From Elusimicrobia bacterium RIFOXYA2_FULL_47_53 (GTDB taxonomy: Bacteria > Elusimicrobiota > Endomicrobiia > Endomicrobiales > XYA2-FULL-47-53), in the NCBI GenBank assembly GCA_001800315.1, contig MGVE01000016.1:1-64000 (forward strand): a stretch of 64,000 bases of DNA. The letters run 5' to 3'. Below, in pieces: positions 1 through 64,000 of this stretch; within the stretch, counting starts at the first letter, position 1; every line of letters begins with the position of its first letter. Under the pieces are notes generated by a model, which ran no database searches, was not told the DNA's origin, and saw only the letters and a program-made list of their open reading frames with translations. The position numbers were made by a program, and so were the translations under genes.

Positions 1-97
1 GGTCAATATTAAAAGAAAAAAGTAGCAAAAAAGAAATACTTCAACATCTAAACCAATTTACACACTTTAGTATACACTACCTATTCCATATTGCCGT

Positions 98-126
98 TTG
101 ACATAGACTGACCAATCTTGTAGAAT
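98..126 (+). promoter_or_regulatory. sigma70-type promoter of the SBBP/glycoamylase gene
   Basis: A perfect -35 hexamer TTGACA (98-103) is followed after exactly 17 bases by TAGAAT (121-126), a 5/6 match to the -10 box. Transcription should start near 133 and give a leader of about 75 nt before the ATG at 209. In that leader CCTGTGG (130-136) can pair with CCACGGG (194-200) through one G-U pair, so the leader may fold. I recognise no known riboswitch in it. Confidence 0.7.
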
Positions 127-208
127 GCTTCCTGTGGGGGGAAAGCTTACCACAAAACTCCCAATATCTTCGCAACAGACAGGTATTCAGGCGCCACGGG
201 GAAGGTGT

Positions 209-3200
209 ATGTCCCGAAACAAATCAAAATCAACAATCATCACAAAGCTCGTTGCGGCGACAGCATTTTTTCTTTTGCCTTATTCTATTTTCGCGTCCAC
301 CCTTGATTACAGCAGTTATTTCGGCAAGGGAGGGACAACCGTAATAAACGATGTAAAACGGGACCCTGCGGGGAATATCTACATAGTAGGCGAGACAGAC
401 GCGTCATCCGGGTTCCCGGTAACCGCGGGCGCCTATGACACTACATTTAACGGCCTTCCAAAAGACGCTTTCGCGGCAAAAATTTCACCTGATAATAAGA
501 TAATATTCTGCACATACCTTGGAGGAATAGCCGAGGATTCCGCATCGTCCCTCGCGATAGACTCCAGCGGATACATATATATAACAGGTAGAACCTACTC
601 ATCAAATTTTCCATACACAGTAATTTCGCTAAGCGTACCTGTTATAAGAAAATGTGATGCTTTTATTACAAAATTAAGTCCTGACGGAAAAAAACTTATT
701 TTCAGCGAATTTTTTGGCGGCGCCGGAGTTGACTTCGGCAACTGTGTCGCTGTTGACAGGTATGGCTGTCCTTATGTCGCGGGATATACTCAGGGCGGCC
801 TCAAAACTACCAGCAACGCGATCCGTATGAAATACGGCGGGGCGGGCGACGGGTTTATTACAAAATTCAGCGCAAACGGGCAGAGCGTGCTATATTCCAC
901 ATATTTGGGAGGCCTAAGCATTGATTCCGTCACTAGTATAACTATCAAAAATGAAAAGAGCTTAACTCCTGACCCAAGAATTGACTCGGTTCCCGCAGAC
1001 TTCCTTTTTGTTACTGGGGACACCAGATCAACTAACTTCCCCGTGACTTACGGCGCATACGATACCAACACAGCTCGTATCTCTGCTAATTCCTGTGTAC
1101 TCGGCTTTGTAGGCAAGATTAATTTAAGCACTTATAAATTTTCATATCTTACGCTGCTTGGAGGGGAAACATCCTCCTCAAAAACATCAATCAGCGCTGT
1201 GGCGGTTGACGCTTACGGTAACGCCTATGTTACCGGAACAACAAGCGCTATAGACTACCCAACCACTGTGGCAGCCTTTCAGAAAGTATTATCAGGCGGA
1301 ATTTATGACGCGGTTATAACTAAATTAAACCCTGCCGGCAGCGGGCTTATCTGGAGCGGTTATCTTGGCGGCAACGGCTCGGACACGGGATTTAGCGTTA
1401 TAGTTGACACTTCCGGGAGCGCCTGCGTTTCCGGTTGCACAACTTCACTTAACTACCCCGTCATGGGCTCCGTCTTTCAGAATAGCAATAACGGCGCCTC
1501 GGACATATTTTATACAAAAATTGTTCCCGACGGCTCCGCTTTAGAATCTTCGGGTTTGCTTGGTGGTTCAGGCTACGAATCAGTAAAAGTTTCTATCGCT
1601 CAGGGCAAGGGCAGCCAGATCATTATCGCGGGAAGAACCGCTTCAACGAATTTCCCCGTAACCGAAAACGCTATTCAACCGATTTTCCAGGGAGGGACAT
1701 CAAACGGCTTTATTTCAACGGTAGATATACTTAAACCCTTTAAAGTAAATCACAGTCCTGTCGCTCTCGCCGGGCACGATACTTTCATTGAAACAGACGC
1801 TCAGCAGGCCGCTGTAACTCTGGACGGGAGCCGCTCCTACGACCCGGACCAGGGCGATACAATAGTTTCATACAAATGGTACGACAGAGCCGGCAATCTG
1901 GTCGCAAACGGCGCGAAACCTTCCGTCACTCTAACCAAAGGCATCCATTATCTGTATCTTGTTGTCAGCGATGGCATCTCGGATTCCACCGAATTTGTTG
2001 AAGACACGGAACGCGATTCCTGTGTAATTGTCACAGTTTCTGAAGGTGTTTACCGCATCAACTGCGGCGCGGAAACATTTGATTTAACCGATTCAAAAGG
2101 CAACTGGTGGATGAGAGACGAAGCCTTTTATTCTCTTTACAGGTGGGGGAATATCGGTGGAACCGCCTCGGAATACCTGGGAACCATATATAACGCCGAA
2201 GATCCTGATCTTTTCAGGACCAACCGTGCCGGCGGCACGGATATGCATTACAAAATAGAGCTTCCTAACGGCAAATACGCCGTGAAGCTTATGATGGCAG
2301 AGACATACTACCAGGCCCCGGACCAGCGCTCCTTTGATGTTTCAGTTGAGGGGGTCAGCGTTCTTAGGAATGTGGATCTCTTTGCCTGGCGGGGTTTTGC
2401 GACCCCTTACGAGAAAACCGCATACATACAGGTAAACGACCAGTGCCTTGATATTGATTTTCCAATGGTTCATAAAGGCGCCGCGCTGATTTCCGCGATA
2501 GAAGTGGCTTCGGTTGATGTCACCGAAAATGACTTTCTGAATTTCGTGCAGAAAAAACTTTTCTGGTATTTCTGGAATGAGTGCGACCCCCTGACCGGAC
2601 ATATTAAGGATAAAGAAACCAACTGGGAGCCGAGCAGGGAAATAAAATCAAGTATCGCCGCGACCGGCCTTGGCCTCACCGCGATAACTATTGGCGCGAG
2701 CCGGGGATGGATTACAACCAGCGAGGCCTACGAGAGAGTTAAAACGACACTAAATTCATTCATGAGCGGAATGCCTAACAAAGAAGGCTTCTGGTTCCAC
2801 TTCATTGATATGCATACCGGCGAAAGGATGGCTTACGACGACGGCAGCCCCTGCGAGGTTTCAACGGTTGATTCCGGTATATTTATTCTTGGAGCGCTTC
2901 AGGCAGCGGAGTATTTTAAATCCATAGGGTATGACCCGGATAACATATATCAGACCGCTGACAGCCTCTATTCAAGGATGAACTGGAAATACTATACCGG
3001 CATCGGCAGTGACTACAAAAAACAGTTTGTGAACATGGGCTGGTACCCGGAAAACGACGGGTATTTCACAGGCGGCTTCTGGGAAAGCTACTGCGAATCT
3101 GTTCTCGTCAACCTGCTGGCCCTTGGAGCTCCGAACGAAAGTTTCCGCGTCAGCACATCGGCCTGGACCAGCATGGGAAGGGATTTTATTGACGCCTACG

Positions 3201-4897
3201 GATACATGCACGCAAGGCAGGCGCCGCTTTTCACACATCAATACCATAACCTTTATTTTGACCTGAGGAACAAAGACGACGGGTACATGGACTATTTTGA
3301 AACCGCCAAATACGCCACGCATACAAACCGGCTCGCCTGCGTAAACGACGCCGAACAGAAATATGAGCCAAACGCCTGGGGCGTTACCGCCTGCTTCGGC
3401 CTGGACGGCAACTACTATGTGTACGGCGCGCCCGACGGGTTTGAAGACGGAACCATCGCGCCGACCGCCGCCGGGACATCCATAATGTTCACGCCGGAGG
3501 AATCGCTCAACGCCCTGCGCCGCATGTATTTCAAATATAAACAGTGGTCCTGGGGCAAAAACGGCTTCGCGGATTCTTTCAAGATCAATGTAAATGCCAA
3601 GTGCCCGTACGCGCTGGGGCTTGATAACGCTCCCATTATTATCGGAATAGAAAACTATCGGACAGGCATGGTATGGAACACCTCAATGGCTAATCCGCAC
3701 CTTTCGTCGGCTCTCTCGCGCGCCGGATTTTCTACCGGTTCAGCCCGCCCCCTGGTCACGGCAAGCTCGCATGAGGGCGAATGGGAAAATCCCGATCCTG
3801 CTTCAGTCATGCCGCAAAAGGCCTTTGACAACGACACTTCAACCCGCTGGTCATCCCAGCATGGCAGCGATCCCCAGTGGCTCTGTATAGATTACAAAAC
3901 GCCGAGAACAATTAATAAAGTAACCATTAGATGGGAAGCTGCCTACGCCAGAGCCTATAAAATTCAAACTTCGCTTGACGGCCACACCTGGACTGATGTT
4001 TTCTCAACCACAGACGGTGACGGGGGAACAGACATTATTACCTTTGATCCCGCGGAGTGCCGTTACCTGCGTGTTTACGGAACGCAGCGGGCGAATGTAA
4101 GCTGGGGATATTCCATATGGGAAATCAATGCCGAATCCGTCAGCGAGAATGTCGCTCTGCATAAACCCGCTAACGCTTCTTCATACATTACTATGCCGCC
4201 TTATTATAACTATGTTCCTTCGTACGCGTTTGACGGCCTGACGGCTCCGGCCGCGCCCGGAGATGAAGGTTATTTCTGGGCTTCGGTGCCCGAGTACCAT
4301 CCCTGGATCTCCGTTGATCTTGGGGCCCCTACCCTGATAAACAGAATTGTTTTATTCTGGGAGCAAAACAGCCATGCCTCAAATTATTCAATTCAAGTTT
4401 CAACCGATGGTTCTTTCTGGAGCGCTATAAACCCGGATGCGGGCGGAAACTTTGAGGCATGCCGCGCGAAGTTTGTCAGGCTTTACGGTAATGAGACACA
4501 ACCTGTTACCTACAGCCTCTGGGAAATGCAGGTCTTCGGCTTCCCCACGGACAGCCCGCTTTCATTTACAGCTAAAGCGCCCTTCATTGACCCTGAATTT
4601 AAATTAGGCGAGGTGTATTCTTTTCCAAATCCGGCTTTGAACTCCAAAAAACCAACGATTCATTTTGAATGCGGCTTAGCCGATCGTCTTGAGCTGAAAT
4701 TTTATGATATATCAGGAAGCGAACTGCATTCAACTCAAATCGCGTCATCGCCGTCTGTCATCGGGAACAAATACGCCTATGAGTACACTTGGGATACCTC
4801 AAATATCGCCCCTGGCGTCTATATTTACAGCGTCAAAGCGGAAAAGAACGGAGCCTCCGATATCAAGGTGCTCAAGAAACTTGCCATTGTAAAATAG
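209..4897 (+). CDS. secreted SBBP-repeat / malectin / glycoamylase / F5-8C surface protein with C-terminal sorting-like domain
   Basis: A protein of about 1,562 residues, probably displayed on the cell surface and acting on polysaccharide. The ATG at 209 is chosen because GGGGAAGG lies just upstream and a clear signal peptide follows (residues 1-31, ending near SIFAS); an in-frame ATG at 125 would bury it. SBBP beta-propeller-like repeats (YLGG, VDxxGxxYVxGxT) fill residues 35-540, followed by a PKD-like region (DGSRSYDPDQGD). A malectin-like carbohydrate-binding domain starts near 613 (YRINCG). A glycoamylase-like catalytic domain (PF10091/GH144 type) spans about 769-1158, two F5/8-type C domains lie at about 1180-1310 and 1314-1445, and a FlgD/type-IX-like tail ends in VLKKLAIVK. 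Family knowledge links PF10091 to beta-glucan hydrolysis, including beta-1,2-glucan; the true substrate is unknown. It is followed after 20 bases by a PorV-like barrel gene. Confidence 0.85.
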   Translation: MSRNKSKSTIITKLVAATAFFLLPYSIFASTLDYSSYFGKGGTTVINDVKRDPAGNIYIVGETDASSGFPVTAGAYDTTFNGLPKDAFAAKISPDNKIIFCTYLGGIAEDSASSLAIDSSGYIYITGRTYSSNFPYTVISLSVPVIRKCDAFITKLSPDGKKLIFSEFFGGAGVDFGNCVAVDRYGCPYVAGYTQGGLKTTSNAIRMKYGGAGDGFITKFSANGQSVLYSTYLGGLSIDSVTSITIKNEKSLTPDPRIDSVPADFLFVTGDTRSTNFPVTYGAYDTNTARISANSCVLGFVGKINLSTYKFSYLTLLGGETSSSKTSISAVAVDAYGNAYVTGTTSAIDYPTTVAAFQKVLSGGIYDAVITKLNPAGSGLIWSGYLGGNGSDTGFSVIVDTSGSACVSGCTTSLNYPVMGSVFQNSNNGASDIFYTKIVPDGSALESSGLLGGSGYESVKVSIAQGKGSQIIIAGRTASTNFPVTENAIQPIFQGGTSNGFISTVDILKPFKVNHSPVALAGHDTFIETDAQQAAVTLDGSRSYDPDQGDTIVSYKWYDRAGNLVANGAKPSVTLTKGIHYLYLVVSDGISDSTEFVEDTERDSCVIVTVSEGVYRINCGAETFDLTDSKGNWWMRDEAFYSLYRWGNIGGTASEYLGTIYNAEDPDLFRTNRAGGTDMHYKIELPNGKYAVKLMMAETYYQAPDQRSFDVSVEGVSVLRNVDLFAWRGFATPYEKTAYIQVNDQCLDIDFPMVHKGAALISAIEVASVDVTENDFLNFVQKKLFWYFWNECDPLTGHIKDKETNWEPSREIKSSIAATGLGLTAITIGASRGWITTSEAYERVKTTLNSFMSGMPNKEGFWFHFIDMHTGERMAYDDGSPCEVSTVDSGIFILGALQAAEYFKSIGYDPDNIYQTADSLYSRMNWKYYTGIGSDYKKQFVNMGWYPENDGYFTGGFWESYCESVLVNLLALGAPNESFRVSTSAWTSMGRDFIDAYGYMHARQAPLFTHQYHNLYFDLRNKDDGYMDYFETAKYATHTNRLACVNDAEQKYEPNAWGVTACFGLDGNYYVYGAPDGFEDGTIAPTAAGTSIMFTPEESLNALRRMYFKYKQWSWGKNGFADSFKINVNAKCPYALGLDNAPIIIGIENYRTGMVWNTSMANPHLSSALSRAGFSTGSARPLVTASSHEGEWENPDPASVMPQKAFDNDTSTRWSSQHGSDPQWLCIDYKTPRTINKVTIRWEAAYARAYKIQTSLDGHTWTDVFSTTDGDGGTDIITFDPAECRYLRVYGTQRANVSWGYSIWEINAESVSENVALHKPANASSYITMPPYYNYVPSYAFDGLTAPAAPGDEGYFWASVPEYHPWISVDLGAPTLINRIVLFWEQNSHASNYSIQVSTDGSFWSAINPDAGGNFEACRAKFVRLYGNETQPVTYSLWEMQVFGFPTDSPLSFTAKAPFIDPEFKLGEVYSFPNPALNSKKPTIHFECGLADRLELKFYDISGSELHSTQIASSPSVIGNKYAYEYTWDTSNIAPGVYIYSVKAEKNGASDIKVLKKLAIVK

Positions 4898-4917
4898 TAA
4901 TTGTCGGAGCTGAGTAA

Positions 4918-5835
4918 ATGAAAAAAATTATCTTTTACCTTTTAGCCGTAACCATTCTGCCTCTCGCCGGCATGTATTCCTACGCTGGAACTGCCGGTGC
5001 TGCGTTCCTCAAAATTGGAACCAGCGCCCGCGCGGTCGGAATGGGATCGGCTTATACCGCCGTTTCCGGAGATGTCAGCTCAATTCATTACAATCCCGCC
5101 GGTACCGCTTCAATTACCGCAAGACAGGCCAGCGCTATGCACACGCAGTGGTTTTGCGATATTACTCACGATGCCGCGAGTATTGTGCTTCCCGCGGACT
5201 GGGGGAACATCGGAGCGGGCCTGATCCGCCTAACGCAAGGCACGCTTGAGGGACGCGACGACAACCGGGAGTTAACCGATCCTTTCAGCGCCGGAGACAC
5301 GGCGGCTTTTATTAACTACAGCGCTAAGCTCACTCCGTCGGTTCATTCCGGTATGAACATCAAGTATGTCAAAGAGGAGATCGCGCAGTATTCTGCCTCG
5401 GGAATAGCTTTTGACGCCGGCGTTTTATACACGCCGGAAAATGAACTGTATGCCTTAGGCCTGTCAGTTTTAAATGCGGGTCAGCGGATGAAATTTATTT
5501 CCGAAGAGTTTTCCATGCCTTTAACGATTTCCGGAGGGCTGTCATTTAACCCAGCGAAAAAAATACTGCTTACAGGCGATATAAAACATCAACCCGGAAT
5601 CATCACGGATTTCTGCCTTGGGGTGGAATATTCGGTTTTTGACGCTCTTCAGCTGAGAGCCGGCTGCGTTATAAACCCGCTATCCGGTTCTAAAACTTAC
5701 TACAGTCAGAGTTTAATATCCAGCGCTTCGGCAGGGATAGGCTTTAAGTTTTTTGGAAACCGGCTTGATTACGCCTTCACACCAGACGACATCCTCGGGT
5801 CAACTCATCGCTTCAGTTTTTCGCTTGATTTCTAA
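4918..5835 (+). CDS. PorV/PorQ-family outer-membrane beta-barrel protein
   Basis: 305 residues with a signal peptide (about 1-24, ending near YAG). The PorV/UPF0164 signature follows: an FLKIGTSARAVGMGSAYTA-type start, HYNPAG, then alternating beta strands ending in an aromatic residue (FSFSLDF). PorV-type proteins are FadL-like barrels; in type IX secretion PorV shuttles cargo to the attachment machinery. The ATG has GGAG eight bases upstream, and the gene sits 20 bases after the large surface protein, so the two are almost surely co-transcribed. I infer that it serves that cargo. No other type IX core gene (porK/L/M/N, sov) is in the window, so the role stays an inference. Confidence 0.85.
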   Translation: MKKIIFYLLAVTILPLAGMYSYAGTAGAAFLKIGTSARAVGMGSAYTAVSGDVSSIHYNPAGTASITARQASAMHTQWFCDITHDAASIVLPADWGNIGAGLIRLTQGTLEGRDDNRELTDPFSAGDTAAFINYSAKLTPSVHSGMNIKYVKEEIAQYSASGIAFDAGVLYTPENELYALGLSVLNAGQRMKFISEEFSMPLTISGGLSFNPAKKILLTGDIKHQPGIITDFCLGVEYSVFDALQLRAGCVINPLSGSKTYYSQSLISSASAGIGFKFFGNRLDYAFTPDDILGSTHRFSFSLDF

Positions 5836-5862
5836 CCGCAAACCCGTCCAAAACAAAAAAAA

Positions 5863-5897
5863 TGAATCATAATAAGATCTGATTCAATTTATTTTTT
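5863..5897. terminator. bidirectional intrinsic terminator between convergent genes
   Basis: A 7-bp stem TGAATCA (5863-5869) / TGATTCA (5880-5886) is followed by a T-rich tract (5888-5897) on the + strand and preceded by an A-rich tract (5851-5862) that serves the minus strand. It lies exactly between the convergent PorV gene and the minus-strand kinase gene. Confidence 0.65.
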
Positions 5898-5916
5898 AGG
5901 GATGGCGGGGAAATAA

Positions 5917-7875
5917 TTACTGGTTGGTTTTAGCCTGCGAGTCCTGCCATCTGGGCAGTGTAAAACAAAACTTGCTGCCTTTCTCAATTTTACTCTCTAT
6001 CCAAACGCTGCCGCCGTGCAGTTCCAGGATTTTTTTCACTACCGCGAGGCCCAGCCCCGCTCCTTCCACCTGCCCCGTTTTGTATTCGTCTATCTGGTAG
6101 AATTTCTGAAATATTTTTTTATGCTCTTCGGAAGGTATGCCGAGCCCGTTATCCGAAACCTGAAGCATAACGAAATTGTTGTCAGCCAGCCCTCCGTTTA
6201 TATGAATTATCTTTTCGGGCTTGTCGTTAAACTTAACCGCGTTTTCAACTATATTTTCAACAACCTCTATAATCTTAGCCGTGTCAATCATCAGATCCGG
6301 CAGTCGGGAAAGTTCCTCTCCGACTATAACAGTTGTTTTATTTTTATCCAAAAAAGCTCCAAGGCCGAGCAGGCTTGTGTCAACAACTTTCTTTATGCTT
6401 ATCCTTTCAGGGGTTAATTCGGTATACTCTGACTCCAAAAGCGTGAATCTTATCAGCTTATCAACGAGCAGGTTAAGCGTGTTGCCTTCCCTTTCTATGG
6501 TAGTCAGCGCCTGCCTTGTCAGCTTATCTAAATCTTTTGCCTTTTCCAGCAGCAGAGACGAATAGCCGTTTATAGCCGTCAATGGCGTGCGAAGTTTGTG
6601 GGAAATAAGCGCCAGGAAATCAATCTTCTGCTTGCCCTCTTTCTTTTCTTCCGTAATGTCTCTTAAAACGAAAATATGGCCTATGACATTTTTATCCTGG
6701 CCGGCTATCTTAGTGGCCATTACACTTAAAAACAGCGACTTTCCTTTTACCCTTGAAAGCTCAAAGTTTACCGAGCGGGCCGTATCGGAGTTTATGGTTT
6801 CCCACGGCAGGGAGGGGGCGTAATCCGGTATCATTTCTATAAAGCTTCTGTCTAAACTGTCTGTTTCACTCAGGCCCAGAAGCTCCCTCGCGGAATTGTT
6901 CAGCCTCATCACATTGAATCCGGCATCCGTCACGACAGCGCCGTCGGCCATGGCTGAAAAAGTCGCGTTGAGTTCCTCTTTCTCCTGCTCAAGGCTGTTG
7001 AAAAGATAAGTGTTTTCAATTGCTATGGCGGCCTCAACCGCGAAAATAGACAGCAAATTCAGATCCTGTTCCGAAAACACCGCCTCTCTTTCCACTCTCG
7101 CCAGGTTAATCACACCCAGGAGCCTGCCTTTTCTCATCAGAGGGGCAGTCAGCGCGGATTTAATATCCTCATATGGCTCCAGGCCCAAAAACCTCGGGTC
7201 ATTTTTTACATCTCCCTGTATCACGACAGGTTTCAGCTCTTTTGCCGAATATCCGGCTATCCTCTCTCCTAAACTCAGCTTTTTGTTAATAACATCATCT
7301 TTGCGAGAGCCGATAGCTACCTTCACAGTCAGTTCGTTAGCCTTTGAGTCATACAGCATTATGGAGCCGCTGTCGGCGCTCAATGTGTCGCTGGATAGTT
7401 TAAGAATAAGGTTTAAAAGCTCGTCAAGCCCCATTATGGAGCTTATAGCCTTGCTGACCTCGTAGAGGTTAACCAGCTGTTTTAATTCGCTGATCTCGGC
7501 CGAAAGCCTTTGCTTCTCAAAACAACGCTTAACTATGAGGTCCAGCTCGGTAATATCAAATGTTTTGGGAACATAATCATAGGCGCCGAGCTTCATGGCC
7601 TGCACCGCGTTGGCAATAGTGCCGTGAGCCGTGATCATAATGACATCGGTCTTAGAGTAATTGTCCTTAATATGCTTAAGAACAGCGAGGCCGTCCATCT
7701 CGGGGAGTTTCAGGTCGGTTATGACTATTTCACACGGGTTAGCCTTTAATACTTCTATCCCGCCTTCACCGCTGTCGGCGGAAAAAACTTCGTAGCCTTC
7801 GGATTTGAACAATTCCACGCAGGCTTTTCTTATGTATTCGTCGTCGTCAATTACAAGTATGCTTTTCTTTTCCAT
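5917..7875 (-). CDS. REC-GAF-PAS hybrid histidine kinase (soluble)
   Basis: 652 residues with no signal peptide or membrane segment, so cytoplasmic. An N-terminal receiver domain (about 5-117) has the acidic pocket DDD at 10-12 and phospho-acceptor D54 (ITDLKLPEMDG). A GAF domain (about 145-290), a PAS domain (about 300-410), a HisKA domain with the H-box SHKLRTPL (His near 427) and a HATPase domain (NAVKF, DNGLGIP, GLGLAVVKK) follow. The receiver-first order suggests that it is switched by an upstream kinase, most simply the membrane kinase encoded 8 bases before it. It is the last gene of a minus-strand operon that also encodes a secreted Ig-like protein and a PorV-TPR protein, so it may regulate or sense the state of the cell surface. 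The output partner is not visible here. Confidence 0.9.
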   Translation of the reverse strand: MEKKSILVIDDDEYIRKACVELFKSEGYEVFSADSGEGGIEVLKANPCEIVITDLKLPEMDGLAVLKHIKDNYSKTDVIMITAHGTIANAVQAMKLGAYDYVPKTFDITELDLIVKRCFEKQRLSAEISELKQLVNLYEVSKAISSIMGLDELLNLILKLSSDTLSADSGSIMLYDSKANELTVKVAIGSRKDDVINKKLSLGERIAGYSAKELKPVVIQGDVKNDPRFLGLEPYEDIKSALTAPLMRKGRLLGVINLARVEREAVFSEQDLNLLSIFAVEAAIAIENTYLFNSLEQEKEELNATFSAMADGAVVTDAGFNVMRLNNSARELLGLSETDSLDRSFIEMIPDYAPSLPWETINSDTARSVNFELSRVKGKSLFLSVMATKIAGQDKNVIGHIFVLRDITEEKKEGKQKIDFLALISHKLRTPLTAINGYSSLLLEKAKDLDKLTRQALTTIEREGNTLNLLVDKLIRFTLLESEYTELTPERISIKKVVDTSLLGLGAFLDKNKTTVIVGEELSRLPDLMIDTAKIIEVVENIVENAVKFNDKPEKIIHINGGLADNNFVMLQVSDNGLGIPSEEHKKIFQKFYQIDEYKTGQVEGAGLGLAVVKKILELHGGSVWIESKIEKGSKFCFTLPRWQDSQAKTNQ

Positions 7876-7883
7876 AGTGAGGT

Positions 7884-9305
7884 TTACGCGGGGGGGAGGC
7901 TGAAAGTAAATTTGCTTCCTTTTCCAAGTTCGCTTTCAACCGAGACCCTGCCGCCCATTGATTCCATAATTCCTTTCACGATTGCGAGGCCAAGACCGGT
8001 GCCCTTTGGCTTTGGGTTCTTGCCCTGGGTGCCGATTATCTGCTCAAATTTATCAAATATTTTGTCCAGTTTATCGGAAGGTATTCCTATGCCGCTGTCG
8101 CGCACCGAAACAAATATGAGTTTCTGCTTTTCGTCGTAACCGGCGCCCACGGAAATCGCCCCTTCCTGCGGTGTGAACTTTACGGCGTTGCTTAGAAGGT
8201 TAATAAGCACCTGCCTCGTCCTGTCCGGGTCCCCTAATGCAGGTGGAAGTTTTTCCGGCGCCTCTGAAGTAAATACAATATGCTTTTCGTCAAATTGGGG
8301 TTTAAACAACTGAATAGTTTCAGTAATGACGCCGAGGAGATCCAGCGTCTGGAGCGATACTTCCATCTTTCCGCGCTCTATCTTCGCCACATCCAGAAGG
8401 TCGTCAATAAAACGGCTGAGGCGCAGGGCGCAGTTTTTCATTATTTCAAGGTATTCCTTCTGCTTGTCGTTAATGGCTCCGGCCGTGCCTTTAAAAAACA
8501 GGTCTATGTAGAGCTTAAGGGAAAGCAGAGGGGACCGCAGTTCGTGGGTTACGCTTGATACAAAATCGCTCTTCATCTGGTCAAGCTCTTTAAGCTTTTC
8601 GCTCATCTTGTTAAATTCCGCGGCCAGATCTCCCAGTTCATCTTTGGTTTCAACGGATATTTTGTGGTCCAGCTTGCCCTGCCCGATTATACCGGCCCCC
8701 TGGGCCAGAATTTTTATAGGTTTCGTCATCATGGCGGTCAACACAAAAGCGCCCAGAAGCCCGCAGAGCAGAGCCGCCGCAGACACAAGCATGATTCTTT
8801 TGCGCGCTCCGGATAAGGCGTCTTCAACTTCTTTATTAATCAATTCCTGATAAAACCCCAGCCTTACGGTTCCCTGACGGTCCTCACTGACCACGACCGG
8901 CATGGACAAATCAAGCAGATCCCGGCCGTCGCCGCCCTTGTATTTAATGACAGTATAATCCGAAGCCGCGAAGGCCTTTTTACTTACCTCGTCGCCCGGG
9001 ACGGCTCCCAGAAGGTTGATATCGGTATGCGCCAGGATCCTGCCCGTACCGTCGGTGACCATGGCGTAGGCGAGCCCCTTTGTATTCTTAATTAGTTTCA
9101 GGTAATTGAGAAGAATTATCTCATCTTTGACAATCAAAGATTCCTTGGCGGCCTGAGCCAGGCTTTTGACCATTCCGGCCCTGCTGTTTTCAAACTCTCT
9201 TACCAGAAAGCGGCTCTCGGAAATTATGAACGAAACGCTCACTCCCGAAATAATGATAATTACAAGAAGACTGATAAGCAGGCTGAATTTAGTTTTTAAT
9301 CTCAT
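7884..9305 (-). CDS. membrane sensor histidine kinase (HAMP-HisKA-HATPase)
   Basis: 473 residues. One transmembrane segment lies at about 7-29 and a second at about 172-193, bracketing a periplasmic sensor region of about 140 residues. A HAMP linker (TKPIKILAQGA, about 194-246), HisKA (THELRSPLLS, His near 254) and HATPase_c (NLLSNAVKF, DSGIGIP, GTGLGLAIVKG) follow. All kinase boxes are intact. The gene lies 11 bases after the PorV-TPR gene and 8 bases before the REC-GAF-PAS kinase, in one minus-strand operon, so phosphotransfer between the two kinases is plausible. The periplasmic ligand is unknown; co-transcription with a secreted protein and a barrel hints at sensing of the envelope or secretion state. 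Confidence 0.9.
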   Translation of the reverse strand: MRLKTKFSLLISLLVIIIISGVSVSFIISESRFLVREFENSRAGMVKSLAQAAKESLIVKDEIILLNYLKLIKNTKGLAYAMVTDGTGRILAHTDINLLGAVPGDEVSKKAFAASDYTVIKYKGGDGRDLLDLSMPVVVSEDRQGTVRLGFYQELINKEVEDALSGARKRIMLVSAAALLCGLLGAFVLTAMMTKPIKILAQGAGIIGQGKLDHKISVETKDELGDLAAEFNKMSEKLKELDQMKSDFVSSVTHELRSPLLSLKLYIDLFFKGTAGAINDKQKEYLEIMKNCALRLSRFIDDLLDVAKIERGKMEVSLQTLDLLGVITETIQLFKPQFDEKHIVFTSEAPEKLPPALGDPDRTRQVLINLLSNAVKFTPQEGAISVGAGYDEKQKLIFVSVRDSGIGIPSDKLDKIFDKFEQIIGTQGKNPKPKGTGLGLAIVKGIMESMGGRVSVESELGKGSKFTFSLPPA

Positions 9306-9316
9306 CGTATGTCCCG

Positions 9317-11284
9317 TTATTTTCTGTTCTTTAACTCTTCTCTGGCCCTGTTTAAATTATTATTTATCTTCTCATTTTCCGGGTCAAGGTCGGATGCCTT
9401 CTGCCAGTTCCTTATGGCATCCTGCAGGTTGCCTGACTCATAGGCCTTTAAGCCTTCTCTGTTGAAGGTTTCGGCCTCGGTTTTCCGCATTGCCTCATAT
9501 TCAATCCTGGCCTTATTCAGGCTTTCCGAAATAGAAGAATTCCCGGGATCAAGCTTTGCCGCCTCGGCAAGAAACTTTACGGCTGAATTATAATCTTTTT
9601 CCTGGTAAGATTTCATGCCCCTGTCCGCGTACTCCTGAGCCATCATCTTTCTTGTTTCTTTTAAGTATTTTTCAGCCTCGGCCCGGCCGGGAATAAGTTT
9701 TAGAGAGTATTCAAACTGGGCAACGGCCGCTTCCCAGATGCCTTTTTTATATAACTCCTGGCCTTTCTTGTAGGCCGCGTCGGACAGTTTCGTCAACTCG
9801 GCCAGTTCTTCTCTCTTTTTCTTTTCAGCGAGTTTCTCAAGCTCGGCTTTCGCCAGCTCAATATTCTCGCGCGCCGGTTTGTGCGCCGGATCCATCAAAA
9901 GAAGTTTTTCCCAGAGTGAAATCGCGTCGTGATACTGGCCCTGCCTGAAGAAATCCTGGCCCTGCCTGAATATGCTCTCGGCTCTAAGGGACTTCTGCCT
10001 GCCAAGGGCCGCGTCTAATTTAGGCGCATAGGCCGCCACGGAGGCGTCGGCCGGGAAAAGCTGAACCATGCTGTCGTAAAGCTCTTTTGCCTCGGAAAGC
10101 CTGGCGTCATTTATATACGCCTCAAGCAGGGTAAAATATTTATCAACTTTAACGGAACTTATACCGGAGCGGATTAAAGCTGAAATGGTTTTGGCTTCTT
10201 CATTAAGCGGATCAACGGAAAGGACATAATTTGCTTCAATGTTGGCGCTTATCAGATCCTTTTTCTGATAATACCTTACCGCTTTGGCCAGCCTCGCCGA
10301 TAAATTTGAATCCACAAGCGCTTTTTCATGATCTCTGCCAAAACGGTAATTAATGCCTATCCTGTGGGTATTGCCAAGAATTCCGTAAGGAGCGAAAGCG
10401 TAGTCAACCGAAATATACTCGTTGCCGAGCCCTATTCCGCCTACTAACCCGGGTTCAATATCGTACTGAGCTGTTTGTGACTTATACCTGTAGCCGGCGC
10501 GCAGGGAAATCCAATCCGTCAGCTTATAGTCAAGCCCGGCATTAAGAGACAGCGCCGCGTCCGCTGGCATATTGGCGTCTAATGAAAATGTCAGAGTGTC
10601 GTACAGAAAATTCTGTGCGAGCCCCAGTTTATAATTTGAGGGGAGGGGATACTCTTCTTTAACGAACTTAACCTGAGTTCCCAGATTCTGCGCCGCTAAA
10701 GCAAGTTTTAACTCGTTGCCAATCCAGCCTGCGGCGTTATTTAATCCGGTTTTAAGGCCGTATATAAAACCAAGATCCGCGGCGTAAGCGACGGCTGATT
10801 CTCCGGCAAGGTTTTCGCTCAAATATTTAATGTTCATGCCGCAATCAACTCCGTAGAACTTAGCTCCATAGGACAAAACCGCGGCCAAATCGGAAGCTTT
10901 CACTGTATTTTGAAGCCTTGCGCCGTAATTGTCATAAGCCTCCACATCGCCGGATGAGAGGTAATAAAGGCTTAAACCCGCGGTGCCGTGGTTTTTTATG
11001 GGGTGGGCATAGGAAGCAAACTGGTAGTTTATTCCTTCAAACCAGCTTAGATGCATTAACGACACCTGGCGCGAGCGAAGCCGCGAAAGCCCCGCGGGGT
11101 TCCAATAAGGAGCGCTGGCGTCATCGGCCACGGCTGAGAACGCTCCGCCTGAACCGAGAGCCTTTGCGCCCGCCTCAATCTTAAGAAAATTCATACCCGT
11201 GCTTCCCGCTGACCCGGCAAACAGCCTGGCGGGGAATAAAAGCAACATGGAAAGAATGATTTTATGCCATAAAATATTTTTCAT
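9317..11284 (-). CDS. PorV/PorQ-like barrel fused to TPR repeats
   Basis: 655 residues. A signal peptide (about 1-24) leads into a PorV-type barrel (about 25-330) with MNFLKIEAGAKALGSGGAF, YWNPAG and the closing YAFAPYG...GINYRFG strands. From about 335 to the end the protein is helical with TPR-like repeats (IEANYVLSVDPLNEEA, KPARENIELAKAELEK, AAKLDPGN, ASDLDPENEKINNNL). The TPR part probably lies in the periplasm and could bind cargo or a secretion component. The start codon overlaps the stop of the upstream Ig-like protein gene (11281-11284), so the two are translationally coupled. This fused form differs from the simple 305-residue paralogue at 4918. Confidence 0.85.
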   Translation of the reverse strand: MKNILWHKIILSMLLLFPARLFAGSAGSTGMNFLKIEAGAKALGSGGAFSAVADDASAPYWNPAGLSRLRSRQVSLMHLSWFEGINYQFASYAHPIKNHGTAGLSLYYLSSGDVEAYDNYGARLQNTVKASDLAAVLSYGAKFYGVDCGMNIKYLSENLAGESAVAYAADLGFIYGLKTGLNNAAGWIGNELKLALAAQNLGTQVKFVKEEYPLPSNYKLGLAQNFLYDTLTFSLDANMPADAALSLNAGLDYKLTDWISLRAGYRYKSQTAQYDIEPGLVGGIGLGNEYISVDYAFAPYGILGNTHRIGINYRFGRDHEKALVDSNLSARLAKAVRYYQKKDLISANIEANYVLSVDPLNEEAKTISALIRSGISSVKVDKYFTLLEAYINDARLSEAKELYDSMVQLFPADASVAAYAPKLDAALGRQKSLRAESIFRQGQDFFRQGQYHDAISLWEKLLLMDPAHKPARENIELAKAELEKLAEKKKREELAELTKLSDAAYKKGQELYKKGIWEAAVAQFEYSLKLIPGRAEAEKYLKETRKMMAQEYADRGMKSYQEKDYNSAVKFLAEAAKLDPGNSSISESLNKARIEYEAMRKTEAETFNREGLKAYESGNLQDAIRNWQKASDLDPENEKINNNLNRAREELKNRK

Positions 11285-14200
11285 TTGATTATTATGATTT
11301 TACCGGACTTATGCTCCCTGGCGTTTTCAATATAATAAACATACAACCCGCTCGCGACACTTTCTCCCGAACTGTTTTTTCCGTCCCAGACAAGCTCCTC
11401 TTTGCCGCCGCTGAAGTTGTAGTCAAGGGCCCGCACAAGCTCGCCCGAAACTGTATAAACGCGTATAGTCGCCTGAGAACTTAACCCGGTAAAGGTAATG
11501 CCTCCGCTTTCGGTACCGGTCTCATCCTTGCCGTCAAAGGGTTTCCATGGCACCGGATAAGCGTAAGCGCTGGATAAATCGGTATCGCTGTTGCCCGAGA
11601 CAGCATAAATTGAAAAGTGGTTAACACGGGCCGTTACGGTATTTTTCACCGTATCAACTTCCGAATTTGGATTTCTCACCCAGAGTTTTTTTGTCTCGTC
11701 CAGCCCGTAAATACTCAGGGTATTTTCCTTTACCAGCCTGCCGTTTGAAGTGGTTACGAAACCATCGCCGTTTTCAGCATAGGGGATAACGATTGAAACA
11801 CTTTTCTGGAATTTATCGCCGGCCAGTGTTCCGGCGTAAGTTCCTTTGTACATCAGGAATTTTCTCACACCCGAGTTGACCGCTCCGGCATAGGGGCCTC
11901 TAAGGCCGATAGCTTTGCCGTCGGCGTCGGTAAGCAGGGTTCCAATAGCGGGACTGGTGTCTATAATTATGTAATAATCAAAATCAACCGCTCCAGGCAC
12001 AATCGTGACTTTTGTAGCGGAATCTCCCGCCGTAAAAATATTTTCAGCCAGGCAGTCCACGACTGTTGTGAATTGCCAGATTTTTCCTGAGATGATTGCG
12101 TTTCCGTAAAGGTCTTTCGCGTCAGTGGATACCGTCACGCGGTATTTATAACCCTTTTTCCAGAGAGCCGAAAAACTCAGCGTTTTATCTGAATACTCAA
12201 CAGTGCCTGAGACAGGCTCATTAATATCAGCCCCGAGGTTATCTTTAACAGCTCTTACCGATATAGCGCTTTTTGCCGCGGCAGGATCCATATCGTCACT
12301 GAGGAAAGTAACCCTGGCAGGTTCTGACACGGCTATGCCTATGGCGTCTTCCGCGGGAGAAACAGTGCCCGAAAGAGCGGGCATATCAGTTATGGTAAAC
12401 TCCCAGATCTTCGCGGCGGCCATGGCGTTGCCGTAAAGATCCTGCGCTCCGGTGGAGATTGTCACCTGATATTTGTAGCCCTTCTTCCAAAGCGCGGAAA
12501 ATGTAAGCGTCTTTGAAGAGGTTGAATATTCAACGGTTCCGCCGGCCGCTTCGCTTATCGCGACCCCAGCGCTGTCCCGCACAGCTATTACGGTAATCGC
12601 CGCGACAACAGTGGCAGAGCTCATATCATCATTCCAGAACACAGCTTTAACCGGTTCAGCAGGGCTTACTCCGGAAGAATTTTCAGAAGGGGAAACGGTG
12701 ACTATTGCAGGAAGGTTCATCGTGGTAAATTCCCAGACTTTCGCGGCGGCCATGGCGTTGCCGTAAAGATCCTGCGCTCCGGTGGAGATTGTCACCTGAT
12801 ATTTGTAACCCTTTTTCCAAAGCGCGGAAAATGTAAGCGTCTTTGAAGAGGTTGAATATTCAACGGTTCCGCCGGCCGCTTCGCTTATCGCGACCCCAGC
12901 GCTGTCCCGCACAGCTATTACGGTAATCGCCGCGACAACAGTGGCAGAGCTCATATCATCATTCCAGAACACAGCTTTAACCGGTTCAGCAGGGCTTACT
13001 CCGGAAGAATTTTCAGAAGGGGAAACGGTGACTATTGCAGGAAGGTTCATCGTGGTAAATTCCCAGACTTTCGCGGCGGCCATGGCGTTGCCGTAAAGAT
13101 CCTGCGCTCCGGTGGAGATTGTCACCTGATATTTGTAACCCTTTTTCCAAAGCGCGGAAAATGTAAGCGTCTTTGAAGAGGTTGAATATTCAACGGTTCC
13201 GCCGGCCGCTTCGCTTATCGCGACCCCAGCGCTGTCCCGCACAGCCTTGACGGTAATCGCCGGCACCACGGTTGAAGAACTCATATATTCGCTGAATACC
13301 GCGCTGATAATATCATTTACACCGACATCCGCGGCATTTTCCGGCGGGGAAACTGAACCGGTAATGGCCGGATAGGTAGGGGCAACGGTGATGTTCTTGT
13401 AGGCGACATTGTTGTTTTCAAGCGTCTCGTTGATTATTCCGCCCGGATAATCAACCGTCACATAAATATCGGTGCTTCCGTTAACCGCGGCCCACTGAAA
13501 TGTCTCGGACCTGCTGCTGCCCGCGGGTATTGGCGTCTGGTAAACCGTTGAGCCAATCAACAATCCGCCAGAATCGGGATTGCCGGCATAAAAACCCACA
13601 AAGGTTGATGTGCTTTTGAATGCTTTGAAGAAAACATTCCATTTTCCTGGTATCGCCGCAATACTGCTCCATGTTGAACCAAGATCAGTGCTTCCGGCCA
13701 AACAATCTAATGTTGTTCCGGAATCAAGCCACAACTGATATCCATTTGCTTTGTCTGATAAATTATAGGCACAAATCCAATAGGTAGTGCCGGAAACCAG
13801 GTAGGCAGCCGTGTCAAACTCAAAATCCTGCCAGCCGAATGAAGTAAATGTGCTGACTACCGCGGTATAAGCCAACTTATCATAACTTTGAAGGCTGGGG
13901 CGAATAAAAGAGCTTGCCTCGGTGCGTCGTATTTCAACACCCATGGCATCTGAAGTTTCTCCAATGTTATTTATTAAAAGTGAAACCTTTCCCAAGTACA
14001 TATTCTCCGCGGGGATAAAATACTGACCCCAGGAAATAGTACTGCAAACTGAAGTATAATCGCTTGAAACACCAACCATATAATCATGCTTGCCAAAAGG
14101 AATTTCGTAGGAATACAGGCCGCCGTTATTTTTGATTACGGCGCTTATGGAAATATTTTCGCTGGGTTCCGGGGTATTATTGCTGAAGGTTATATCGGTA

Positions 14201-14301
14201 CCGGACACAGAAAGGTCGGGAGACGCGGCGTAAACGGGCGCAATTAGCGAGAGCGCGGTCACTAAAATAACGGGGATTTGTTTTCGCAATAGTAAAATCA
14301 T
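11281..14301 (-). CDS. secreted Ig-like (Big_5) repeat protein with FlgD-like C-terminal domain
   Basis: 1,006 residues with a signal peptide (about 1-25, ending VYA). A CARDB-like domain comes first (SVSGTDITFSNNTPEPSENI). Four SbsA-type Big_5 Ig-like domains of about 110 residues follow, each with a core such as KTLTFSALWKKGYKYQVTI and QDLYGNA. A further domain and a FlgD/type-IX-like C-terminal region (AYPVPWKPFDG, then ASGLYVYYIEN, ending KSGKIIIIK) close the protein. The repeats probably extend the protein away from the surface. It is the first gene of a minus-strand operon with a PorV-TPR partner and two kinases. Two of the repeats are almost identical in DNA (see the repeat entry). The binding target is unknown. 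Confidence 0.85.
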   Translation of the reverse strand: MILLLRKQIPVILVTALSLIAPVYAASPDLSVSGTDITFSNNTPEPSENISISAVIKNNGGLYSYEIPFGKHDYMVGVSSDYTSVCSTISWGQYFIPAENMYLGKVSLLINNIGETSDAMGVEIRRTEASSFIRPSLQSYDKLAYTAVVSTFTSFGWQDFEFDTAAYLVSGTTYWICAYNLSDKANGYQLWLDSGTTLDCLAGSTDLGSTWSSIAAIPGKWNVFFKAFKSTSTFVGFYAGNPDSGGLLIGSTVYQTPIPAGSSRSETFQWAAVNGSTDIYVTVDYPGGIINETLENNNVAYKNITVAPTYPAITGSVSPPENAADVGVNDIISAVFSEYMSSSTVVPAITVKAVRDSAGVAISEAAGGTVEYSTSSKTLTFSALWKKGYKYQVTISTGAQDLYGNAMAAAKVWEFTTMNLPAIVTVSPSENSSGVSPAEPVKAVFWNDDMSSATVVAAITVIAVRDSAGVAISEAAGGTVEYSTSSKTLTFSALWKKGYKYQVTISTGAQDLYGNAMAAAKVWEFTTMNLPAIVTVSPSENSSGVSPAEPVKAVFWNDDMSSATVVAAITVIAVRDSAGVAISEAAGGTVEYSTSSKTLTFSALWKKGYKYQVTISTGAQDLYGNAMAAAKIWEFTITDMPALSGTVSPAEDAIGIAVSEPARVTFLSDDMDPAAAKSAISVRAVKDNLGADINEPVSGTVEYSDKTLSFSALWKKGYKYRVTVSTDAKDLYGNAIISGKIWQFTTVVDCLAENIFTAGDSATKVTIVPGAVDFDYYIIIDTSPAIGTLLTDADGKAIGLRGPYAGAVNSGVRKFLMYKGTYAGTLAGDKFQKSVSIVIPYAENGDGFVTTSNGRLVKENTLSIYGLDETKKLWVRNPNSEVDTVKNTVTARVNHFSIYAVSGNSDTDLSSAYAYPVPWKPFDGKDETGTESGGITFTGLSSQATIRVYTVSGELVRALDYNFSGGKEELVWDGKNSSGESVASGLYVYYIENAREHKSGKIIIIK
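12421..13245 (-). repeat. 330-bp in-frame tandem repeats inside the Ig-like protein gene
   Basis: The sequence starting CATGGCGTTGCCG recurs at 12421, 12751 and 13081, a period of exactly 330 bp (110 codons, one Big_5 domain). Units 12421-12750 and 12751-13080 differ at only about two positions. The third unit stays identical for about 165 bases and then diverges near 13245. This indicates recent duplication or ongoing gene conversion, and copy number could vary between strains or be mis-assembled. Confidence 0.95.
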
Positions 14302-14392
14302 CGGTTTTATTATATAATATTTTAATAAAAATAGCAGAAATATTTAATAAAAGTATTTGTTTTTTAACCGTTAAAACCCGATAAAATAGCCA

Positions 14393-14421
14393 TTGACAAA
14401 GCGGCGGATACCTGCTATTAA
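14393..14421 (+). promoter_or_regulatory. promoter upstream of the c-di-GMP riboswitch
   Basis: TTGACA (14393-14398), then 17 bases, then TATTAA (14416-14421). Transcription would start near 14428, so the riboswitch aptamer (from about 14500) lies in a leader of about 220 nt. An AATTTGA/TCAAATT hairpin lies between the start site and the aptamer. Confidence 0.55.
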
Positions 14422-14499
14422 TATAGCGGAAGAGGAAATGAGTATTCTTTGAAATTTGAGTTTTCAAATTGAGTCAAATTGCAGGTTTGTCTTAAGTTT

Positions 14500-14592
14500 C
14501 GTGCGATAAAGGCAAATTCCGGCGAAAGCCGGAAGACGCAAAACCACGGGGCTTCTTGCCGACAACGGCACAGCCAGCCGGGTTACCGAACA
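14500..14592 (+). promoter_or_regulatory. cyclic-di-GMP-I (GEMM) riboswitch aptamer
   Basis: The aptamer hallmarks are all present in order. GGCAAA (14511-14516) is followed by a 7-bp hairpin TTCCGGC-GAAA-GCCGGAA capped by a GNRA tetraloop. Then come GACGCAAA (14534-14541), a C/G-rich second arm with CCACGGGGC, and finally CCGGGTTACCGAA (14578-14590). The layout matches the known GEMM-I consensus (Vibrio cholerae Vc2). By hand alignment the base equivalent to Vc2 G20 is G, which predicts c-di-GMP rather than cGAMP recognition. It controls the secreted protein gene at 14649 and probably the PorV gene behind it. Confidence 0.9.
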
Positions 14593-14618
14593 ACAATGCA
14601 GTAGTCCATACATTGTTG
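14591..14618 (+). promoter_or_regulatory. putative riboswitch expression platform hairpin
   Basis: CAACAATG (14591-14598) and CATTGTTG (14611-14618) form a perfect 8-bp stem directly after the aptamer, which could compete with its closing helix. No T-run follows, so control by access to the ribosome site (GGCAGGTGAG, about 14635-14644) is more likely than termination. Confidence 0.5.
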
Positions 14619-14648
14619 CTCAGACTGTCTAAACGGCAGGTGAGCGAA

Positions 14649-16148
14649 ATGGACACAAAAAAAGCGTTATCATTAGTTTTCTCGGTGGCTTTCAGCTTAG
14701 GGTTATTCGTTTCAGGCGCCCTTTCTGAAGTCATCATTATTATTGAACCCGATCCCGAGCCTATCATTGATCCTATAACCCCTCCGACCGAACCGCCCGT
14801 AGTAGAGCCTCCAGCTCCGCCCCAGCCTCTGGGAGCAGATATTAATGTTGACCCTAATGTAATTAACCTCAAGAGCAACAGAAACTATATAACCGCCTAC
14901 ATTGAACTCGCCTCTGATATTTCAGCCGCTGAAATCAAAGTATCATCCGTAAAAGTAACAACCGTCAACGGAACCGCGATAACTCCGGTAAGCGCTCTGC
15001 TTTCGCCCACGGCTATCGGCGATGAAAACGCGAATTCTATCCCTGATCTTATGGTTAAATTCAACTATGACGAACTAAAACCATATTTCTCGGAAGGCCC
15101 GCTGACAATCTCCATAAGCGGCGAGCTGAACAACGGCACAGCCTTCAGCGGGGAAAATACTGTAAAAGCCACTTATCATGAAAGCAACGGAAATTCCAAT
15201 CAGCAAACCGTAAATACTCAGTCAGCGGTAAAAACTGAAAAAAACTTCAAATTCACGCTTGGCAACAATGTCCCTGCCGGAGCGTATGTAAGAAAGGCTC
15301 TGGTCTGGGAGCAGAAACTCCCTAAACTGGAGGCTCAAAAAGAGCTATGGTGGTACAAGGCTGAGAAAAACTGGCAGGCTATTCTTGGACATCTGTCCAA
15401 TGAGAGCTATTCTAATGTCCTGCGAGGCACTGGCTACGAGTGGGATGTGATAAACGAGCTCAACGAGAACCGCACATTAGGCCTAAACGAAGTGGTCGTC
15501 AGGCTGGACAACGAGAGAAAGAACACTTATCCCGTTCTCGTGCTTGTCTGCGATACGCCGTCTCAGGACGCGGAAGAACGGATGACAGCGTCAATGTATG
15601 GTTTAAATCCAATCGGTGAAAAAGCCAAATTCGTAAAGAAAGGATCTAACCCCGACAAAACAATAACGCTGTATTACAATGAGAGCGATCTGCGCGGGGA
15701 AGCTGAAAGCGACCTTAAAATATATTACTGGAGTGAAGCCGTAAATGAGTGGCAGGTCGCCCCGGACTGCACTATTGACTATGCTGACAACAGCATCAGC
15801 TGTCAGAGCGATGTCAGCACCTTTTACCGGATTATGGCCGTAAAACCCGCGCCGGCGCAACCCGAGGAGGCGGCTCCGGCCGCTCCCAATACCCTTAAAC
15901 AGAACTATCCCAATCCCTTCAATCCGGCCACAACCATTGAGTACTCCGTTTCCCAGGACTGCCATGTGACTTTGAAGCTTTACAATGTCGCGGGAGAGCT
16001 TGTAGCGACAATAGTGGATGAATTCCAGTACGCCGGCAGCCACTCGGTGTACTACGACGGGGGAGAGCGCCTCTCCCGCGGGATATACTTCTACCAGCTT
16101 ATAGCCGGCAATTTTGTTGACACCAGAAGAATGGCGGTTTTGAAATAA
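14649..16148 (+). CDS. secreted protein with type-IX-like (FlgD Ig) C-terminal sorting domain, under c-di-GMP riboswitch
   Basis: 499 residues. The start at ATG 14649 is supported by CAGGTGAG upstream and a signal peptide (MDTKKALSLVFSVAFSLGLF, then VSGALS). An earlier in-frame ATG at 14556 falls inside the riboswitch and is rejected. After a Pro-rich linker (about 30-60) come beta-rich regions of unknown function. The last 80 residues are a classic sorting/FlgD-like domain (NYPNPFNPATTIEYSV, LKLYNVAGELV, LSRGIYFYQL, RRMAVLK). It is followed by a hairpin terminator and a PorV gene. Control by c-di-GMP suggests a role in attachment or the sessile surface, but no adhesive domain is recognised. 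Confidence 0.85.
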   Translation: MDTKKALSLVFSVAFSLGLFVSGALSEVIIIIEPDPEPIIDPITPPTEPPVVEPPAPPQPLGADINVDPNVINLKSNRNYITAYIELASDISAAEIKVSSVKVTTVNGTAITPVSALLSPTAIGDENANSIPDLMVKFNYDELKPYFSEGPLTISISGELNNGTAFSGENTVKATYHESNGNSNQQTVNTQSAVKTEKNFKFTLGNNVPAGAYVRKALVWEQKLPKLEAQKELWWYKAEKNWQAILGHLSNESYSNVLRGTGYEWDVINELNENRTLGLNEVVVRLDNERKNTYPVLVLVCDTPSQDAEERMTASMYGLNPIGEKAKFVKKGSNPDKTITLYYNESDLRGEAESDLKIYYWSEAVNEWQVAPDCTIDYADNSISCQSDVSTFYRIMAVKPAPAQPEEAAPAAPNTLKQNYPNPFNPATTIEYSVSQDCHVTLKLYNVAGELVATIVDEFQYAGSHSVYYDGGERLSRGIYFYQLIAGNFVDTRRMAVLK

Positions 16149-16170
16149 TGCCGGCGTTCTGCTGTTTCGT

Positions 16171-16217
16171 AAACCTCTTAATTATTTAAAATTCTTTTGA
16201 GAGGTTTAATTTTTTTT
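16171..16217 (+). terminator. intrinsic terminator after the riboswitch-controlled gene
   Basis: AAACCTCT (16171-16178) and AGAGGTTT (16200-16207) form an 8-bp stem, followed by eight T residues (16210-16217). The hairpin's 3' part also carries the -35 box of the next gene. Confidence 0.8.
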
Positions 16218-16224
16218 GTATAAT
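16197..16224 (+). promoter_or_regulatory. near-consensus promoter giving a probable leaderless PorV mRNA
   Basis: TTGAGA (16197-16202), a 16-base spacer, then a perfect TATAAT (16219-16224): 11 of 12 bases match sigma70 consensus. The expected start site is about 16231, and the ATG is at 16232. No Shine-Dalgarno sequence is present between them. Confidence 0.65.
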
Positions 16225-16231
16225 CTAAAAC

Positions 16232-17158
16232 ATGAACCTAAAAATAATTCCTGCTCTGCTCGCTTTTGTATTTATCGCTTCAGGAGCCCATGCCGTAACC
16301 ACCGGGGTTGATTTCCTCAAACTTGGCATCGGCGCGAGGGAAACCGGCATGGGGGAAGCCTCGGTCGCCAGCCACTCCGGCGTGGATTCCAGCTACTGGA
16401 ACCCGGCCGGACTTTCCGATATAACTCAAACTGAACTCAGCCTTATGCACAGCGACGCCATTATAGACGCGTCGCTTAATTTTGTCGGAGTGGCCGTCCC
16501 GTTAAAAAACGGCGATGTTATCTGCGTAAACACTATTGTCTATGTAATTAAACCCGTGCCCGTCACGGACGCGAGCGGCCAGTCCATGGGCGACCTGAAC
16601 TGGCTTGACGGAGCCGCGGCAGTCTCGTACGCAAGAAATATTACTGACAGCATTTCGGCGGGCCTTAGCGCGAAAATAGTCCACAGAATGGAGAGCGACC
16701 CTATCTTTGGCAGAAGCGAGGGAAGCGCCTACGCTTTTGACGCAGGCGCCATTTATAAAACTCATTACAAAGGATTAAGTGTCGGGTACGCGCTTTTAAA
16801 CACCGGAACGGAACTGCAGATGACCGGCGAAGTTAAAAAAGATACTCTTCCTCAGACCTCACGGCTTGGATTAACCTACGAATACGAGCTTGACAAAAAC
16901 CTTCATCTTGTGGGTTCATGGGATTTTCACAGAATACTGGATAACTCCTGGCACACCGGCGCGGGCGTTGAAATAAATATCCGAAACGAATTTTTTCTGC
17001 GCACCGGATTTTATGAGAAAGACGGCAGTATAAGCGGCAATACTTTCGGTTTTGGATTTATGGTTAATCAGTTCCGGTTTGATTACAGCAGCATACCGGT
17101 AAGCGAAATGACAGGATATAACCGAAATAACAAGTTTTCCTTAAGTGTATTTTTTTAA
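16232..17158 (+). CDS. PorV/PorQ-family outer-membrane beta-barrel protein
   Basis: 308 residues with a signal peptide (1-21, ending AHA). Typical PorV features follow: GVDFLKLGIGARETGMGEA, YWNPAG, repeated amphipathic strands and an aromatic end (KFSLSVFF). It lies 83 bases after a secreted protein with a sorting-like domain, making a cargo-barrel pair. A terminator and a separate strong promoter lie between the two, so this barrel can be made even when the riboswitch is off. The mRNA from that promoter would have no leader. The transport role is inferred from family and context. Confidence 0.85.
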   Translation: MNLKIIPALLAFVFIASGAHAVTTGVDFLKLGIGARETGMGEASVASHSGVDSSYWNPAGLSDITQTELSLMHSDAIIDASLNFVGVAVPLKNGDVICVNTIVYVIKPVPVTDASGQSMGDLNWLDGAAAVSYARNITDSISAGLSAKIVHRMESDPIFGRSEGSAYAFDAGAIYKTHYKGLSVGYALLNTGTELQMTGEVKKDTLPQTSRLGLTYEYELDKNLHLVGSWDFHRILDNSWHTGAGVEINIRNEFFLRTGFYEKDGSISGNTFGFGFMVNQFRFDYSSIPVSEMTGYNRNNKFSLSVFF

Positions 17159-17164
17159 TCCCTT

Positions 17165-17329
17165 ATGCCGTCTAAAAAATTGATCATGCTGGGAATGTTA
17201 ACAGGTTCCGTCGCGGGTGGATATTTGCCATCGCTTTTCGGTATAAGTTCATTCTCTTTTACTTCTCTTATCACAAGCGCCGTTGGAGCTGTTATAGGGA
17301 TTTATATTGGCTACAGGCTCTCCAAATAA
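17165..17329 (+). CDS. small two-helix membrane protein
   Basis: A 54-residue reading frame that starts six bases after the PorV stop codon. It begins MPSKKLIMLGMLTGSVAGGY and contains two hydrophobic Gly-rich segments (about 6-24 and 30-50) ending GIYIGYRLSK. It looks like the short conserved hypothetical inner-membrane proteins of glycine-zipper type seen in many diderms. Function is unknown. No good ribosome site is visible, so translation may be coupled to the PorV gene. Confidence 0.6.
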   Translation: MPSKKLIMLGMLTGSVAGGYLPSLFGISSFSFTSLITSAVGAVIGIYIGYRLSK

Positions 17330-17340
17330 TATAAGCTGGG

Positions 17341-17487
17341 TAAATTGAGTCTGTTGAATAAACCTGTTTCAGGCCGTCTTTGCGAGGAGTGAAACGACAC
17401 GGCAATCTCGCGGTTTACGACGGAAAGTCAAGATTGCTTCTCTCCCTTCGGGAGATCGCAAAGACAGGGCTCAACCGACTCAAATTA
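17341..17487 (+). mobile_element. MITE-like inverted-repeat element, copy A
   Basis: An approximately 147-bp non-coding unit with terminal inverted repeats TAAATTGAGTC (17341-17351) and GACTCAAATTA (17477-17487). The core begins GTCTTTGCGAGGAGTG, holds GGCAATCTCG and AGATTGCTTC in inverted order, and ends CCCTTCGGGAGATCGCAA. A second copy in the opposite orientation lies at 39121-39278. The core resembles the GCGAGGAGCGAAGCGAC...GCAATCTC palindromic repeats scattered in many bacterial genomes. It fills most of the gap between the small membrane protein and the rhodanese gene. Confidence 0.8.
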
Positions 17488-17614
17488 GAACCCTTACGCT
17501 GCGGCTTTTAAGGAAAGATCTTAAACACGGCGGGATTGGCAAGAAATCAGGCCCGGAAAATGCGATGTTACCTGATCTCCGGATTCACGGAAGAAATTTT
17601 TATGGAGGGCATAG

Positions 17615-18037
17615 ATGCTGAAATTTACTAAAGTAATTATGCTGGGTATTATTATGTTCATCGCCGCGTGCGCCGACAAGACTGCCAGAACCACAGTTCC
17701 TGAAAAAACACCCGAGATATCCATGCTCACCGCAGTGAATTTCAGAGAAGCTATAAAGAAAAACGATGCCAATAGCGTCCTTCTGGATATAAGAACTCCT
17801 GAGGAATATTCGCAGGGACATATCAAGGGATCCCGGAATATTGATTTCTACTCCGCGGATTTCAAGGATCAGCTTTCAGTTTTGGACAAATCTAAAACAT
17901 ATCTGATTTACTGCCGTTCAGGAAACAGGACAAGAGCGGCTACGGCAATCATGAGGGAACTTGGTTTTAACAAAATAATAGTCCTGGAAAACGGAATTAT
18001 TGACTGGTCCGGTAACAATCTTCCGCTGGAAAAATAA
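17615..18037 (+). CDS. rhodanese-domain lipoprotein
   Basis: 140 residues. A lipoprotein signal (MLKFTKVIMLGIIMFIAAC, lipobox FIAAC with Cys 19) is followed by a short linker and one rhodanese domain (about 38-138). The active-site loop CRSGNRTR (Cys 100) is intact, and DIRTPEEYSQGHIKGS is the usual substrate-side motif. It should act as a sulfur-transfer or sulfane-carrying protein anchored to an envelope membrane and facing the periplasm. GGAGG lies about ten bases before the ATG. The physiological sulfur acceptor is unknown. Confidence 0.85.
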   Translation: MLKFTKVIMLGIIMFIAACADKTARTTVPEKTPEISMLTAVNFREAIKKNDANSVLLDIRTPEEYSQGHIKGSRNIDFYSADFKDQLSVLDKSKTYLIYCRSGNRTRAATAIMRELGFNKIIVLENGIIDWSGNNLPLEK

Positions 18038-18074
18038 CCCGCTTTTATCCGCTAATAACAGGCGAACTGACGAG

Positions 18075-18560
18075 ATGGCGCTACATTATATTCTTGATGG
18101 ATACAATATTATTAAGTCCGATGGGTCCGGGGCGTTTTTTGGGAAGCCGCTTCAGGCTCAAAGAGAACAGCTTGTAGGCCTGATAAACAGAAACAGCCCT
18201 CACGGCGCCCACCGCAACAAAATAACAGTTGTTTTTGACGGAACCTACGAGAATTCCTTTTTTGGCAGCAGATCGGTTTCCGGAGCAGTTGATATTGTTT
18301 TCAGCTCCGGTGATACAGCCGATCGGCTTATTGAACAAATAGTATTGAGCCAACAGAACGCCAATAACATTATCGTGGTGACCGATGACCGCGGAATCCG
18401 CAAGGCGGTATCCGCGTCCGGCGCGAAGATTATGGAGACGAAGGAATTTCTGGCGCGTCTTTTTAACCGGAGTAATACTGCGGCTGAACCCGCCTCCGCG
18501 CAAACGGACAACTCTGAGGACGAAATAACCGATGAACTGTCAAAACAATGGCTGAAATAG
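18075..18560 (+). CDS. YacP-like NYN/PIN-domain RNase
   Basis: 161 residues. The frame is open from 18000, but the ATG at 18075 gives the normal family start (MALHYILDGYNIIKS) and avoids overlap with the rhodanese gene. Conserved acidic residues of the NYN fold are visible: DGYN near the start, VVFDG, and VVTDDRGIRKA. The family includes Bacillus Rae1/YacP, which cleaves mRNA in the ribosomal A site. Whether this protein has that activity is inferred. The extra C-terminal tail (about 130-161) is acidic and probably disordered. Confidence 0.8.
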   Translation: MALHYILDGYNIIKSDGSGAFFGKPLQAQREQLVGLINRNSPHGAHRNKITVVFDGTYENSFFGSRSVSGAVDIVFSSGDTADRLIEQIVLSQQNANNIIVVTDDRGIRKAVSASGAKIMETKEFLARLFNRSNTAAEPASAQTDNSEDEITDELSKQWLK

Positions 18561-18631
18561 CATGAACCGCTCCGACAGAACAGCTTCAACCCCGGTCCGG
18601 AGTCAGGCAAACAATTCAGAAAGGATGAAAA

Positions 18632-20134
18632 ATGAAAGTTGAACTCGCGGGATTTAATGTAGACACAAGCGTATTAAAAGAGCTGGAGGTTAAATGCGGT
18701 AAAAGGGAAGACATTACCCCTGAGGTTTTATCAGCGGCCTACGCGCGCATAAGCCGCGATCCGAGAAACATAACCGAAATACGGCAGTTCGCGAGAACCG
18801 AAGTGGAGCGCTCCAGAAAATCCAATTCAACCATAATATTTAAGATGGGCCACCACTCCGTAGCCGAACACGCCGTTTTTAACATGGATATCATCGGGCT
18901 TTCCAGGTTCGCCATGGAGGAACTGGAAAAGTTCCGCCTCTGCTCCTACACGGAGAAGTCTCAAAGATATATCACCCTGGACAAAGACTTCGTGACACCC
19001 GCGGAAATCAGGAATACGCCGCTGGAGAACCTTTTTACCGAAACCATAAAACTTCAGAACTCGGCGTATTTTGAGTTTTACGAAAAATTGAAAACCCATG
19101 TTTTCAGGAAAAACTCCGGGCTCGCCGCTGATGAAAAAAACCACAACTTGCTTGAGGGCTGGGCCAAGGAAGACGCCCGCTACATAACTTCTCTCGCCAC
19201 CGAATCTCAGGTGGGGCTTACGATGAACGCGAGAAACGCGGAGCTTATGCTGCGCCGCTTTGCTTCCAGCGCCCTCCCGGAAATTAATGAACTCGGCGCT
19301 AAGATTTACGAACAGATTTCGGTCGTGGCCCCCTCAATCGTAATTTTCCACCAGGCAAACGACAAAGACCAGAAAACCTACCCGGAACTCCATAAGCTTT
19401 TGTCCGGATATTCTTCCGAAAAACAGAAATCTGAAAAGGATGTGGCTTTGGTTGATTATTCAAAGAACGGGGATTTAATCGTCGCGGCCGCGCTTATGCA
19501 CGCTTCCACGAACCTTCCGTTTGAAGACTGCCTTTCGCAGGTAAAAAAGATGCCGAAAGCAAAACTCGGATATATCTACAAAACCTCCTGGAAGAACCAC
19601 CAGCTTTATGATTCCATGCTCAGGGAGTACGAATTTGTTAACCTGACATACAATATAATTCTTTCCTCGGCCTGTTTCGGGCAGCTTAAGAGGCACAGGA
19701 TGTCCACAATCACCGCACAGAACTATGACCCCGCCTTAGGCATAACTATGCCTGAGTCAATTGAGGAGATAGGAGAGGAAAAACGCTTCAAAGAGGTTGT
19801 GTCCAGGTCTGAGGACGCTTACTTTAAGATTCTTAAGAAATTTCCGCTGGCCGCGCCATACATATTAAACAACTGCCACAGGAAACGCGTTCTTATGCGC
19901 GTGAACGCCAGGGAAATGTATTCCATCTCCCGCCTGCGCGAGGACGCCCACGCGCAGTGGGACATCCGCAATGTATCGGGAGCGATGGCGGCGCTCGCAA
20001 AAAAAGCAATGCCCAGGGTATTTGGCCTTATAGGCGGAAAAGATCAGTACGGCAAAATATACTCCTCTGTTTTCGGCAGGCCGCCAAAAGTGGTGGCCGC
20101 GGAACTCCCCGGCGCGAGAAAAATTAGCTCCTGA
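18632..20134 (+). CDS. thyX: tandem-domain flavin-dependent thymidylate synthase (ThyX-ThyX)
   Basis: 500 residues, about twice a normal ThyX, with two ThyX-like halves (about 1-240 and 265-495). ThyX makes dTMP from dUMP with methylene-THF, FAD and NADPH. The N-half keeps the GHxSxxEH motif (G73-H80) and the end of the signature (S110-Q-R-Y113), but the RHR is changed to K100-F-R102. The C-half keeps RHR (354-356) but has lost the S and R (N364, D366) and GHxSxxEH (now MHASTNLPFED). Since ThyX active sites form between subunits, the halves may complement each other. A good Shine-Dalgarno (AAAGGATG) precedes the ATG. No thyA is seen in the window. Confidence 0.85.
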   Translation: MKVELAGFNVDTSVLKELEVKCGKREDITPEVLSAAYARISRDPRNITEIRQFARTEVERSRKSNSTIIFKMGHHSVAEHAVFNMDIIGLSRFAMEELEKFRLCSYTEKSQRYITLDKDFVTPAEIRNTPLENLFTETIKLQNSAYFEFYEKLKTHVFRKNSGLAADEKNHNLLEGWAKEDARYITSLATESQVGLTMNARNAELMLRRFASSALPEINELGAKIYEQISVVAPSIVIFHQANDKDQKTYPELHKLLSGYSSEKQKSEKDVALVDYSKNGDLIVAAALMHASTNLPFEDCLSQVKKMPKAKLGYIYKTSWKNHQLYDSMLREYEFVNLTYNIILSSACFGQLKRHRMSTITAQNYDPALGITMPESIEEIGEEKRFKEVVSRSEDAYFKILKKFPLAAPYILNNCHRKRVLMRVNAREMYSISRLREDAHAQWDIRNVSGAMAALAKKAMPRVFGLIGGKDQYGKIYSSVFGRPPKVVAAELPGARKISS

Positions 20135-20217
20135 TAAAACACCGATTGATTTATAAATGGCAAATAATAAGGTATAATGTTTTGGGGCGAGGGTAAATAA
20201 ATATCAAGGGCGGTAAT

Positions 20218-20385
20218 GTGCAAAAACCGAATTACGAGTTCGCAAGAAGACAAAAAGAGCTCAAAAAAAAGAAAAAACAGGAAGAAAAGAGATTAAGAAA
20301 ACTCAACAGGTCTAAAGATCCGTCGGAAATACCGTTTGAAACTGAAAATCCGGCCGCGCCTGAATCCGCGGAACCTAAAGTCTAA
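20218..20385 (+). CDS. small Lys/Arg-rich protein, GTG start
   Basis: A 55-residue frame starting GTG (20218) and beginning MQKPNYEFARRQKELKKKKK. A very basic helical first half is followed by a Pro/Glu-rich acidic tail (ENPAAPESAEPK). The start resembles small conserved proteins of many diderms that begin QKPNYxFxRRQKE. A -10 box TATAAT lies at 20173-20178. Nucleic-acid binding is possible from charge, but the function is unknown. An overlapping ATG in another frame at 20216 gives a low-complexity product and is rejected. Confidence 0.6.
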   Translation: MQKPNYEFARRQKELKKKKKQEEKRLRKLNRSKDPSEIPFETENPAAPESAEPKV

Positions 20386-20418
20386 CGGAACAAAACAAAG
20401 CTTCCAGGGGAGGAACAA

Positions 20419-20568
20419 ATGCAGATTTACGGTTTGGGGTTTATCGGAGCGGTCATCTATTTTATTCAGCAGTCCACTTCCTTCTGGGCGGGAGTAGTCG
20501 GTTTTCTAAAAGCGCTTGTCTGGCCTGTTATTCTTATTTACAAACTCCTTGAATTTATTAAGGCGTAA
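20419..20568 (+). CDS. small single-pass membrane protein
   Basis: 49 residues (MQIYGLGFIGAVIYFIQQST at the start) with a hydrophobic, aromatic-rich sequence that can form one or two membrane helices, ending KLLEFIKA. A strong ribosome site (GGGGAGG) lies six bases before the ATG, which supports real translation. It sits between the basic small protein and the lipocalin gene, probably in one transcript. Function is unknown; such short hydrophobic proteins often escape annotation. Confidence 0.65.
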   Translation: MQIYGLGFIGAVIYFIQQSTSFWAGVVGFLKALVWPVILIYKLLEFIKA

Positions 20569-20583
20569 CATAAGGGCAAGGAT

Positions 20584-21111
20584 ATGAAATCAGTTTTAAT
20601 AGGTATAGCCCTGCTGTTTGCCGCGTGCTCTGCCTGGGGAGCTGACAGATTGAGCGAACTGAAAACAGTTGATTCTGTTGATGTGGCAAGGTATATGGGC
20701 TCCTGGTATGAGATAGCCAAGTATCCTCAGTGGTTTGAAAACGGACTCGTCGGAGTTACCGCGAACTATACCCTGCTCCCGAACGGAAAGGTTCGGGTGC
20801 TTAACAGCGGCTACATTAAAGACTTTAACGGCAAATTGAAAACCGCCAAAGGCAAAGCCTGGATAGTAGATAAAAAAACTAACGCCAAACTTAAAGTAAG
20901 CTTTTTCTGGCCTTTTGCCGGGAATTACTGGATTTTGGAGCTCGGAAAAGACTACGAATACGCCGTGGTGGGCGATAACTCCGGAAAATACCTCTGGATA
21001 CTCGCGAGAGAACCTCGGATGGATGATGTCCTGTACTCTGAACTCCTCAAACGCATTCAGGAAAAGGGGTTTGATATTTCAAAACTGGAAAAGAATCCTC
21101 AGCAAATATGA
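20584..21111 (+). CDS. blc: bacterial lipocalin (Blc-type lipoprotein)
   Basis: 175 residues. A short signal ending LLFAAC gives a lipobox with Cys at about 19. The lipocalin fold motif GSWYEIAKYP (about 39-48) matches the GxWYEIA consensus. Later motifs (KTAKGKAWIVD, YWILELGKDYEYAVVG, YLWILARE) match bacterial lipocalins of the Blc/ApoD group at normal length. It should be an envelope-anchored carrier of fatty acids or lysophospholipids. AAGGGCAAGGAT lies upstream of the ATG. A clear terminator follows at 21154. Confidence 0.9.
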   Translation: MKSVLIGIALLFAACSAWGADRLSELKTVDSVDVARYMGSWYEIAKYPQWFENGLVGVTANYTLLPNGKVRVLNSGYIKDFNGKLKTAKGKAWIVDKKTNAKLKVSFFWPFAGNYWILELGKDYEYAVVGDNSGKYLWILAREPRMDDVLYSELLKRIQEKGFDISKLEKNPQQI

Positions 21112-21153
21112 TGATACAGCCTCCGCTGTTATCACCAAGGCTCCATAAACAGT

Positions 21154-21182
21154 AAAGCTGTCATTTTGACAGCTTTTTTTAC
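21154..21182 (+). terminator. intrinsic terminator after the lipocalin gene
   Basis: AAAGCTGTC (21154-21162) pairs with GACAGCTTT (21168-21176) around a five-base loop (ATTTT), followed by a T-run to 21180. It is one of the clearest terminators in the window. Confidence 0.9.
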
Positions 21183-21217
21183 AGTTATAATCGCTCGGAA
21201 AGGAATAAACCAGTCAG

Positions 21218-22714
21218 ATGATTAAAATCACAGATTTAAATAAATCATACGGGGACCAGGTGCTTTTTGACAACCTGAATTTCGCCGTAAACCGCGGTGA
21301 AAAAATAGGCCTCGTCGGCAGGAACGGACACGGCAAATCCACTTTGTTTCAGATGATACTGGGTAATGTCTCTTACGATTCAGGAACCATTAACATTCCA
21401 AGGAACTACCGCATAGGTTACATGCAGCAGCATCTTAACTTCACAAAACCCACCGTGCTTGAGGAGGCCTGCCTCGGCCTCCGGCCGGAAGAAGAATACG
21501 ATACCTGGAAAGTTGAAAAGATTCTTTTCGGCCTTGGATTCACCGAAACAGATATGAACAGGGCTCCGGCCGAGTTTTCCGGAGGCTACCAGATCAGGCT
21601 AAACCTCGCTAAACTGCTTGCTTCCCGCCCGGACATGCTTATGCTTGACGAGCCTAACAACTATCTTGATATCGTTGCCATCAGGTGGCTTGAGGATTTT
21701 TTGAAAGCCTGGCGCGGCGAATTTATTCTCATAACCCACGACAGAAACTTTATGGACAGCGTCGCAACCCACATAGTTGCCATTCACAGGACAAAAGCGA
21801 AAAAAATTGAGGGCGATACCGAAAAACTATACACCCAGATCAACCAGGAAGAGGAAATCTACGAAAAAACCCGCCTTAACGAGGCAAAGGCACGCAGGCA
21901 GACGGAGCTTTTTATCGCGCGGTTTAAGGCCAAAGCCAGCTTCGCCGCGCGGGCGCAGTCGCGTGTTAAAAAACTTGAAAAACAGGGCGAAATGAAAGAA
22001 TTGGCCGATATCGCCGACCTTGAACTGTACTTTAACAGCGCGCACTTTGCCAGCAATCAGATGATGTCCGCGGAGGATATTTCTTTTTCTTACAGCGGCC
22101 AGCCGCCTTATATCATAGACAAGTTCTCCCTGACGGTGGGCAAAAGAGACAGAATATGCATAATAGGAAGAAATGGAAAGGGAAAAACCACACTTTTAAG
22201 AGTGCTGGCGCGGGAGCTTTCTCCTGTAAGCGGAGAGATAAAGCGGCACCCGGCCCTGAAAGAGGGCTATTTCGGGCAGACTAACAAGCTTAACCTCGTT
22301 GACCAGAACAATGTCCTTGAGGAAATAATGAGCGCCGACAGAAACTGCACCGAAGGCAGGGCGCGCAACATTGCCGGCGGCCTTATGTTCCCCGGCGACA
22401 ACGCTTTAAAAACCATAAAAGTTCTGTCAGGCGGCGAGAAAAGCAGGGTACTCCTGGGCAAAATACTTGTAACCCCGTGCCACCTGCTGTTTTTAGACGA
22501 ACCCACAAACCACCTTGATATGCAATCCTGCGATTCACTCATAGAAGCCATAGATGAATTTGACGGCTCCGTTGTAATGGTAACTCATGACGAACAGCAC
22601 CTGCGCGCCGTCGCCACAAAACTGATTGTTTTTGACAACAATAAAGTAATAACCTACGAGGGCGGCTACGACGATTTCCTTCGCGACATCGGCTGGTCTG
22701 ATGAACGGCAGTAA
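21218..22714 (+). CDS. ABC-F family ATPase
   Basis: 498 residues with two ABC ATPase domains and no membrane segment. The first Walker A is GRNGHGKST (about 35-43), with ABC signature FSGGYQIRL and Walker B MLMLDEP. The second Walker A is GRNGKGKTT (about 313), with LSGGEKSRV and LLFLDEP. A charged helical linker (about 205-260) joins them. ABC-F proteins bind the ribosomal E site and relieve translation stalls, and some confer antibiotic resistance. The short linker and absence of a long C-terminal extension fit a housekeeping EttA/YbiT-like member. The gene follows a terminator and leads a run of translation and RNA genes. Confidence 0.88.
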
Positions 22715-22765
22715 TCCTGCCGTCACACCCGGGAATAAACTGCGCCTCGTGATTAAGGGAAATAT

Positions 22766-23053
22766 ATGACAAAACTTACAAACGGGCAGGGTTGGGCTTT
22801 TGTTCCTGAACTTGCGCCTTCCGCTAAAAGAAACCAGGCCTCACCTAAACCAAAGATCCGCTCGGAAAAACGCTCTGGCAAAATCGTCACGGTGATTTCC
22901 GGCCTTCACACATACGGCACAGACAGGCTGAACAATATAGCCAAAGAACTTAAGTCGTTATGCGCCTCCGGCGGTACAGTGAAAAACGGTGTTATAGAAA
23001 TCCAGGGAGATAAAACCGCTCAGATTCGGGAGTGGTTTAACAAAAATCTATGA
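22766..23053 (+). CDS. yciH: SUI1/eIF1-like translation factor (YciH family)
   Basis: 95 residues. A basic N-terminal tail (about 1-35) is followed by the SUI1 fold with the sequence [29 protein letters not shown] and IEIQGDK...IREWF, as in bacterial YciH and eukaryotic eIF1. It probably binds the 30S subunit and affects start-codon choice. AAGGGA lies upstream of the ATG. Its stop overlaps the ATG of the RNase R gene (ATGA at 23050-23053), so the two are co-translated. Confidence 0.9.
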
Positions 23054-25011
23054 GTCATCATTGGCACAGGCGCGAAAGACACCACTCGGCAGGCAGGCAG
23101 GGGGCGATTGTTGAAGGCGTAATACAGCATCACGGCCGTTTCGCGTTTTTGCTTGCCAATGAAGCGGGCGGCTCCGATGTTTTTTTAAGAGGCCCCGGGC
23201 TTAACCTGGCTATGGACGGAGACCGCGTCTCGGCACGCGTGCGCCCGGAACCGGGCGGCCGCTTTACCGGCGAAATACTTGAAGTTCTTGAACACGCCAA
23301 CAAATCCATGGTGGGAGTATTGCGGCGCCTGCCGCGCGGCTGGCTTCTATTCCCAGAAAAAGGCTACGCGCCCGCCGCCCTGGTTGAAGGCTTTAACGGC
23401 AAAGTTGCTCCGCTTGAAGGAGCGCTCGCGGTGCTTGAGGTGACGCGCTGGCCGACCGAAAAAGAAAGCGCTGCCGGAATAATCACGGAAGTCCTCGGCG
23501 CCACGGACGATACGAGGGCGCGAATTACCTCACTTTTGCGCGCCCGAGGCATAACAGAGATTTTTCCTAAGGAAGCGCTTGCCGAGAGCAAAGCGATGCC
23601 TCTTAAACTTGAACCAATCCACTGGAGAGGCAGGGAGGAACTTTTTCACCTGCCGGTCGTTACCATTGACGGCGCGGACGCGAAGGATTTTGACGACGCT
23701 GTTTCGCTGGAACCGCTCGGAGGCGGGCTTGCTCGCCTCGGAGTGCATATAGCCGATGTAGCCAACTATGTAAAAAAGGGGTCCACTCTTGACAAAGAAG
23801 CCTATGAGAGAGGAACAAGCGTTTATCTGCCCGACCGCGTAGTGCCGATGCTTCCGGAAAGCCTTTCAAACAACCTCTGCAGCCTTGTGCCCAACCAGGA
23901 AAGATTAACTCTTTCGGTTTTTATGGATATTGACAGAGAGGGCAATGTTATAAAGCGCCGTATGGCAAACACGGTTATCCGGTCCTGCAGAAGGTTTACC
24001 TACGATGAAGTGCAGGCGCTCTTAGACGGCGATGCTGTTGCCGCTGTCCCTGAAGGAGCTCTCCGCGCCGTCATGCTTATGGGGCAATTGGCCGAAACGC
24101 TTTACAAAAGCAGGGTAAAGCGCGGCGCTCTGGACTTTGACCTGCCCGAATACAAAGTTGAAACGGACTCTCACGGGAAACCCCTGCGGGTAACTCTCCG
24201 GCCCAGGCTGGCGAGCCACCGGCTCATTGAAGAATTCATGCTGCTTGCCAACGAATCAATCGCCACCGAGCTTATCGCGGCCAAAGCGCCATTTCTGCAC
24301 AGAAGGCACGATGAACCCGACCCCGCGAAAATCAGCGTTCTCGCGAAAACGCTCGGCGAGCTTGGCTTATCGGCGGGACATCTTGGGGGAGGAAATACTC
24401 ACAAGGCCCTTCAGGACATTCTCAGGCAGTCCATAGACCATCCGCTGTCAGGAATAATAAATTCGCTTATGGTGCGCAGTATGAAGCAGGCGGTTTACTC
24501 TCCGAAATCGGCGGGCCATTTCGGCATAGCCGCCGCGGCCTACGCCCATTTTACTTCTCCTATAAGGCGTTACCCGGACCTGACGGCGCACCGCGCCATC
24601 AAGGCCCTGCTTAGAGGCGAAAAAGAAAACCACGACAAACCCACTCTTACCGAAGCGGGCGAACACTGTTCCGAAAGAGAGCGCTCGGCGGCCGAAGCCG
24701 AACATAAGGCAGTTGACCTTATGCGGGCGGAGCTGTTCAAAAAGAAGATCGGCACGGTTATAGAAGGCACTGTGACAACCGTGATAGAAACCGGCAGTTT
24801 TGTCCTGTGCGCTGAAACCGGCGCCGAGGGAATGCTGCGCGTGACAAATTTAAAACCCGGAACAAAAGTCAGGGTGCATATTGATTCTGTTGACGCCCTG
24901 GAAGGTAAAATCAGCATGTCTCTTGCCGAAAAACCGTCTATGCCTCCCCAGATGCGCCTGACTCGCGGGCATACCAGAAAAAGCCGACGGAAGCGCGGCC
25001 TTCGCGGATAA
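23050..25011 (+). CDS. rnr: ribonuclease R family 3'-5' exoribonuclease
   Basis: 653 residues. An N-terminal cold-shock/OB domain (about 15-75; [18 protein letters not shown]) is followed by the RNB catalytic domain (about 200-525) with the Mg-binding acidic cluster [12 protein letters not shown] and [14 protein letters not shown]-terminal S1 domain (about 572-635; [19 protein letters not shown]) and a basic tail ([13 protein letters not shown]) complete it. It is somewhat shorter than E. coli RNase R and closer to RNase II/R forms of other phyla. It degrades structured RNA processively. Translation is coupled to the SUI1-like gene by a 4-base overlap. Confidence 0.92.
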
Positions 25012-25017
25012 CAGCGC

Positions 25018-25992
25018 ATGAATTTTTCACTTTACTTCACCGACATTAAAAAAATATGGAAATGGGCCGTTCCTTTCATTGCTTTGGCTTTGTTATCGGG
25101 GCATTTTTTAGAAATACTGTTGATATTATCAGGTTTGTTTATTTTTGCCTTAGGATTCAAAACTCTGCGAAAGAAATGGCTGATAGACAATACTCCCACA
25201 TCAAAGGTCCGCTCCGCGGCCATGGGGCCCGCGGAATTTAACGGAATTGCGCTCAGGAAAACTGAACTCGCCAGCAGGCTGACGCATACCGATTGCGTAT
25301 ATTATAAATTCAGAATTGAAAAAGAAGTTAGAGGCTCAAAAGGCAGAAAAAGCTGGCAGATAATTGAGAGCGGCGAATCCGCCTGCTTTTTTTATCTGGA
25401 AGATACCACGGGGAAAATACTAATTGACCCGCTTGAAGCCGAAACCTTCATGCCCAGGGATTACTCTGACATTGAAAGCAAGGGTTTTTCAAGATTTCGT
25501 TACAGCGAATGGCTCATAAAACCCGGAGATCCCGTATATGTTTTTGGCACTGTAAGGAAGATGAAAGACACTATTGCGGATAGAAAGGAAAAACTGTTCG
25601 CAAAGCTCAGAAAACTAAAAGAAGACAGGCAGAAGCTGGCACAGTTTGACACCGATAAAGACGGCCGGTTGAGTGCAGAAGAATGGGACAACGCGGTAAG
25701 AGCTGCTGAAGAAGAACTCACGCGCGAGGAAATGAATAATCCCGATAAAGTTGAGGATGAACTGGTTGTTGGAAAAGGAGATTTGGAAAAAACCTTCATA
25801 TTGTCGGATAAAAAAGAAAACCAGATTTCCCGCGAGTTGCTCTTTCTCTGCTCGGCTCTTGTTATTATCGGCATTCTGTTGGCGGTAGCAGGCTCGGTAT
25901 CATTAATTGCGAGGGCTGGGTTGCTTCCGCAAAGCCTGATAATACCTTGGATAAATATTTTTATAGTTGCGGATTATCAATTCTCTTTTTGA
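25018..25992 (+). CDS. GIDE-domain membrane protein with an EF-hand
   Basis: 324 residues. Two hydrophobic segments at about 13-48 are followed by a GIDE (MULAN-like E3) domain (about 55-190; CVYYKFRIEKE, GKILIDPLEAE). No RING finger is present, so it is not a ubiquitin ligase. An inserted EF-hand loop DTDKDGRLSAEE (about 211-222) has all the usual Ca-binding positions. A last membrane segment lies at about 278-300. The next gene encodes LemA, and GIDE-LemA neighbourhoods are common in bacteria, suggesting a membrane complex. Calcium binding is predicted only from the motif. Confidence 0.75.
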   Translation: MNFSLYFTDIKKIWKWAVPFIALALLSGHFLEILLILSGLFIFALGFKTLRKKWLIDNTPTSKVRSAAMGPAEFNGIALRKTELASRLTHTDCVYYKFRIEKEVRGSKGRKSWQIIESGESACFFYLEDTTGKILIDPLEAETFMPRDYSDIESKGFSRFRYSEWLIKPGDPVYVFGTVRKMKDTIADRKEKLFAKLRKLKEDRQKLAQFDTDKDGRLSAEEWDNAVRAAEEELTREEMNNPDKVEDELVVGKGDLEKTFILSDKKENQISRELLFLCSALVIIGILLAVAGSVSLIARAGLLPQSLIIPWINIFIVADYQFSF

Positions 25993-26039
25993 TAAAATAT
26001 CACAAAACCAGCGGCAAACCGTATAATCGGAGGTCTTAA

Positions 26040-26612
26040 ATGGGCATTGCGTTAGTTTTACTTATTTTTCTCGGTATGGCGGCGCTTGGCATTGTATTGT
26101 TTTTCGTCGGTATTTACAATCAGCTTGTTCATCTGAAGGTCAGCATTGAAAAGGCCTGGGCAAACATTGATGTTTTGCTCAAACAGCGTTACGACGAGAT
26201 ACCGAAACTCGTGCAAGTCTGCGAAGGTTACATGAAGTACGAGAGGGATACGCTTGAAAAAGTGACTCTTGCGAGAACAAAATACCTTGAAGCGAAAACT
26301 CCCTCCCAGGTGGCGCAGGCGGATTCGGGCCTCGCGGGAGCGCTAAAATCATTATTTGCCGTGGCTGAGAATTATCCCGAGCTTAAGGCAAACGAGAATT
26401 TCATGCAGCTGCAGGGCAGAGTAAGCTACCTTGAGAACCAGATCGCCGACCGCAGGGAATTTTACAATGACTCAGTCGCGATTTTTAATACCCGAATAAA
26501 ACAAATTCCGGATGTGTTTATCGCGAACTTTCTAAAATACAGCGAAAGAGAGATGTTTAAAGTTGAAACCGCGCATAAAACCGCGCCCGACATTAAGTTT
26601 GACGGAATATAA
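26040..26612 (+). CDS. lemA: LemA family protein
   Basis: 190 residues. A single N-terminal membrane anchor (about 3-25) is followed by a helical coiled-coil body with the LemA signatures VSIEKAWANIDVLLKQRYDE, IPKLVQVCEGYM and FYNDSVAIFNTRIKQIP. Size and motifs match the family. LemA proteins are membrane-anchored helical bundles of uncertain function, in some bacteria tied to envelope stress and proteases. The GIDE-domain gene lies 47 bases upstream. AATCGGAGG precedes the ATG. Confidence 0.9.
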   Translation: MGIALVLLIFLGMAALGIVLFFVGIYNQLVHLKVSIEKAWANIDVLLKQRYDEIPKLVQVCEGYMKYERDTLEKVTLARTKYLEAKTPSQVAQADSGLAGALKSLFAVAENYPELKANENFMQLQGRVSYLENQIADRREFYNDSVAIFNTRIKQIPDVFIANFLKYSEREMFKVETAHKTAPDIKFDGI

Positions 26613-26723
26613 AATTCACCGTATCAATCAAGCTTGTGACAAAGTTTGTAAAACACTTGTAAAATAACTAAGAATATCGCAGTATCTCAGTTGTTATGTT
26701 GTTTACAAATTCAGGGAGATAAA

Positions 26724-28280
26724 ATGACCTCGGTTAAGCCAAATCCAGAAAAGCGAAATCTGAGCAGAATTAAATGCGTTTTGCCCGTAAAATTAGTTGA
26801 CATAAATTTGGTCCAGGAGGAATTTTTCGTTGAATGTGTCAACATAAGCAAGACTGGGATGTCAATAGTCAGCAATATGGACAACATATCAACCCCAATA
26901 GAGGTATTGCTTGACCCCTACAACACTATGCTTAAAAAAGCTGATACGCTCCAGGTATCAGCTGAAATCAAATGGGTAAAGAAATTCCATGACGGAAAAG
27001 CATTTTATTACGGGCTTACTTTTATTAACCTGTCACCCGAAAACAAGAATGATATTGATCGTTTTGTTGAATCGGTAGCCGACTTAGTAGCAAGCGCCCA
27101 ATCGGGCAACGGTGTTTATGTTCCCAAAAACAGCCAGCTCAATTATAACAAGGACTTTATAATTAATAAGCGCCTAAAATGGCTGTCAGAAAAAACAAAT
27201 GTGGAATATAAAAACATTTCTAACTTTACGGTTGATACCGAGTCAATGAAAGGCAATATAGAAAACTGCATTGGGGCCGTGCAAGTCCCGCTCGCAGTCG
27301 CAGGCCCCATAAAAGTAAACGGACAATATGCTAAGGGAGACTTTTATATTCCTCTTTCTACTACCGAAGGCGCCCTCGCAATGACATATGACCTCGGTTG
27401 CAGGGTAATATATAAGGCTGGCGGCGCAAACACAAAGATAATTAAAGATGAAGTTCATATTTCGCCGGTATTTAAGCTTAACAGCATTGCTGAAGGCGAT
27501 GAATTTATTGACTGGATAAATAACCATTTTGAACAGATTAAACAGCGTGCAGAAAGCACAACAAGGTACGGCAAGCTGTTGCGTACTGAATGTATAAAGA
27601 TGGGCCTAAAGATAATTGTTAAATTCATTTATTCAACTGGCGACGCCCAGGGATTAAATATGATTAATAAAGGGACCGATGCCTCATGTAAATATATAGT
27701 TGAACAGAAAAAAATTGAATATTACCACAGGGCTAACTACTCCGGAATCAAGAAACTCAACATGGACAATATATATAACGGCAACGGCAAGGCGGTTGTC
27801 GCTGATGTTACTATTCCAAAGAACATATTGCGTGCTTTGCGAGTTACACCCGAGGAAATGGTTGAATATTACAACACCTGCCTTTTAGCAAGTACCTATG
27901 CCGGCATGATTGGCATTAATGCCCACATAGCAAACGGGATCACGGCCATGTTTATCGCCTGCGGCCAGGATGTAGCGGATATTTCGGTTTCCAGCGTAGG
28001 TTTTATGTCCTACGAACTTACCAATAAGGGTGATTTATACGGAAGTCTTTACATACCAAACCTATTTGTTGGTACCGTAGGTGGAGGAACAAAATTGGGT
28101 GGTCAGCGTGAATGTCTTGACATGATGGGGTGCTCGGGGACCGGCAGTTCAAAAAAGTTTGCAGAGCTCGTCACGGCCACTGCATTAGCCGGCGAAATAG
28201 CTGTCGTCTCGGCACTTCTCAATAACAACTATGTCCAAGCGCACGAAAAGTACGGTCGCGCAAAACGGTCAGTAATATAA
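26724..28280 (+). CDS. PilZ domain fused to class I HMG-CoA reductase
   Basis: 518 residues. ATG 26724 is chosen because CAGGGAG lies upstream and the PilZ domain starts at once; an in-frame ATG at 26691 has no ribosome site. The PilZ domain (about 8-125) has both c-di-GMP motifs intact: RNLSR (R11-R15, RxxxR) and NISKTG (N40-G45, NxSxxG). The HMG-CoA reductase domain (about 150-518) has ENCIGAVQVPLAVAGP (E180), IKK (K343), GQD (D416), GTVGGGT and AHEKYG (H507). These match the catalytic Glu, Lys, Asp and His of class I enzymes such as human HMGCR. It should make mevalonate with NADPH. Fusion to PilZ implies second-messenger control of isoprenoid synthesis, which I do not know as an established arrangement. 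Confidence 0.88.
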   Translation: MTSVKPNPEKRNLSRIKCVLPVKLVDINLVQEEFFVECVNISKTGMSIVSNMDNISTPIEVLLDPYNTMLKKADTLQVSAEIKWVKKFHDGKAFYYGLTFINLSPENKNDIDRFVESVADLVASAQSGNGVYVPKNSQLNYNKDFIINKRLKWLSEKTNVEYKNISNFTVDTESMKGNIENCIGAVQVPLAVAGPIKVNGQYAKGDFYIPLSTTEGALAMTYDLGCRVIYKAGGANTKIIKDEVHISPVFKLNSIAEGDEFIDWINNHFEQIKQRAESTTRYGKLLRTECIKMGLKIIVKFIYSTGDAQGLNMINKGTDASCKYIVEQKKIEYYHRANYSGIKKLNMDNIYNGNGKAVVADVTIPKNILRALRVTPEEMVEYYNTCLLASTYAGMIGINAHIANGITAMFIACGQDVADISVSSVGFMSYELTNKGDLYGSLYIPNLFVGTVGGGTKLGGQRECLDMMGCSGTGSSKKFAELVTATALAGEIAVVSALLNNNYVQAHEKYGRAKRSVI

Positions 28281-28317
28281 TAATGATATAGAAAATGATG
28301 GGGGGAAAGACCAATTG

Positions 28318-30471
28318 ATGAACTTATCGTTTGTTGCCGCATCACTATTGACGGCTGTGGTCAGCCTGGCCTTCTCCGTATTCGTATACGCGAAGAGACA
28401 CTCGCTGAAAGCTAATCGTGTTTGGGGATTATTTGGAATAAGTTGTGCCTTATGGAGTTTGGGGTTAGGAATGATGTCTTTTGCCCCAAACGAACAGATA
28501 GCGCTGTTTTGGCTCAAATATGTCCACTATGTCGGAGCTATTTTTATCCCGCCGATTTTCTTCCATTTCGTCACGGTCCTTATAGAAAATGACTACACAA
28601 AACAAGGCAGGCGAATGCTCGCCATCGCTTATACACTGGCGGGCCTGCTTCTGATCGCAAATTTTACCGGAGTGCTTGCAACTGTCAAACCGGTTTCTTA
28701 CTTTCACTATTACACGGCTCCAAAAGCTTTATATAATGTTTTTGGCCTGTATTTTCTGTTCTATGTAGTTTACTCGCTTTACCTGCTGCTTAAGGCGTAT
28801 TTGAACGCAACAGATATTATTCGGCGTAACCAGCTCAAATACCTTCTGCTCGGCATGACTGTTGGTTTTATTGGCGGCAGCACGGCATTCTTCCCTGTCT
28901 ATGACATAGAAATATTCCCGTTTGGGATGTATTTTGCGTCTAGCCATGTCGCAATTGTATCTTACGCAATGATAAAATTCAGGCTTATGGATATAAGGAT
29001 AGCTGTTACCAGGGCAGGCATATTCCTTACCGTATATATGTTGGTCTTAGGCCTGCCATTCTGGTATTTGTTTGCCTACGGATTAAGCATACAACTCTAC
29101 ATTGCTACGATAGTGCTTGCGACTCTCGGCCCCATTATTTACCGATACCTGGATGAAAAAGCCGAAGAGTTGCTGTTGGCAGCTCAGCGTCATTACCAGA
29201 AACTGCTTGTTGATGCGGCAAGCGGTATGACCGAACAACATTCGCTCAGCAAATTATTAAAACTAGTTGTTTATCTGGTTAAACGAATCGTAAAGGTCTC
29301 ATACGCGGCAATACTTCTTTACGATAAAGAAACTAACAGCTTTATACTAAAAGAAATACGCGCTTCCGAGAAAATGGCCAGCCTAAGCGCACCGTTCATA
29401 ATAGATAGCACTCATTATTTATTCCACCGCATCAACGAATCCGACGAACCTTTCCTTTTTAATGAACTTCCTAAGTATGTGCAGGACGCGTTTAATTTTC
29501 CCATAAAACCGGGTCTTATAGTTCCGTCCTACTATCAAAAAAAGCCCATCGGAGTTCTTTTCCTTGGGAACAAGATGAACAACGAGATTTTCACACAGGA
29601 TGATATTCGTGTGTTTAAAATTCTTGCGAGCCAGTCTGCTCTGGCTGTTGAAAATTGCATATTTATTACCGAGTCTAAGAATTCTCAGGAAAAGATTTTT
29701 CACGCCGAAAAGCTCGCCAGCGTCGGAGGAATGGCCGAAGGCATCGCCCACCAGATAGGAAACAGGTTAAACCAGTTTTCTGTCGCTGCCGGCGAACTGG
29801 AACTGGAGCTGGGGTCTATAAAGATGAATCACAGCGAGTATTTAAAAACAGAATCTTTCAGAACCAGCGTGGACTATATATCAAAACTTGTCACATCTAT
29901 TTTGTCAAATGTAAAAAAAACCGACGCGGTTATACGGAGCATACTGAACTTCGCCAAGCCCGGGAGCGAGAATAAAGTTGAATTCTCTCTCATTGAAATG
30001 ACAAACTCGGTAACCGAACTTATCTGCATCAAACATCGCCTCAGGGAATTTCCGTACCTGAAGTTTGACATAAAATGTTCCGATGTGCTTTTCGCCATTA
30101 AAGAACAGATGTCCGAGTCAATTTTCAATTTATTGGACAATTCCTTTGAATCAATTCAGGATAAGATACTCAGGTCGGCGGAAGCCGGACAACCATATCC
30201 GGATCCAAACATAACCGTATCATTGAAGGAAAAAGACGGCTTATGGCAGCTCGCGGTATCTGATAATGGAATGGGAATAAGCGATTCCGTAAAGCGCAAG
30301 ATCTTCGCTCCGTTTTTTACAACTAAATCATCCACAAAATCCGGCTCCGGCATAGGCATGTATGTGGTTAAACGAATCATTGAAGAACGCCACAACGGTA
30401 AAATATGGTTTGAGTCCCAGGAAGGCCAGGGCACTACTTTTTTCATAGAAATTCCGCGCGGGGACAACTGA
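28318..30471 (+). CDS. multi-pass membrane histidine kinase with GAF domain
   Basis: 717 residues. The N-terminal 280 residues contain seven or eight hydrophobic helices, like the 7TM sensor region of HisKA_7TM kinases (WLKYVHYVGAIFIPPIFFHF). A GAF-like domain (about 310-450) and a kinase core follow. The H-box is atypical: EGIAHQIGNRLNQ (His near 478), the form seen in PrsK-like/ZraS-type HisKAs. HATPase boxes are intact (NLLDNSFES, DNGMGIS, GSGIGMYVVKR). GGGGGGAAAG precedes ATG 28318. It begins 37 bases after the PilZ-reductase gene, so they may share a transcript. The ligand is unknown and no cognate regulator is adjacent. Confidence 0.85.
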   Translation: MNLSFVAASLLTAVVSLAFSVFVYAKRHSLKANRVWGLFGISCALWSLGLGMMSFAPNEQIALFWLKYVHYVGAIFIPPIFFHFVTVLIENDYTKQGRRMLAIAYTLAGLLLIANFTGVLATVKPVSYFHYYTAPKALYNVFGLYFLFYVVYSLYLLLKAYLNATDIIRRNQLKYLLLGMTVGFIGGSTAFFPVYDIEIFPFGMYFASSHVAIVSYAMIKFRLMDIRIAVTRAGIFLTVYMLVLGLPFWYLFAYGLSIQLYIATIVLATLGPIIYRYLDEKAEELLLAAQRHYQKLLVDAASGMTEQHSLSKLLKLVVYLVKRIVKVSYAAILLYDKETNSFILKEIRASEKMASLSAPFIIDSTHYLFHRINESDEPFLFNELPKYVQDAFNFPIKPGLIVPSYYQKKPIGVLFLGNKMNNEIFTQDDIRVFKILASQSALAVENCIFITESKNSQEKIFHAEKLASVGGMAEGIAHQIGNRLNQFSVAAGELELELGSIKMNHSEYLKTESFRTSVDYISKLVTSILSNVKKTDAVIRSILNFAKPGSENKVEFSLIEMTNSVTELICIKHRLREFPYLKFDIKCSDVLFAIKEQMSESIFNLLDNSFESIQDKILRSAEAGQPYPDPNITVSLKEKDGLWQLAVSDNGMGISDSVKRKIFAPFFTTKSSTKSGSGIGMYVVKRIIEERHNGKIWFESQEGQGTTFFIEIPRGDN

Positions 30472-30548
30472 CGAGCCAGCGAGATTAAACCTGACTGTTA
30501 TAATTTTTGCCGTGTATGGCATGTTTTTATTTTTCTGAAGGGGGAAAA

Positions 30549-32123
30549 GTGTCCGTACCGAAAAATCTTCGCACCGAAAACTTCCGTTCAATAATGGCCT
30601 TAACATCAGGCATATTGACAACAACCCGTTTTTTTAGCTCTGTTTTAGTTCCTAAAAACATAAAGCTGTTATTGCTGTTGATTATTGTCCTTCTTGGGAA
30701 GCCGTGTCCGGGACAGCTGAACGCCCTGGATGAAGGAATAGTTATCACGGCTGTTGGCGACATAATGCTTTCCCGCGGATTATCTCCATTATTAGAAAAA
30801 AACGGGCCTGATTATCCTTTTGCTGGAACTAAACATATCTTTAGAAATTCCGACATAGCTATTGGGAATCTTGAATGTTATATTTCCTCGCGGACGCTTG
30901 ACGCGGGAAATTTCTTTAACTTCAGGGCCTCCACTCCGGCTGTTTCAGGATTAAAGAACGCCGGATTTAATGTGCTGACTCTGGCAAACAATCATGTGTT
31001 TGACGGCGGCTACCCGGGTGTTCGGGACACTGTCAGCATCTTACAGGAACACAAAATTGCTTATTGCGGGGCAGGTTCTGATATTGAGACAGCACAGCGC
31101 CCCGCCTCACTGCAAATTAAGGGAAAGAAAATCGCGGTAATTTCCTGCACAACATTGATGCCAGCAGGCCTTTTGGCGTCCAAAAATTCCCCCGGACTGG
31201 TATCCCCCGGTATGCTTGTTTCTCAGATCAGGAGGCTTCGTGTATATTACGATTATGTCATTGTCTCGTGCCACTGGGGGGAGGAGCTTGCCGAGAAACC
31301 GCGCGCTGACGATATTAAAACAGCCCATGCTCTCATTGATGCCGGAGCGGAATTAGTAATAGGCCATCATCCTCACACGATACAGGGGATAGAAATATAC
31401 AAAGGCAAAGCGATAATTTACAGCCTTGGGAATTTCATTTTTGATAACCCCTCCGAACCAACCCGTAAAGCATTTATTGCCGAATATACCATATTGCCGC
31501 GCTCAAAAACATTAAGAGTCATTCCGATAGAAAGAAAACTTGGAGTAGCTTATATTCCGGGTGATAACAGCGCGATAGAAATTGTTAACAGGATAAAAAC
31601 AGCGTCATCAGATTTCAACACCGAGATAAGCGTTTCAACGGATTCATTCAGCGTAATTATATCGTCAATCAGCGCTTACATTGAAGTTGACAAGGCCGCC
31701 AAAAAACTCACTTTTATCAAAGAGGGCAGGCCTGAATATATCTGTGATGTCGCCGTTGGGATGGATGACTGTACTCCGCCGGGAAGATTTACTATTATGA
31801 ACAAGACCTCCGGGCCGTCTTACATTAACGACAACAGAGAAATCGTCGCTCCCGGCTCCGCGGAAAATCCATTAGGTAAAAGATGGATGGGCCTGGACAG
31901 ATGGAATTTAAGGACTAATCGGCAATATGGAATACATGGAACAAACGATGAAACAAGGATTGGCAGGGAAATATCGCGGGGCTGCGTAGAGCTTTTTGAC
32001 AGAGATATTCAGAATTTGTTCAGTATGGTTCCCGTCGGCACGGAAGTCCACATTTTGAATAACCGTTCGGCTAAAGATGAGCCGGGTGAGAATACGGAAA
32101 ATACGCGCTCTTCAGAAAACTAA
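30549..32123 (+). CDS. CapA-like metallophosphatase fused to YkuD L,D-transpeptidase
   Basis: About 524 residues from GTG 30549, which has GAAGGGGG just upstream; an in-frame ATG at 30507 lacks one. A membrane segment (about 38-58) is followed by a CapA/PGA_cap calcineurin-like domain (about 60-345) with DIMLSRG, GNLECY, ANNHVFDGG, SCHWGEE and GHHPHTIQG. A YkuD domain (about 375-500) ends with HGTNDE and SRGCVEL, where the catalytic Cys is kept but the Arg of the usual SxGCxR motif is Glu. CapA proteins act in poly-gamma-glutamate capsule assembly. YkuD enzymes cross-link peptidoglycan or attach proteins to it. The fusion suggests that a polymer is handled at the cell wall. Confidence 0.82.
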   Translation: MSVPKNLRTENFRSIMALTSGILTTTRFFSSVLVPKNIKLLLLLIIVLLGKPCPGQLNALDEGIVITAVGDIMLSRGLSPLLEKNGPDYPFAGTKHIFRNSDIAIGNLECYISSRTLDAGNFFNFRASTPAVSGLKNAGFNVLTLANNHVFDGGYPGVRDTVSILQEHKIAYCGAGSDIETAQRPASLQIKGKKIAVISCTTLMPAGLLASKNSPGLVSPGMLVSQIRRLRVYYDYVIVSCHWGEELAEKPRADDIKTAHALIDAGAELVIGHHPHTIQGIEIYKGKAIIYSLGNFIFDNPSEPTRKAFIAEYTILPRSKTLRVIPIERKLGVAYIPGDNSAIEIVNRIKTASSDFNTEISVSTDSFSVIISSISAYIEVDKAAKKLTFIKEGRPEYICDVAVGMDDCTPPGRFTIMNKTSGPSYINDNREIVAPGSAENPLGKRWMGLDRWNLRTNRQYGIHGTNDETRIGREISRGCVELFDRDIQNLFSMVPVGTEVHILNNRSAKDEPGENTENTRSSEN

Positions 32124-32152
32124 CACGGCAGCGGTAACCAAAGGTAATTTCT

Positions 32153-33625
32153 ATGAACGAAAAAGTTGTAGTCGCGCTTGACCTCGGCACTACCGGCAAC
32201 AGGGCGATAGCCTTTAACAAAAGAGGCGAAACCGTTGCCAAATCCTATTACGAGTTTCCTCAATACTTCCCTGAACCCGGCTGGGTTGAACACGATCCTC
32301 TTGAACTTTACGGCACCGCATTAAAAGCGCTTAAGGATGTCGTCGCTGAAGCCGGCGCGCAGAACATTTCTTCAATCGGCATAACCAACCAGCGCGAAAC
32401 CACTGTTATATGGGATAAAAAAACAGGCAAACCAATTTATAACGCGATTGTCTGGCAGTGCAGGCGAACCGAAAAAATATGCGCGGAGCTTAAAAAATAT
32501 TCCGGAATTTTCAAAGAGAAAACCGGACTGTTCCTTGACCCCTATTTTTCCGGCACAAAAATAAAATGGATTCTGGACAATGTGGAGGGCGCCCGCGAAA
32601 AAGCCCGGAGGGGAGAACTTTTGTTCGGAACCCCCGACACCTGGGTTTTGTGGAACCTGACGGCGGGCAAAACGCACGCTACCGAGCCGAGCAACGCCAG
32701 CCGCACGCTAATCTACAATATTAACTCCCTGTCTTTTGACAAAGAACTCCTTGAAATTCTTTCTATTCCCGCCGGTATTTTACCGCAGGTTAAAGACTCC
32801 GACGCGTTTTTTGGCCTGACAGACAAAAGCGTCACAGGCCTTGAAATACCCGTCCGTGGTATGCTCGGAGACCAGCAGGCGTCGTTATTCGCTCACAACG
32901 GCTGGGAAAAAGGCACAGCCAAAGCGACATACGGCACGGGCATATTCATGTTAACAAATACCGGAGATAAGCTGGTCAGCAGCCCGTCTCTTGTTTCAAC
33001 TATCGCATCAAAAACCGCCGAAGGCGTAAGTTACGCCCTGGAAGGAAGCATATTCTCGGGCGGCGCCGCTGTCCAGTGGCTGAGAGATAATATTGAAATT
33101 ATCGGCTCCGGAGCGGAAACCGAAAAAATGGCCTGCTCTCTTGAAGGAAACGATAACATTTATTTTGTTCCGGCATTCCAGGGACTGGGCGCCCCCTACT
33201 GGGATTCCAACGCAAGGGGCCTCTTGATAGGCATAACCCGTAAAACTTCAAAAGAAAATATCGCCAGGGCCGTGATAGAGTCAATGGCTTATCAGGTCAA
33301 AGATGTCGCGGACGAAATGAAAAAGGCCTTCGGCGCGGAATTAGCGAAACTACGGGTTGACGGCGGCGCCTGCGCCAACAACTTTCTCATGCAGTTCCAG
33401 TCGGACCTTCTCGGCTTCCCGGTGGAACGCCCGCGAATAATTGAAACAACCGCTTTGGGCGCCGCGGGAATTAGCGCCATAGCCTCCGGTTTCTGGAGCA
33501 GGGAAGAGTTTCAAAAGGTAATGAGCGTGGAAAGAATTTTTAGGCCGGCCATGAATCCGGAGAAAGCCGCCTCGCTCTATGCTCAATGGCAAAAAGCCGT
33601 GGAACGGTCAAGAAGCTGGGCGTAA
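32153..33625 (+). CDS. glpK: glycerol kinase (FGGY family)
   Basis: 490 residues, a normal length. The FGGY kinase N-domain starts VVVALDLGTTGNRAIAFN, where a typical glycerol kinase has DQGTTSSR. The QTEWRQ-like region IGITNQRETTVIWDKKTGKP, the ATP-site GTGIFMLTNTG and the C-terminal FGGY signature around VDGGACANNFLMQFQSDLLG are clear. It should phosphorylate glycerol to sn-glycerol-3-phosphate for lipid synthesis or catabolism. The G-N-R change at the start is conservative for the phosphate loop. No glpF or glpD is adjacent. AAGGTAA precedes the ATG. Confidence 0.88.
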   Translation: MNEKVVVALDLGTTGNRAIAFNKRGETVAKSYYEFPQYFPEPGWVEHDPLELYGTALKALKDVVAEAGAQNISSIGITNQRETTVIWDKKTGKPIYNAIVWQCRRTEKICAELKKYSGIFKEKTGLFLDPYFSGTKIKWILDNVEGAREKARRGELLFGTPDTWVLWNLTAGKTHATEPSNASRTLIYNINSLSFDKELLEILSIPAGILPQVKDSDAFFGLTDKSVTGLEIPVRGMLGDQQASLFAHNGWEKGTAKATYGTGIFMLTNTGDKLVSSPSLVSTIASKTAEGVSYALEGSIFSGGAAVQWLRDNIEIIGSGAETEKMACSLEGNDNIYFVPAFQGLGAPYWDSNARGLLIGITRKTSKENIARAVIESMAYQVKDVADEMKKAFGAELAKLRVDGGACANNFLMQFQSDLLGFPVERPRIIETTALGAAGISAIASGFWSREEFQKVMSVERIFRPAMNPEKAASLYAQWQKAVERSRSWA

Positions 33626-33680
33626 GTTTGGCGCATCTGTGGCCGAATTCGCTGATAATTTTTGTAGCAAAAAGTATGTC

Positions 33681-33705
33681 ATCCCCGAAATTAGTAATCG
33701 GGGAT
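33681..33705. repeat. REP-like palindrome
   Basis: ATCCCCGA (33681-33688) and TCGGGGAT (33698-33705) form a perfect 8-bp stem around AATTAGTAA. No T-run follows. The form GTCATCCCCGA-n-TCGGGGATCC resembles a palindromic repeat known from many bacterial genomes. It lies in the 142-base gap between the glycerol kinase and hydrolase genes. Confidence 0.6.
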
Positions 33706-33767
33706 CCGGAACAGCGGCATTTCGTAAATGACTTTTTGAAAAGGATACCCGACAGTGACACTCGGAC

Positions 33768-34748
33768 ATGACAAGATATGATAATACGGCACCCAAGGTT
33801 GCTATGAATTTCAACATTCCTGCAAGAGACAGCATAAAGCCACTTAACTTTAAGGAAGCCTCGGTATATCCTAAGGATGTTACCGATTACTTCGCTTATT
33901 ATGGGCTTGCTCCTATGGAGAGCGTTGAACACAAATTCGGATCGTTTCGGTCGCAGGGATATACACTCGCGGCTCATTGCTTTATACCAAAGGCGTACCA
34001 CTCAACTGTCCTGCTTATGCACGGCTATTTTGAGCACAGCGGCCTGATGGGAAAATTAGTAAGACATCTGACATCAAAAGGTTTTCTTGTGGCCCTTTAC
34101 GATATGCCGGGCCACGGGCTTTCCTCGGGAGCGCCGGCTGTAATTGAATCTTTTTCAACTTATTCCGCGGTAATGGAAGATTTTGTACGCCTGCTTAAAA
34201 CAAATTTCAGCGTTCCGCTAAACATTGTCGGACACAGCACAGGCGGCTCCGCAGTTATTGGCTATCTATTTACCAGAGGCGCCGCCGATCTTAACAAAAT
34301 AGTTCTCGCGGCTCCGCTGGTCCGTATTCCTATGTGGCGTTTTACCCTGATCGCTTACAATTTATTGTCCAAATTTTTAGCTTCAGTGCCGAGGAAGTAC
34401 CACAAAAGCTCGTCCGACAAAGCATTCCTAGACTTTTACAGGCACGATCCGCTTCAGATATGGGTACAGCCGCTTGCCTGGGTGAAAGCGTTGATTGACT
34501 GGAACAGACAAATAGCTAATACACCCCCTGTGAAAAAACCGATGCTGGTTCTGCAGGGAACAAAAGACTCGGTGGTAGAGTGGAAGTATAACACCGTGTA
34601 TATAGCAAAGGCTTTTCCCGCGGCTGACATAAAGATTTATAAAGGATTCGGCCATTACCTTTTCAATGAATCAGAAGAGTTTAGGGGGAAAGTATTTGAA
34701 GCTCTGGCTGATTATCTTTTAGACTCGGAATCTAAGCCACAACAGTAA
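33768..34748 (+). CDS. alpha/beta hydrolase (monoacylglycerol lipase-like, S33)
   Basis: 326 residues with no signal peptide. The hydrolase_4 fold is clear: LLMHGYFEHSG (oxyanion loop), DMPGHGLSSG, nucleophile elbow GHSTGG (GxSxG), acid region GTKDSVV and catalytic His in GFGHYLF. It probably cleaves monoacylglycerols or lysophospholipids in the cytoplasm; the glycerol kinase gene directly upstream would accept the released glycerol. The start is uncertain: ATG 33768 has no good ribosome site, while the in-frame ATG 33804 has CAAGG eight bases upstream. Confidence 0.82.
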   Translation: MTRYDNTAPKVAMNFNIPARDSIKPLNFKEASVYPKDVTDYFAYYGLAPMESVEHKFGSFRSQGYTLAAHCFIPKAYHSTVLLMHGYFEHSGLMGKLVRHLTSKGFLVALYDMPGHGLSSGAPAVIESFSTYSAVMEDFVRLLKTNFSVPLNIVGHSTGGSAVIGYLFTRGAADLNKIVLAAPLVRIPMWRFTLIAYNLLSKFLASVPRKYHKSSSDKAFLDFYRHDPLQIWVQPLAWVKALIDWNRQIANTPPVKKPMLVLQGTKDSVVEWKYNTVYIAKAFPAADIKIYKGFGHYLFNESEEFRGKVFEALADYLLDSESKPQQ

Positions 34749-34868
34749 TTTTAAGGTAATACAATCTCAAGAACCCGCATCCGTTAGAAAATCTGTTCCA
34801 GATTCTATTGATATCAGACTCAAATATTTAAATTAGCTTTTGTGATGAAGCTATAAAGTGGGGATAAA

Positions 34869-36152
34869 TTGAAGAAGTTACTCACATTTTTGATACTTAT
34901 TTTTGTTTCAATTCAATCGTCTTTTGCCGTAGATCTTGCTGAAATAGGCAAAGTAACTGGCGTGTATCAACGGGCGAAGTCAACGATTGTCACGATGGAG
35001 CTTGAAGTAAAACTGCCGCCGGGTGTTATTGCGTTTATCAATAAAGACATAAAAGCCGTGATTGGCGATTTGTTTAGCAATGATGCTAAAGTTTATCGCT
35101 ACGAAGCGGCATTATCTGGTAAAGGTAATGTTGAAAAAGACGCAAAAGTATATATTTTCGGTCAAAAGGAAAATGATGGAACGAACATATATCTAAGGTT
35201 AGAGCGAAGAGTAAGCTTTGAACCTAAAAGTACGGGGCATGTAATTGCTTCTTATGGTTCACGAATACATATTGACAGAGGATCATTGCATGAGGTGCAC
35301 GACAGAGATATCTATGCAATATACGATTCGTCAGGCCACTATAAAGGGAACATAGAGGCTATAGGTGTTGGCGATTACGAAACAATAGGCCAAACAGTAA
35401 CTGGTGAGCGTTCAAGAATAGAGCCTGGAGATAATGTAATACATCTCGGTCAGAGAAAATTCTTTGGACTTGGGTTTATGTATGGCTTCTCACTGCCAGT
35501 AACTGATGGAAATTGGGCTCAAGGACCCTCTTCTTGGAGAAAGGGGAGTGGTATAGTTGCCGATCCGCTTGAAGATGCTGATTGGGGTGATTTTGAAAAA
35601 TCTGCAAACATATCATCAAGGGACGGTGGCTTGTTTTGGGAATGGCAGTTTCGAGATGGTTGGGGAATCAACTGGATGTGGGGAATATATGGGCACAGTT
35701 CGTTAGGATATAATAATATAACAAGAAATATAGTTGATTCGAATGGCAATAAAATAGGTATATCCACCATATATATTAAAGATAATTTCTCGGTTGAAAT
35801 TATTTCTCCAATAGTATTAAAAAAGAATTTCTTTTACCCTGATTGGTTCTCGCCTTATCTTGGAATAGGTACCGCATTATACAGAAGTAGCTTTTCGGAT
35901 ATACAAACAGTGTATTATCGGTATGATGATAATTCTGGTACTGGACAAGGTGTAAATGTGAGAAATCGCGATCCCAAAATAGCTTATGCAACCTTATTCC
36001 CTGTTGTTGGGTTACAATTATTCTCAAGTAACACAATACATCTCATTATTGATACTAAATATTTTCCACCATGGAGAAGGCTTGAGAGCAATGGTGAAGA
36101 CCACACTTGGTCCGGCTGGATTACATCGTTAGCGGTAACGACTAATTGGTAA
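34869..36152 (+). CDS. unknown secreted protein, probable outer-membrane barrel C-terminus
   Basis: 427 residues from a TTG start with GTGGGGAT upstream. A signal peptide (1-20, ending SFA) is clear. The first half (about 20-195) has beta-rich, soluble character (SRIEPGDNVIHLGQRK). The second half has alternating aromatic strands (FGLGFMYGFSLPV, FFYPDWFSPYLGIGTALY) and ends LAVTTNW, with the terminal aromatic typical of outer-membrane barrels. I do not recognise a family. Base composition is AT-rich compared with the genes before it and matches the Fic genes after it, so it likely belongs to the same acquired island. Confidence 0.65.
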   Translation: MKKLLTFLILIFVSIQSSFAVDLAEIGKVTGVYQRAKSTIVTMELEVKLPPGVIAFINKDIKAVIGDLFSNDAKVYRYEAALSGKGNVEKDAKVYIFGQKENDGTNIYLRLERRVSFEPKSTGHVIASYGSRIHIDRGSLHEVHDRDIYAIYDSSGHYKGNIEAIGVGDYETIGQTVTGERSRIEPGDNVIHLGQRKFFGLGFMYGFSLPVTDGNWAQGPSSWRKGSGIVADPLEDADWGDFEKSANISSRDGGLFWEWQFRDGWGINWMWGIYGHSSLGYNNITRNIVDSNGNKIGISTIYIKDNFSVEIISPIVLKKNFFYPDWFSPYLGIGTALYRSSFSDIQTVYYRYDDNSGTGQGVNVRNRDPKIAYATLFPVVGLQLFSSNTIHLIIDTKYFPPWRRLESNGEDHTWSGWITSLAVTTNW

Positions 36153-36168
36153 AAGCGAGGAATTGAAA

Positions 36169-36223
36169 CGCCCGCCTTGCCCCAAAACACATCTCAGAAT
36201 CAATTATTGACCTTCACAATTAG
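36169..36223 (+). pseudogene. 3' end fragment of a tyrosine integrase, copy 1
   Basis: The sequence translates to ARLAPKHISESIIDLHN and a stop (36170-36223), the extreme C-terminus of phage-type tyrosine recombinases. Homology with copy 2 (37628-37685) starts at 36169 and runs four bases past the stop. Nothing of the rest of the integrase remains. It lies 16 bases after the island gene at 34869-36152 and about 100 bases before the first Fic gene. Confidence 0.75.
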
Positions 36224-36245
36224 ATAAAAAATATAAAGTTAGATG

Positions 36246-36297
36246 TTGACTGTGCAACAATTAAGGTATATAATTGTATCAGTATATGACACAATTA
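36246..36297 (+). promoter_or_regulatory. strong promoter with palindromic operator upstream of fic1
   Basis: TTGACT (36246-36251), a 17-base spacer and TATAAT (36269-36274) make an 11/12 sigma70 match. A perfect 7-bp inverted repeat TAATTGT (36271-36277) / ACAATTA (36291-36297), with inner arms TCA/TGA, overlaps the -10 box and the expected start site near 36281. This is the layout of a repressor site. The repressor is unknown; the Fic protein's own C-terminal winged-helix region is one candidate. Confidence 0.65.
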
Positions 36298-36325
36298 CGC
36301 AGGTAAACACAAAAAGGAGATTGAA

Positions 36326-37447
36326 TTGGTTAAATATATCTGGGAAAAGAAAGATTGGTTTGACTTCAACTATGACCATAAAACTTTGATTGGTCCTCTT
36401 GCCAAGGCACGCCAGTTGCAGGGCAATTTGCTTGGCAGAATATCGCAGCTTAACATAACCCAGGAAACAGAAGCTCAAGCAGAGGTACTTATTGAAGAAA
36501 CTGTAAGGACAGCAGAAATAGAAGGCATGGCTTTAAATAGAGATGCGGTAAGGTCTTCAGTATCGGCAAGACTTGGGCTACCCCAAGGCGTGGGCATTAA
36601 AGATGTAAACGCTGATGGCTTAATAGATGTATTGCTTGATGCTATAAGAATGAACGATAAACCACTCTCAATAGAGCGGCTTAATAGTTGGCAGGCTGCG
36701 CTCTTTCCTACCAGTTATTCCGGACTTAAGAAAATCCGGGCAGGTGAATTGCGCGGTACTGAGCCGATGCAGGTGGTCTCAGGCCCAATCGGTAAAGAAA
36801 TAATACATTTCCAAGCGCCTCCTAAAGAGCAAGCAGTGCGAGAGCTTAAGCTTTTTGTAAACTGGTGGAACAATTCGTTTAAAACTAATACCATGGATGG
36901 ACTGTTACGCGCCGGTGCAGCACATTTACGGTTTATAACCATTCATCCCTACGAAGACGGAAACGGACGAATAGCAAGAGCCTTGACTGATATGGCTTTA
37001 GCGGAAGATGAAAAGATAAAAGTAAGGTTCTACAGCGTCTCATCTCAAATAATGAGGGATAGAAAAGAATACTATGATGTTTTGGAGAATGTGCAGAACT
37101 GCAGGATTGATACTACAGAATGGTTTTTGTGGTTTATAGAGTGCATAACAGCATCAATAATTAATTCTCAAGACATTATCGCAAATGTCTTTAAACGCGC
37201 TGATTTTTGGAAAAAGCATACCCAAACACAAATAAATGAAAGACAAAGAAAAGTTATTTCAAAAATCCTTGAAGCTGGCCCAGGCGGGTTTATGGGTGCC
37301 CTTACAACCAGGAAGTATGTCGGAATGACCAGGACTAGCAGGGCAACAGCTATTCGTGAAATCAACGATTTGGTTGAAAAAGGAATATTGATACAAATCG
37401 GAGAGAAGGGCAGAAGTGTCAAATATGAAATTGTCTGGAGCAGATGA
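36326..37447 (+). CDS. class II Fic AMP-transferase with DUF4172 N-terminus (fic1)
   Basis: 373 residues from a TTG start with AAGGAG well placed upstream. An N-terminal DUF4172-like region (YIWEKKDWFDFNYDHKTL) is followed by the inhibitory helix TAEIEG (T62-G67, the SxxxEG form of class II Fic). The Fic core motif HPYEDGNGRIAR starts at H207. A C-terminal winged-helix region (about 305-373) follows. Fic proteins transfer AMP from ATP to target hydroxyls; the inhibitory Glu holds the enzyme inactive until released. All key residues are present. It is bracketed by two copies of an integrase 3' end and sits in AT-rich DNA, suggesting horizontal transfer. Confidence 0.9.
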   Translation: MVKYIWEKKDWFDFNYDHKTLIGPLAKARQLQGNLLGRISQLNITQETEAQAEVLIEETVRTAEIEGMALNRDAVRSSVSARLGLPQGVGIKDVNADGLIDVLLDAIRMNDKPLSIERLNSWQAALFPTSYSGLKKIRAGELRGTEPMQVVSGPIGKEIIHFQAPPKEQAVRELKLFVNWWNNSFKTNTMDGLLRAGAAHLRFITIHPYEDGNGRIARALTDMALAEDEKIKVRFYSVSSQIMRDRKEYYDVLENVQNCRIDTTEWFLWFIECITASIINSQDIIANVFKRADFWKKHTQTQINERQRKVISKILEAGPGGFMGALTTRKYVGMTRTSRATAIREINDLVEKGILIQIGEKGRSVKYEIVWSR

Positions 37448-37556
37448 TCATATTTTTAAAACCACAAACGATTTAGTGTAAATTATGGTTACATTATAGC
37501 TTTGGATAAATAATAGGATATTAACAAATATCGAAAAGTTAATAAGCAATAGCTGA

Positions 37557-37682
37557 CAGAGCGGAAAAGATTTGGTAACTGTTTCCAAACTGCTTGGCCA
37601 CTCCAGCATCAGAAATACAATGATATACGCCCACTTAGCCCCAAAACACATCTCAGAATCAATTGTTAACCTTCACTATTGA
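37557..37682 (+). pseudogene. 3' end fragment of a tyrosine integrase, copy 2
   Basis: About 41 codons remain in frame between a stop at 37554 and the stop at 37680-37682. They read QSGKDLVTVSKLLGHSSIRN, then TMIYAHLAPKHISESIVNLHY. LLGHSSI and the Tyr of TMIYAHL are the conserved His region and catalytic-tyrosine motif of tyrosine recombinases. The upstream part of the gene is gone: 37448-37556 holds nothing else I recognise. The last 58 bases repeat copy 1 at about 85-90% identity, in the same orientation. Confidence 0.85.
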
Positions 37683-37697
37683 TAATTCGGCTCAATA

Positions 37698-37753
37698 TTT
37701 ATCGGCAATTTATCGGCATTATAACGGCAATTATGCCCTAAATATGCTATAAT
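37698..37753 (+). promoter_or_regulatory. fic2 promoter with repeated TTTATCGGCAA operator-like sites
   Basis: TTTATCGGCAA-type units repeat at 37698-37708, 37709-37718 and, as ATAACGGCAATTAT, at 37721-37734. The third unit covers the expected -35 position of the TATAAT box at 37748-37753. The 14-mer CGGCAATTTATCGG (37703-37716) occurs again, perfectly, inside the last codons of fic2 (38850-38863). This suggests a protein-binding site, perhaps for autoregulation. Confidence 0.55.
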
Positions 37754-37777
37754 TAGACTAACAACGAGGGGAAATAT

Positions 37778-38887
37778 ATGACTAATAGACAAATATGGGA
37801 ACCACGCTATATTATTAATTCGGTAACAGCTAAGGCATTGATGGAAATTGAAGCTGCAAAAGCTGTAATTGAACATACCCCATTGCCTGCTGCTATTGAA
37901 GCAAAACTGCGCCATAGCGCGCGAGTTCGCTCTACTCACTATTCTACTCGTATTGAGGGCAATAAGCTAACGCTTAAAGAAGCCCAGAATGTAATCGAAA
38001 AAAGGAAAGGAACCTTTCATGGTAGAGAAAGAGATGTCAACGAAGTCCGGAATTATTGGGATGCTTTACTCAAAGTTGAAGATTGGGCATCAAAGAAAGT
38101 TGAATTCAGTGAAGATTTGATAAAACGGCTACATGCTATAGTGGTAAATGGAAAACGAAACAAACCAACACAATACCGTACTGAGCAAAATGTAATACGC
38201 GATTCTGCCTCAGGTGGAATTGTCTATTTGCCACCTGAAGCAAAAGATGTTTCTGCTCTTATGGGATCAATGGTCAGATGGGTAAGAGCCGCTGAAAGGA
38301 ATATGATACCTGTACCACTTATAGCATCTCTAATTCATTACCAATTCGTAACTATTCACCCATATTATGACGGCAACGGCAGGACCGCGCGACTCCTTGC
38401 AACTTTTATTCTTCAGAGAGACGGTTATGGATTAAATGGTTTCTTTTCAATGGAAGAACATCATGCGCTTGATCTTGAAACCTATTATACATCCCTGGCT
38501 GTTCATAAACATCACAATTATTACAGTGGCAGAGCAGATGCTAACCTTACTTCATGGGTAGAATACTTTGTAAAGCTGCTTGCCGGTGTATTTACGAAAG
38601 CAAAAGACGAGACCCTATCTTATGTAAAAGTTGGAGCATCCCAAGAACCTGAAAACCTACGGAAGCTTGATCATAGAGCAAGAACTGTATTATCGTTGTT
38701 TGGCAAAAAAGACAAAATAAATTCTCAAGATATAGTTAGCATTTTAGGGCTTTCTAACAGAATGGTGAGAATATTGCTAAAGCAGTGGGTAGAAGATGGA
38801 TGGCTTACCATGGCAGACCCCTCAAACAAAAGCAGGGCATATACTTTAACGGCAATTTATCGGAAATTTATCGGTAATAAGTATTGA
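37778..38887 (+). CDS. class II Fic AMP-transferase with C-terminal winged helix (fic2)
   Basis: 369 residues. ATG 37778 has GAGGGGA upstream. The N-terminal region carries the inhibitory motif STRIEGN (S56-N62, class II Fic). The Fic motif HPYYDGNGRTAR starts at H194 and is complete, and a winged-helix region fills about 300-369 (INSQDIVSILGLSNRMVRIL). It lacks the DUF4172 start of its upstream neighbour and is clearly a different subfamily. It should AMPylate a protein target once self-inhibition is relieved. No separate antitoxin gene is visible. A 14-bp repeat of the upstream operator lies in the end of the coding sequence. Confidence 0.9.
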   Translation: MTNRQIWEPRYIINSVTAKALMEIEAAKAVIEHTPLPAAIEAKLRHSARVRSTHYSTRIEGNKLTLKEAQNVIEKRKGTFHGRERDVNEVRNYWDALLKVEDWASKKVEFSEDLIKRLHAIVVNGKRNKPTQYRTEQNVIRDSASGGIVYLPPEAKDVSALMGSMVRWVRAAERNMIPVPLIASLIHYQFVTIHPYYDGNGRTARLLATFILQRDGYGLNGFFSMEEHHALDLETYYTSLAVHKHHNYYSGRADANLTSWVEYFVKLLAGVFTKAKDETLSYVKVGASQEPENLRKLDHRARTVLSLFGKKDKINSQDIVSILGLSNRMVRILLKQWVEDGWLTMADPSNKSRAYTLTAIYRKFIGNKY

Positions 38888-38888
38888 T

Positions 38889-38910
38889 TATTTGAGTCAG
38901 TTGAAAACCC
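38889..38910 (+). repeat. isolated MITE end upstream of tRNA-Cys
   Basis: TTTGAGTCAGTTGAAAACCC (38891-38910) matches 18 of 20 bases with the left end of MITE copy B (39124-39143). Its 16-mer TTGAGTCAGTTGAAAA (38892-38907) is repeated perfectly in inverted form at 39260-39275. The tRNA-Cys gene lies between these ends. Confidence 0.8.
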
Positions 38911-39033
38911 ATTTATACGGCCCTGTCCTTGCTTGTCCGCTCTTGTCACCTCTTGTCACTTCGCTTGGCCATATGTTTATCGACGATTTATTGACATTAT
39001 ATAGGTTATTTTGTATATTATCACCTCTTAACC

Positions 39034-39106
39034 GGTGCGGTACCCAAGTGGTTAAGGGGGCGGTCTGCAAAACCGTCATTCGTCGGTTCAACTCCGACCC
39101 GCACCT
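39034..39106 (+). tRNA. tRNA-Cys (GCA anticodon)
   Basis: The acceptor strands GGTGCGG (39034-39040) and CCGCACC (39099-39105) pair perfectly, with discriminator T at 39106, the identity base of tRNA-Cys. The anticodon loop CTGCAAA holds GCA at 39067-39069 on a 5-bp stem. The T arm is GTCGG-TTCAACT-CCGAC. The 3' CCA is not encoded. The gene is bracketed by MITE ends and lies at the edge of the Fic island, where tRNA genes often serve as integration sites. Confidence 0.95.
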
Positions 39107-39120
39107 GTCAATATCTTTAA

Positions 39121-39278
39121 TAATTTGAGTCAATTAAAAACCCTTAATAATACCCAGTCATTGCGATCTCCCGAAGGGGGGGAAGCAATCTCGCTTTTCC
39201 GTCGGAAGCGACGAGATTGCTTCGTCGTTGCACTCCTCGCAAAGACGGACTGAAACACTTTTTCAACTGACTCAATTA
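39121..39278 (-). mobile_element. MITE-like inverted-repeat element, copy B
   Basis: An approximately 158-bp non-coding unit with ends TAATTTGAGTC (39121-39131) and GACTCAATTA (39269-39278). It is the reverse complement of copy A at 17341-17487, with the same core (TTGCGATCTCCCGAAGG, GAAGCAATCTCG, CGAGATTGCTTCG, CACTCCTCGCAAAGACGG). It carries no gene and would need a transposase supplied elsewhere. It sits 15 bases after tRNA-Cys. Confidence 0.8.
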
Positions 39279-39285
39279 ATTAGCT

Positions 39286-39313
39286 CATCGGTAACTGCCG
39301 GTGGGTTTTTTTT
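39286..39313 (+). terminator. intrinsic terminator downstream of tRNA-Cys
   Basis: CATCGG (39286-39291) pairs with CCGGTG (39298-39303) through one G-U pair around TAACTG, followed by a run of eight T (39306-39313). It would end transcription from the tRNA and MITE region before the PqiA-like operon. Confidence 0.75.
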
Positions 39314-39327
39314 ATTGGTGGAAATAG

Positions 39328-39349
39328 GTCAGTATTTGGCAGATTTAGA
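39328..39349 (+). promoter_or_regulatory. GTCAGTA-N6-AGATTTAGA motif upstream of the PqiA-like operon
   Basis: GTCAGTA (39328-39334) and AGATTTAGA (39341-39349) occur with the same 13-base offset as at 58352 and 58365, upstream of the helical protein gene. GTCAGTA alone recurs in other intergenic regions of this window. It may be a shared regulator site. Confidence 0.4.
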
Positions 39350-39421
39350 TGATTCACAAGCATTGAGTTAATTGAGAGAATAGACTGCAACCTGAGTTAA
39401 ATGTTGGAAGGGAACTGTTAT

Positions 39422-40678
39422 ATGAAGCTGTTTAAGCTGTGGCTGCCATTATTAGTCATTATTGCTTCTGCTGCGTTGTGCCAGCAGATCATTTCTAATT
39501 CAATCGCAAATCAGAAAAACAAAATAGATTATGCCGAGCTGAATCATGTTAAGTACGGTCTTCTCAGCGTTGAGGAATGGAAGCGGCAAATTACAGTCAT
39601 CCTTGCCGATGAAGTCAGTAAGATAGATATTTCAAGATCGGACCGGCATGATTTAAAAGTGCATATTGAAACTCTGTTGAATACTCTGCTTGATAAAGTC
39701 AGCAATAAAATAAGAGAGGGCAACTCCGGTTCGGCTGAAGGCTGGATTAAACAGGCCTTCATGAATATTTTTGTTAGTTTGGATGATATTAAAACGGGTA
39801 TTCCAGAATACGCTGATGCCATAATTCAGGAGCTGACAAAGGCCAAAACCATGGGACAGATAAAAGCCATGCTCAACAAACAACTCAGGCAATATTTCAG
39901 GGAAACCTTTGACAAACAGGATACTGAAACATTGAACAACATTCTTGCAAGGACTGATGCGAAAGATATCACGGCCGCCAGAATATATCTTGATAAAGAG
40001 ATTTCGTTTGCCCACAAACTGATTACAAGGGAGACACTGCTGCTTATTATTCTTGCAATTATCCTGTTTGCCTGGTCAGGCTTTAATAAACAGCCTTTGG
40101 CTCCGTCTCAATACATATACCTGGTTATCTCGCTTATTCTGCTATTAGTTACCGGAGTTACTACGCCCATGATTGATCTTGAGTCAAAAATTACTCATAT
40201 GAACTTTATGCTTATGGGGCATCCCGTAAATTTTGACAACCAGGTTCTATATTTCCAAAGTAAAAGTATTCTGGATGTCTTCTGGATAATGATCAAACAT
40301 AATGATATTCCGATGAAGCTTGTAGGAATACTGGTAGTTACCTTCAGCATTATATTTCCATTATGCAAAATATTTTCATCACTGCTCTATTACTACAATT
40401 ATCATCACGCAAAAGAGAATCCGCTCATAAAGTTCTTTATACTAAAAGCGGGAAAATGGTCAATGGCGGATGTCATGGTTGTCGCGATATTTATGGCTTA
40501 CATAGGATTTAACGGTATTATCACCAGCCAGCTTGAGAAATTAAGTTCCGCCGGCCCGAATCTTGTAGTGTTAACGACAAACGGCACTACTCTTCAGCCA
40601 GGTTATTATCTTTTCCTGACTTACACTCTCCTGGCGTTATTTTTGTCGGGTTACCTTACGAGAAACCCTCAGGCATAG
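39422..40678 (+). CDS. PqiA-like multi-pass membrane protein
   Basis: 418 residues. ATG 39422 is preferred over the in-frame ATG at 39401 because GGAAGGGA lies just before it. An N-terminal membrane anchor (about 5-23) is followed by a helical periplasmic region of about 180 residues. Then come four or five membrane helices of the paraquat-inducible protein A type (TGVTTPMIDLESKI, FSIIFPLCKIFSSL, GKWSMADVMVVAIFMAYIGF). PqiA/YebS proteins are inner-membrane partners of MCE lipid-transfer proteins. No MCE gene is next to it; instead Omp85 and TamB follow, suggesting a lipid-transfer path that uses TamB as the bridge. Confidence 0.75.
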   Translation: MKLFKLWLPLLVIIASAALCQQIISNSIANQKNKIDYAELNHVKYGLLSVEEWKRQITVILADEVSKIDISRSDRHDLKVHIETLLNTLLDKVSNKIREGNSGSAEGWIKQAFMNIFVSLDDIKTGIPEYADAIIQELTKAKTMGQIKAMLNKQLRQYFRETFDKQDTETLNNILARTDAKDITAARIYLDKEISFAHKLITRETLLLIILAIILFAWSGFNKQPLAPSQYIYLVISLILLLVTGVTTPMIDLESKITHMNFMLMGHPVNFDNQVLYFQSKSILDVFWIMIKHNDIPMKLVGILVVTFSIIFPLCKIFSSLLYYYNYHHAKENPLIKFFILKAGKWSMADVMVVAIFMAYIGFNGIITSQLEKLSSAGPNLVVLTTNGTTLQPGYYLFLTYTLLALFLSGYLTRNPQA

Positions 40679-40704
40679 AAAAAACATTTTCCCGGAATTA
40701 ATAT

Positions 40705-42534
40705 ATGAACCCATCCGTAAAAGGGTCAATTATCTTTGCTTTGGCGTTAGTCTCATTACTTTTCGCGCCTCTGCGCGCCGCAAATGATGGAAAAGCGGCT
40801 GTCAAAAGCATAAAAATAGAGGGTGTAAGAAGTTTGAAAATCAGCGATCTCAAAAAGGTAATGGACACGAAATTTCCAAACTGGATACCTTTTGCCCAAA
40901 AGCCTGATTTTAACAGCGGTGTTTTAAAGAATGACCTGAAAAACATAGAGACATACTATCAGGCAAACGGATATTTTGACGCCTCCGCAGTTTATACTGC
41001 AATAAACGGCAAGAATGAGTCTTTAGTAAGAATAATCATCAAGATAAGTGAAGGCGAGGCGAGTATAGTAGACGGAATATCATTGCGATTGAGTCTATTG
41101 AGCGCTCAGGATACGACGCTTCTGGCCGCGCTTACCGGCCTTCTGACAGTGCAGCGGGGGAAACGCTTCAATTACAAACTTTACGAAACATCCAAGAAGA
41201 AAATACTGCTTTACCTTAACGAGAACGGCTATGGGTCCGCGACAATAGAAGGGAAAGTTCAGGTCAATAAGCTGGAACGCAGTGTGAATATATTGTTTAA
41301 AATACAAGAAGGCCCTCTGCAGGAGTTTGGGGAAACGGCCGTAATAGGAAATAAAGGCATTAAAACCGAACACATCACGGATGAACTTACTTTTGAGCCC
41401 GGTGTGCTTTATTCAAGCGCGAAGGTGAGCCAAAGCAGCGTAAATATATTCAACCTGGGACTTTTCCAGTCAGCCTCCGTCACAGCGGAGGTCAGTTCAA
41501 ATTCCGCTGTTGTGCCGGTCAATATAAAAGTCGTAGAAGGTGACAAAAGGCAGCTCAGGCTTGGCATCGGCTACGCGGCTGAAGCCAAAGTAAGAGCCGG
41601 CGCCCAATGGAGCCGCTACTATCTCTGGGGGCGGCCGCGGACTTTGACAATCGGCGCCTCATACTCAGCGATTGAGGAAAATATCAACGCTAAAATAGCA
41701 CAGCCAAATTTTTTCAGCAGAAACAATGACCTGTCAGTTATGGGCGCGTTTGACAGAGAAGCAGTTGTGAGCTACACCAACGAGAAAATATCAGCGCAGT
41801 TGCAGGTGAATAGAAATATACAGCGCAATATATCTATTTTCACGGCTTATAACCTGGGAATCAACAGGCCCGTTGACCTGGACGGGATGATTAACACGGA
41901 CGATATTTCAGCAACTCCGGGTTCTTCATATTTTATTTCAAGCCTGTCGGCGGGCATGAACTACGCTTTTGTAGACAACCCGGCCTACCCGGCCCACGGG
42001 ATTACCTATTCGCAATATTTTGAGCAAGCCTCGTATCTGCTCGGTTCGGAAGCGGACTATTTCAAGGGTGTCACTGAATGCCATCTCTACGGTATTTTGA
42101 TAAGCGAATTTATTATCGCTTCCAGGCTCAAATTTGGATTCATCAGCCCTTCCCGTTTCACGGCCGATATACCGATCTTTAAGAGGTTTTTCAGCGGAGG
42201 AAGTTATAGTGTTAGGGGCTACGGGTTTCAGCAGATCGGGCCAAAAGACGAGGCGGGGAACCCCTTAGGAGGGCGGTACCAGATAGAAGGCAACATTGAA
42301 CTGCGCTATCCGATCGTAGGCAAATTAAAGGGGATAGTATTTGTGGACTCGGGCTCAATATATCAGACTAATTTTTCATTCAACGAGTCCGAGCTCAGCT
42401 ACGGCGTCGGCACGGGTGTGCGGTATGTGACACCCATAGGACCGATTGGGATTGACCTGGCCTTCCCGGTTCTATTAAGGCAAATTAATTTTGACGCGTA
42501 TAACTTTTATTTGACTATAGGGCAAGGGTTCTGA
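40705..42534 (+). CDS. Omp85-family outer-membrane protein (TamA/BamA-like)
   Basis: 609 residues. A signal peptide (about 1-26, ending LRA) is followed by three POTRA-like domains (about 30-270; VKSIKIEGVRSLKISDLKK) and a 16-strand surface-antigen barrel (about 275-609). The barrel contains the RGYGFQQIGP (VRGY/F-type) lid motif and ends with an aromatic (LTIGQGF). Three POTRAs and an adjacent tamB point to the TamA branch rather than BamA, which usually has five. It probably works with TamB to move lipids or insert proteins at the outer membrane. Its stop codon is three bases before the tamB start. Confidence 0.85.
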   Translation: MNPSVKGSIIFALALVSLLFAPLRAANDGKAAVKSIKIEGVRSLKISDLKKVMDTKFPNWIPFAQKPDFNSGVLKNDLKNIETYYQANGYFDASAVYTAINGKNESLVRIIIKISEGEASIVDGISLRLSLLSAQDTTLLAALTGLLTVQRGKRFNYKLYETSKKKILLYLNENGYGSATIEGKVQVNKLERSVNILFKIQEGPLQEFGETAVIGNKGIKTEHITDELTFEPGVLYSSAKVSQSSVNIFNLGLFQSASVTAEVSSNSAVVPVNIKVVEGDKRQLRLGIGYAAEAKVRAGAQWSRYYLWGRPRTLTIGASYSAIEENINAKIAQPNFFSRNNDLSVMGAFDREAVVSYTNEKISAQLQVNRNIQRNISIFTAYNLGINRPVDLDGMINTDDISATPGSSYFISSLSAGMNYAFVDNPAYPAHGITYSQYFEQASYLLGSEADYFKGVTECHLYGILISEFIIASRLKFGFISPSRFTADIPIFKRFFSGGSYSVRGYGFQQIGPKDEAGNPLGGRYQIEGNIELRYPIVGKLKGIVFVDSGSIYQTNFSFNESELSYGVGTGVRYVTPIGPIGIDLAFPVLLRQINFDAYNFYLTIGQGF

Positions 42535-42537
42535 CCA

Positions 42538-45228
42538 ATGCGTAAAATACTGAGAATCAGCAGATATGTTATTTTGTCAACGGCGGTTGTAGCCTTTGCA
42601 GCCTTTATTTTTATTGAAACAAGCTATTTCAAAAGTTTAATCAAAGAGCCTCTGGTTTCTCAGCTGGCCCTGCTATCCGGTGGAACTCTTACGATTGAGA
42701 AAGTAAGCGGCAATATATTCAATGGCGTAGCGCTTAAGGGCGTCCGGCTGAACGGAACCGGCGGGCAATTTATTTACGCTGAGAGAATAGATGCCTCCTA
42801 TTCTCTGATGGCATTACTTGACCGCAGAATTTACTTCACCAAGATCGTCATTTCCGGTCCGATCGTTTCTCTGTCACAAGACTCAGAAAATCGCTGGAGC
42901 AGCGGAAATTTGTTTAAACCTTACAAATCCGGCAAGCCAACCGCAAAAAAAGGCTTTTCAGTGATGTTCTCGGAGATACGCGTTGACAACGGCAGTTTTT
43001 CGCTGAAATACAGAGCCAAACCTGATTCATTACTGGTAAACAATATTTATCTTACCGCCTCCGTAGGCATAAAAAACGGCGCCGCCGATATAGTTATTAA
43101 CTCGCTGAACGCTGATGGCTCAAAACCTGTTTTCGCAATAAAAACTTTAAACTGCAACGCGCGGTTTAACAAAAACGAACTGACTCTAAAGGGATTACGC
43201 GTTGACACGGGGTACTCAAGAATGAGCGTAAAGGGCGCCATAAATAATCTGAGCAGTCCGGATTTTGGCCTGAAGTTTGATTTTCCGGAAATATCGCTCA
43301 GGGATATCGCTTTGCTGTCACCTCATATAAAAGCGTCCGGAGTGTTTTCCGGCACAATGAGCGTGACCGGCGGGCTCAACGCGCTTAAATTGGTTCAGTC
43401 GCTGGAGTATAATTCGCTGAAGCTGCGTAGCGAAGCTTTGATTAACCTTGGCATATTGGGTATGTCGCTGAATGGCAGAATTACCGGTATTAAACCCTGC
43501 GAGATACTGCCTATTTTCACTAAATATGAAAGAAATACCTGTCCCGACGGAGAGCAGTCAATGGATATCCATGCCCGCTCGGAGGGAAAAAACTTAGATG
43601 AGTTGAAAGCAAAAGTTTCAATATATATCCACCCTTCTGTAATCGGCGGTTTCAAAGCAGGAGGAAGCAATTTTACGGCTTCAATATACAAGCGGATGGC
43701 ATCTTTGGAAGGCAGCTTTGAACTGGCTGAAGAGCGTTTCAATCTTCTGTTGTTGGGCATGCTGAGAAACGACGCTTTCAGTATTAATAAACTAATTCTT
43801 AACTCAAATATATTTTCTCTGGCCTCAAAGGGTGTTATCGGTTACGGGAAAAGTGGAATGTTAAATATAACTTTTAGCCTCGGCGCGGATGATTTGGGGC
43901 ATATTTCAACTTTCCTGCCGGCTGTATATCTGGAAGGTATCGTCTCCTCCACCGGCACTATCAGAGGAACTACAGACTCACCTGTCATTGCGGCGGAGCT
44001 CAGCGGGCATAATTTACAATTCACCGGCCTTGCCTCAGGCAGTTTTAATGCGGCGTTAGAATTAAAAAAGAATCCGCCAAAATCACAGTTTGGGGGAAAT
44101 ATTGATATATCCGGCGGCTCGTTTACGCTTAACGCTACTGGAACCGAGTATCGGAACCTGAAGGCCGCTATAGTATTGGATGACAGGGAGATAGCAGTCC
44201 GGCAACTCGCGCTGGAAAGCGGGAACGGAAACGCTGAACTCACCGGAAAAATAACACGGGATGGATTTAGCATTACCGATGCCGATCTCGCCCTTAAATG
44301 CCGGGATTTCAAAGTAATGAACACGCATATTTTTACCGGCACTATTGACGCCGACTTGAAAATAATGGGGCTCAATGCCTCGGGGCAGGTGAAGCTCATT
44401 GAGGCTGTCATAAATATTCCCACACGAAGCAGAACCGATTTGAGCGAGATAGAGTTCGTTCACTCCGGCCCCGGCGGCGCCGTAATAGTGTCCACGCGAG
44501 CGGCGGCCAGCCCGCTATTCAAACGGCTCATGGGGGACATTACCCTTTCGGTACCGGGCAATACCTGGGTTTACGCTCAGAACCTGAGCGCCGAAGCAAA
44601 AGCGGATTTGAATATAACTAAGAAAAGAAACGGCCCTTTGTCATATATCGGTAAAATAGATATCCTGCGCGGTGTTTACAAAATTAACGAAAGGCCTCTC
44701 AGCATAGTTGAAGGGAAGCTGCTGCCGAGAGGTTCGGATATTATGGCTTCGCTGATAAGGGCTAAAGCATCGTGCTCCGTGGGAGGAGTATCCATTGATG
44801 TAATTCTCGGCGGTACTTTAGGTAATCCGATAATATCGTTTCAAAGCGAACCGCCGCTGGAGCGCAGCGAGATCATATCGTACCTTGTATTCGGAGCGCC
44901 CTACGGGAATCTCTCGCGGTCGCAGAGTTCAGCCCTGAAAGATTCTTCATTTGACCTGGTGGCAGGTTTCGCGCAGAAAGACATTAAGGACATAGTTGGC
45001 AGGGTCGTTCCCATAGACGAGTTGAACCTTCAGCCGTCAAAAGGCTCCTGGGGGGTGGGTAAGAATATAACCGACAAACTGTTCGCGAAATATGAATGGC
45101 GTTCCGGCCAGGATGAAAGCCCGCAGACAGTGCTCAATTACACGCTGGACAGGCATTTTAGCTTAAACTCTCAGCTTGGCGACCCAAAAACATCCGGGAT
45201 TGACCTGTTTTGGAAGATGGGGTATTGA
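42538..45228 (+). CDS. tamB: TamB/YtfN-family translocation protein (DUF490)
   Basis: 896 residues. A single N-terminal membrane anchor (about 9-28) is followed by a long AsmA-like and beta-taco region (GNIFNGVALKGVRLNGTGG, repeated beta-rich stretches). The C-terminal DUF490 domain covers about 640-896 (LGNPIISFQSEPPLERSEII, FDLFWKMGY-like end). TamB proteins span the periplasm as a hydrophobic groove for phospholipid transport. It is shorter than E. coli TamB (about 1,260), fitting a thinner version or a smaller set of repeats. The gene follows the Omp85 gene with three bases between, so both are co-translated. Confidence 0.88.
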   Translation: MRKILRISRYVILSTAVVAFAAFIFIETSYFKSLIKEPLVSQLALLSGGTLTIEKVSGNIFNGVALKGVRLNGTGGQFIYAERIDASYSLMALLDRRIYFTKIVISGPIVSLSQDSENRWSSGNLFKPYKSGKPTAKKGFSVMFSEIRVDNGSFSLKYRAKPDSLLVNNIYLTASVGIKNGAADIVINSLNADGSKPVFAIKTLNCNARFNKNELTLKGLRVDTGYSRMSVKGAINNLSSPDFGLKFDFPEISLRDIALLSPHIKASGVFSGTMSVTGGLNALKLVQSLEYNSLKLRSEALINLGILGMSLNGRITGIKPCEILPIFTKYERNTCPDGEQSMDIHARSEGKNLDELKAKVSIYIHPSVIGGFKAGGSNFTASIYKRMASLEGSFELAEERFNLLLLGMLRNDAFSINKLILNSNIFSLASKGVIGYGKSGMLNITFSLGADDLGHISTFLPAVYLEGIVSSTGTIRGTTDSPVIAAELSGHNLQFTGLASGSFNAALELKKNPPKSQFGGNIDISGGSFTLNATGTEYRNLKAAIVLDDREIAVRQLALESGNGNAELTGKITRDGFSITDADLALKCRDFKVMNTHIFTGTIDADLKIMGLNASGQVKLIEAVINIPTRSRTDLSEIEFVHSGPGGAVIVSTRAAASPLFKRLMGDITLSVPGNTWVYAQNLSAEAKADLNITKKRNGPLSYIGKIDILRGVYKINERPLSIVEGKLLPRGSDIMASLIRAKASCSVGGVSIDVILGGTLGNPIISFQSEPPLERSEIISYLVFGAPYGNLSRSQSSALKDSSFDLVAGFAQKDIKDIVGRVVPIDELNLQPSKGSWGVGKNITDKLFAKYEWRSGQDESPQTVLNYTLDRHFSLNSQLGDPKTSGIDLFWKMGY

Positions 45229-45247
45229 AATGTCCGTTATAAAATAA

Positions 45248-45261
45248 CCCGCCGCGGCGGG
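45248..45261. repeat. GC palindrome before the small coiled-coil gene
   Basis: CCCGCCGCGGCGGG is a perfect 14-bp palindrome in an otherwise AT-rich gap, directly before the ribosome site AAAAGGAG. It could form a short hairpin in mRNA but has no T-run, so it is not a good terminator. Confidence 0.4.
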
Positions 45262-45277
45262 CAAAAGGAGAACAAAA

Positions 45278-45538
45278 ATGAGCATATTCAGCAAGCTGCC
45301 CTGGAAGATCATCAGTGGTTTCGTGCCGGCTATTGGCGAGATTGTAAAGCAGGCTCAGAATTTTTCAGAAAATGACAAAAATCCTGAACTTGAAAGTTTA
45401 AAAAGCAGGATTTCAGCTCTTGAATCCGAAAGCGTTAAGGTTCGTAACAGTTTCATGTTTGTGCTTGCGGGAGGGATAGTAATATTTTTAATTGCTGCCG
45501 CCGGGCTAACTCTCGGAATAATAAGCTTAACGAGGTAA
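45278..45538 (+). CDS. small coiled-coil protein with C-terminal membrane anchor
   Basis: 86 residues with a strong ribosome site (AAAAGGAG) upstream. An amphipathic N-terminus (about 1-30) is followed by a short coiled coil (about 35-58; LESLKSRISALESESVKV) and one membrane helix at the C-terminus (about 60-84), making a tail-anchored topology likely. No family is recognised. It lies four bases before the AI-2E transporter gene, so it may be a partner or regulator of that exporter; that is inference from position alone. Confidence 0.65.
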   Translation: MSIFSKLPWKIISGFVPAIGEIVKQAQNFSENDKNPELESLKSRISALESESVKVRNSFMFVLAGGIVIFLIAAAGLTLGIISLTR

Positions 45539-45542
45539 TTAT

Positions 45543-46634
45543 ATGGATATTAATAAAGATAACTCAAAGGAAGAAAAGTTCAGCAGGTATTTTCTGCTTG
45601 TTGTGTTTATAGCGTCATTCATTCTTTCCATATATATAATACGGGCATTCGTTATCCCGATAATCCTTGCCATTGTTATCTCAACATTAGTCTACCCATC
45701 GTTTAAATATGTTCTTAAAATATTAAAGGGCCGGCGTACTATGTCGGCGATAATATGCTGTGTGTTGATACTTTTAGGAATACTCCTGCCCCTGATACTC
45801 ATATCCGATCTTGTGGTGGTTCAGAGCTTAAATCTTTACCGCACCGCGGGGCCTCAGATTGATGAATTAGTCCAAAAAGGCAGTTCGGGCGCGTTAGGCA
45901 AGATTATGAACTCTTACGCAGGACAATACCTTACGAACTACGGAATAACGATTGAAATTAAACCAATGCTGCTCAAGGGATTGAAATATTTTGGTTCTGT
46001 TATGCCCGGATTAATGCACAGTTTCTCAAGGACAACCGCCGGAATTGCGTTTGACCTCTTTATTATCGTATTTTCACTGTTTTATTTTTTAAAAGACGGA
46101 GAATATATTTTGCAGAAGGCCAGAGATATTATTCCGATAAGCAAAGATAATAAAGATAAAATAATATCCAGATTCAAATCAATGTCAAACGCGACCTTGA
46201 AGGGAATTTTATTCGTGGCTTTCATTCAAAGTTTTCTCGCGACAATGATTTTATGGATTTTTGGCGTTCAGGCCTGGCTTTTGTGGGGGATTGTAATGCT
46301 TGTGCTCTCAACGATCCCCTTCGTCGGAACAAGCGCTGTGTTAATACCGGCGGGAATAATTAAAATAGTAACCGGAGACATTTTTCAAGGCATAGCAATT
46401 ATCATTCTGAGCATTTTCTTCATTTCGCTTATAGATAATGTCCTGCGCCCGAGAATAATAGGCAGGAGAGTCGGCATGCACAACCTGCTGGTATTTTTTT
46501 CAATTATTGGAGGTATTTTCTCCTTTGGCCCTGCCGGATTGATAATCGGCCCGCTGATCATTACAGTTTTTCAGTCTGTTTTGGAGATCTATAAGGTTGA
46601 ATTTGAGTCACAGGTCAATTATTCAAATAAATAG
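45543..46634 (+). CDS. AI-2E family transporter (PerM/TqsA-like)
   Basis: 363 residues with about eight hydrophobic helices typical of the AI-2E/UPF0118 family: an N-terminal pair (about 15-60), LILLGILLPLILISDLVVV-type helices and a C-terminal block with RIIGRRVGMHNLLVFFSIIG and GGIFSFGPAGLIIGPLII. The short soluble region at about 100-150 is also usual. Family members export autoinducer-2, ions or other small solutes. Substrate cannot be assigned here because no luxS or related gene is in the window. The gene appears co-transcribed with a small anchored protein and downstream phosphatase and lipid kinase genes. Confidence 0.87.
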   Translation: MDINKDNSKEEKFSRYFLLVVFIASFILSIYIIRAFVIPIILAIVISTLVYPSFKYVLKILKGRRTMSAIICCVLILLGILLPLILISDLVVVQSLNLYRTAGPQIDELVQKGSSGALGKIMNSYAGQYLTNYGITIEIKPMLLKGLKYFGSVMPGLMHSFSRTTAGIAFDLFIIVFSLFYFLKDGEYILQKARDIIPISKDNKDKIISRFKSMSNATLKGILFVAFIQSFLATMILWIFGVQAWLLWGIVMLVLSTIPFVGTSAVLIPAGIIKIVTGDIFQGIAIIILSIFFISLIDNVLRPRIIGRRVGMHNLLVFFSIIGGIFSFGPAGLIIGPLIITVFQSVLEIYKVEFESQVNYSNK

Positions 46635-46643
46635 GGCCCAGGT

Positions 46644-47105
46644 ATGATAGATATATCAAAAATAACCGAATATTTATATGTTGGTTCCAGAGTCGGCAAG
46701 GAACATGCCGACGAACTGCTGGTACTCAACTTTAACCTGATCATTTCAATGATCGGGCAGATGCCGCCGGATGAAATATATACCTTGCCGCCATTTAATG
46801 TTTTATGGATTAGAACCTATGATACATTATTTACTCCCATAACAGTCAAGAAACTGCTGGTGGGGGTTGCGGCCGCGGCTCCGGTTATACAAAACAAGGG
46901 TAAGGTGCTGGTTTTTTGCATGGAAGGCAAACGGCGAAGCGTCGCGATGGCGGCCGCGATTCTTATCAGCATGGGACACACCAGCAAGGAGGCAATTGAC
47001 TTGCTTACCACGGCCCGCAAGGTAGCTGATCCGAGAAGGTGGTATATCCGAAGGCAGATAATAGCCTTTGAGAAATATTGGGGAAGAAATAAATCAAATG
47101 AATAA
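46644..47105 (+). CDS. dual-specificity protein phosphatase-like protein
   Basis: 153 residues with no signal peptide. The P-loop C92-M-E-G-K-R-R98-S fits the CX5R(S/T) signature of Cys-based protein phosphatases. The preceding residues VLVFC replace the usual VLVHC, so the pKa-lowering His is Phe. The general fold (ITEYLYVGSR start, ISMIGQMPPDE, SVAMAAAILISMG) matches dual-specificity phosphatases; the usual general-acid Asp may be D54 or D62 but cannot be fixed by eye. Targets are unknown. The gene overlaps the following lipid kinase gene by 8 bp. Confidence 0.75.
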   Translation: MIDISKITEYLYVGSRVGKEHADELLVLNFNLIISMIGQMPPDEIYTLPPFNVLWIRTYDTLFTPITVKKLLVGVAAAAPVIQNKGKVLVFCMEGKRRSVAMAAAILISMGHTSKEAIDLLTTARKVADPRRWYIRRQIIAFEKYWGRNKSNE

Positions 47106-47997
47106 GAAAATTGAGAAAATTCACCTGATTATAAATCCGGCGGCAGGCAAGGAAGAAGCAATTTTACACATTTTCAATATTGCCATGAAAGAGGCCGGCA
47201 TTAAGTGGGAAGCTTCAATTACTCACAAGAAAGGCGACGGCATCCTCTACGCCAAAACTGCCGTTAAGCAGGCCGTTGATGCTGTTGCTGTCTATGGCGG
47301 TGACGGTGCGCTCATGGAAGCAGTCAGCGGCCTCATCGGCACAGAAATCCCTTTGATAATTCTGCCCGGCGGTTCCACCAATTCTATGGCTACAGAACTT
47401 GGCATTCCTGATGATCTGAAAGAAGCCTGTTCGCTCATAACCCGGGTTCCGCTTAAATGGAAAACCATTGATGTGGGACAGTTTGACGACCGGTATTTTA
47501 TTACCGGATTAAGCATAGGTTTTGGGGCCGATCTGGTTAAGGGCGCGGATCGTGAAGCAAAAAATAAGAACGGTATACTGGCATATTTCTTTTCAGCGGC
47601 TGAAGCGTTAAAAAGAGTCAGAAGAACCAGGTATCACATTAAGGTGGATTCCAATGAATTTATGGTCAGGGGCTTAACTTGCATTGTCGCCAACTCAGGC
47701 AATCTCGGGTTTACTAAAACATCTTTGGATAAGCATATTGATGTCAGTGATGGATTACTGGATGTTGTTATTGTGCGAAAGGCAAATCTTAACTTATTAA
47801 AACACCTGATTATAACTCTACTCAAAAGAGAAAGGCCGCATGACTACGAATTAGTCCAGCATTGGCAGGGAAAAGAGATTAGTATTACCTCAAGCCTTAA
47901 GCAAGTGGTTCAGTGTGACGGCGAAATATTGGACAATATTCCGCCTCTTATAAAAGTTCTACCGGCCGCGATTCGGGTTATAGTTCCAAAACAATAA
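47098..47997 (+). CDS. diacylglycerol/lipid kinase family protein
   Basis: 299 residues from ATG 47098, which has GGGGAAG upstream; an in-frame upstream start at 47068 would overlap the phosphatase gene much more. The DAGK catalytic domain has INPAAGKEEA, GGDGALMEAVSGL (usual GGDGT) and PGGSTNSMATELGI. The C-terminal half (about 130-295) has the usual beta-rich LCB5/YegS domain. It probably phosphorylates diacylglycerol or a related lipid at the inner membrane. The start overlaps the phosphatase gene by 8 bp, so the two are co-translated. Confidence 0.85.
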   Translation: MNKKIEKIHLIINPAAGKEEAILHIFNIAMKEAGIKWEASITHKKGDGILYAKTAVKQAVDAVAVYGGDGALMEAVSGLIGTEIPLIILPGGSTNSMATELGIPDDLKEACSLITRVPLKWKTIDVGQFDDRYFITGLSIGFGADLVKGADREAKNKNGILAYFFSAAEALKRVRRTRYHIKVDSNEFMVRGLTCIVANSGNLGFTKTSLDKHIDVSDGLLDVVIVRKANLNLLKHLIITLLKRERPHDYELVQHWQGKEISITSSLKQVVQCDGEILDNIPPLIKVLPAAIRVIVPKQ

Positions 47998-48013
47998 GAT
48001 GGAGGGAAAGATC

Positions 48014-49159
48014 ATGGACAACACGCTTAAGCTTCTTGTCGTTGAAGACAATCCTGAGGATATTGAGCTTGTAAGCAGGATGCTGACAAAGAAACAGTTC
48101 GTAAATTTTGAAGTTGAGACAGTTGCGCGAATGTCTGAAGCCGTCCTGCGCCTTGAGAAGGGCGGGGTGGATCTCATATTGCTGGATCTCGGGCTTCCGG
48201 ACAGCCAAGGGATGGGCACATACCGGGAAATTCAGCGCGCGGCCCCAAAAACTCCGGTAATCATTTTAAGCGGAAATGAAGATTTTGACTTGGCGGTTGG
48301 GATTATAAAAGAGGGGGCGCAGGATTTTTATGTCAAGGGAAGTGTTAAACAGGAAGCTCTTGTTCGTTCTATCCATTATGCTCTTGAGCGCAAGCGGGCA
48401 ACGGAAAAACTGAATATATTTAACGCTGAGCTTGAAATAAGAGTTGAAAAACGCACCAAAGAGCTTGAGGAGGCAAATAAGCAGTTGAAATCTTTCTCTT
48501 ATTCAATATCGCACGACCTGAAGGCGCCGATCAGGGCGATAGAAGGATTTTCCGCGATTCTTGAGAGCGATTATTCAAAAACCATGGACACTGAGGCAAG
48601 AAGGCTTGTTTCGCTGATAAGGGGAGGGGCGTTAAAAATGAAACAGCTTGTAGAGGACTTATTGCTATTTCATACATATTTAATGAAAGAACTCGCGAGC
48701 AAACAGGTAAATATTTACAACCTCGCGCAGTCAGTACTTGCTGAAATCAAAAGCCACAATACAACAGGCAAGGCTGTTGACGCGAAAATTAATCCCTTGC
48801 CTGACGCCCTATGCGACAGCGCTCTGATACGGCAAGTTTTTATAAATCTTATCTCAAACGCGGTAAAATTTACTTCTAAAACTGAAACACCAGAAATAGA
48901 AGTTGGCGGCGAAATAATTAATGGATTCAACCGCTATTATGTCAAAGACAATGGCGTAGGTTTTGATATGGCATATATGGATAAACTTTTCGGCGTTTTC
49001 AACAGGCTTCATAAAGAATCGGATTTTGAAGGCACCGGTATCGGCCTTGCGATAGTGAAAAGGATTATTGAGCGCCACGGCGGAGTGGTTTGGGCTGAAT
49101 CTAACCTGAACAAAGGGGCAACTTTTTATTTCACCTTGCCGCAGCTGAATTCTAATTGA
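48014..49159 (+). CDS. REC-HisKA hybrid histidine kinase
   Basis: 381 residues from ATG 48014 with GGAGGGAA upstream. A receiver domain (about 5-122; phospho-acceptor D58 in LLDLGLPDSQG) is followed by a coiled-coil linker (about 125-160) and a HisKA domain with SHDLKAPIRAIEGF (H167). HATPase_c follows (NLISNAVKFTS, DNGVGFD, GTGIGLAIVKR). The arrangement resembles the phytochrome-like kinases that sit behind REC modules. It has no sensory domain, so its input is phosphorylation of D58 by another kinase. The cognate kinase is not adjacent, but several hybrid kinases follow. A clear terminator comes later, at 49280. Confidence 0.88.
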   Translation: MDNTLKLLVVEDNPEDIELVSRMLTKKQFVNFEVETVARMSEAVLRLEKGGVDLILLDLGLPDSQGMGTYREIQRAAPKTPVIILSGNEDFDLAVGIIKEGAQDFYVKGSVKQEALVRSIHYALERKRATEKLNIFNAELEIRVEKRTKELEEANKQLKSFSYSISHDLKAPIRAIEGFSAILESDYSKTMDTEARRLVSLIRGGALKMKQLVEDLLLFHTYLMKELASKQVNIYNLAQSVLAEIKSHNTTGKAVDAKINPLPDALCDSALIRQVFINLISNAVKFTSKTETPEIEVGGEIINGFNRYYVKDNGVGFDMAYMDKLFGVFNRLHKESDFEGTGIGLAIVKRIIERHGGVVWAESNLNKGATFYFTLPQLNSN

Positions 49160-49279
49160 CTTATCATATAGAAAGAAGTAATCTATTAACAAGCAGGCGC
49201 AAAAGATATATTACTACTTAATTATTTAGTGGGGAATATGACTAACACAGGGATCATCTTTACACAATAAAATATAATG

Positions 49280-49314
49280 TACCGCCATTTTTTTGGGCGG
49301 TATTTTTATTTTAT
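49280..49314 (+). terminator. intrinsic terminator after the REC-kinase gene
   Basis: TACCGCC (49280-49286) pairs with GGCGGTA (49296-49302) around an ATTTTTTTG loop, followed by TTTTTATTTT. It separates the 45.3-49.2 kb operon from the CheB-CheR gene. Confidence 0.85.
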
Positions 49315-49463
49315 ATATAGATGTCTTCCGAGGGCCCGCAGGACTGAATGCTCTTGCGAATAAGCGCGGGGGCGCATGAAGGCTCCGAGCCGGTGAGCGG
49401 CGCTGTAAAATCAAGTGCGGATACCAGACAGCTCGTTTCGGATGACAATACCGTGGGGAAAAA
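49315..49463 (+). promoter_or_regulatory. GC-rich leader of the CheB-CheR gene, possible structured RNA
   Basis: Between the terminator and the ATG at 49464 lies a stretch that is much more GC-rich than typical intergenic DNA here. It starts after a TATATA box (49312-49317) and contains complementary blocks such as CCCGC (49334-49338) with GCGGG (49367-49371) and the palindrome GGCTCCGAGCC. No known riboswitch consensus fits by eye. No open frame with a plausible start is seen in it. It may be a regulatory leader or an unrelated non-coding RNA. Confidence 0.3.
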
Positions 49464-52400
49464 ATGAAAAACAAAAAGAAAATTAACTTAAATTCAAAAA
49501 CTGAGGCTTTTCCGGTAGTTGGTATTGGCGGCTCGGCCGGTGGGCTTGAGGCGTTTCAGAAACTGCTGCGGAGCCTTCCTGCTAATCTCGGTATGAGTTA
49601 TGTGTTTATAATGCATTTAGCTCCTGAGCATAAAAGTATGCTGACCGAACTGTTAGCCAAAGAGACAAAAATGCCGGTTAATGAGGCAAAAAGCGGCATG
49701 AAATTGGAAGCTAACCATGTTTATGTAATACCTCCCAATGTTAAAATGGTTTTGAATAGCGGCAGGTTATTGCTTACCCGGCTGAAAGTCAGCGACCTTA
49801 AACGCATGCCTGTAGACAATTTCTTTCAATCTCTTGCCAAAGAACTTAGCAGCAGAGCAATAGGCGTTATTTTGTCCGGGACTGCTACTGATGGAACGCT
49901 TGGAGCTGAAGGGATTAAAGCCGAGGGCGGGATTATTTTCGCGCAAGACGAAGAAACGGCAAAATATTTCGGTATGCCGCAAAGCGCCATTGCCGCGGGC
50001 TGCGTGGATTTCGTGCTGTCACCCGATAATATCGCGAGAGAACTCATTCGTATCGCTAAACATCCCTATATTTCTATCGGCAAGCCAGCCGCCCCGGAGG
50101 AGCCGATCATTGGTGAAACTGAAGGTTTTGCTGTCATTTTTGACTTGCTGCGTCAGTCACGGGGAGTTGATTTTACGCTCTACAAGGCTCCTACGGTCAA
50201 GAGGCGCATATCCCGCCGCATGGTTTTGCTGAGGCAGCATAATCTTAAAGACTACATAAAGGTTCTGCGGGACAATAACGCGGAATTGAACAATCTTTAT
50301 GATGACCTCTTAATAAATGTCACAAAATTCTTCCGCGATGCCGCCGTATTCGGCGCGCTTAAAAAGAAAGTTTTAGCCGCGGTTATTAAAGAAAATAAAA
50401 AGAATCAGCTGATAAAAATATGGGTTCCGGGATGCGCCGGCGGCGAGGAAGTATATTCTATCGCCATTTGCGTGGCGGAGGCTCTGGGGAACAAGATCGC
50501 GTCAATCCCTGTACAAATTTTCGGAAGCGATATCAGCGAAAAGAGCATTGATAAAGCCAGGCGCGGTTTGTATCCCAAGTCCATAGAAGCAGATATTACC
50601 CCGGAGCGTTTGAAGCGGTTTTTCACCAAAGACGGAGATTCCTACAGGGTATCCAAACAGCTGCGCAGTATGTGTATTTTCTCAAGACAAAATGTCTTTA
50701 ACGACCCGCCTTTCTCAAATTTAGACCTTATCAGCTGCCGCAATCTTTTAATATACCTTCAGCCGGCCCTGCAGAGAAGCGTGTTTAATAAATTCCATTA
50801 CGCTCTCCGGCCCGGCGGTTTTTTATTGCTTGGCAATTCAGAATCAGCGGCTGGTTATGCCGGTCTTTTTAAGGTTATGGACAGAAAACACAAGATATTC
50901 ATAAAGAAATATACTCCCATGTCTCCAAAACTTGAAATAGGCAGGCAGTATTATTTGCCGGAGAAATTAGAAATCAAAGAAAAGACAGGCCTTATGAAAT
51001 CCAGAGAAACCGATATTGGAAGCCTTGTTGAACAGGCGGTGCTTGAGCAGTACGCCGCGAGCGGCGTATTGCTTAACAGCGATATGGATGTAATCCAGTT
51101 TCGCGGGCATACCGGGCGCTATCTTGAATCATCCGCGGGTAAACCAAGCCATAATATATTTAAATTAACCAGAGAAGGACTGGCTCTGCCATTGCGGGCC
51201 GCGATAAATAAAGCCAGAGACACAAAACGGGCCGTAAGCAAAGAAGCCGGCGATGTCTGGTACGGCGGGCGCAGGCTGAGCCTTAATGTTACGGTTATTC
51301 CCGTTAAATCCGGAGCCTTAAAGGAAGAATTTTACCTGGTTCTTTTTGACGAAAATTCCGGAGGGAATTCAGGTAAAAAAACCTCGCCGCTCGGAAAAAA
51401 TGCCCCTAAAATCAAGCATATTAAAAATGACGAACTTTTAAATCTGCGTAATGAACTTATGGAGACGAAAGAATATCTTCAAACAGTTATTGAAGAACAT
51501 GAGAGCGCCAACGAAGAAGTAAAAACCGCGAATGAGGAAATACTTTCAAGCAATGAAGAACTTCAAAGCACAAATGAAGAGCTTGAAACGGCAAAAGAAG
51601 AACTGCAGTCTTCAAATGAGGAATTGATCACCACTAATGAGGAACTGCAGAACCGTAACAGAGAAGCCAATCTGCTCAATAATGACCTTGTAAACCTGCT
51701 TAGCAGTATCAATATGCCGGTAATAATGATGGATACGGGGCTTGTAATACGCAGGATAACACCGCAGGCTGAAAGAGCGCTAAATGTAGTTTCCGCGGAT
51801 GTAGGAAGGGAAATAACAAAAATAAAGCTGAGCGTTGAAATCCCTGATCTGGAAAAGATTCTCATGGAAGTTATTGAGTCTCTTCATCCGAAAACTTTTG
51901 AAGTGCGGTCCGGGGAGGGAAACTGGTATTCGGCAAATATAAGGCCTTACAGAACCTTAGACAACCGGATTGATGGCGTTGTCGCTGTTTTTGTGGACAT
52001 CACAGGGATAAAGAAGGCACAGGAAATCACGGAAGAAGCCCGTGATTACTCTGAAAATATTGTTGAGACTGTGCGTGAACCATTAATCGTAATGGACTCG
52101 GACTTAAATATAATATCAGCCAATAAATCATACTACATGGCGTTTAAAACAACAGCCGCGGAAACACAGGGGAGATTAGTTTATGACTTGCCCGGCAAAC
52201 AGTGGGATATTCCGGCCCTGCGAAAGCTGCTGGAAGGGGTCTCCGCAAAAAATGAACCCTTTGATGGTTATAGAGTTGAACAGGATTTCGGTACTGCCGG
52301 CAAAAAGATTTTATTATTGAGCGCAAGGCAAATTACCAGAAGGACAACTGGCAGGCATTTAATTCTAATGGCTGTGGAAGATGTTACCGTTACCAGCCAT

Positions 52401-53528
52401 ATGGAAAAAGAACTGATGAAAGTCCAGAAGCTTGACTCGCTGGGAATACTCGCCGGCGGCATAGCCCATGACTTTAATAACATACTTACGGGTATTATAG
52501 GAAATTTATCCATGATTCGCGGGAGTAAGGACAATGAAGTGCTCAGTGATGTCATGAAAGCGGCAGTGCGCGCTAAAAACCTGACATTGCAGCTTTTAAC
52601 ATTTGCTAAAGGCGGCGCGCCTGTCAAGAAACTTACGGTAATTAAGGATATAATCAGGGATTCCTCTGTTTTTGCGACTCACGGTTCAAGAACCATCTGT
52701 AAATTTCATATTGCCGCAAATTTACATCCGCTGATTGTTGATCCCGGACAAATCGCTCAGGTAATATCTAATATGGTAATTAACGCGGTACAGGCAATGT
52801 CTGAGGGCGGAATTATTAACATTTCAGCGGAAAACATCAACCTAACGGACAAGACGCAACTGCCTATAAAATCAGGCGACTATGTGCGTATCAGCATTAA
52901 AGACACCGGTGCCGGCATAGCCGCGGGAGATTTAGGTAAAATATTTGACCCTTATTTTTCAACCAAGGAAGGAGGAAGCGGTTTGGGCCTTGCCACCAGC
53001 TATTCTATAATAAAAAATCATGATGGCTATACCACTGTTAAATCCGACGAAGGAATCGGAACCTTGTTTGAAATTTATTTGCCGGCCGTTATTCAGCAGG
53101 CAGGAATTGAAACGCCCGTTGTCAGCAGGGAAATAATAGAGGGCCGCGGCCGAATTCTTATTTTAGATGACGAGGAAATAATTCGGGTTCTGGGTTTAAG
53201 AATGCTCACCAAACTCGGCTATGTGGCCGAATGTTTTGACGATTCTGAAAAGGCGATTGAGCGTTATAAGCAGGCATGGGGAACCGCGGAGGCTTTTGAA
53301 GCGGTTATACTTGACCTTACCCTGCCCGGCCGTATGGGCGGCAAAGAAGTTTTGGGCAGGCTTAAGAGCATAAACCCTGAAATAAAAGCCATTGTTTCCA
53401 GCGGCTATTCTGAAGATAAAGTCATGGCAAACCATAAGGAATACGGATTTTCCGCAGTTCTTCAAAAGCCGTATGATATTGAAGAAGTCAGCGCTATCCT
53501 CCATAAGTTGTTAATGAAGAATCAATAA
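49464..53528 (+). CDS. CheB-CheR-PAS-histidine kinase-REC megaprotein
   Basis: 1,354 residues, all cytoplasmic. A CheB methylesterase domain (about 15-195) has GIGGSAGGLEAF (Ser), HLAPEHKSML (His) and SGTATDGT (Asp). A CheR methyltransferase domain (about 205-480) has VPGCAGGEEVYSIAI and NLLIYLQPALQ. A long coiled coil of NEELQSTNEELE repeats (about 650-730) leads to two PAS domains (about 735-960), HisKA (GGIAHDFNNILTG, about 985-1045), HATPase_c (about 1090-1195) and a terminal REC (about 1225-1350; LDLTLPG). Such fused proteins couple receptor-type methyl chemistry to phosphorelay in signalling unrelated to classic chemotaxis. No MCP, CheA or CheW is in the window. GTGGGGA precedes the ATG. 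Confidence 0.9.
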   Translation: MKNKKKINLNSKTEAFPVVGIGGSAGGLEAFQKLLRSLPANLGMSYVFIMHLAPEHKSMLTELLAKETKMPVNEAKSGMKLEANHVYVIPPNVKMVLNSGRLLLTRLKVSDLKRMPVDNFFQSLAKELSSRAIGVILSGTATDGTLGAEGIKAEGGIIFAQDEETAKYFGMPQSAIAAGCVDFVLSPDNIARELIRIAKHPYISIGKPAAPEEPIIGETEGFAVIFDLLRQSRGVDFTLYKAPTVKRRISRRMVLLRQHNLKDYIKVLRDNNAELNNLYDDLLINVTKFFRDAAVFGALKKKVLAAVIKENKKNQLIKIWVPGCAGGEEVYSIAICVAEALGNKIASIPVQIFGSDISEKSIDKARRGLYPKSIEADITPERLKRFFTKDGDSYRVSKQLRSMCIFSRQNVFNDPPFSNLDLISCRNLLIYLQPALQRSVFNKFHYALRPGGFLLLGNSESAAGYAGLFKVMDRKHKIFIKKYTPMSPKLEIGRQYYLPEKLEIKEKTGLMKSRETDIGSLVEQAVLEQYAASGVLLNSDMDVIQFRGHTGRYLESSAGKPSHNIFKLTREGLALPLRAAINKARDTKRAVSKEAGDVWYGGRRLSLNVTVIPVKSGALKEEFYLVLFDENSGGNSGKKTSPLGKNAPKIKHIKNDELLNLRNELMETKEYLQTVIEEHESANEEVKTANEEILSSNEELQSTNEELETAKEELQSSNEELITTNEELQNRNREANLLNNDLVNLLSSINMPVIMMDTGLVIRRITPQAERALNVVSADVGREITKIKLSVEIPDLEKILMEVIESLHPKTFEVRSGEGNWYSANIRPYRTLDNRIDGVVAVFVDITGIKKAQEITEEARDYSENIVETVREPLIVMDSDLNIISANKSYYMAFKTTAAETQGRLVYDLPGKQWDIPALRKLLEGVSAKNEPFDGYRVEQDFGTAGKKILLLSARQITRRTTGRHLILMAVEDVTVTSHMEKELMKVQKLDSLGILAGGIAHDFNNILTGIIGNLSMIRGSKDNEVLSDVMKAAVRAKNLTLQLLTFAKGGAPVKKLTVIKDIIRDSSVFATHGSRTICKFHIAANLHPLIVDPGQIAQVISNMVINAVQAMSEGGIINISAENINLTDKTQLPIKSGDYVRISIKDTGAGIAAGDLGKIFDPYFSTKEGGSGLGLATSYSIIKNHDGYTTVKSDEGIGTLFEIYLPAVIQQAGIETPVVSREIIEGRGRILILDDEEIIRVLGLRMLTKLGYVAECFDDSEKAIERYKQAWGTAEAFEAVILDLTLPGRMGGKEVLGRLKSINPEIKAIVSSGYSEDKVMANHKEYGFSAVLQKPYDIEEVSAILHKLLMKNQ

Positions 53529-53538
53529 ATTTATTTCT

Positions 53539-55605
53539 ATGAAAGACTCAAGTATTAATATTCTTATTATAGAGGATTATCCGGAACATATTAAACTTGT
53601 TTCACGGATGCTTGAGAATTGCTCTTCGCAGTCATTCAATCTGGCTTCCGCGGGAAGGCTTGATGAAGGAATATCAATAATTGCTTCGGCCAGGTTTGAT
53701 GCTATTTTGCTTGACCTTACCCTGCCTGACAGTTATGGCCTTGAAGGGCTGGAGAAAATCTCGTCACAATTTCCTGATATTCCTGTAATTGTGCTAACGG
53801 CTTTAGATGACGAAAGCATGGAATTGCAGGCTATGCAGAAAAATTCATGGGATTATCTGGTTAAGGGCCAGATAAACACGAATCTTCTGGTGCATGCCAT
53901 ACGCTATGCCATAGAACGCAAGAAAAAAGAAAACGAACTTCGTAATGCCAACCGGATACTGTCCGCGTTGAGTGAAAGCAGCCAGGCTATGCTTTACTCA
54001 CAAAACGAAACTTCCTACTTGCGCCAGATATGCAGGATTATCGTTAAAAATTGCGGCTATTCAGCTGCCTGGGTCGGCTACCGCGTTGATGATGAAGGCA
54101 AAACAATCAGGCCCATGGCTTATCACGGCGTAAAGCATGAGTATATGGAAACTGTTTGCAAGACCTGGGAAGACAGCGTTTGCGGCAATACTCCAGCAGG
54201 CATGGCTATTCGTACCGGCAAATTATGTTTGTGTCAAAACATTGATAGCTGTTCCTGGTATAAACCATGGGTGCAGGAGACCATTGAACATGGATATTCA
54301 TCCGCGATAGCCATCCCCTTAAAGACCAGAGATGGCGCTTTCGGAGCGATCACCGCTTTTTCCGATGAAACAAATCCATTTACGGAAAAAGAAGTTCAGA
54401 TGCTTTCTGAAATCTCGGCTGACCTCGTTTACGGCATATCAGCAATTAAAACGAGAAATTTACAGGAAAAAACAGAAAAGGAGCTAAAGGAAAGCGAACG
54501 CCGGATGGCGGCTTTGCTGAACGCCACGACAGAATCAATATGGCTTATGAATACTGACGGATGTATCCTTGCCTCTAATGAGATCGCGGCAAAACGGCTT
54601 GGGCTAAACGCTGAGTTCCTAAAAGGCAAAATATACTTTGATTATTTACCCGGTTCGGTAGCTAAAACGAGGCGGCACAAAATGGAGGAAGTTATCAATA
54701 CCGGCAAACCGCTTCGCTTTCAGGATGAAAGATCCGGGCTGATTTTCAGCCACAGCCTGTTTCCCGTTCGGGATGAATCGGGTAATATTCAATCAATCGC
54801 GGTATTCAGTAACGACATAACCGACAGCAAAAGAGTTGAGGAGGTGCTTCAAAGAGATAAGGATACTCTTGAAAAAATGGTACAGGAACAGGCTCATGAG
54901 TATTCCCGGGCGCAGATTGAATTAGAAAGGGCACGGAGATTGTCGGACATAGGGCGGCTGGCTTCAACTGTTGCCCATGAGTTAAGAAACCCGCTGGCAA
55001 CAATAAAAACAGCTGTTTTCAATATTCAGCGGAAAGCCGGCAGCCCGCTTATTGAAAGACATATCGCTAACATTAACAAAAAGATACTGGAATCGGACGC
55101 TATAATCCAGAATGTTCTAAATTTTTCAAAAGTGAAGGTTCTTAATATTGAAAAAGTCGCGCTTAAACCTCTGCTTGTTGAATCCTGCAACAACATTTCC
55201 GGGAATTATAAGAAAAACAAAGTCTCTCTTAAGGAGGCTTACCTTACTAAAGATGACTGCGTAGTGGAAGGAGATCAATCGCTGCTGCAATCGCTTTTTT
55301 CTAATATACTGGATAACGCGTTTCAGTCCATGGACAAAAAGTCAGGCAAAATAGACCTGCGTGTTGACAGTTCCGGCGATAATTACTACGAGATAATCAT
55401 TGAGGATAACGGGGTAGGCATTGACGAGGAAAATATTTCAAAAATCTATGAGCCTTTCTTTACCACAAGGTCCAGGGGAACCGGGCTGGGGCTGTCGGTA
55501 TGCCGTGAAATTGTGGAACGCCATTACGGGAAAATTGACATCAAAAGCAAAAAAGGTTCCGGCACGACAGTTAAAATCACCCTTCCGATACTGCAATTGA
55601 AATAG
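53539..55605 (+). CDS. REC-GAF-PAS histidine kinase
   Basis: 688 residues without membrane segments. A receiver domain (about 6-125; D59 in LLDLTLPDSYG) is followed by a GAF domain (about 140-310; IRTGKLCLCQNID, GYSSAIAIPL), a PAS domain (about 325-440), a coiled coil (about 440-470) and HisKA with AHELRNPLATIKTA (H480). HATPase_c closes it (NILDNAFQS, DNGVGID, GTGLGLSVCRE). The receiver fold resembles that of the CheB-CheR protein and of the 48014 kinase. It begins 11 bases after the CheB-CheR gene, so the two are co-transcribed and probably linked in a phosphorelay. Confidence 0.88.
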   Translation: MKDSSINILIIEDYPEHIKLVSRMLENCSSQSFNLASAGRLDEGISIIASARFDAILLDLTLPDSYGLEGLEKISSQFPDIPVIVLTALDDESMELQAMQKNSWDYLVKGQINTNLLVHAIRYAIERKKKENELRNANRILSALSESSQAMLYSQNETSYLRQICRIIVKNCGYSAAWVGYRVDDEGKTIRPMAYHGVKHEYMETVCKTWEDSVCGNTPAGMAIRTGKLCLCQNIDSCSWYKPWVQETIEHGYSSAIAIPLKTRDGAFGAITAFSDETNPFTEKEVQMLSEISADLVYGISAIKTRNLQEKTEKELKESERRMAALLNATTESIWLMNTDGCILASNEIAAKRLGLNAEFLKGKIYFDYLPGSVAKTRRHKMEEVINTGKPLRFQDERSGLIFSHSLFPVRDESGNIQSIAVFSNDITDSKRVEEVLQRDKDTLEKMVQEQAHEYSRAQIELERARRLSDIGRLASTVAHELRNPLATIKTAVFNIQRKAGSPLIERHIANINKKILESDAIIQNVLNFSKVKVLNIEKVALKPLLVESCNNISGNYKKNKVSLKEAYLTKDDCVVEGDQSLLQSLFSNILDNAFQSMDKKSGKIDLRVDSSGDNYYEIIIEDNGVGIDEENISKIYEPFFTTRSRGTGLGLSVCREIVERHYGKIDIKSKKGSGTTVKITLPILQLK

Positions 55606-55637
55606 GCTGACTATATTTTTTTACCCATCAGGTGGAT

Positions 55638-55649
55638 AAAAGTCAGTAA
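55638..55649 (+). promoter_or_regulatory. AAAAGTCAGTAA motif upstream of the REC-AraC gene
   Basis: The 12-mer AAAAGTCAGTAA lies 76 bases before the ATG at 55725. The same 12-mer recurs at 56925-56936 and 58348-58359, with a variant at 57467-57477, all between genes of this cluster. Confidence 0.45.
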
Positions 55650-55724
55650 TGCGGGGATATATGATATTGTGTATTCTTAACGCTATTTATACAATTATCA
55701 AAAGCGCAAACCGTGAGGAAAACA

Positions 55725-56441
55725 ATGCCGGAAACTATTTTGATAGTTGATGATGAAAAAGAATTCAGGGAAGAGCTTGTCTCCAGCTTTGAAGCCTACC
55801 AGACAATAGAGGCGTCCAGCGGCCAGCAGGCGCTTGGCCTGTTAAACAAGCCAAACGAAATTGACCTGGTGATACTTGACTTCAAAATGCCGGGTTTAAG
55901 CGGCACGGAAATACTTAAGGTTATTAAAAAAAGAAACCCCAATATTAAAGTAATCATGCTGACGGCTTTCAGTTCTAAAGATATTGCCGTTGAATCCCTG
56001 CGCGGACAGGCTGACGATTTTCTTGAGAAACCGGTTGATATTGAAAAATTAATGGCGTCTGTTGAGAAACATTTGGAACGCGCGGAGCAAAACAACGAAT
56101 CGGATGCCCCGCAAATTAATCAAAAAATAAACAGGGTAAAGCGATATCTGGAACGCAATGCCTTAAAGAAAGTATCCCTTGAGGACGCCGGAAAAACTGT
56201 GGGGCTTAGCCCAAAATATCTAAGCAGAATATTTAAAAATACCTGCGGCGCCGGTTTTATGGATTACAAACTTAAGGTAAAAATTGATAAGGCAAAAAAC
56301 CTTCTTTCCGCTTCCGGCTGTACTGTGAGCGAAATATCCGACAGGCTGGGGTTTATGAATCCGGAATCGTTCATGCGAATATTTAAGAAAGTAATGAAGT
56401 TGACGCCTACGGAATTTAGAAAAAAGAAGAAAAAGAAATGA
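55725..56441 (+). CDS. REC-AraC response regulator
   Basis: 238 residues from ATG 55725, with GTGAGGAAA just upstream; the in-frame GTG at 55713 would overlap that site. A receiver domain (about 4-118; D52 in LDFKMPG) is followed by a linker and an AraC-type double helix-turn-helix (about 135-235; LSPKYLSRIFK, CTVSEISDRLGFMNPESF). It is the only DNA-binding output regulator in the cluster, so it is the likely transcriptional end point of the neighbouring kinases. It may bind near the GTCAGTA motifs around it. The stop overlaps the next receiver gene. Confidence 0.88.
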   Translation: MPETILIVDDEKEFREELVSSFEAYQTIEASSGQQALGLLNKPNEIDLVILDFKMPGLSGTEILKVIKKRNPNIKVIMLTAFSSKDIAVESLRGQADDFLEKPVDIEKLMASVEKHLERAEQNNESDAPQINQKINRVKRYLERNALKKVSLEDAGKTVGLSPKYLSRIFKNTCGAGFMDYKLKVKIDKAKNLLSASGCTVSEISDRLGFMNPESFMRIFKKVMKLTPTEFRKKKKKK

Positions 56442-56845
56442 TTATGAGCGTCAAGAAAAATATTCTTCTGATTGACGATGACGAAGAGATGTGCGATGAG
56501 CTGATTGAAGTATTAATTGACGCCGGTTATAACATTGACTGTGTCCACAACGGCACGGAGGGCAAAAACCTGATACTTCAGCGCGGCTATGACCTGATAC
56601 TGCTTGATATCAAGCTTCCCGGGCTAACCGGTTATGAAGTGCTTAAAGCTACTGAAGGGCGCACAAAAGAAGCGAAAATACTTATTCTCACGGGCCGTCC
56701 CATGCAGAAAGATGCGGAGCCCGGAGCTCAGCTCACGGAGGAAGACAGAGAGGAAGAAAACGCGCTGAAACTCGCCAACGGCATCATCAACAAACCTTTT
56801 GACCTGGAAAAGATTCTCGCAACCATAAAACAAATTACCTTGTAA
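56438..56845 (+). CDS. stand-alone receiver (CheY-like) protein
   Basis: 135 residues forming one receiver domain with acidic residues D13-D15, phospho-acceptor D57 (LLDIKLPG), T-loop Thr in ILILTGRP and Lys in NKPFD. The loop before the last Lys is longer than usual (MQKDAEPGAQLTEEDREEEN, about 88-108), an insertion between beta4 and beta5. The start overlaps the stop of the REC-AraC gene (ATGA, 56438-56441). It probably relays phosphate between kinases of this cluster or binds another protein. Confidence 0.85.
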   Translation: MIMSVKKNILLIDDDEEMCDELIEVLIDAGYNIDCVHNGTEGKNLILQRGYDLILLDIKLPGLTGYEVLKATEGRTKEAKILILTGRPMQKDAEPGAQLTEEDREEENALKLANGIINKPFDLEKILATIKQITL

Positions 56846-56924
56846 TCCCCGAAACATCTTCTTCCACACTACGCAATTACCTGTTACCCTCGCCCCTTTA
56901 TGACGGTTTTTTTTATTTGGAGGA

Positions 56925-56936
56925 AAAAGTCAGTAA
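56925..56936 (+). promoter_or_regulatory. AAAAGTCAGTAA motif upstream of the second receiver gene
   Basis: A 12-mer identical to 55638-55649, 65 bases before the ATG at 57001. Confidence 0.45.
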
Positions 56937-57000
56937 AAAGGCGAAACCACCAATTGGAACAAATGCATATATGGTGTAGCATTTACGCGGGAATACAATT

Positions 57001-57411
57001 ATGAAAAAGCGAATAATGATTGTGGACGACGATAAGGAATTTCTTGATGAGCTGTCGGACTTAATGCTTTCCAGCGGGTATGATGTGTGCACTTGCATTG
57101 ATGGCGCAAGGGCCTTAGCCGAAATTCCTGAAGTTATGCCGGATATTATTCTCCTTGATCTCAAAATGAATAATATTAACGGCTTCCAGGTAGCGGTCCG
57201 GCTGAAAGCAATACCCAAAGCCTGCGATATACCGATCATTGCGATGACGGGGTATTATACACAGGATGAATACGCCTTAATGATAAAAATCTGCGGAATA
57301 AAGAAATTCATAATCAAAACTGCCGATCCGGGCAACATTGTAAGAGAAGTTAAACTTGTCTTAGCGGGGCTGTCCACCCGGAATACGCATGAAAAAGCAA
57401 ATAATAACTGA
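57001..57411 (+). CDS. stand-alone receiver (CheY-like) protein
   Basis: 136 residues, one receiver domain: DDD (9-11), D53 in LLDLKMNNING, Thr in IIAMTGYYT and Lys near 102 in KKFIIKT. The usual KP after beta5 is KT. No output domain. The gene is separated from the other receiver by 155 bases that contain a GTCAGTA motif, so it may have its own promoter. No good ribosome site is seen directly before the ATG. It probably works in the same phosphorelay as the neighbouring kinases. Confidence 0.83.
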   Translation: MKKRIMIVDDDKEFLDELSDLMLSSGYDVCTCIDGARALAEIPEVMPDIILLDLKMNNINGFQVAVRLKAIPKACDIPIIAMTGYYTQDEYALMIKICGIKKFIIKTADPGNIVREVKLVLAGLSTRNTHEKANNN

Positions 57412-57466
57412 GCGTCAATTTACTGACGGTATGAGCAGTTTAGAATATATAAAGTTAACTGCGAAT

Positions 57467-57477
57467 AAAGTCAGCAA
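57467..57477 (+). promoter_or_regulatory. variant GTCAGCAA motif upstream of the BON protein gene
   Basis: AAAGTCAGCAA differs by one base from the motif shared by three neighbouring intergenic regions. It lies 86 bases before the ATG at 57563. Confidence 0.35.
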
Positions 57478-57562
57478 TAAATGGAGTCAGGCAATTACAC
57501 AATCAGATTGTATTTGCAAAAATATGATCGTGAAGCAAAACTGAGTTGATAAGGAGGCCTCA

Positions 57563-58327
57563 ATGTTTGGAAAAAGCATGAAATTCTTCGCCGCGCATGT
57601 ATTTCTGCTCTTGTTAACTGCCGTGAATCTACATGCTTCTGAAATGGACAGGCTGATTGAAAAATCAGCCAACGACTCCTATGTGTTCAAAACTTATCTT
57701 CAAAACGATAATATTACTACCCTGTCTAATGACGGCGTAGTCACGCTCAACGGAACCGTAAATGAAGAGTTTCATATCTTAATGGCCCAGGAAACCGTCG
57801 CTAACCTACCCGGCGTGAAGAGGGTGCAGAACAACCTGGTTTTCCATGGCGAGCGTTTTTCAAAAAGTTCTGATAAGTGGATTTCAATGAATGTAATGTC
57901 TGCGTTATTATTTCACCATAATGTTAACGCCTTTAAAACTAATGTCAATGTGTATAATGGTGTCGTAACTCTAAAAGGCGAAGCCGCAAGCCTTGCCCAA
58001 AAGGAACTGACCGGTGAGTACGCGGCTGATGTATTTGGCGTAAAAGAAGTTAAGAATGAGATGACATATCTTAATAACAGCTTAGAGAGGACTCCTGCGG
58101 AAAAGATTGATGACGCGTCCATAACAGCTCAGGTTATACTGGCGTTGCTGACACATCGCTCAACCAGCGCCATTAAAACCATTGTTCAAACGAAAAACGG
58201 GGTCGTTACTCTTACCGGCAGCGCAAAGAATGACGCTGAGAAAAAATTGGTCGGAAAACTGGCTAATGACATAAGAGGCGTTGCAATGGTAGTCAATAAG
58301 ATGGCAGTTGACGACAAATCCAGATAA
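57563..58327 (+). CDS. periplasmic protein with three BON domains
   Basis: 254 residues. A signal peptide (about 1-21, ending LHA) is followed by three BON domains of about 65 residues (about 36-100, 108-175, 185-250), each with the pattern VVTLxGxxxxxxE and a conserved GVKxVxNxx motif (DGVVTLNGTVN, GVVTLKGEA, GVVTLTGSA). BON domains bind phospholipid membranes, as in OsmY and DolP, and help keep envelope integrity under stress. A strong ribosome site (AAGGAGG) precedes the ATG. The GTCAGCAA motif upstream suggests shared control with neighbouring genes. Confidence 0.9.
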   Translation: MFGKSMKFFAAHVFLLLLTAVNLHASEMDRLIEKSANDSYVFKTYLQNDNITTLSNDGVVTLNGTVNEEFHILMAQETVANLPGVKRVQNNLVFHGERFSKSSDKWISMNVMSALLFHHNVNAFKTNVNVYNGVVTLKGEAASLAQKELTGEYAADVFGVKEVKNEMTYLNNSLERTPAEKIDDASITAQVILALLTHRSTSAIKTIVQTKNGVVTLTGSAKNDAEKKLVGKLANDIRGVAMVVNKMAVDDKSR

Positions 58328-58347
58328 GAAGAATGTTGATGCGGGAA

Positions 58348-58383
58348 AAAAGTCAGTAAAACATAGATTTAGACAATTATAAT
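58348..58383 (+). promoter_or_regulatory. AAAAGTCAGTAA motif plus -10 box upstream of the helical protein
   Basis: AAAAGTCAGTAA (58348-58359), AGATTTAGA (58365-58373) and TATAAT (58378-58383) lie in a row. The motif ends 18 bases before the -10 box, where a -35 box or activator site would be expected. The GTCAGTA-N6-AGATTTAGA arrangement repeats at 39328-39349. Confidence 0.5.
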
Positions 58384-58462
58384 GATTTGTTTAATTTGAG
58401 ATACTGGCGGCATGATCAGGGATTTGAGATCTCAGATTTAAGATTTATAAAAGGAGCATACC

Positions 58463-59011
58463 ATGAAAGGAATTATGGAATCTATTCATGAGATTATTGA
58501 GCGCAAGATAAAAAGCGCGGAAAATATCGTAAGCGCTGTTGCTGAAAATGTAAGCATAATGGTGAGGGATATGATAACAGACTCCGGTAAAACCGGTGAA
58601 GCTTTGATTGAATCCATGCAGAACATTATCGGAGCTACCATCAGCGCTGTTATTAAAACTGGAAAGAATCTGGAGGACGGCGTGAAAGCACTGGTGATAG
58701 GAACCTTAAAAGGAATGAATTTAAAAGGTGAGGAGGCCTTCACTGTAACAGCGACTTTGGCAGGAGCCATAATTGAGATTACGGCAGAAGCCAGGACAGA
58801 TCTTGCCACAGCTGCCAGAGGCGTTATCAGAGGAGCTATTCATTCGGCGAAAGAAAGCGGTATAGATGCCGAGAAAGTTGCCAGCGCGGCTGCCATGGGC
58901 GCTTTGAAAGCCGCCTACAGGATAAATGAAGAAACCGGTGATAAAGTTAAAGCTGCGATAACAGGAACCTTTGACGGGATCAAGGTAGTGGTAAAAGAGC
59001 CATATATATAA
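58463..59011 (+). CDS. unknown all-helical protein with internal repeats
   Basis: 182 residues with AAAAGGAG before the ATG. No signal peptide or membrane segment. The sequence is almost all helix, rich in Ala, Gly, Ile and Lys, with a loose period of about 35 residues (SMQNIIGATISAVIKTGKN, LVIGTLKGMNLKGEE, AARGVIRGAIHSAKESG, AAAMGALKAAYRINEETGD, AAITGTFDGIKVVVKE). I do not recognise a family. The small-residue heptads suggest a helical bundle or a membrane-surface-binding amphipathic protein. It lies between a BON protein and a surface protein and shares an upstream motif with the PqiA-like operon, hinting at envelope stress. Confidence 0.7.
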   Translation: MKGIMESIHEIIERKIKSAENIVSAVAENVSIMVRDMITDSGKTGEALIESMQNIIGATISAVIKTGKNLEDGVKALVIGTLKGMNLKGEEAFTVTATLAGAIIEITAEARTDLATAARGVIRGAIHSAKESGIDAEKVASAAAMGALKAAYRINEETGDKVKAAITGTFDGIKVVVKEPYI

Positions 59012-59050
59012 TGATGAGTAAGAACCAAAATATATAAAGGAGGATTGGAT

Positions 59051-62000
59051 ATGAAATTTATATCATGGATTGTTGTAGTAAGCTTTATGTTAAATTTTGT
59101 TGGAATCAGCAGCGCTGCGGCTTCAATGACTTCAATGAAGGCTCAATCAGTTTCAGAAGAGTTGGTTAAAGCCGGAGCGGAAACCGCGTACGCCAAAATG
59201 CCGTTAAGCTTTGAGGTAAATCGCGGGCAAACCGACAAGAGGGTTAAATTCCTTGCCCGTGGCAAGGGATACACCCTGTTTTTAACGCCATCTGAAGCAG
59301 TATTGTCGTTACAAACCGCAGCAACTTCTAAAACAGATGTGGTGCGCATGCAGCTTAAAGGCTCTAATTCAAAGTCCCTTATTGAGGGGCTTGATATTTT
59401 GCCGACTCGCAGCAATTACATGATCGGCGCCGATCAGAAGAAGTGGCAGACAAATATACAACATTATTCTAAAGTTCAGTATAAACAGGTCTATCCCGGG
59501 ATTGACATTGTATATTATGGCAATCAGGGACAGCTTGAATATGACTTTGTCGTTGCTCCCGGCGCAGACCCAGGGCTTATCCGCATGGATTTCAAAGGCG
59601 CGAACAGGCTTGAACTGGATAAGAAGGGAAACCTTGTATTGAAATTAAGCGAGGGGCAGTTGTCAGTCAATGCTCCCGCGATCTATCAGAAAAATGGGGA
59701 AACCAAACTGCCTGTTGAAGGGCGTTTTGTTCTGGCAAGCAGTAAACTGGTTAGTTTTGAAGTCGGAACATACGACAAGAGCAAAGAGCTGATTATAGAT
59801 CCCATCGTTTATTCCACCTATTTGGGAGTCACTGTTGAAGACCGCGCAACAGCCATAGCTGTTGAAAATGACGGAACAGTCTACCTGACGGGAAAAACGG
59901 CAACGGTTGCCGATGTATTTCCCGGCACGGCCGGACATTTTCAGGCCGCCAATGCCGGAGGCGCGTTTGACGCTTTCGTTATAAAAATATCAGCTGCCGG
60001 GGCCATTGAATGGGCTACCTATTTAGGCGGCGTTGCAAGCGATATCAGCAATTCCATCGCGGTGGACGCGGCACACAAAGTGTATATCTGCGGTTCCACG
60101 ACCGGCGCGTTTCCGATAACAGTTGGCGCGTATCAGGTGGTCAACAACGGCGGCACTGACGGGTTTGTCACTGCTATAGCGGCTGATGGAAACAGTTTGG
60201 TGTATTCCACAATGCTGGGCGGAGCGGGCGTAGATTTTTGTAATGCTCTCGTATCAGACAGCGCGGGTGTTGTATATGTCACCGGAGGCACGGCATCCAA
60301 TAATATATTGCTGCCCGCGACAGCCGGCGCGTATCAGACTCAAAATGGCGGAGGAGCGGGAGGAGTGGCAAATGCCTTTGTCGCCAAGTTCAACGCCGCC
60401 GGAACCAGGCAGTACTTTTCGTATATCGGCGGTGCAACCGCGGGCACTACACAGGGTAATGCCATTACAATAGACGCCACGGGAAATATTTATATAACCG
60501 GCAGCACTGTAGCCGGCTGGCCAACATTCCCCAGCGGAGTGCTTCCTCTTCCGCGCGCGTTTAAGCTTACTATTGGCGGCGCGCAGGATACTTTTGTAGC
60601 TAAGATAGCTCCTCTTGGCAACGGCTCGTTAGACCTGCTCTACTCTTCATATTTAGGCGGAAGCGGGCTATCAAAAGGAACGGGTATCAGGCTTGATTCA
60701 AGCGGGAATGTCTATGTGGCAGGAAATAATGATTCCACTGACTTTCCGGATGCCGCGACCGACGGTATTACGGTTGGGTTCCCAAAAGTCGGACAAACAA
60801 CGATCGCCGGCGGCCCTTTTGACTGTTTCGTAATGAAAATGGCCTTCCTGAACACAGGCCATTCCGACGGTATATATTGCACATTTCTCGGCGGCAACAA
60901 CGATGATGATCTGGCCGCGCTGATAGTTGACTCGTTCGGTGACGCGTATGTTACCGGCAGAACTATGTCGCCGGACTTTCTCACCGTCGCACCTACTTCC
61001 ATTCTAACTCCCATAGATTCCACTTTCGGCGCTACTGCCAAAGTCTTCTTAGCGGCGGTTAGCGCTGACGGCAGTACCCGTGAGTTGAAATCGTATCTTG
61101 GAGGCGTAACAGACCAGGGTGGCGCGGGTATCGCCCTTGACGGCGCTCACAACATATATATAGGCGGTTGGACTAGTTCTACCGATTTTCCTACCGCAGG
61201 CCCCATGGGAGCAGGCGCGGGAGCTCTTTATCCCGCGCTTACCGGCGCGGCATCGTTTGATGCCTTTGTTTTGAAGATTTCCGCTCCATATCCTAATCCC
61301 TTGCCTACTATAACCAGCGTCAGCCCGGCCGGCGGCCCCCCTGCGGGCGGCACCACGGTTGTAATTGAGGGCACCGGCTTTACAGATGTAACCGGAGCAA
61401 CCGGTGTTACATTCGGCAATGTAAACGCTACGAGCTATACCGTAAATTCCAGTACTCAAATTACGGCGGTCGCGCCTGCGCACGCGGCAGGAGTAGTGGA
61501 CATCGTGGTTAGAAATCCGGCTGGCGCCTCTGTGGCTGTGCCTGCCGATATTTACACATATTTTCTTCCGGGCATAGCTCCAACAGTTACCAGCCTTGAG
61601 CCAACCGGAGGCGTTCCGGCCGGAGGCACGACTGTAGTAATTAACGGCACCGGCTTTACCGGAATAGTTGCCTCTAACGGCGTCAAGTTCGGCGCGCTGA
61701 ACGCAACAAGTTATGTAGTCAACTCAGATATAAAAATTACCGCGGTTGCCCCGGCGCATATCGCCGGTCCCGTTGATGTCGTCGTAACAAACATTTACGG
61801 TTCATCTGCCATAGTCCCGGGAGATGTATATACATACTTTCTTGCCGGCTCTGTTCCTCCGACAATCACAGGGCTTAACCCAACCCTGGGAAGCACTCTT
61901 GGCGGCACAACAGTTGTAATTACCGGCACCGGCTTTAACGGAGTCACAAGCGTTAAGTTCGGCGATCTGAACGCTGAAAGCTATGTGGTTAATTCCGATG

Positions 62001-62404
62001 TAAAGATTACAGCTAAGACTAAGGCTCATGCTGTTGGGATTGTGGATGTAGTTGTGACAGCCTTAACAGGAGCCACGGCTATTGTCCCGGCGGACAAATA
62101 TACATATTTCACGGCCGCAACAGCCAGATTCAGCCCTTATGTTTTTCCGTCGCCTACGACCGGCAAAACAGCCGGCATAGCCTATTGGATGACCGGCCCC
62201 GGCTCGGTAAATATCAGGATATATAACGAGGTCGGAGACCTTATGCAAACACTGGATGAGACAAAAGCGACAGGCACTCAGGGTTCAACTATAAATACCG
62301 GTGATCTCGCGCGGGGAGTGTATTTCTGTCTCCTGAAGATGGCCTATGATGATGTCAATACGAGTAGTGAAAACTACAAGCTCAAGTTCGCGGTTACGCA
62401 CTGA
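59051..62404 (+). CDS. secreted SBBP-repeat and IPT/TIG-domain surface protein with C-terminal sorting-like domain
   Basis: 1,117 residues from ATG 59051, placed seven bases after AAAGGAGGA. A signal peptide (about 1-25, ending SAAA) is followed by a conserved N-terminal domain typical of SBBP proteins (FEVNRGQTDKRVKFLARG, YPGIDIVYYGNQGQLEYDF; about 45-250). SBBP propeller repeats (about 255-745) and three IPT/TIG Ig-like domains (about 750-1015; GGPPAGGTTVVIEGTGFT) come next. The C-terminal region (about 1020-1117) is of FlgD/sorting type (SPYVFPSPTTGKTAGIAYW, GDLARGVYFCLLKM). It should be exported and displayed on the surface. A PorV-OmpA gene follows after 34 bases. Confidence 0.87.
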   Translation: MKFISWIVVVSFMLNFVGISSAAASMTSMKAQSVSEELVKAGAETAYAKMPLSFEVNRGQTDKRVKFLARGKGYTLFLTPSEAVLSLQTAATSKTDVVRMQLKGSNSKSLIEGLDILPTRSNYMIGADQKKWQTNIQHYSKVQYKQVYPGIDIVYYGNQGQLEYDFVVAPGADPGLIRMDFKGANRLELDKKGNLVLKLSEGQLSVNAPAIYQKNGETKLPVEGRFVLASSKLVSFEVGTYDKSKELIIDPIVYSTYLGVTVEDRATAIAVENDGTVYLTGKTATVADVFPGTAGHFQAANAGGAFDAFVIKISAAGAIEWATYLGGVASDISNSIAVDAAHKVYICGSTTGAFPITVGAYQVVNNGGTDGFVTAIAADGNSLVYSTMLGGAGVDFCNALVSDSAGVVYVTGGTASNNILLPATAGAYQTQNGGGAGGVANAFVAKFNAAGTRQYFSYIGGATAGTTQGNAITIDATGNIYITGSTVAGWPTFPSGVLPLPRAFKLTIGGAQDTFVAKIAPLGNGSLDLLYSSYLGGSGLSKGTGIRLDSSGNVYVAGNNDSTDFPDAATDGITVGFPKVGQTTIAGGPFDCFVMKMAFLNTGHSDGIYCTFLGGNNDDDLAALIVDSFGDAYVTGRTMSPDFLTVAPTSILTPIDSTFGATAKVFLAAVSADGSTRELKSYLGGVTDQGGAGIALDGAHNIYIGGWTSSTDFPTAGPMGAGAGALYPALTGAASFDAFVLKISAPYPNPLPTITSVSPAGGPPAGGTTVVIEGTGFTDVTGATGVTFGNVNATSYTVNSSTQITAVAPAHAAGVVDIVVRNPAGASVAVPADIYTYFLPGIAPTVTSLEPTGGVPAGGTTVVINGTGFTGIVASNGVKFGALNATSYVVNSDIKITAVAPAHIAGPVDVVVTNIYGSSAIVPGDVYTYFLAGSVPPTITGLNPTLGSTLGGTTVVITGTGFNGVTSVKFGDLNAESYVVNSDVKITAKTKAHAVGIVDVVVTALTGATAIVPADKYTYFTAATARFSPYVFPSPTTGKTAGIAYWMTGPGSVNIRIYNEVGDLMQTLDETKATGTQGSTINTGDLARGVYFCLLKMAYDDVNTSSENYKLKFAVTH

Positions 62405-62438
62405 GGCGTATATGAAAAAAAATAAGGAGGTTAAAAAT

Positions 62439-63824
62439 ATGAATATTTTACAGATCCAACGGATCGGAATCGGACTTATGTCCATCGTATTACTCAGTGG
62501 CCTGACTTGGGCTGCGGATAAAACACAGTTAGTGGGAACTCTGGGAATGCCGCTATTCAGGGATGCTGTTTCGGCCCGGGCCCAGTCAATGGGTTCTGCG
62601 GTTGTCGGAATGCCAATGGGTTCAGCGTCATTGTTTGTTAACCCAGCCGGGCTTGGACTCTTGGACAGCTGCATGGAAGTCGGACTGCACCACAACAGCG
62701 GGCTTGGTGAATCAAATCACGAAACCGCCGTTGTCAGCAAGCGCCTGGGAATATTCGGTGGTTTTGCGGCCTCCTTAAATTATGTTAACAACGGAACCTT
62801 TGAGGGCCGTGACGCTCTTGGTGTTAGAACCGCTGACTATACTGCCGGCGACATGGGCGGAAGCGTCGGTTGGGGTAAGCAATTCTTTAACCATATAGCC
62901 ATAGGCGCCGCCTTGAGATACAATCGGCAAACTTTGGGAAGTTATGGATATTCTGCTTACGGCGCGGACGCCGGGCTCCTATACTGCCCAGTTTCACGAT
63001 TAAACCTGGGAGTGACCTATTCAAACCTTGGTACCGAAGCTGACGGCGTACTTCAGGATGCGGGCTGGCGAGTTGGCGCGTCCTACGGGATAAAAAAAGA
63101 TCTTACTTTGCTTTTTTCCAGCGAGCTGAAACCTGCCGGATACAACCGTTTGCAGGTGGGTATTGAAAACTACATTAGTGAGAAGGTGGCTGTCCGCGCG
63201 GGTTATGTGCATAACTATACAAATACCAAGCTTGAAGGAATAAACGGCCTGAGCGCCGGAGTAGGCATAGAAGTAATTAAGAACCTGGTGTTAGACTACG
63301 CCTATATACCTTATGGCGACCTGGGCATCTCAAACCGTATCAGCGTCACCTATAAGTTCCTGTGCCCGAAAGAAGCCCCTCCTGTAGCGGTGCTTACACC
63401 AGCTGTGCAAATTGTTGAGGCCCCGCCGGAGATTATGCACAGAGAAAATGTGGTTATCCTTGAGAAACTTATAGTTCTTGAAGACACGCATTTTGAATTT
63501 GACTCGGCGACTCTTACGATAAATGGCGCGAAGATAGTAATAGAAAATACACAGATTCTGAAAGATAACCCGGAAGCAAAAATACGCGTTGCCGGATACA
63601 CCTCTGCTGCGGGTACTGCTGAATACAACCAGAAGCTGAGTGAAAGAAGAGCGGTAGCCGTGCGCGCGATACTGCTGAATGTCGGAGGAATAGCTCCGGA
63701 GAGGATTACAACAATCGGTTATGGAGAAACCAGGCCGGCTATGTTTGAGCCAATACCTAAGAATATTGATTCAAAGGAAGCTCGCGCAAACATGAGAGTT
63801 CTGTTTGAGATTATAGTTAAATAG
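62439..63824 (+). CDS. PorV/PorQ-like barrel fused to an OmpA-like domain
   Basis: 461 residues from ATG 62439, which has a perfect AAGGAGG eight bases upstream; in-frame ATGs at 62346 and 62412 would spoil the signal peptide (MNILQIQRIGIGLMSIVLLS, then GLTWA). A PorV-type barrel (about 28-320; MPLFRDAVSARAQSMGSAVV, FVNPAG) is followed by a linker and an OmpA-like domain (about 350-461; FEFDSATLTINGAKIV, YNQKLSERRA, GYGETRP). The Asp that normally contacts peptidoglycan (GHTD) is replaced by Ser (GYTS), while the Arg in LSERRA is kept, so peptidoglycan binding may be altered. It follows a surface protein gene and forms the fourth cargo-barrel pair here. Confidence 0.87.
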   Translation: MNILQIQRIGIGLMSIVLLSGLTWAADKTQLVGTLGMPLFRDAVSARAQSMGSAVVGMPMGSASLFVNPAGLGLLDSCMEVGLHHNSGLGESNHETAVVSKRLGIFGGFAASLNYVNNGTFEGRDALGVRTADYTAGDMGGSVGWGKQFFNHIAIGAALRYNRQTLGSYGYSAYGADAGLLYCPVSRLNLGVTYSNLGTEADGVLQDAGWRVGASYGIKKDLTLLFSSELKPAGYNRLQVGIENYISEKVAVRAGYVHNYTNTKLEGINGLSAGVGIEVIKNLVLDYAYIPYGDLGISNRISVTYKFLCPKEAPPVAVLTPAVQIVEAPPEIMHRENVVILEKLIVLEDTHFEFDSATLTINGAKIVIENTQILKDNPEAKIRVAGYTSAAGTAEYNQKLSERRAVAVRAILLNVGGIAPERITTIGYGETRPAMFEPIPKNIDSKEARANMRVLFEIIVK

Positions 63825-63846
63825 GACAACTCAGTAATAAGCGGTA

Positions 63847-63916
63847 AGCGATAAGTGGTAAGAAAATACAAAATCCTTGACATTAACTTATTGCTTAAAA
63901 CTTACCGCTTATCGCT
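63847..63916. repeat. inverted and short tandem repeat before the DUF2934-like gene
   Basis: AGCGATAAGTGGTAAG (63847-63862) and CTTACCGCTTATCGCT (63901-63916) are inverted with one mismatch. The left arm belongs to a 7-bp tandem run (AAGCGGT, AAGCGAT, AAGTGGT). A TTGACA box (63877-63882) lies in the loop, so the repeat may surround a promoter. Confidence 0.6.
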
Positions 63917-63934
63917 GAATTTAAGGGGAGCTAT

Positions 63935-64000
63935 ATGATACAGCAAGAGTTAAATGAAGAAAATAAAGAAATACGAAACAAGGCCTATGACCTGTACGAA
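63935..64000 (+). CDS. start of a DUF2934-like gene (cut by window end)
   Basis: Only 22 codons are present (MIQQELNEENKEIRNKAYDL, then YE). AAGGGGAG lies eight bases before the ATG, which supports a real start. The IRxxAYxLYE pattern is the opening of the DUF2934 helix found in small bacterial stress-related proteins. The rest lies outside the window, so the assignment is tentative. Confidence 0.5.
   Translation, partial: MIQQELNEENKEIRNKAYDLYE

Follow-up and report, generated by a model that had tools for sequence, protein, structure and literature searches.

PilZ domains (PF07238) with an RxxxR and a [DN]xSxxG motif are fused to output domains in effectors such as YcgR and the cellulose synthase BcsA. 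CqsA, which uses acyl-CoA, and LqsA are both PLP enzymes, and their partners are the six-TM sensor kinases CqsS and LqsS (PMC3376566). The window analysed here, a 64,000-nucleotide stretch of DNA from Elusimicrobia bacterium RIFOXYA2_FULL_47_53 (contig MGVE01000016.1), carries a gene that joins a PilZ domain, bearing both motifs, to an HMG-CoA reductase (HMGR) domain and is followed by a 7TM histidine kinase gene. Whereas the output domain in YcgR and BcsA is of another kind, here an acyl-thioester enzyme takes its place, encoded next to a 7TM receptor, and in the titles and abstracts read no description of such a PilZ effector was found, nor any link of PilZ to HMG-CoA reductase, mevalonate, CqsA or an autoinducer synthase.

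As a working parallel, the locus most closely resembles the alpha-hydroxyketone autoinducer systems CqsA-CqsS and LqsA-LqsS. In each, the gene of an acyl-thioester-type enzyme (at this locus a putative signal synthase) adjoins that of a multi-TM histidine kinase, and in sister cassettes of the phylum the enzyme is an alpha-oxoamine synthase from the superfamily of CqsA and LqsA. The window enzyme itself is HMGR-like and not an alpha-oxoamine (PLP) synthase of the CqsA family; in further contrast to the known systems, the enzyme bears PilZ, the kinase is a HisKA_7TM protein with a GAF domain instead of a six-TM kinase, many cassettes include a FadL porin, and many alternative enzymes occur. Class I HMG-CoA reductases (PF00368; Methanothermococcus 6hr7, human 1dq8) are matched over the whole catalytic domain, including the catalytic Glu, Lys, Asp and His; the window protein differs from them by its N-terminal PilZ domain, the replacement of R590, S684 and D690, the pairing of its gene with that of a histidine kinase, and a genome in which no mevalonate pathway was found.

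An intact fusion with an altered substrate pocket

The fusion is encoded by one reading frame, with AGGGAG, similar to a ribosome-binding site, immediately 5' of the ATG at 26724:

26724..28280, + strand: PilZ-HMG-CoA reductase gene, a single unbroken ORF from the ATG at 26724 to the stop at 28280, 518 aa
26751..27071, + strand: PilZ domain, residues 10-116 (R11 at 26754, R15 at 26766, N40 at 26841, G45 at 26856)
27162..28259, + strand: class I HMG-CoA reductase domain, residues 147-512
27366, 27750, 27969 and 28242, + strand: catalytic codons of Glu215, Lys343, Asp416 and His507
27459, 27729 and 27747, + strand: altered-pocket codons of Ile246, Arg336 and Ile342

Both domains scored above the curated Pfam cut-offs (PilZ, PF07238: E 3.7e-10, 40.5 bits against a cut-off of 22.5; HMG-CoA_red, PF00368: E 1.9e-106, profile positions 2-368 of 368); the closest solved structure was 6hr7, a class I enzyme (E 5e-87), and the c-di-GMP motifs read RNLSR (R11xxxR15) and NISKTG (N40xSxxG45). 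The fusion of PilZ to a class I HMG-CoA reductase and the two motifs, as described in the first-pass annotation, were thereby confirmed. A gene-model artefact is excluded because the same architecture is found in G199, a genome from another family of the same phylum (L022:7953-9608, - strand); the reductase part of the G199 protein is 45% identical to that of the window protein, and their reductase domains form a sister pair in the tree (support 0.93). An AlphaFold2 model of the window protein, made with two homologues, had a pLDDT of 40.6 and was set aside.

Established HMGR structure work gives the roles of human R590, S684, D690 and K692 in HMG binding and those of the catalytic residues. 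The window protein retains the catalytic residues Glu215, Lys343, Asp416 and His507 (human E559, K691, D767 and H866). The last three had been named correctly before; Glu180, which had been taken for the catalytic glutamate, is the Glu of the ENxIG motif (human E528), and the catalytic position is Glu215, in TTEG. In the pocket, whose changes the first-pass annotation did not mention, R590 is replaced by Ile246, S684 by Arg336 and D690 by Ile342, and K692 remains Lys, so that the HMG-binding set reads I, R, I, K. The alignment covered 28 class I enzymes: the two PilZ fusions, 24 PilZ-free bacterial enzymes and those of human and Methanothermococcus. Human position 590 is without a basic residue only in the window and G199 proteins, R590 being retained (as K in one) by all 26 others; Arg at 684 is likewise confined to the two fusions, at a position that varies among the other 26, and D690, Ile in the window protein, is invariant among these 26. 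Asn658 and the GTVGGGT segment are unchanged in both fusions. From the shared pocket changes and the sister position it follows that the two fusions have one origin and have departed from an HMG-CoA-type pocket, which argues against ordinary mevalonate synthesis. The window protein scored 333.5 bits, below the NCBIfam equivalog cut-off of 441.8 for NADPH HMG-CoA reductase. The G199 protein retains the PilZ motifs and carries E559->Q, H866->D and R871->S, and is therefore unlikely to be a normal reductase.

Isoprenoid genes, c-di-GMP and other reductases

The window genome (G000; 2.41 Mb, 20 contigs, 100% complete) has a single HMGR match and the MEP enzyme Dxr. No match to the C-domain of HMG-CoA synthase was found in it, its only two GHMP kinases were read as IspE and ThrB (homoserine kinase) from sequence and neighbours, and no mevalonate kinase was seen among them; judged by its gene content, the genome appears to be without an evident mevalonate pathway. 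HMGR occurs in 12 of 340 genomes of the phylum. The ten besides G000 and G199 have class II-like enzymes, several of them adjoined by mevalonate-pathway-like genes (both read from the sequences), and no PilZ fusion was seen among these ten.

Nine GGDEF and eight PilZ matches were obtained in the window genome, the seven other PilZ frames being short (132-177 aa). Since these matches accompany both PilZ motifs in the fusion, c-di-GMP gating of the protein is plausible, and this part of the earlier interpretation stands; the accompanying proposal, control of mevalonate and isoprenoid synthesis, is not supported, for the reasons weighed below.

Among Pseudomonadota, the HMGR query matched 27 of 398 sampled genomes, and none of the matches covered its PilZ part; a scan of genome contigs gave only two HMGRs, neither with a PilZ match, and a scan of viral contigs gave no PilZ-HMGR fusion. 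In Paenibacillus oenotherae (L003:9485-12343, + strand) an HMG-CoA reductase is followed in frame by a small-molecule kinase-like domain (Pfam EcKL/APH match); its N-terminus looked PilZ-like by eye and was not counted, because it had no Pfam PilZ match and an hhalign probability of 0.5%. The same order of domains was read from the sequence of a Streptomyces plasmid (L037:5455-8328, + strand). Class I HMG-CoA reductases at three Pseudomonadota loci (L039, L040 and L041) have another in-frame N-terminal stretch of ~120 aa (FVPSILLKQLYT...).

A single 7TM kinase beside the fusion gene

The surroundings of the fusion gene comprise:

26636..26665, + strand: promoter-like site between lemA and the PilZ-HMGR gene, 10/12 matches, of a class no commoner than chance in the region
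28318..30471, + strand: sensor histidine kinase, 717 aa, HisKA_7TM, GAF and HATPase_c domains, H-box AEGIAHQIGNRL present
30508..30521, + strand: terminator-like stem-loop with T tail directly past the kinase stop, of a class not above chance in the region

The kinase gene starts ~35 bp 3' of the PilZ-HMGR gene. Its HisKA_7TM match (28345-28995) is the only one in the window genome and comes right after the only long PilZ gene, and the kinase is the probable receptor partner of the fusion protein; the putative stem-loop is consistent with a two-gene unit. No FadL-like gene directly adjoins the pair, and FadL-profile matches lie elsewhere in the window (4918, 9320 and 16232). A run of response-regulator-like genes (47999, 53539, 55713, 56438 and 57001; 47999-57411, + strand) was noted by eye from the starts of the translations.

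Replacement of the enzyme beside 7TM receptors in relatives

HisKA_7TM is present in 64 of 340 genomes of the phylum. The 13 PilZ matches of G199 comprise nine short and four long frames; each of the four long fusions has a HisKA_7TM match less than 4 kb away, and none of the nine short genes does (binomial chance 8e-8, with the 4-kb zones covering 1.7% of the genome and the distance picked after looking). The partners in the long fusions are HMGR, an acyl-ACP-reductase/PigE-like enzyme, an alpha-oxoamine synthase and a weakly identified GNAT/LBL_2463-like enzyme, and a FadL-type porin is present. The HMGR locus (L022) and the GNAT-like locus (L059) share the order FadL, PilZ fusion, 7TM kinase, response regulator, 7TM cyclase-like ORF, where the last gene of L022 is a Guanylate_cyc match and the response regulator and cyclase of L059 were assigned from length and sequence start; the acyl-ACP-reductase/PigE-like (L060) and alpha-oxoamine synthase (L061) loci have FadL and a 7TM receptor in other gene order. 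In a survey of 40 HisKA_7TM stretches, six further PilZ-enzyme fusions were found beside 7TM receptors in five other genomes of the phylum; these are listed below the L060 fusion:

L060:7021-8754, - strand: acyl-ACP-reductase/PigE-like enzyme with PilZ, adjoining a 7TM protein and a FadL porin
G201 and G283: PilZ-4HBT thioesterase beside a 7TM receptor
G205 and G338: PilZ-alpha-oxoamine synthase beside a 7TM receptor
G201: PilZ-methyltransferase beside a 7TM receptor
G040: PilZ-LuxD-like acyltransferase beside a 7TM receptor

The PLP-Lys motif (TFSKAFG/TLSKALG) is matched by three of the four oxoamine synthases, and those of the sister cassettes match the CqsA/LqsA-type model with a score under its cut-off. 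The same receptor and FadL, with no PilZ detected, accompany an oxoamine synthase in G202, an acyl-ACP-reductase-like enzyme that ends at a contig edge in G200, and two ketoacyl synthases with a methyltransferase in G039; HisKA_7TM kinases without PilZ fusions are also found in many relatives.

Three other stretches were recorded. An acyl-ACP-reductase/PigE-like frame, cut by the contig end, lies beside a 7TM protein and a FadL porin in a second genome (L109:5911-6771, - strand). Cyclase-like proteins, two ketoacyl synthases, an O-methyltransferase, a FadL porin, a HisKA_7TM kinase and a response-regulator-like gene occur together without PilZ at L128:859-10411 (+ strand). At L095:3662-5919 (- strand) a PilZ-LuxD-like frame overlaps a second frame with the remaining LuxD-like domain and a methyltransferase, which is either a frameshift or an assembly error.

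A tree of 67 7TM domains places the G199 and G205 receptors that accompany oxoamine synthases as sisters (support 1.0), and likewise the G201 and G283 receptors that accompany thioesterases (support 0.998); the output of the thioesterase-linked receptors is a kinase in G201 and an HD-GYP domain, with HHENYDGSGYP intact, in G283. In these two cases the 7TM domains pair by enzyme type. The two kinases that adjoin HMGR fusions do not group in this tree and are 22% identical over their whole length.

Proposed function and alternatives

The PilZ-HMGR protein is more likely to make or handle a lipid signal than to feed isoprenoid synthesis, because no mevalonate pathway is evident and, in related bacteria, other fatty-acyl enzymes occupy its slot beside the receptor kinase. 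We propose, with confidence evenly balanced for and against, that it supplies the enzyme of a two-gene cassette, a lipid-signal synthase with its receptor, and that PilZ serves as a c-di-GMP gate. The reductase domain would act on an acyl-CoA other than HMG-CoA and yield a small lipid-like product; c-di-GMP at the PilZ domain would turn the enzyme on or off, the neighbouring 7TM kinase would sense the product, and c-di-GMP would thereby decide if a lipid signal is sent out or responded to. The cassette is supported by the fusion itself, the PilZ motifs, the lack of an evident mevalonate pathway, the altered pocket, the adjacency of the sole 7TM kinase, the replacement of the enzyme in relatives, the pairing of 7TM domains by enzyme type and the analogy with CqsA and LqsA. 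Against it stand the catalytic losses in G199, which are the main objection, the non-sister kinases of the two HMGR loci, the lack of an adjoining FadL gene, the HisKA_7TM kinases that occur free of PilZ and the weak identification of the L059 enzyme.

The loss of two catalytic residues from the G199 reductase makes binding or sensing a serious rival role for HMGR: the domain may be a pseudo-enzyme or a degraded enzyme that persists as an acyl-CoA/NADPH-binding sensor, forming with PilZ a two-input switch to the kinase and making no product. We consider this unlikely. The catalytic Glu and His of G199 are gone with its PilZ motifs in place, and pocket positions 590 and 684 are changed in both fusions with Asn658 and GTVGGGT preserved, which speaks for a sensor; the window protein, however, keeps Glu215, Lys343, Asp416 and His507, and the other enzymes in the slot look catalytic, including the oxoamine synthases, three of four with the PLP-Lys motif.

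The reading of the first-pass annotation, a working HMG-CoA reductase through which c-di-GMP sets mevalonate output and hence isoprenoid synthesis, has the strong class I match, the catalytic tetrad and the PilZ motifs in its favour, but is very unlikely in view of Dxr, the missing HMG-CoA synthase match, GHMP kinases read as IspE and ThrB with no mevalonate kinase seen, a score under the NCBIfam cut-off and the lost R590, S684 and D690 contacts; the conserved 7TM histidine kinase neighbour and the unrelated acyl-thioester enzymes that fill the slot in relatives disfavour it further. Mevalonate might still be made, with HMG-CoA supplied by leucine breakdown, and mevalonate or its lactone be a signal or export product. 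The kinase neighbour fits a signal role, and PilZ-free class I HMGRs are spread among Pseudomonadota (27/398 sampled genomes), so that HMGRs beyond the fusions of this phylum are common; the changed HMG contacts in the pocket speak against this reading, which we hold to be very unlikely.

Returning to the lipid-signal cassette, we suggest tentatively, and with somewhat more doubt than belief, that it belongs to a modular class in which PilZ places synthesis under c-di-GMP control, the enzyme is swapped, and the 7TM receptor and often FadL are kept. Its enzyme modules may possibly comprise HMGR, acyl-ACP reductase, alpha-oxoamine synthase, thioesterase, methyltransferase, LuxD-like and GNAT-like enzymes, and the receptor output might, on the same cautious footing, be either a kinase or HD-GYP. 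If this is true, one polypeptide would couple the state of c-di-GMP inside the cell directly to production of a lipid signal sent outward, gene adjacency would name the receptor for each signal, and an HMG-CoA reductase-like enzyme would gain a role in a bacterium where no mevalonate pathway is evident; the exchanged enzyme modules would then be a ready set of systems for finding new autoinducers.
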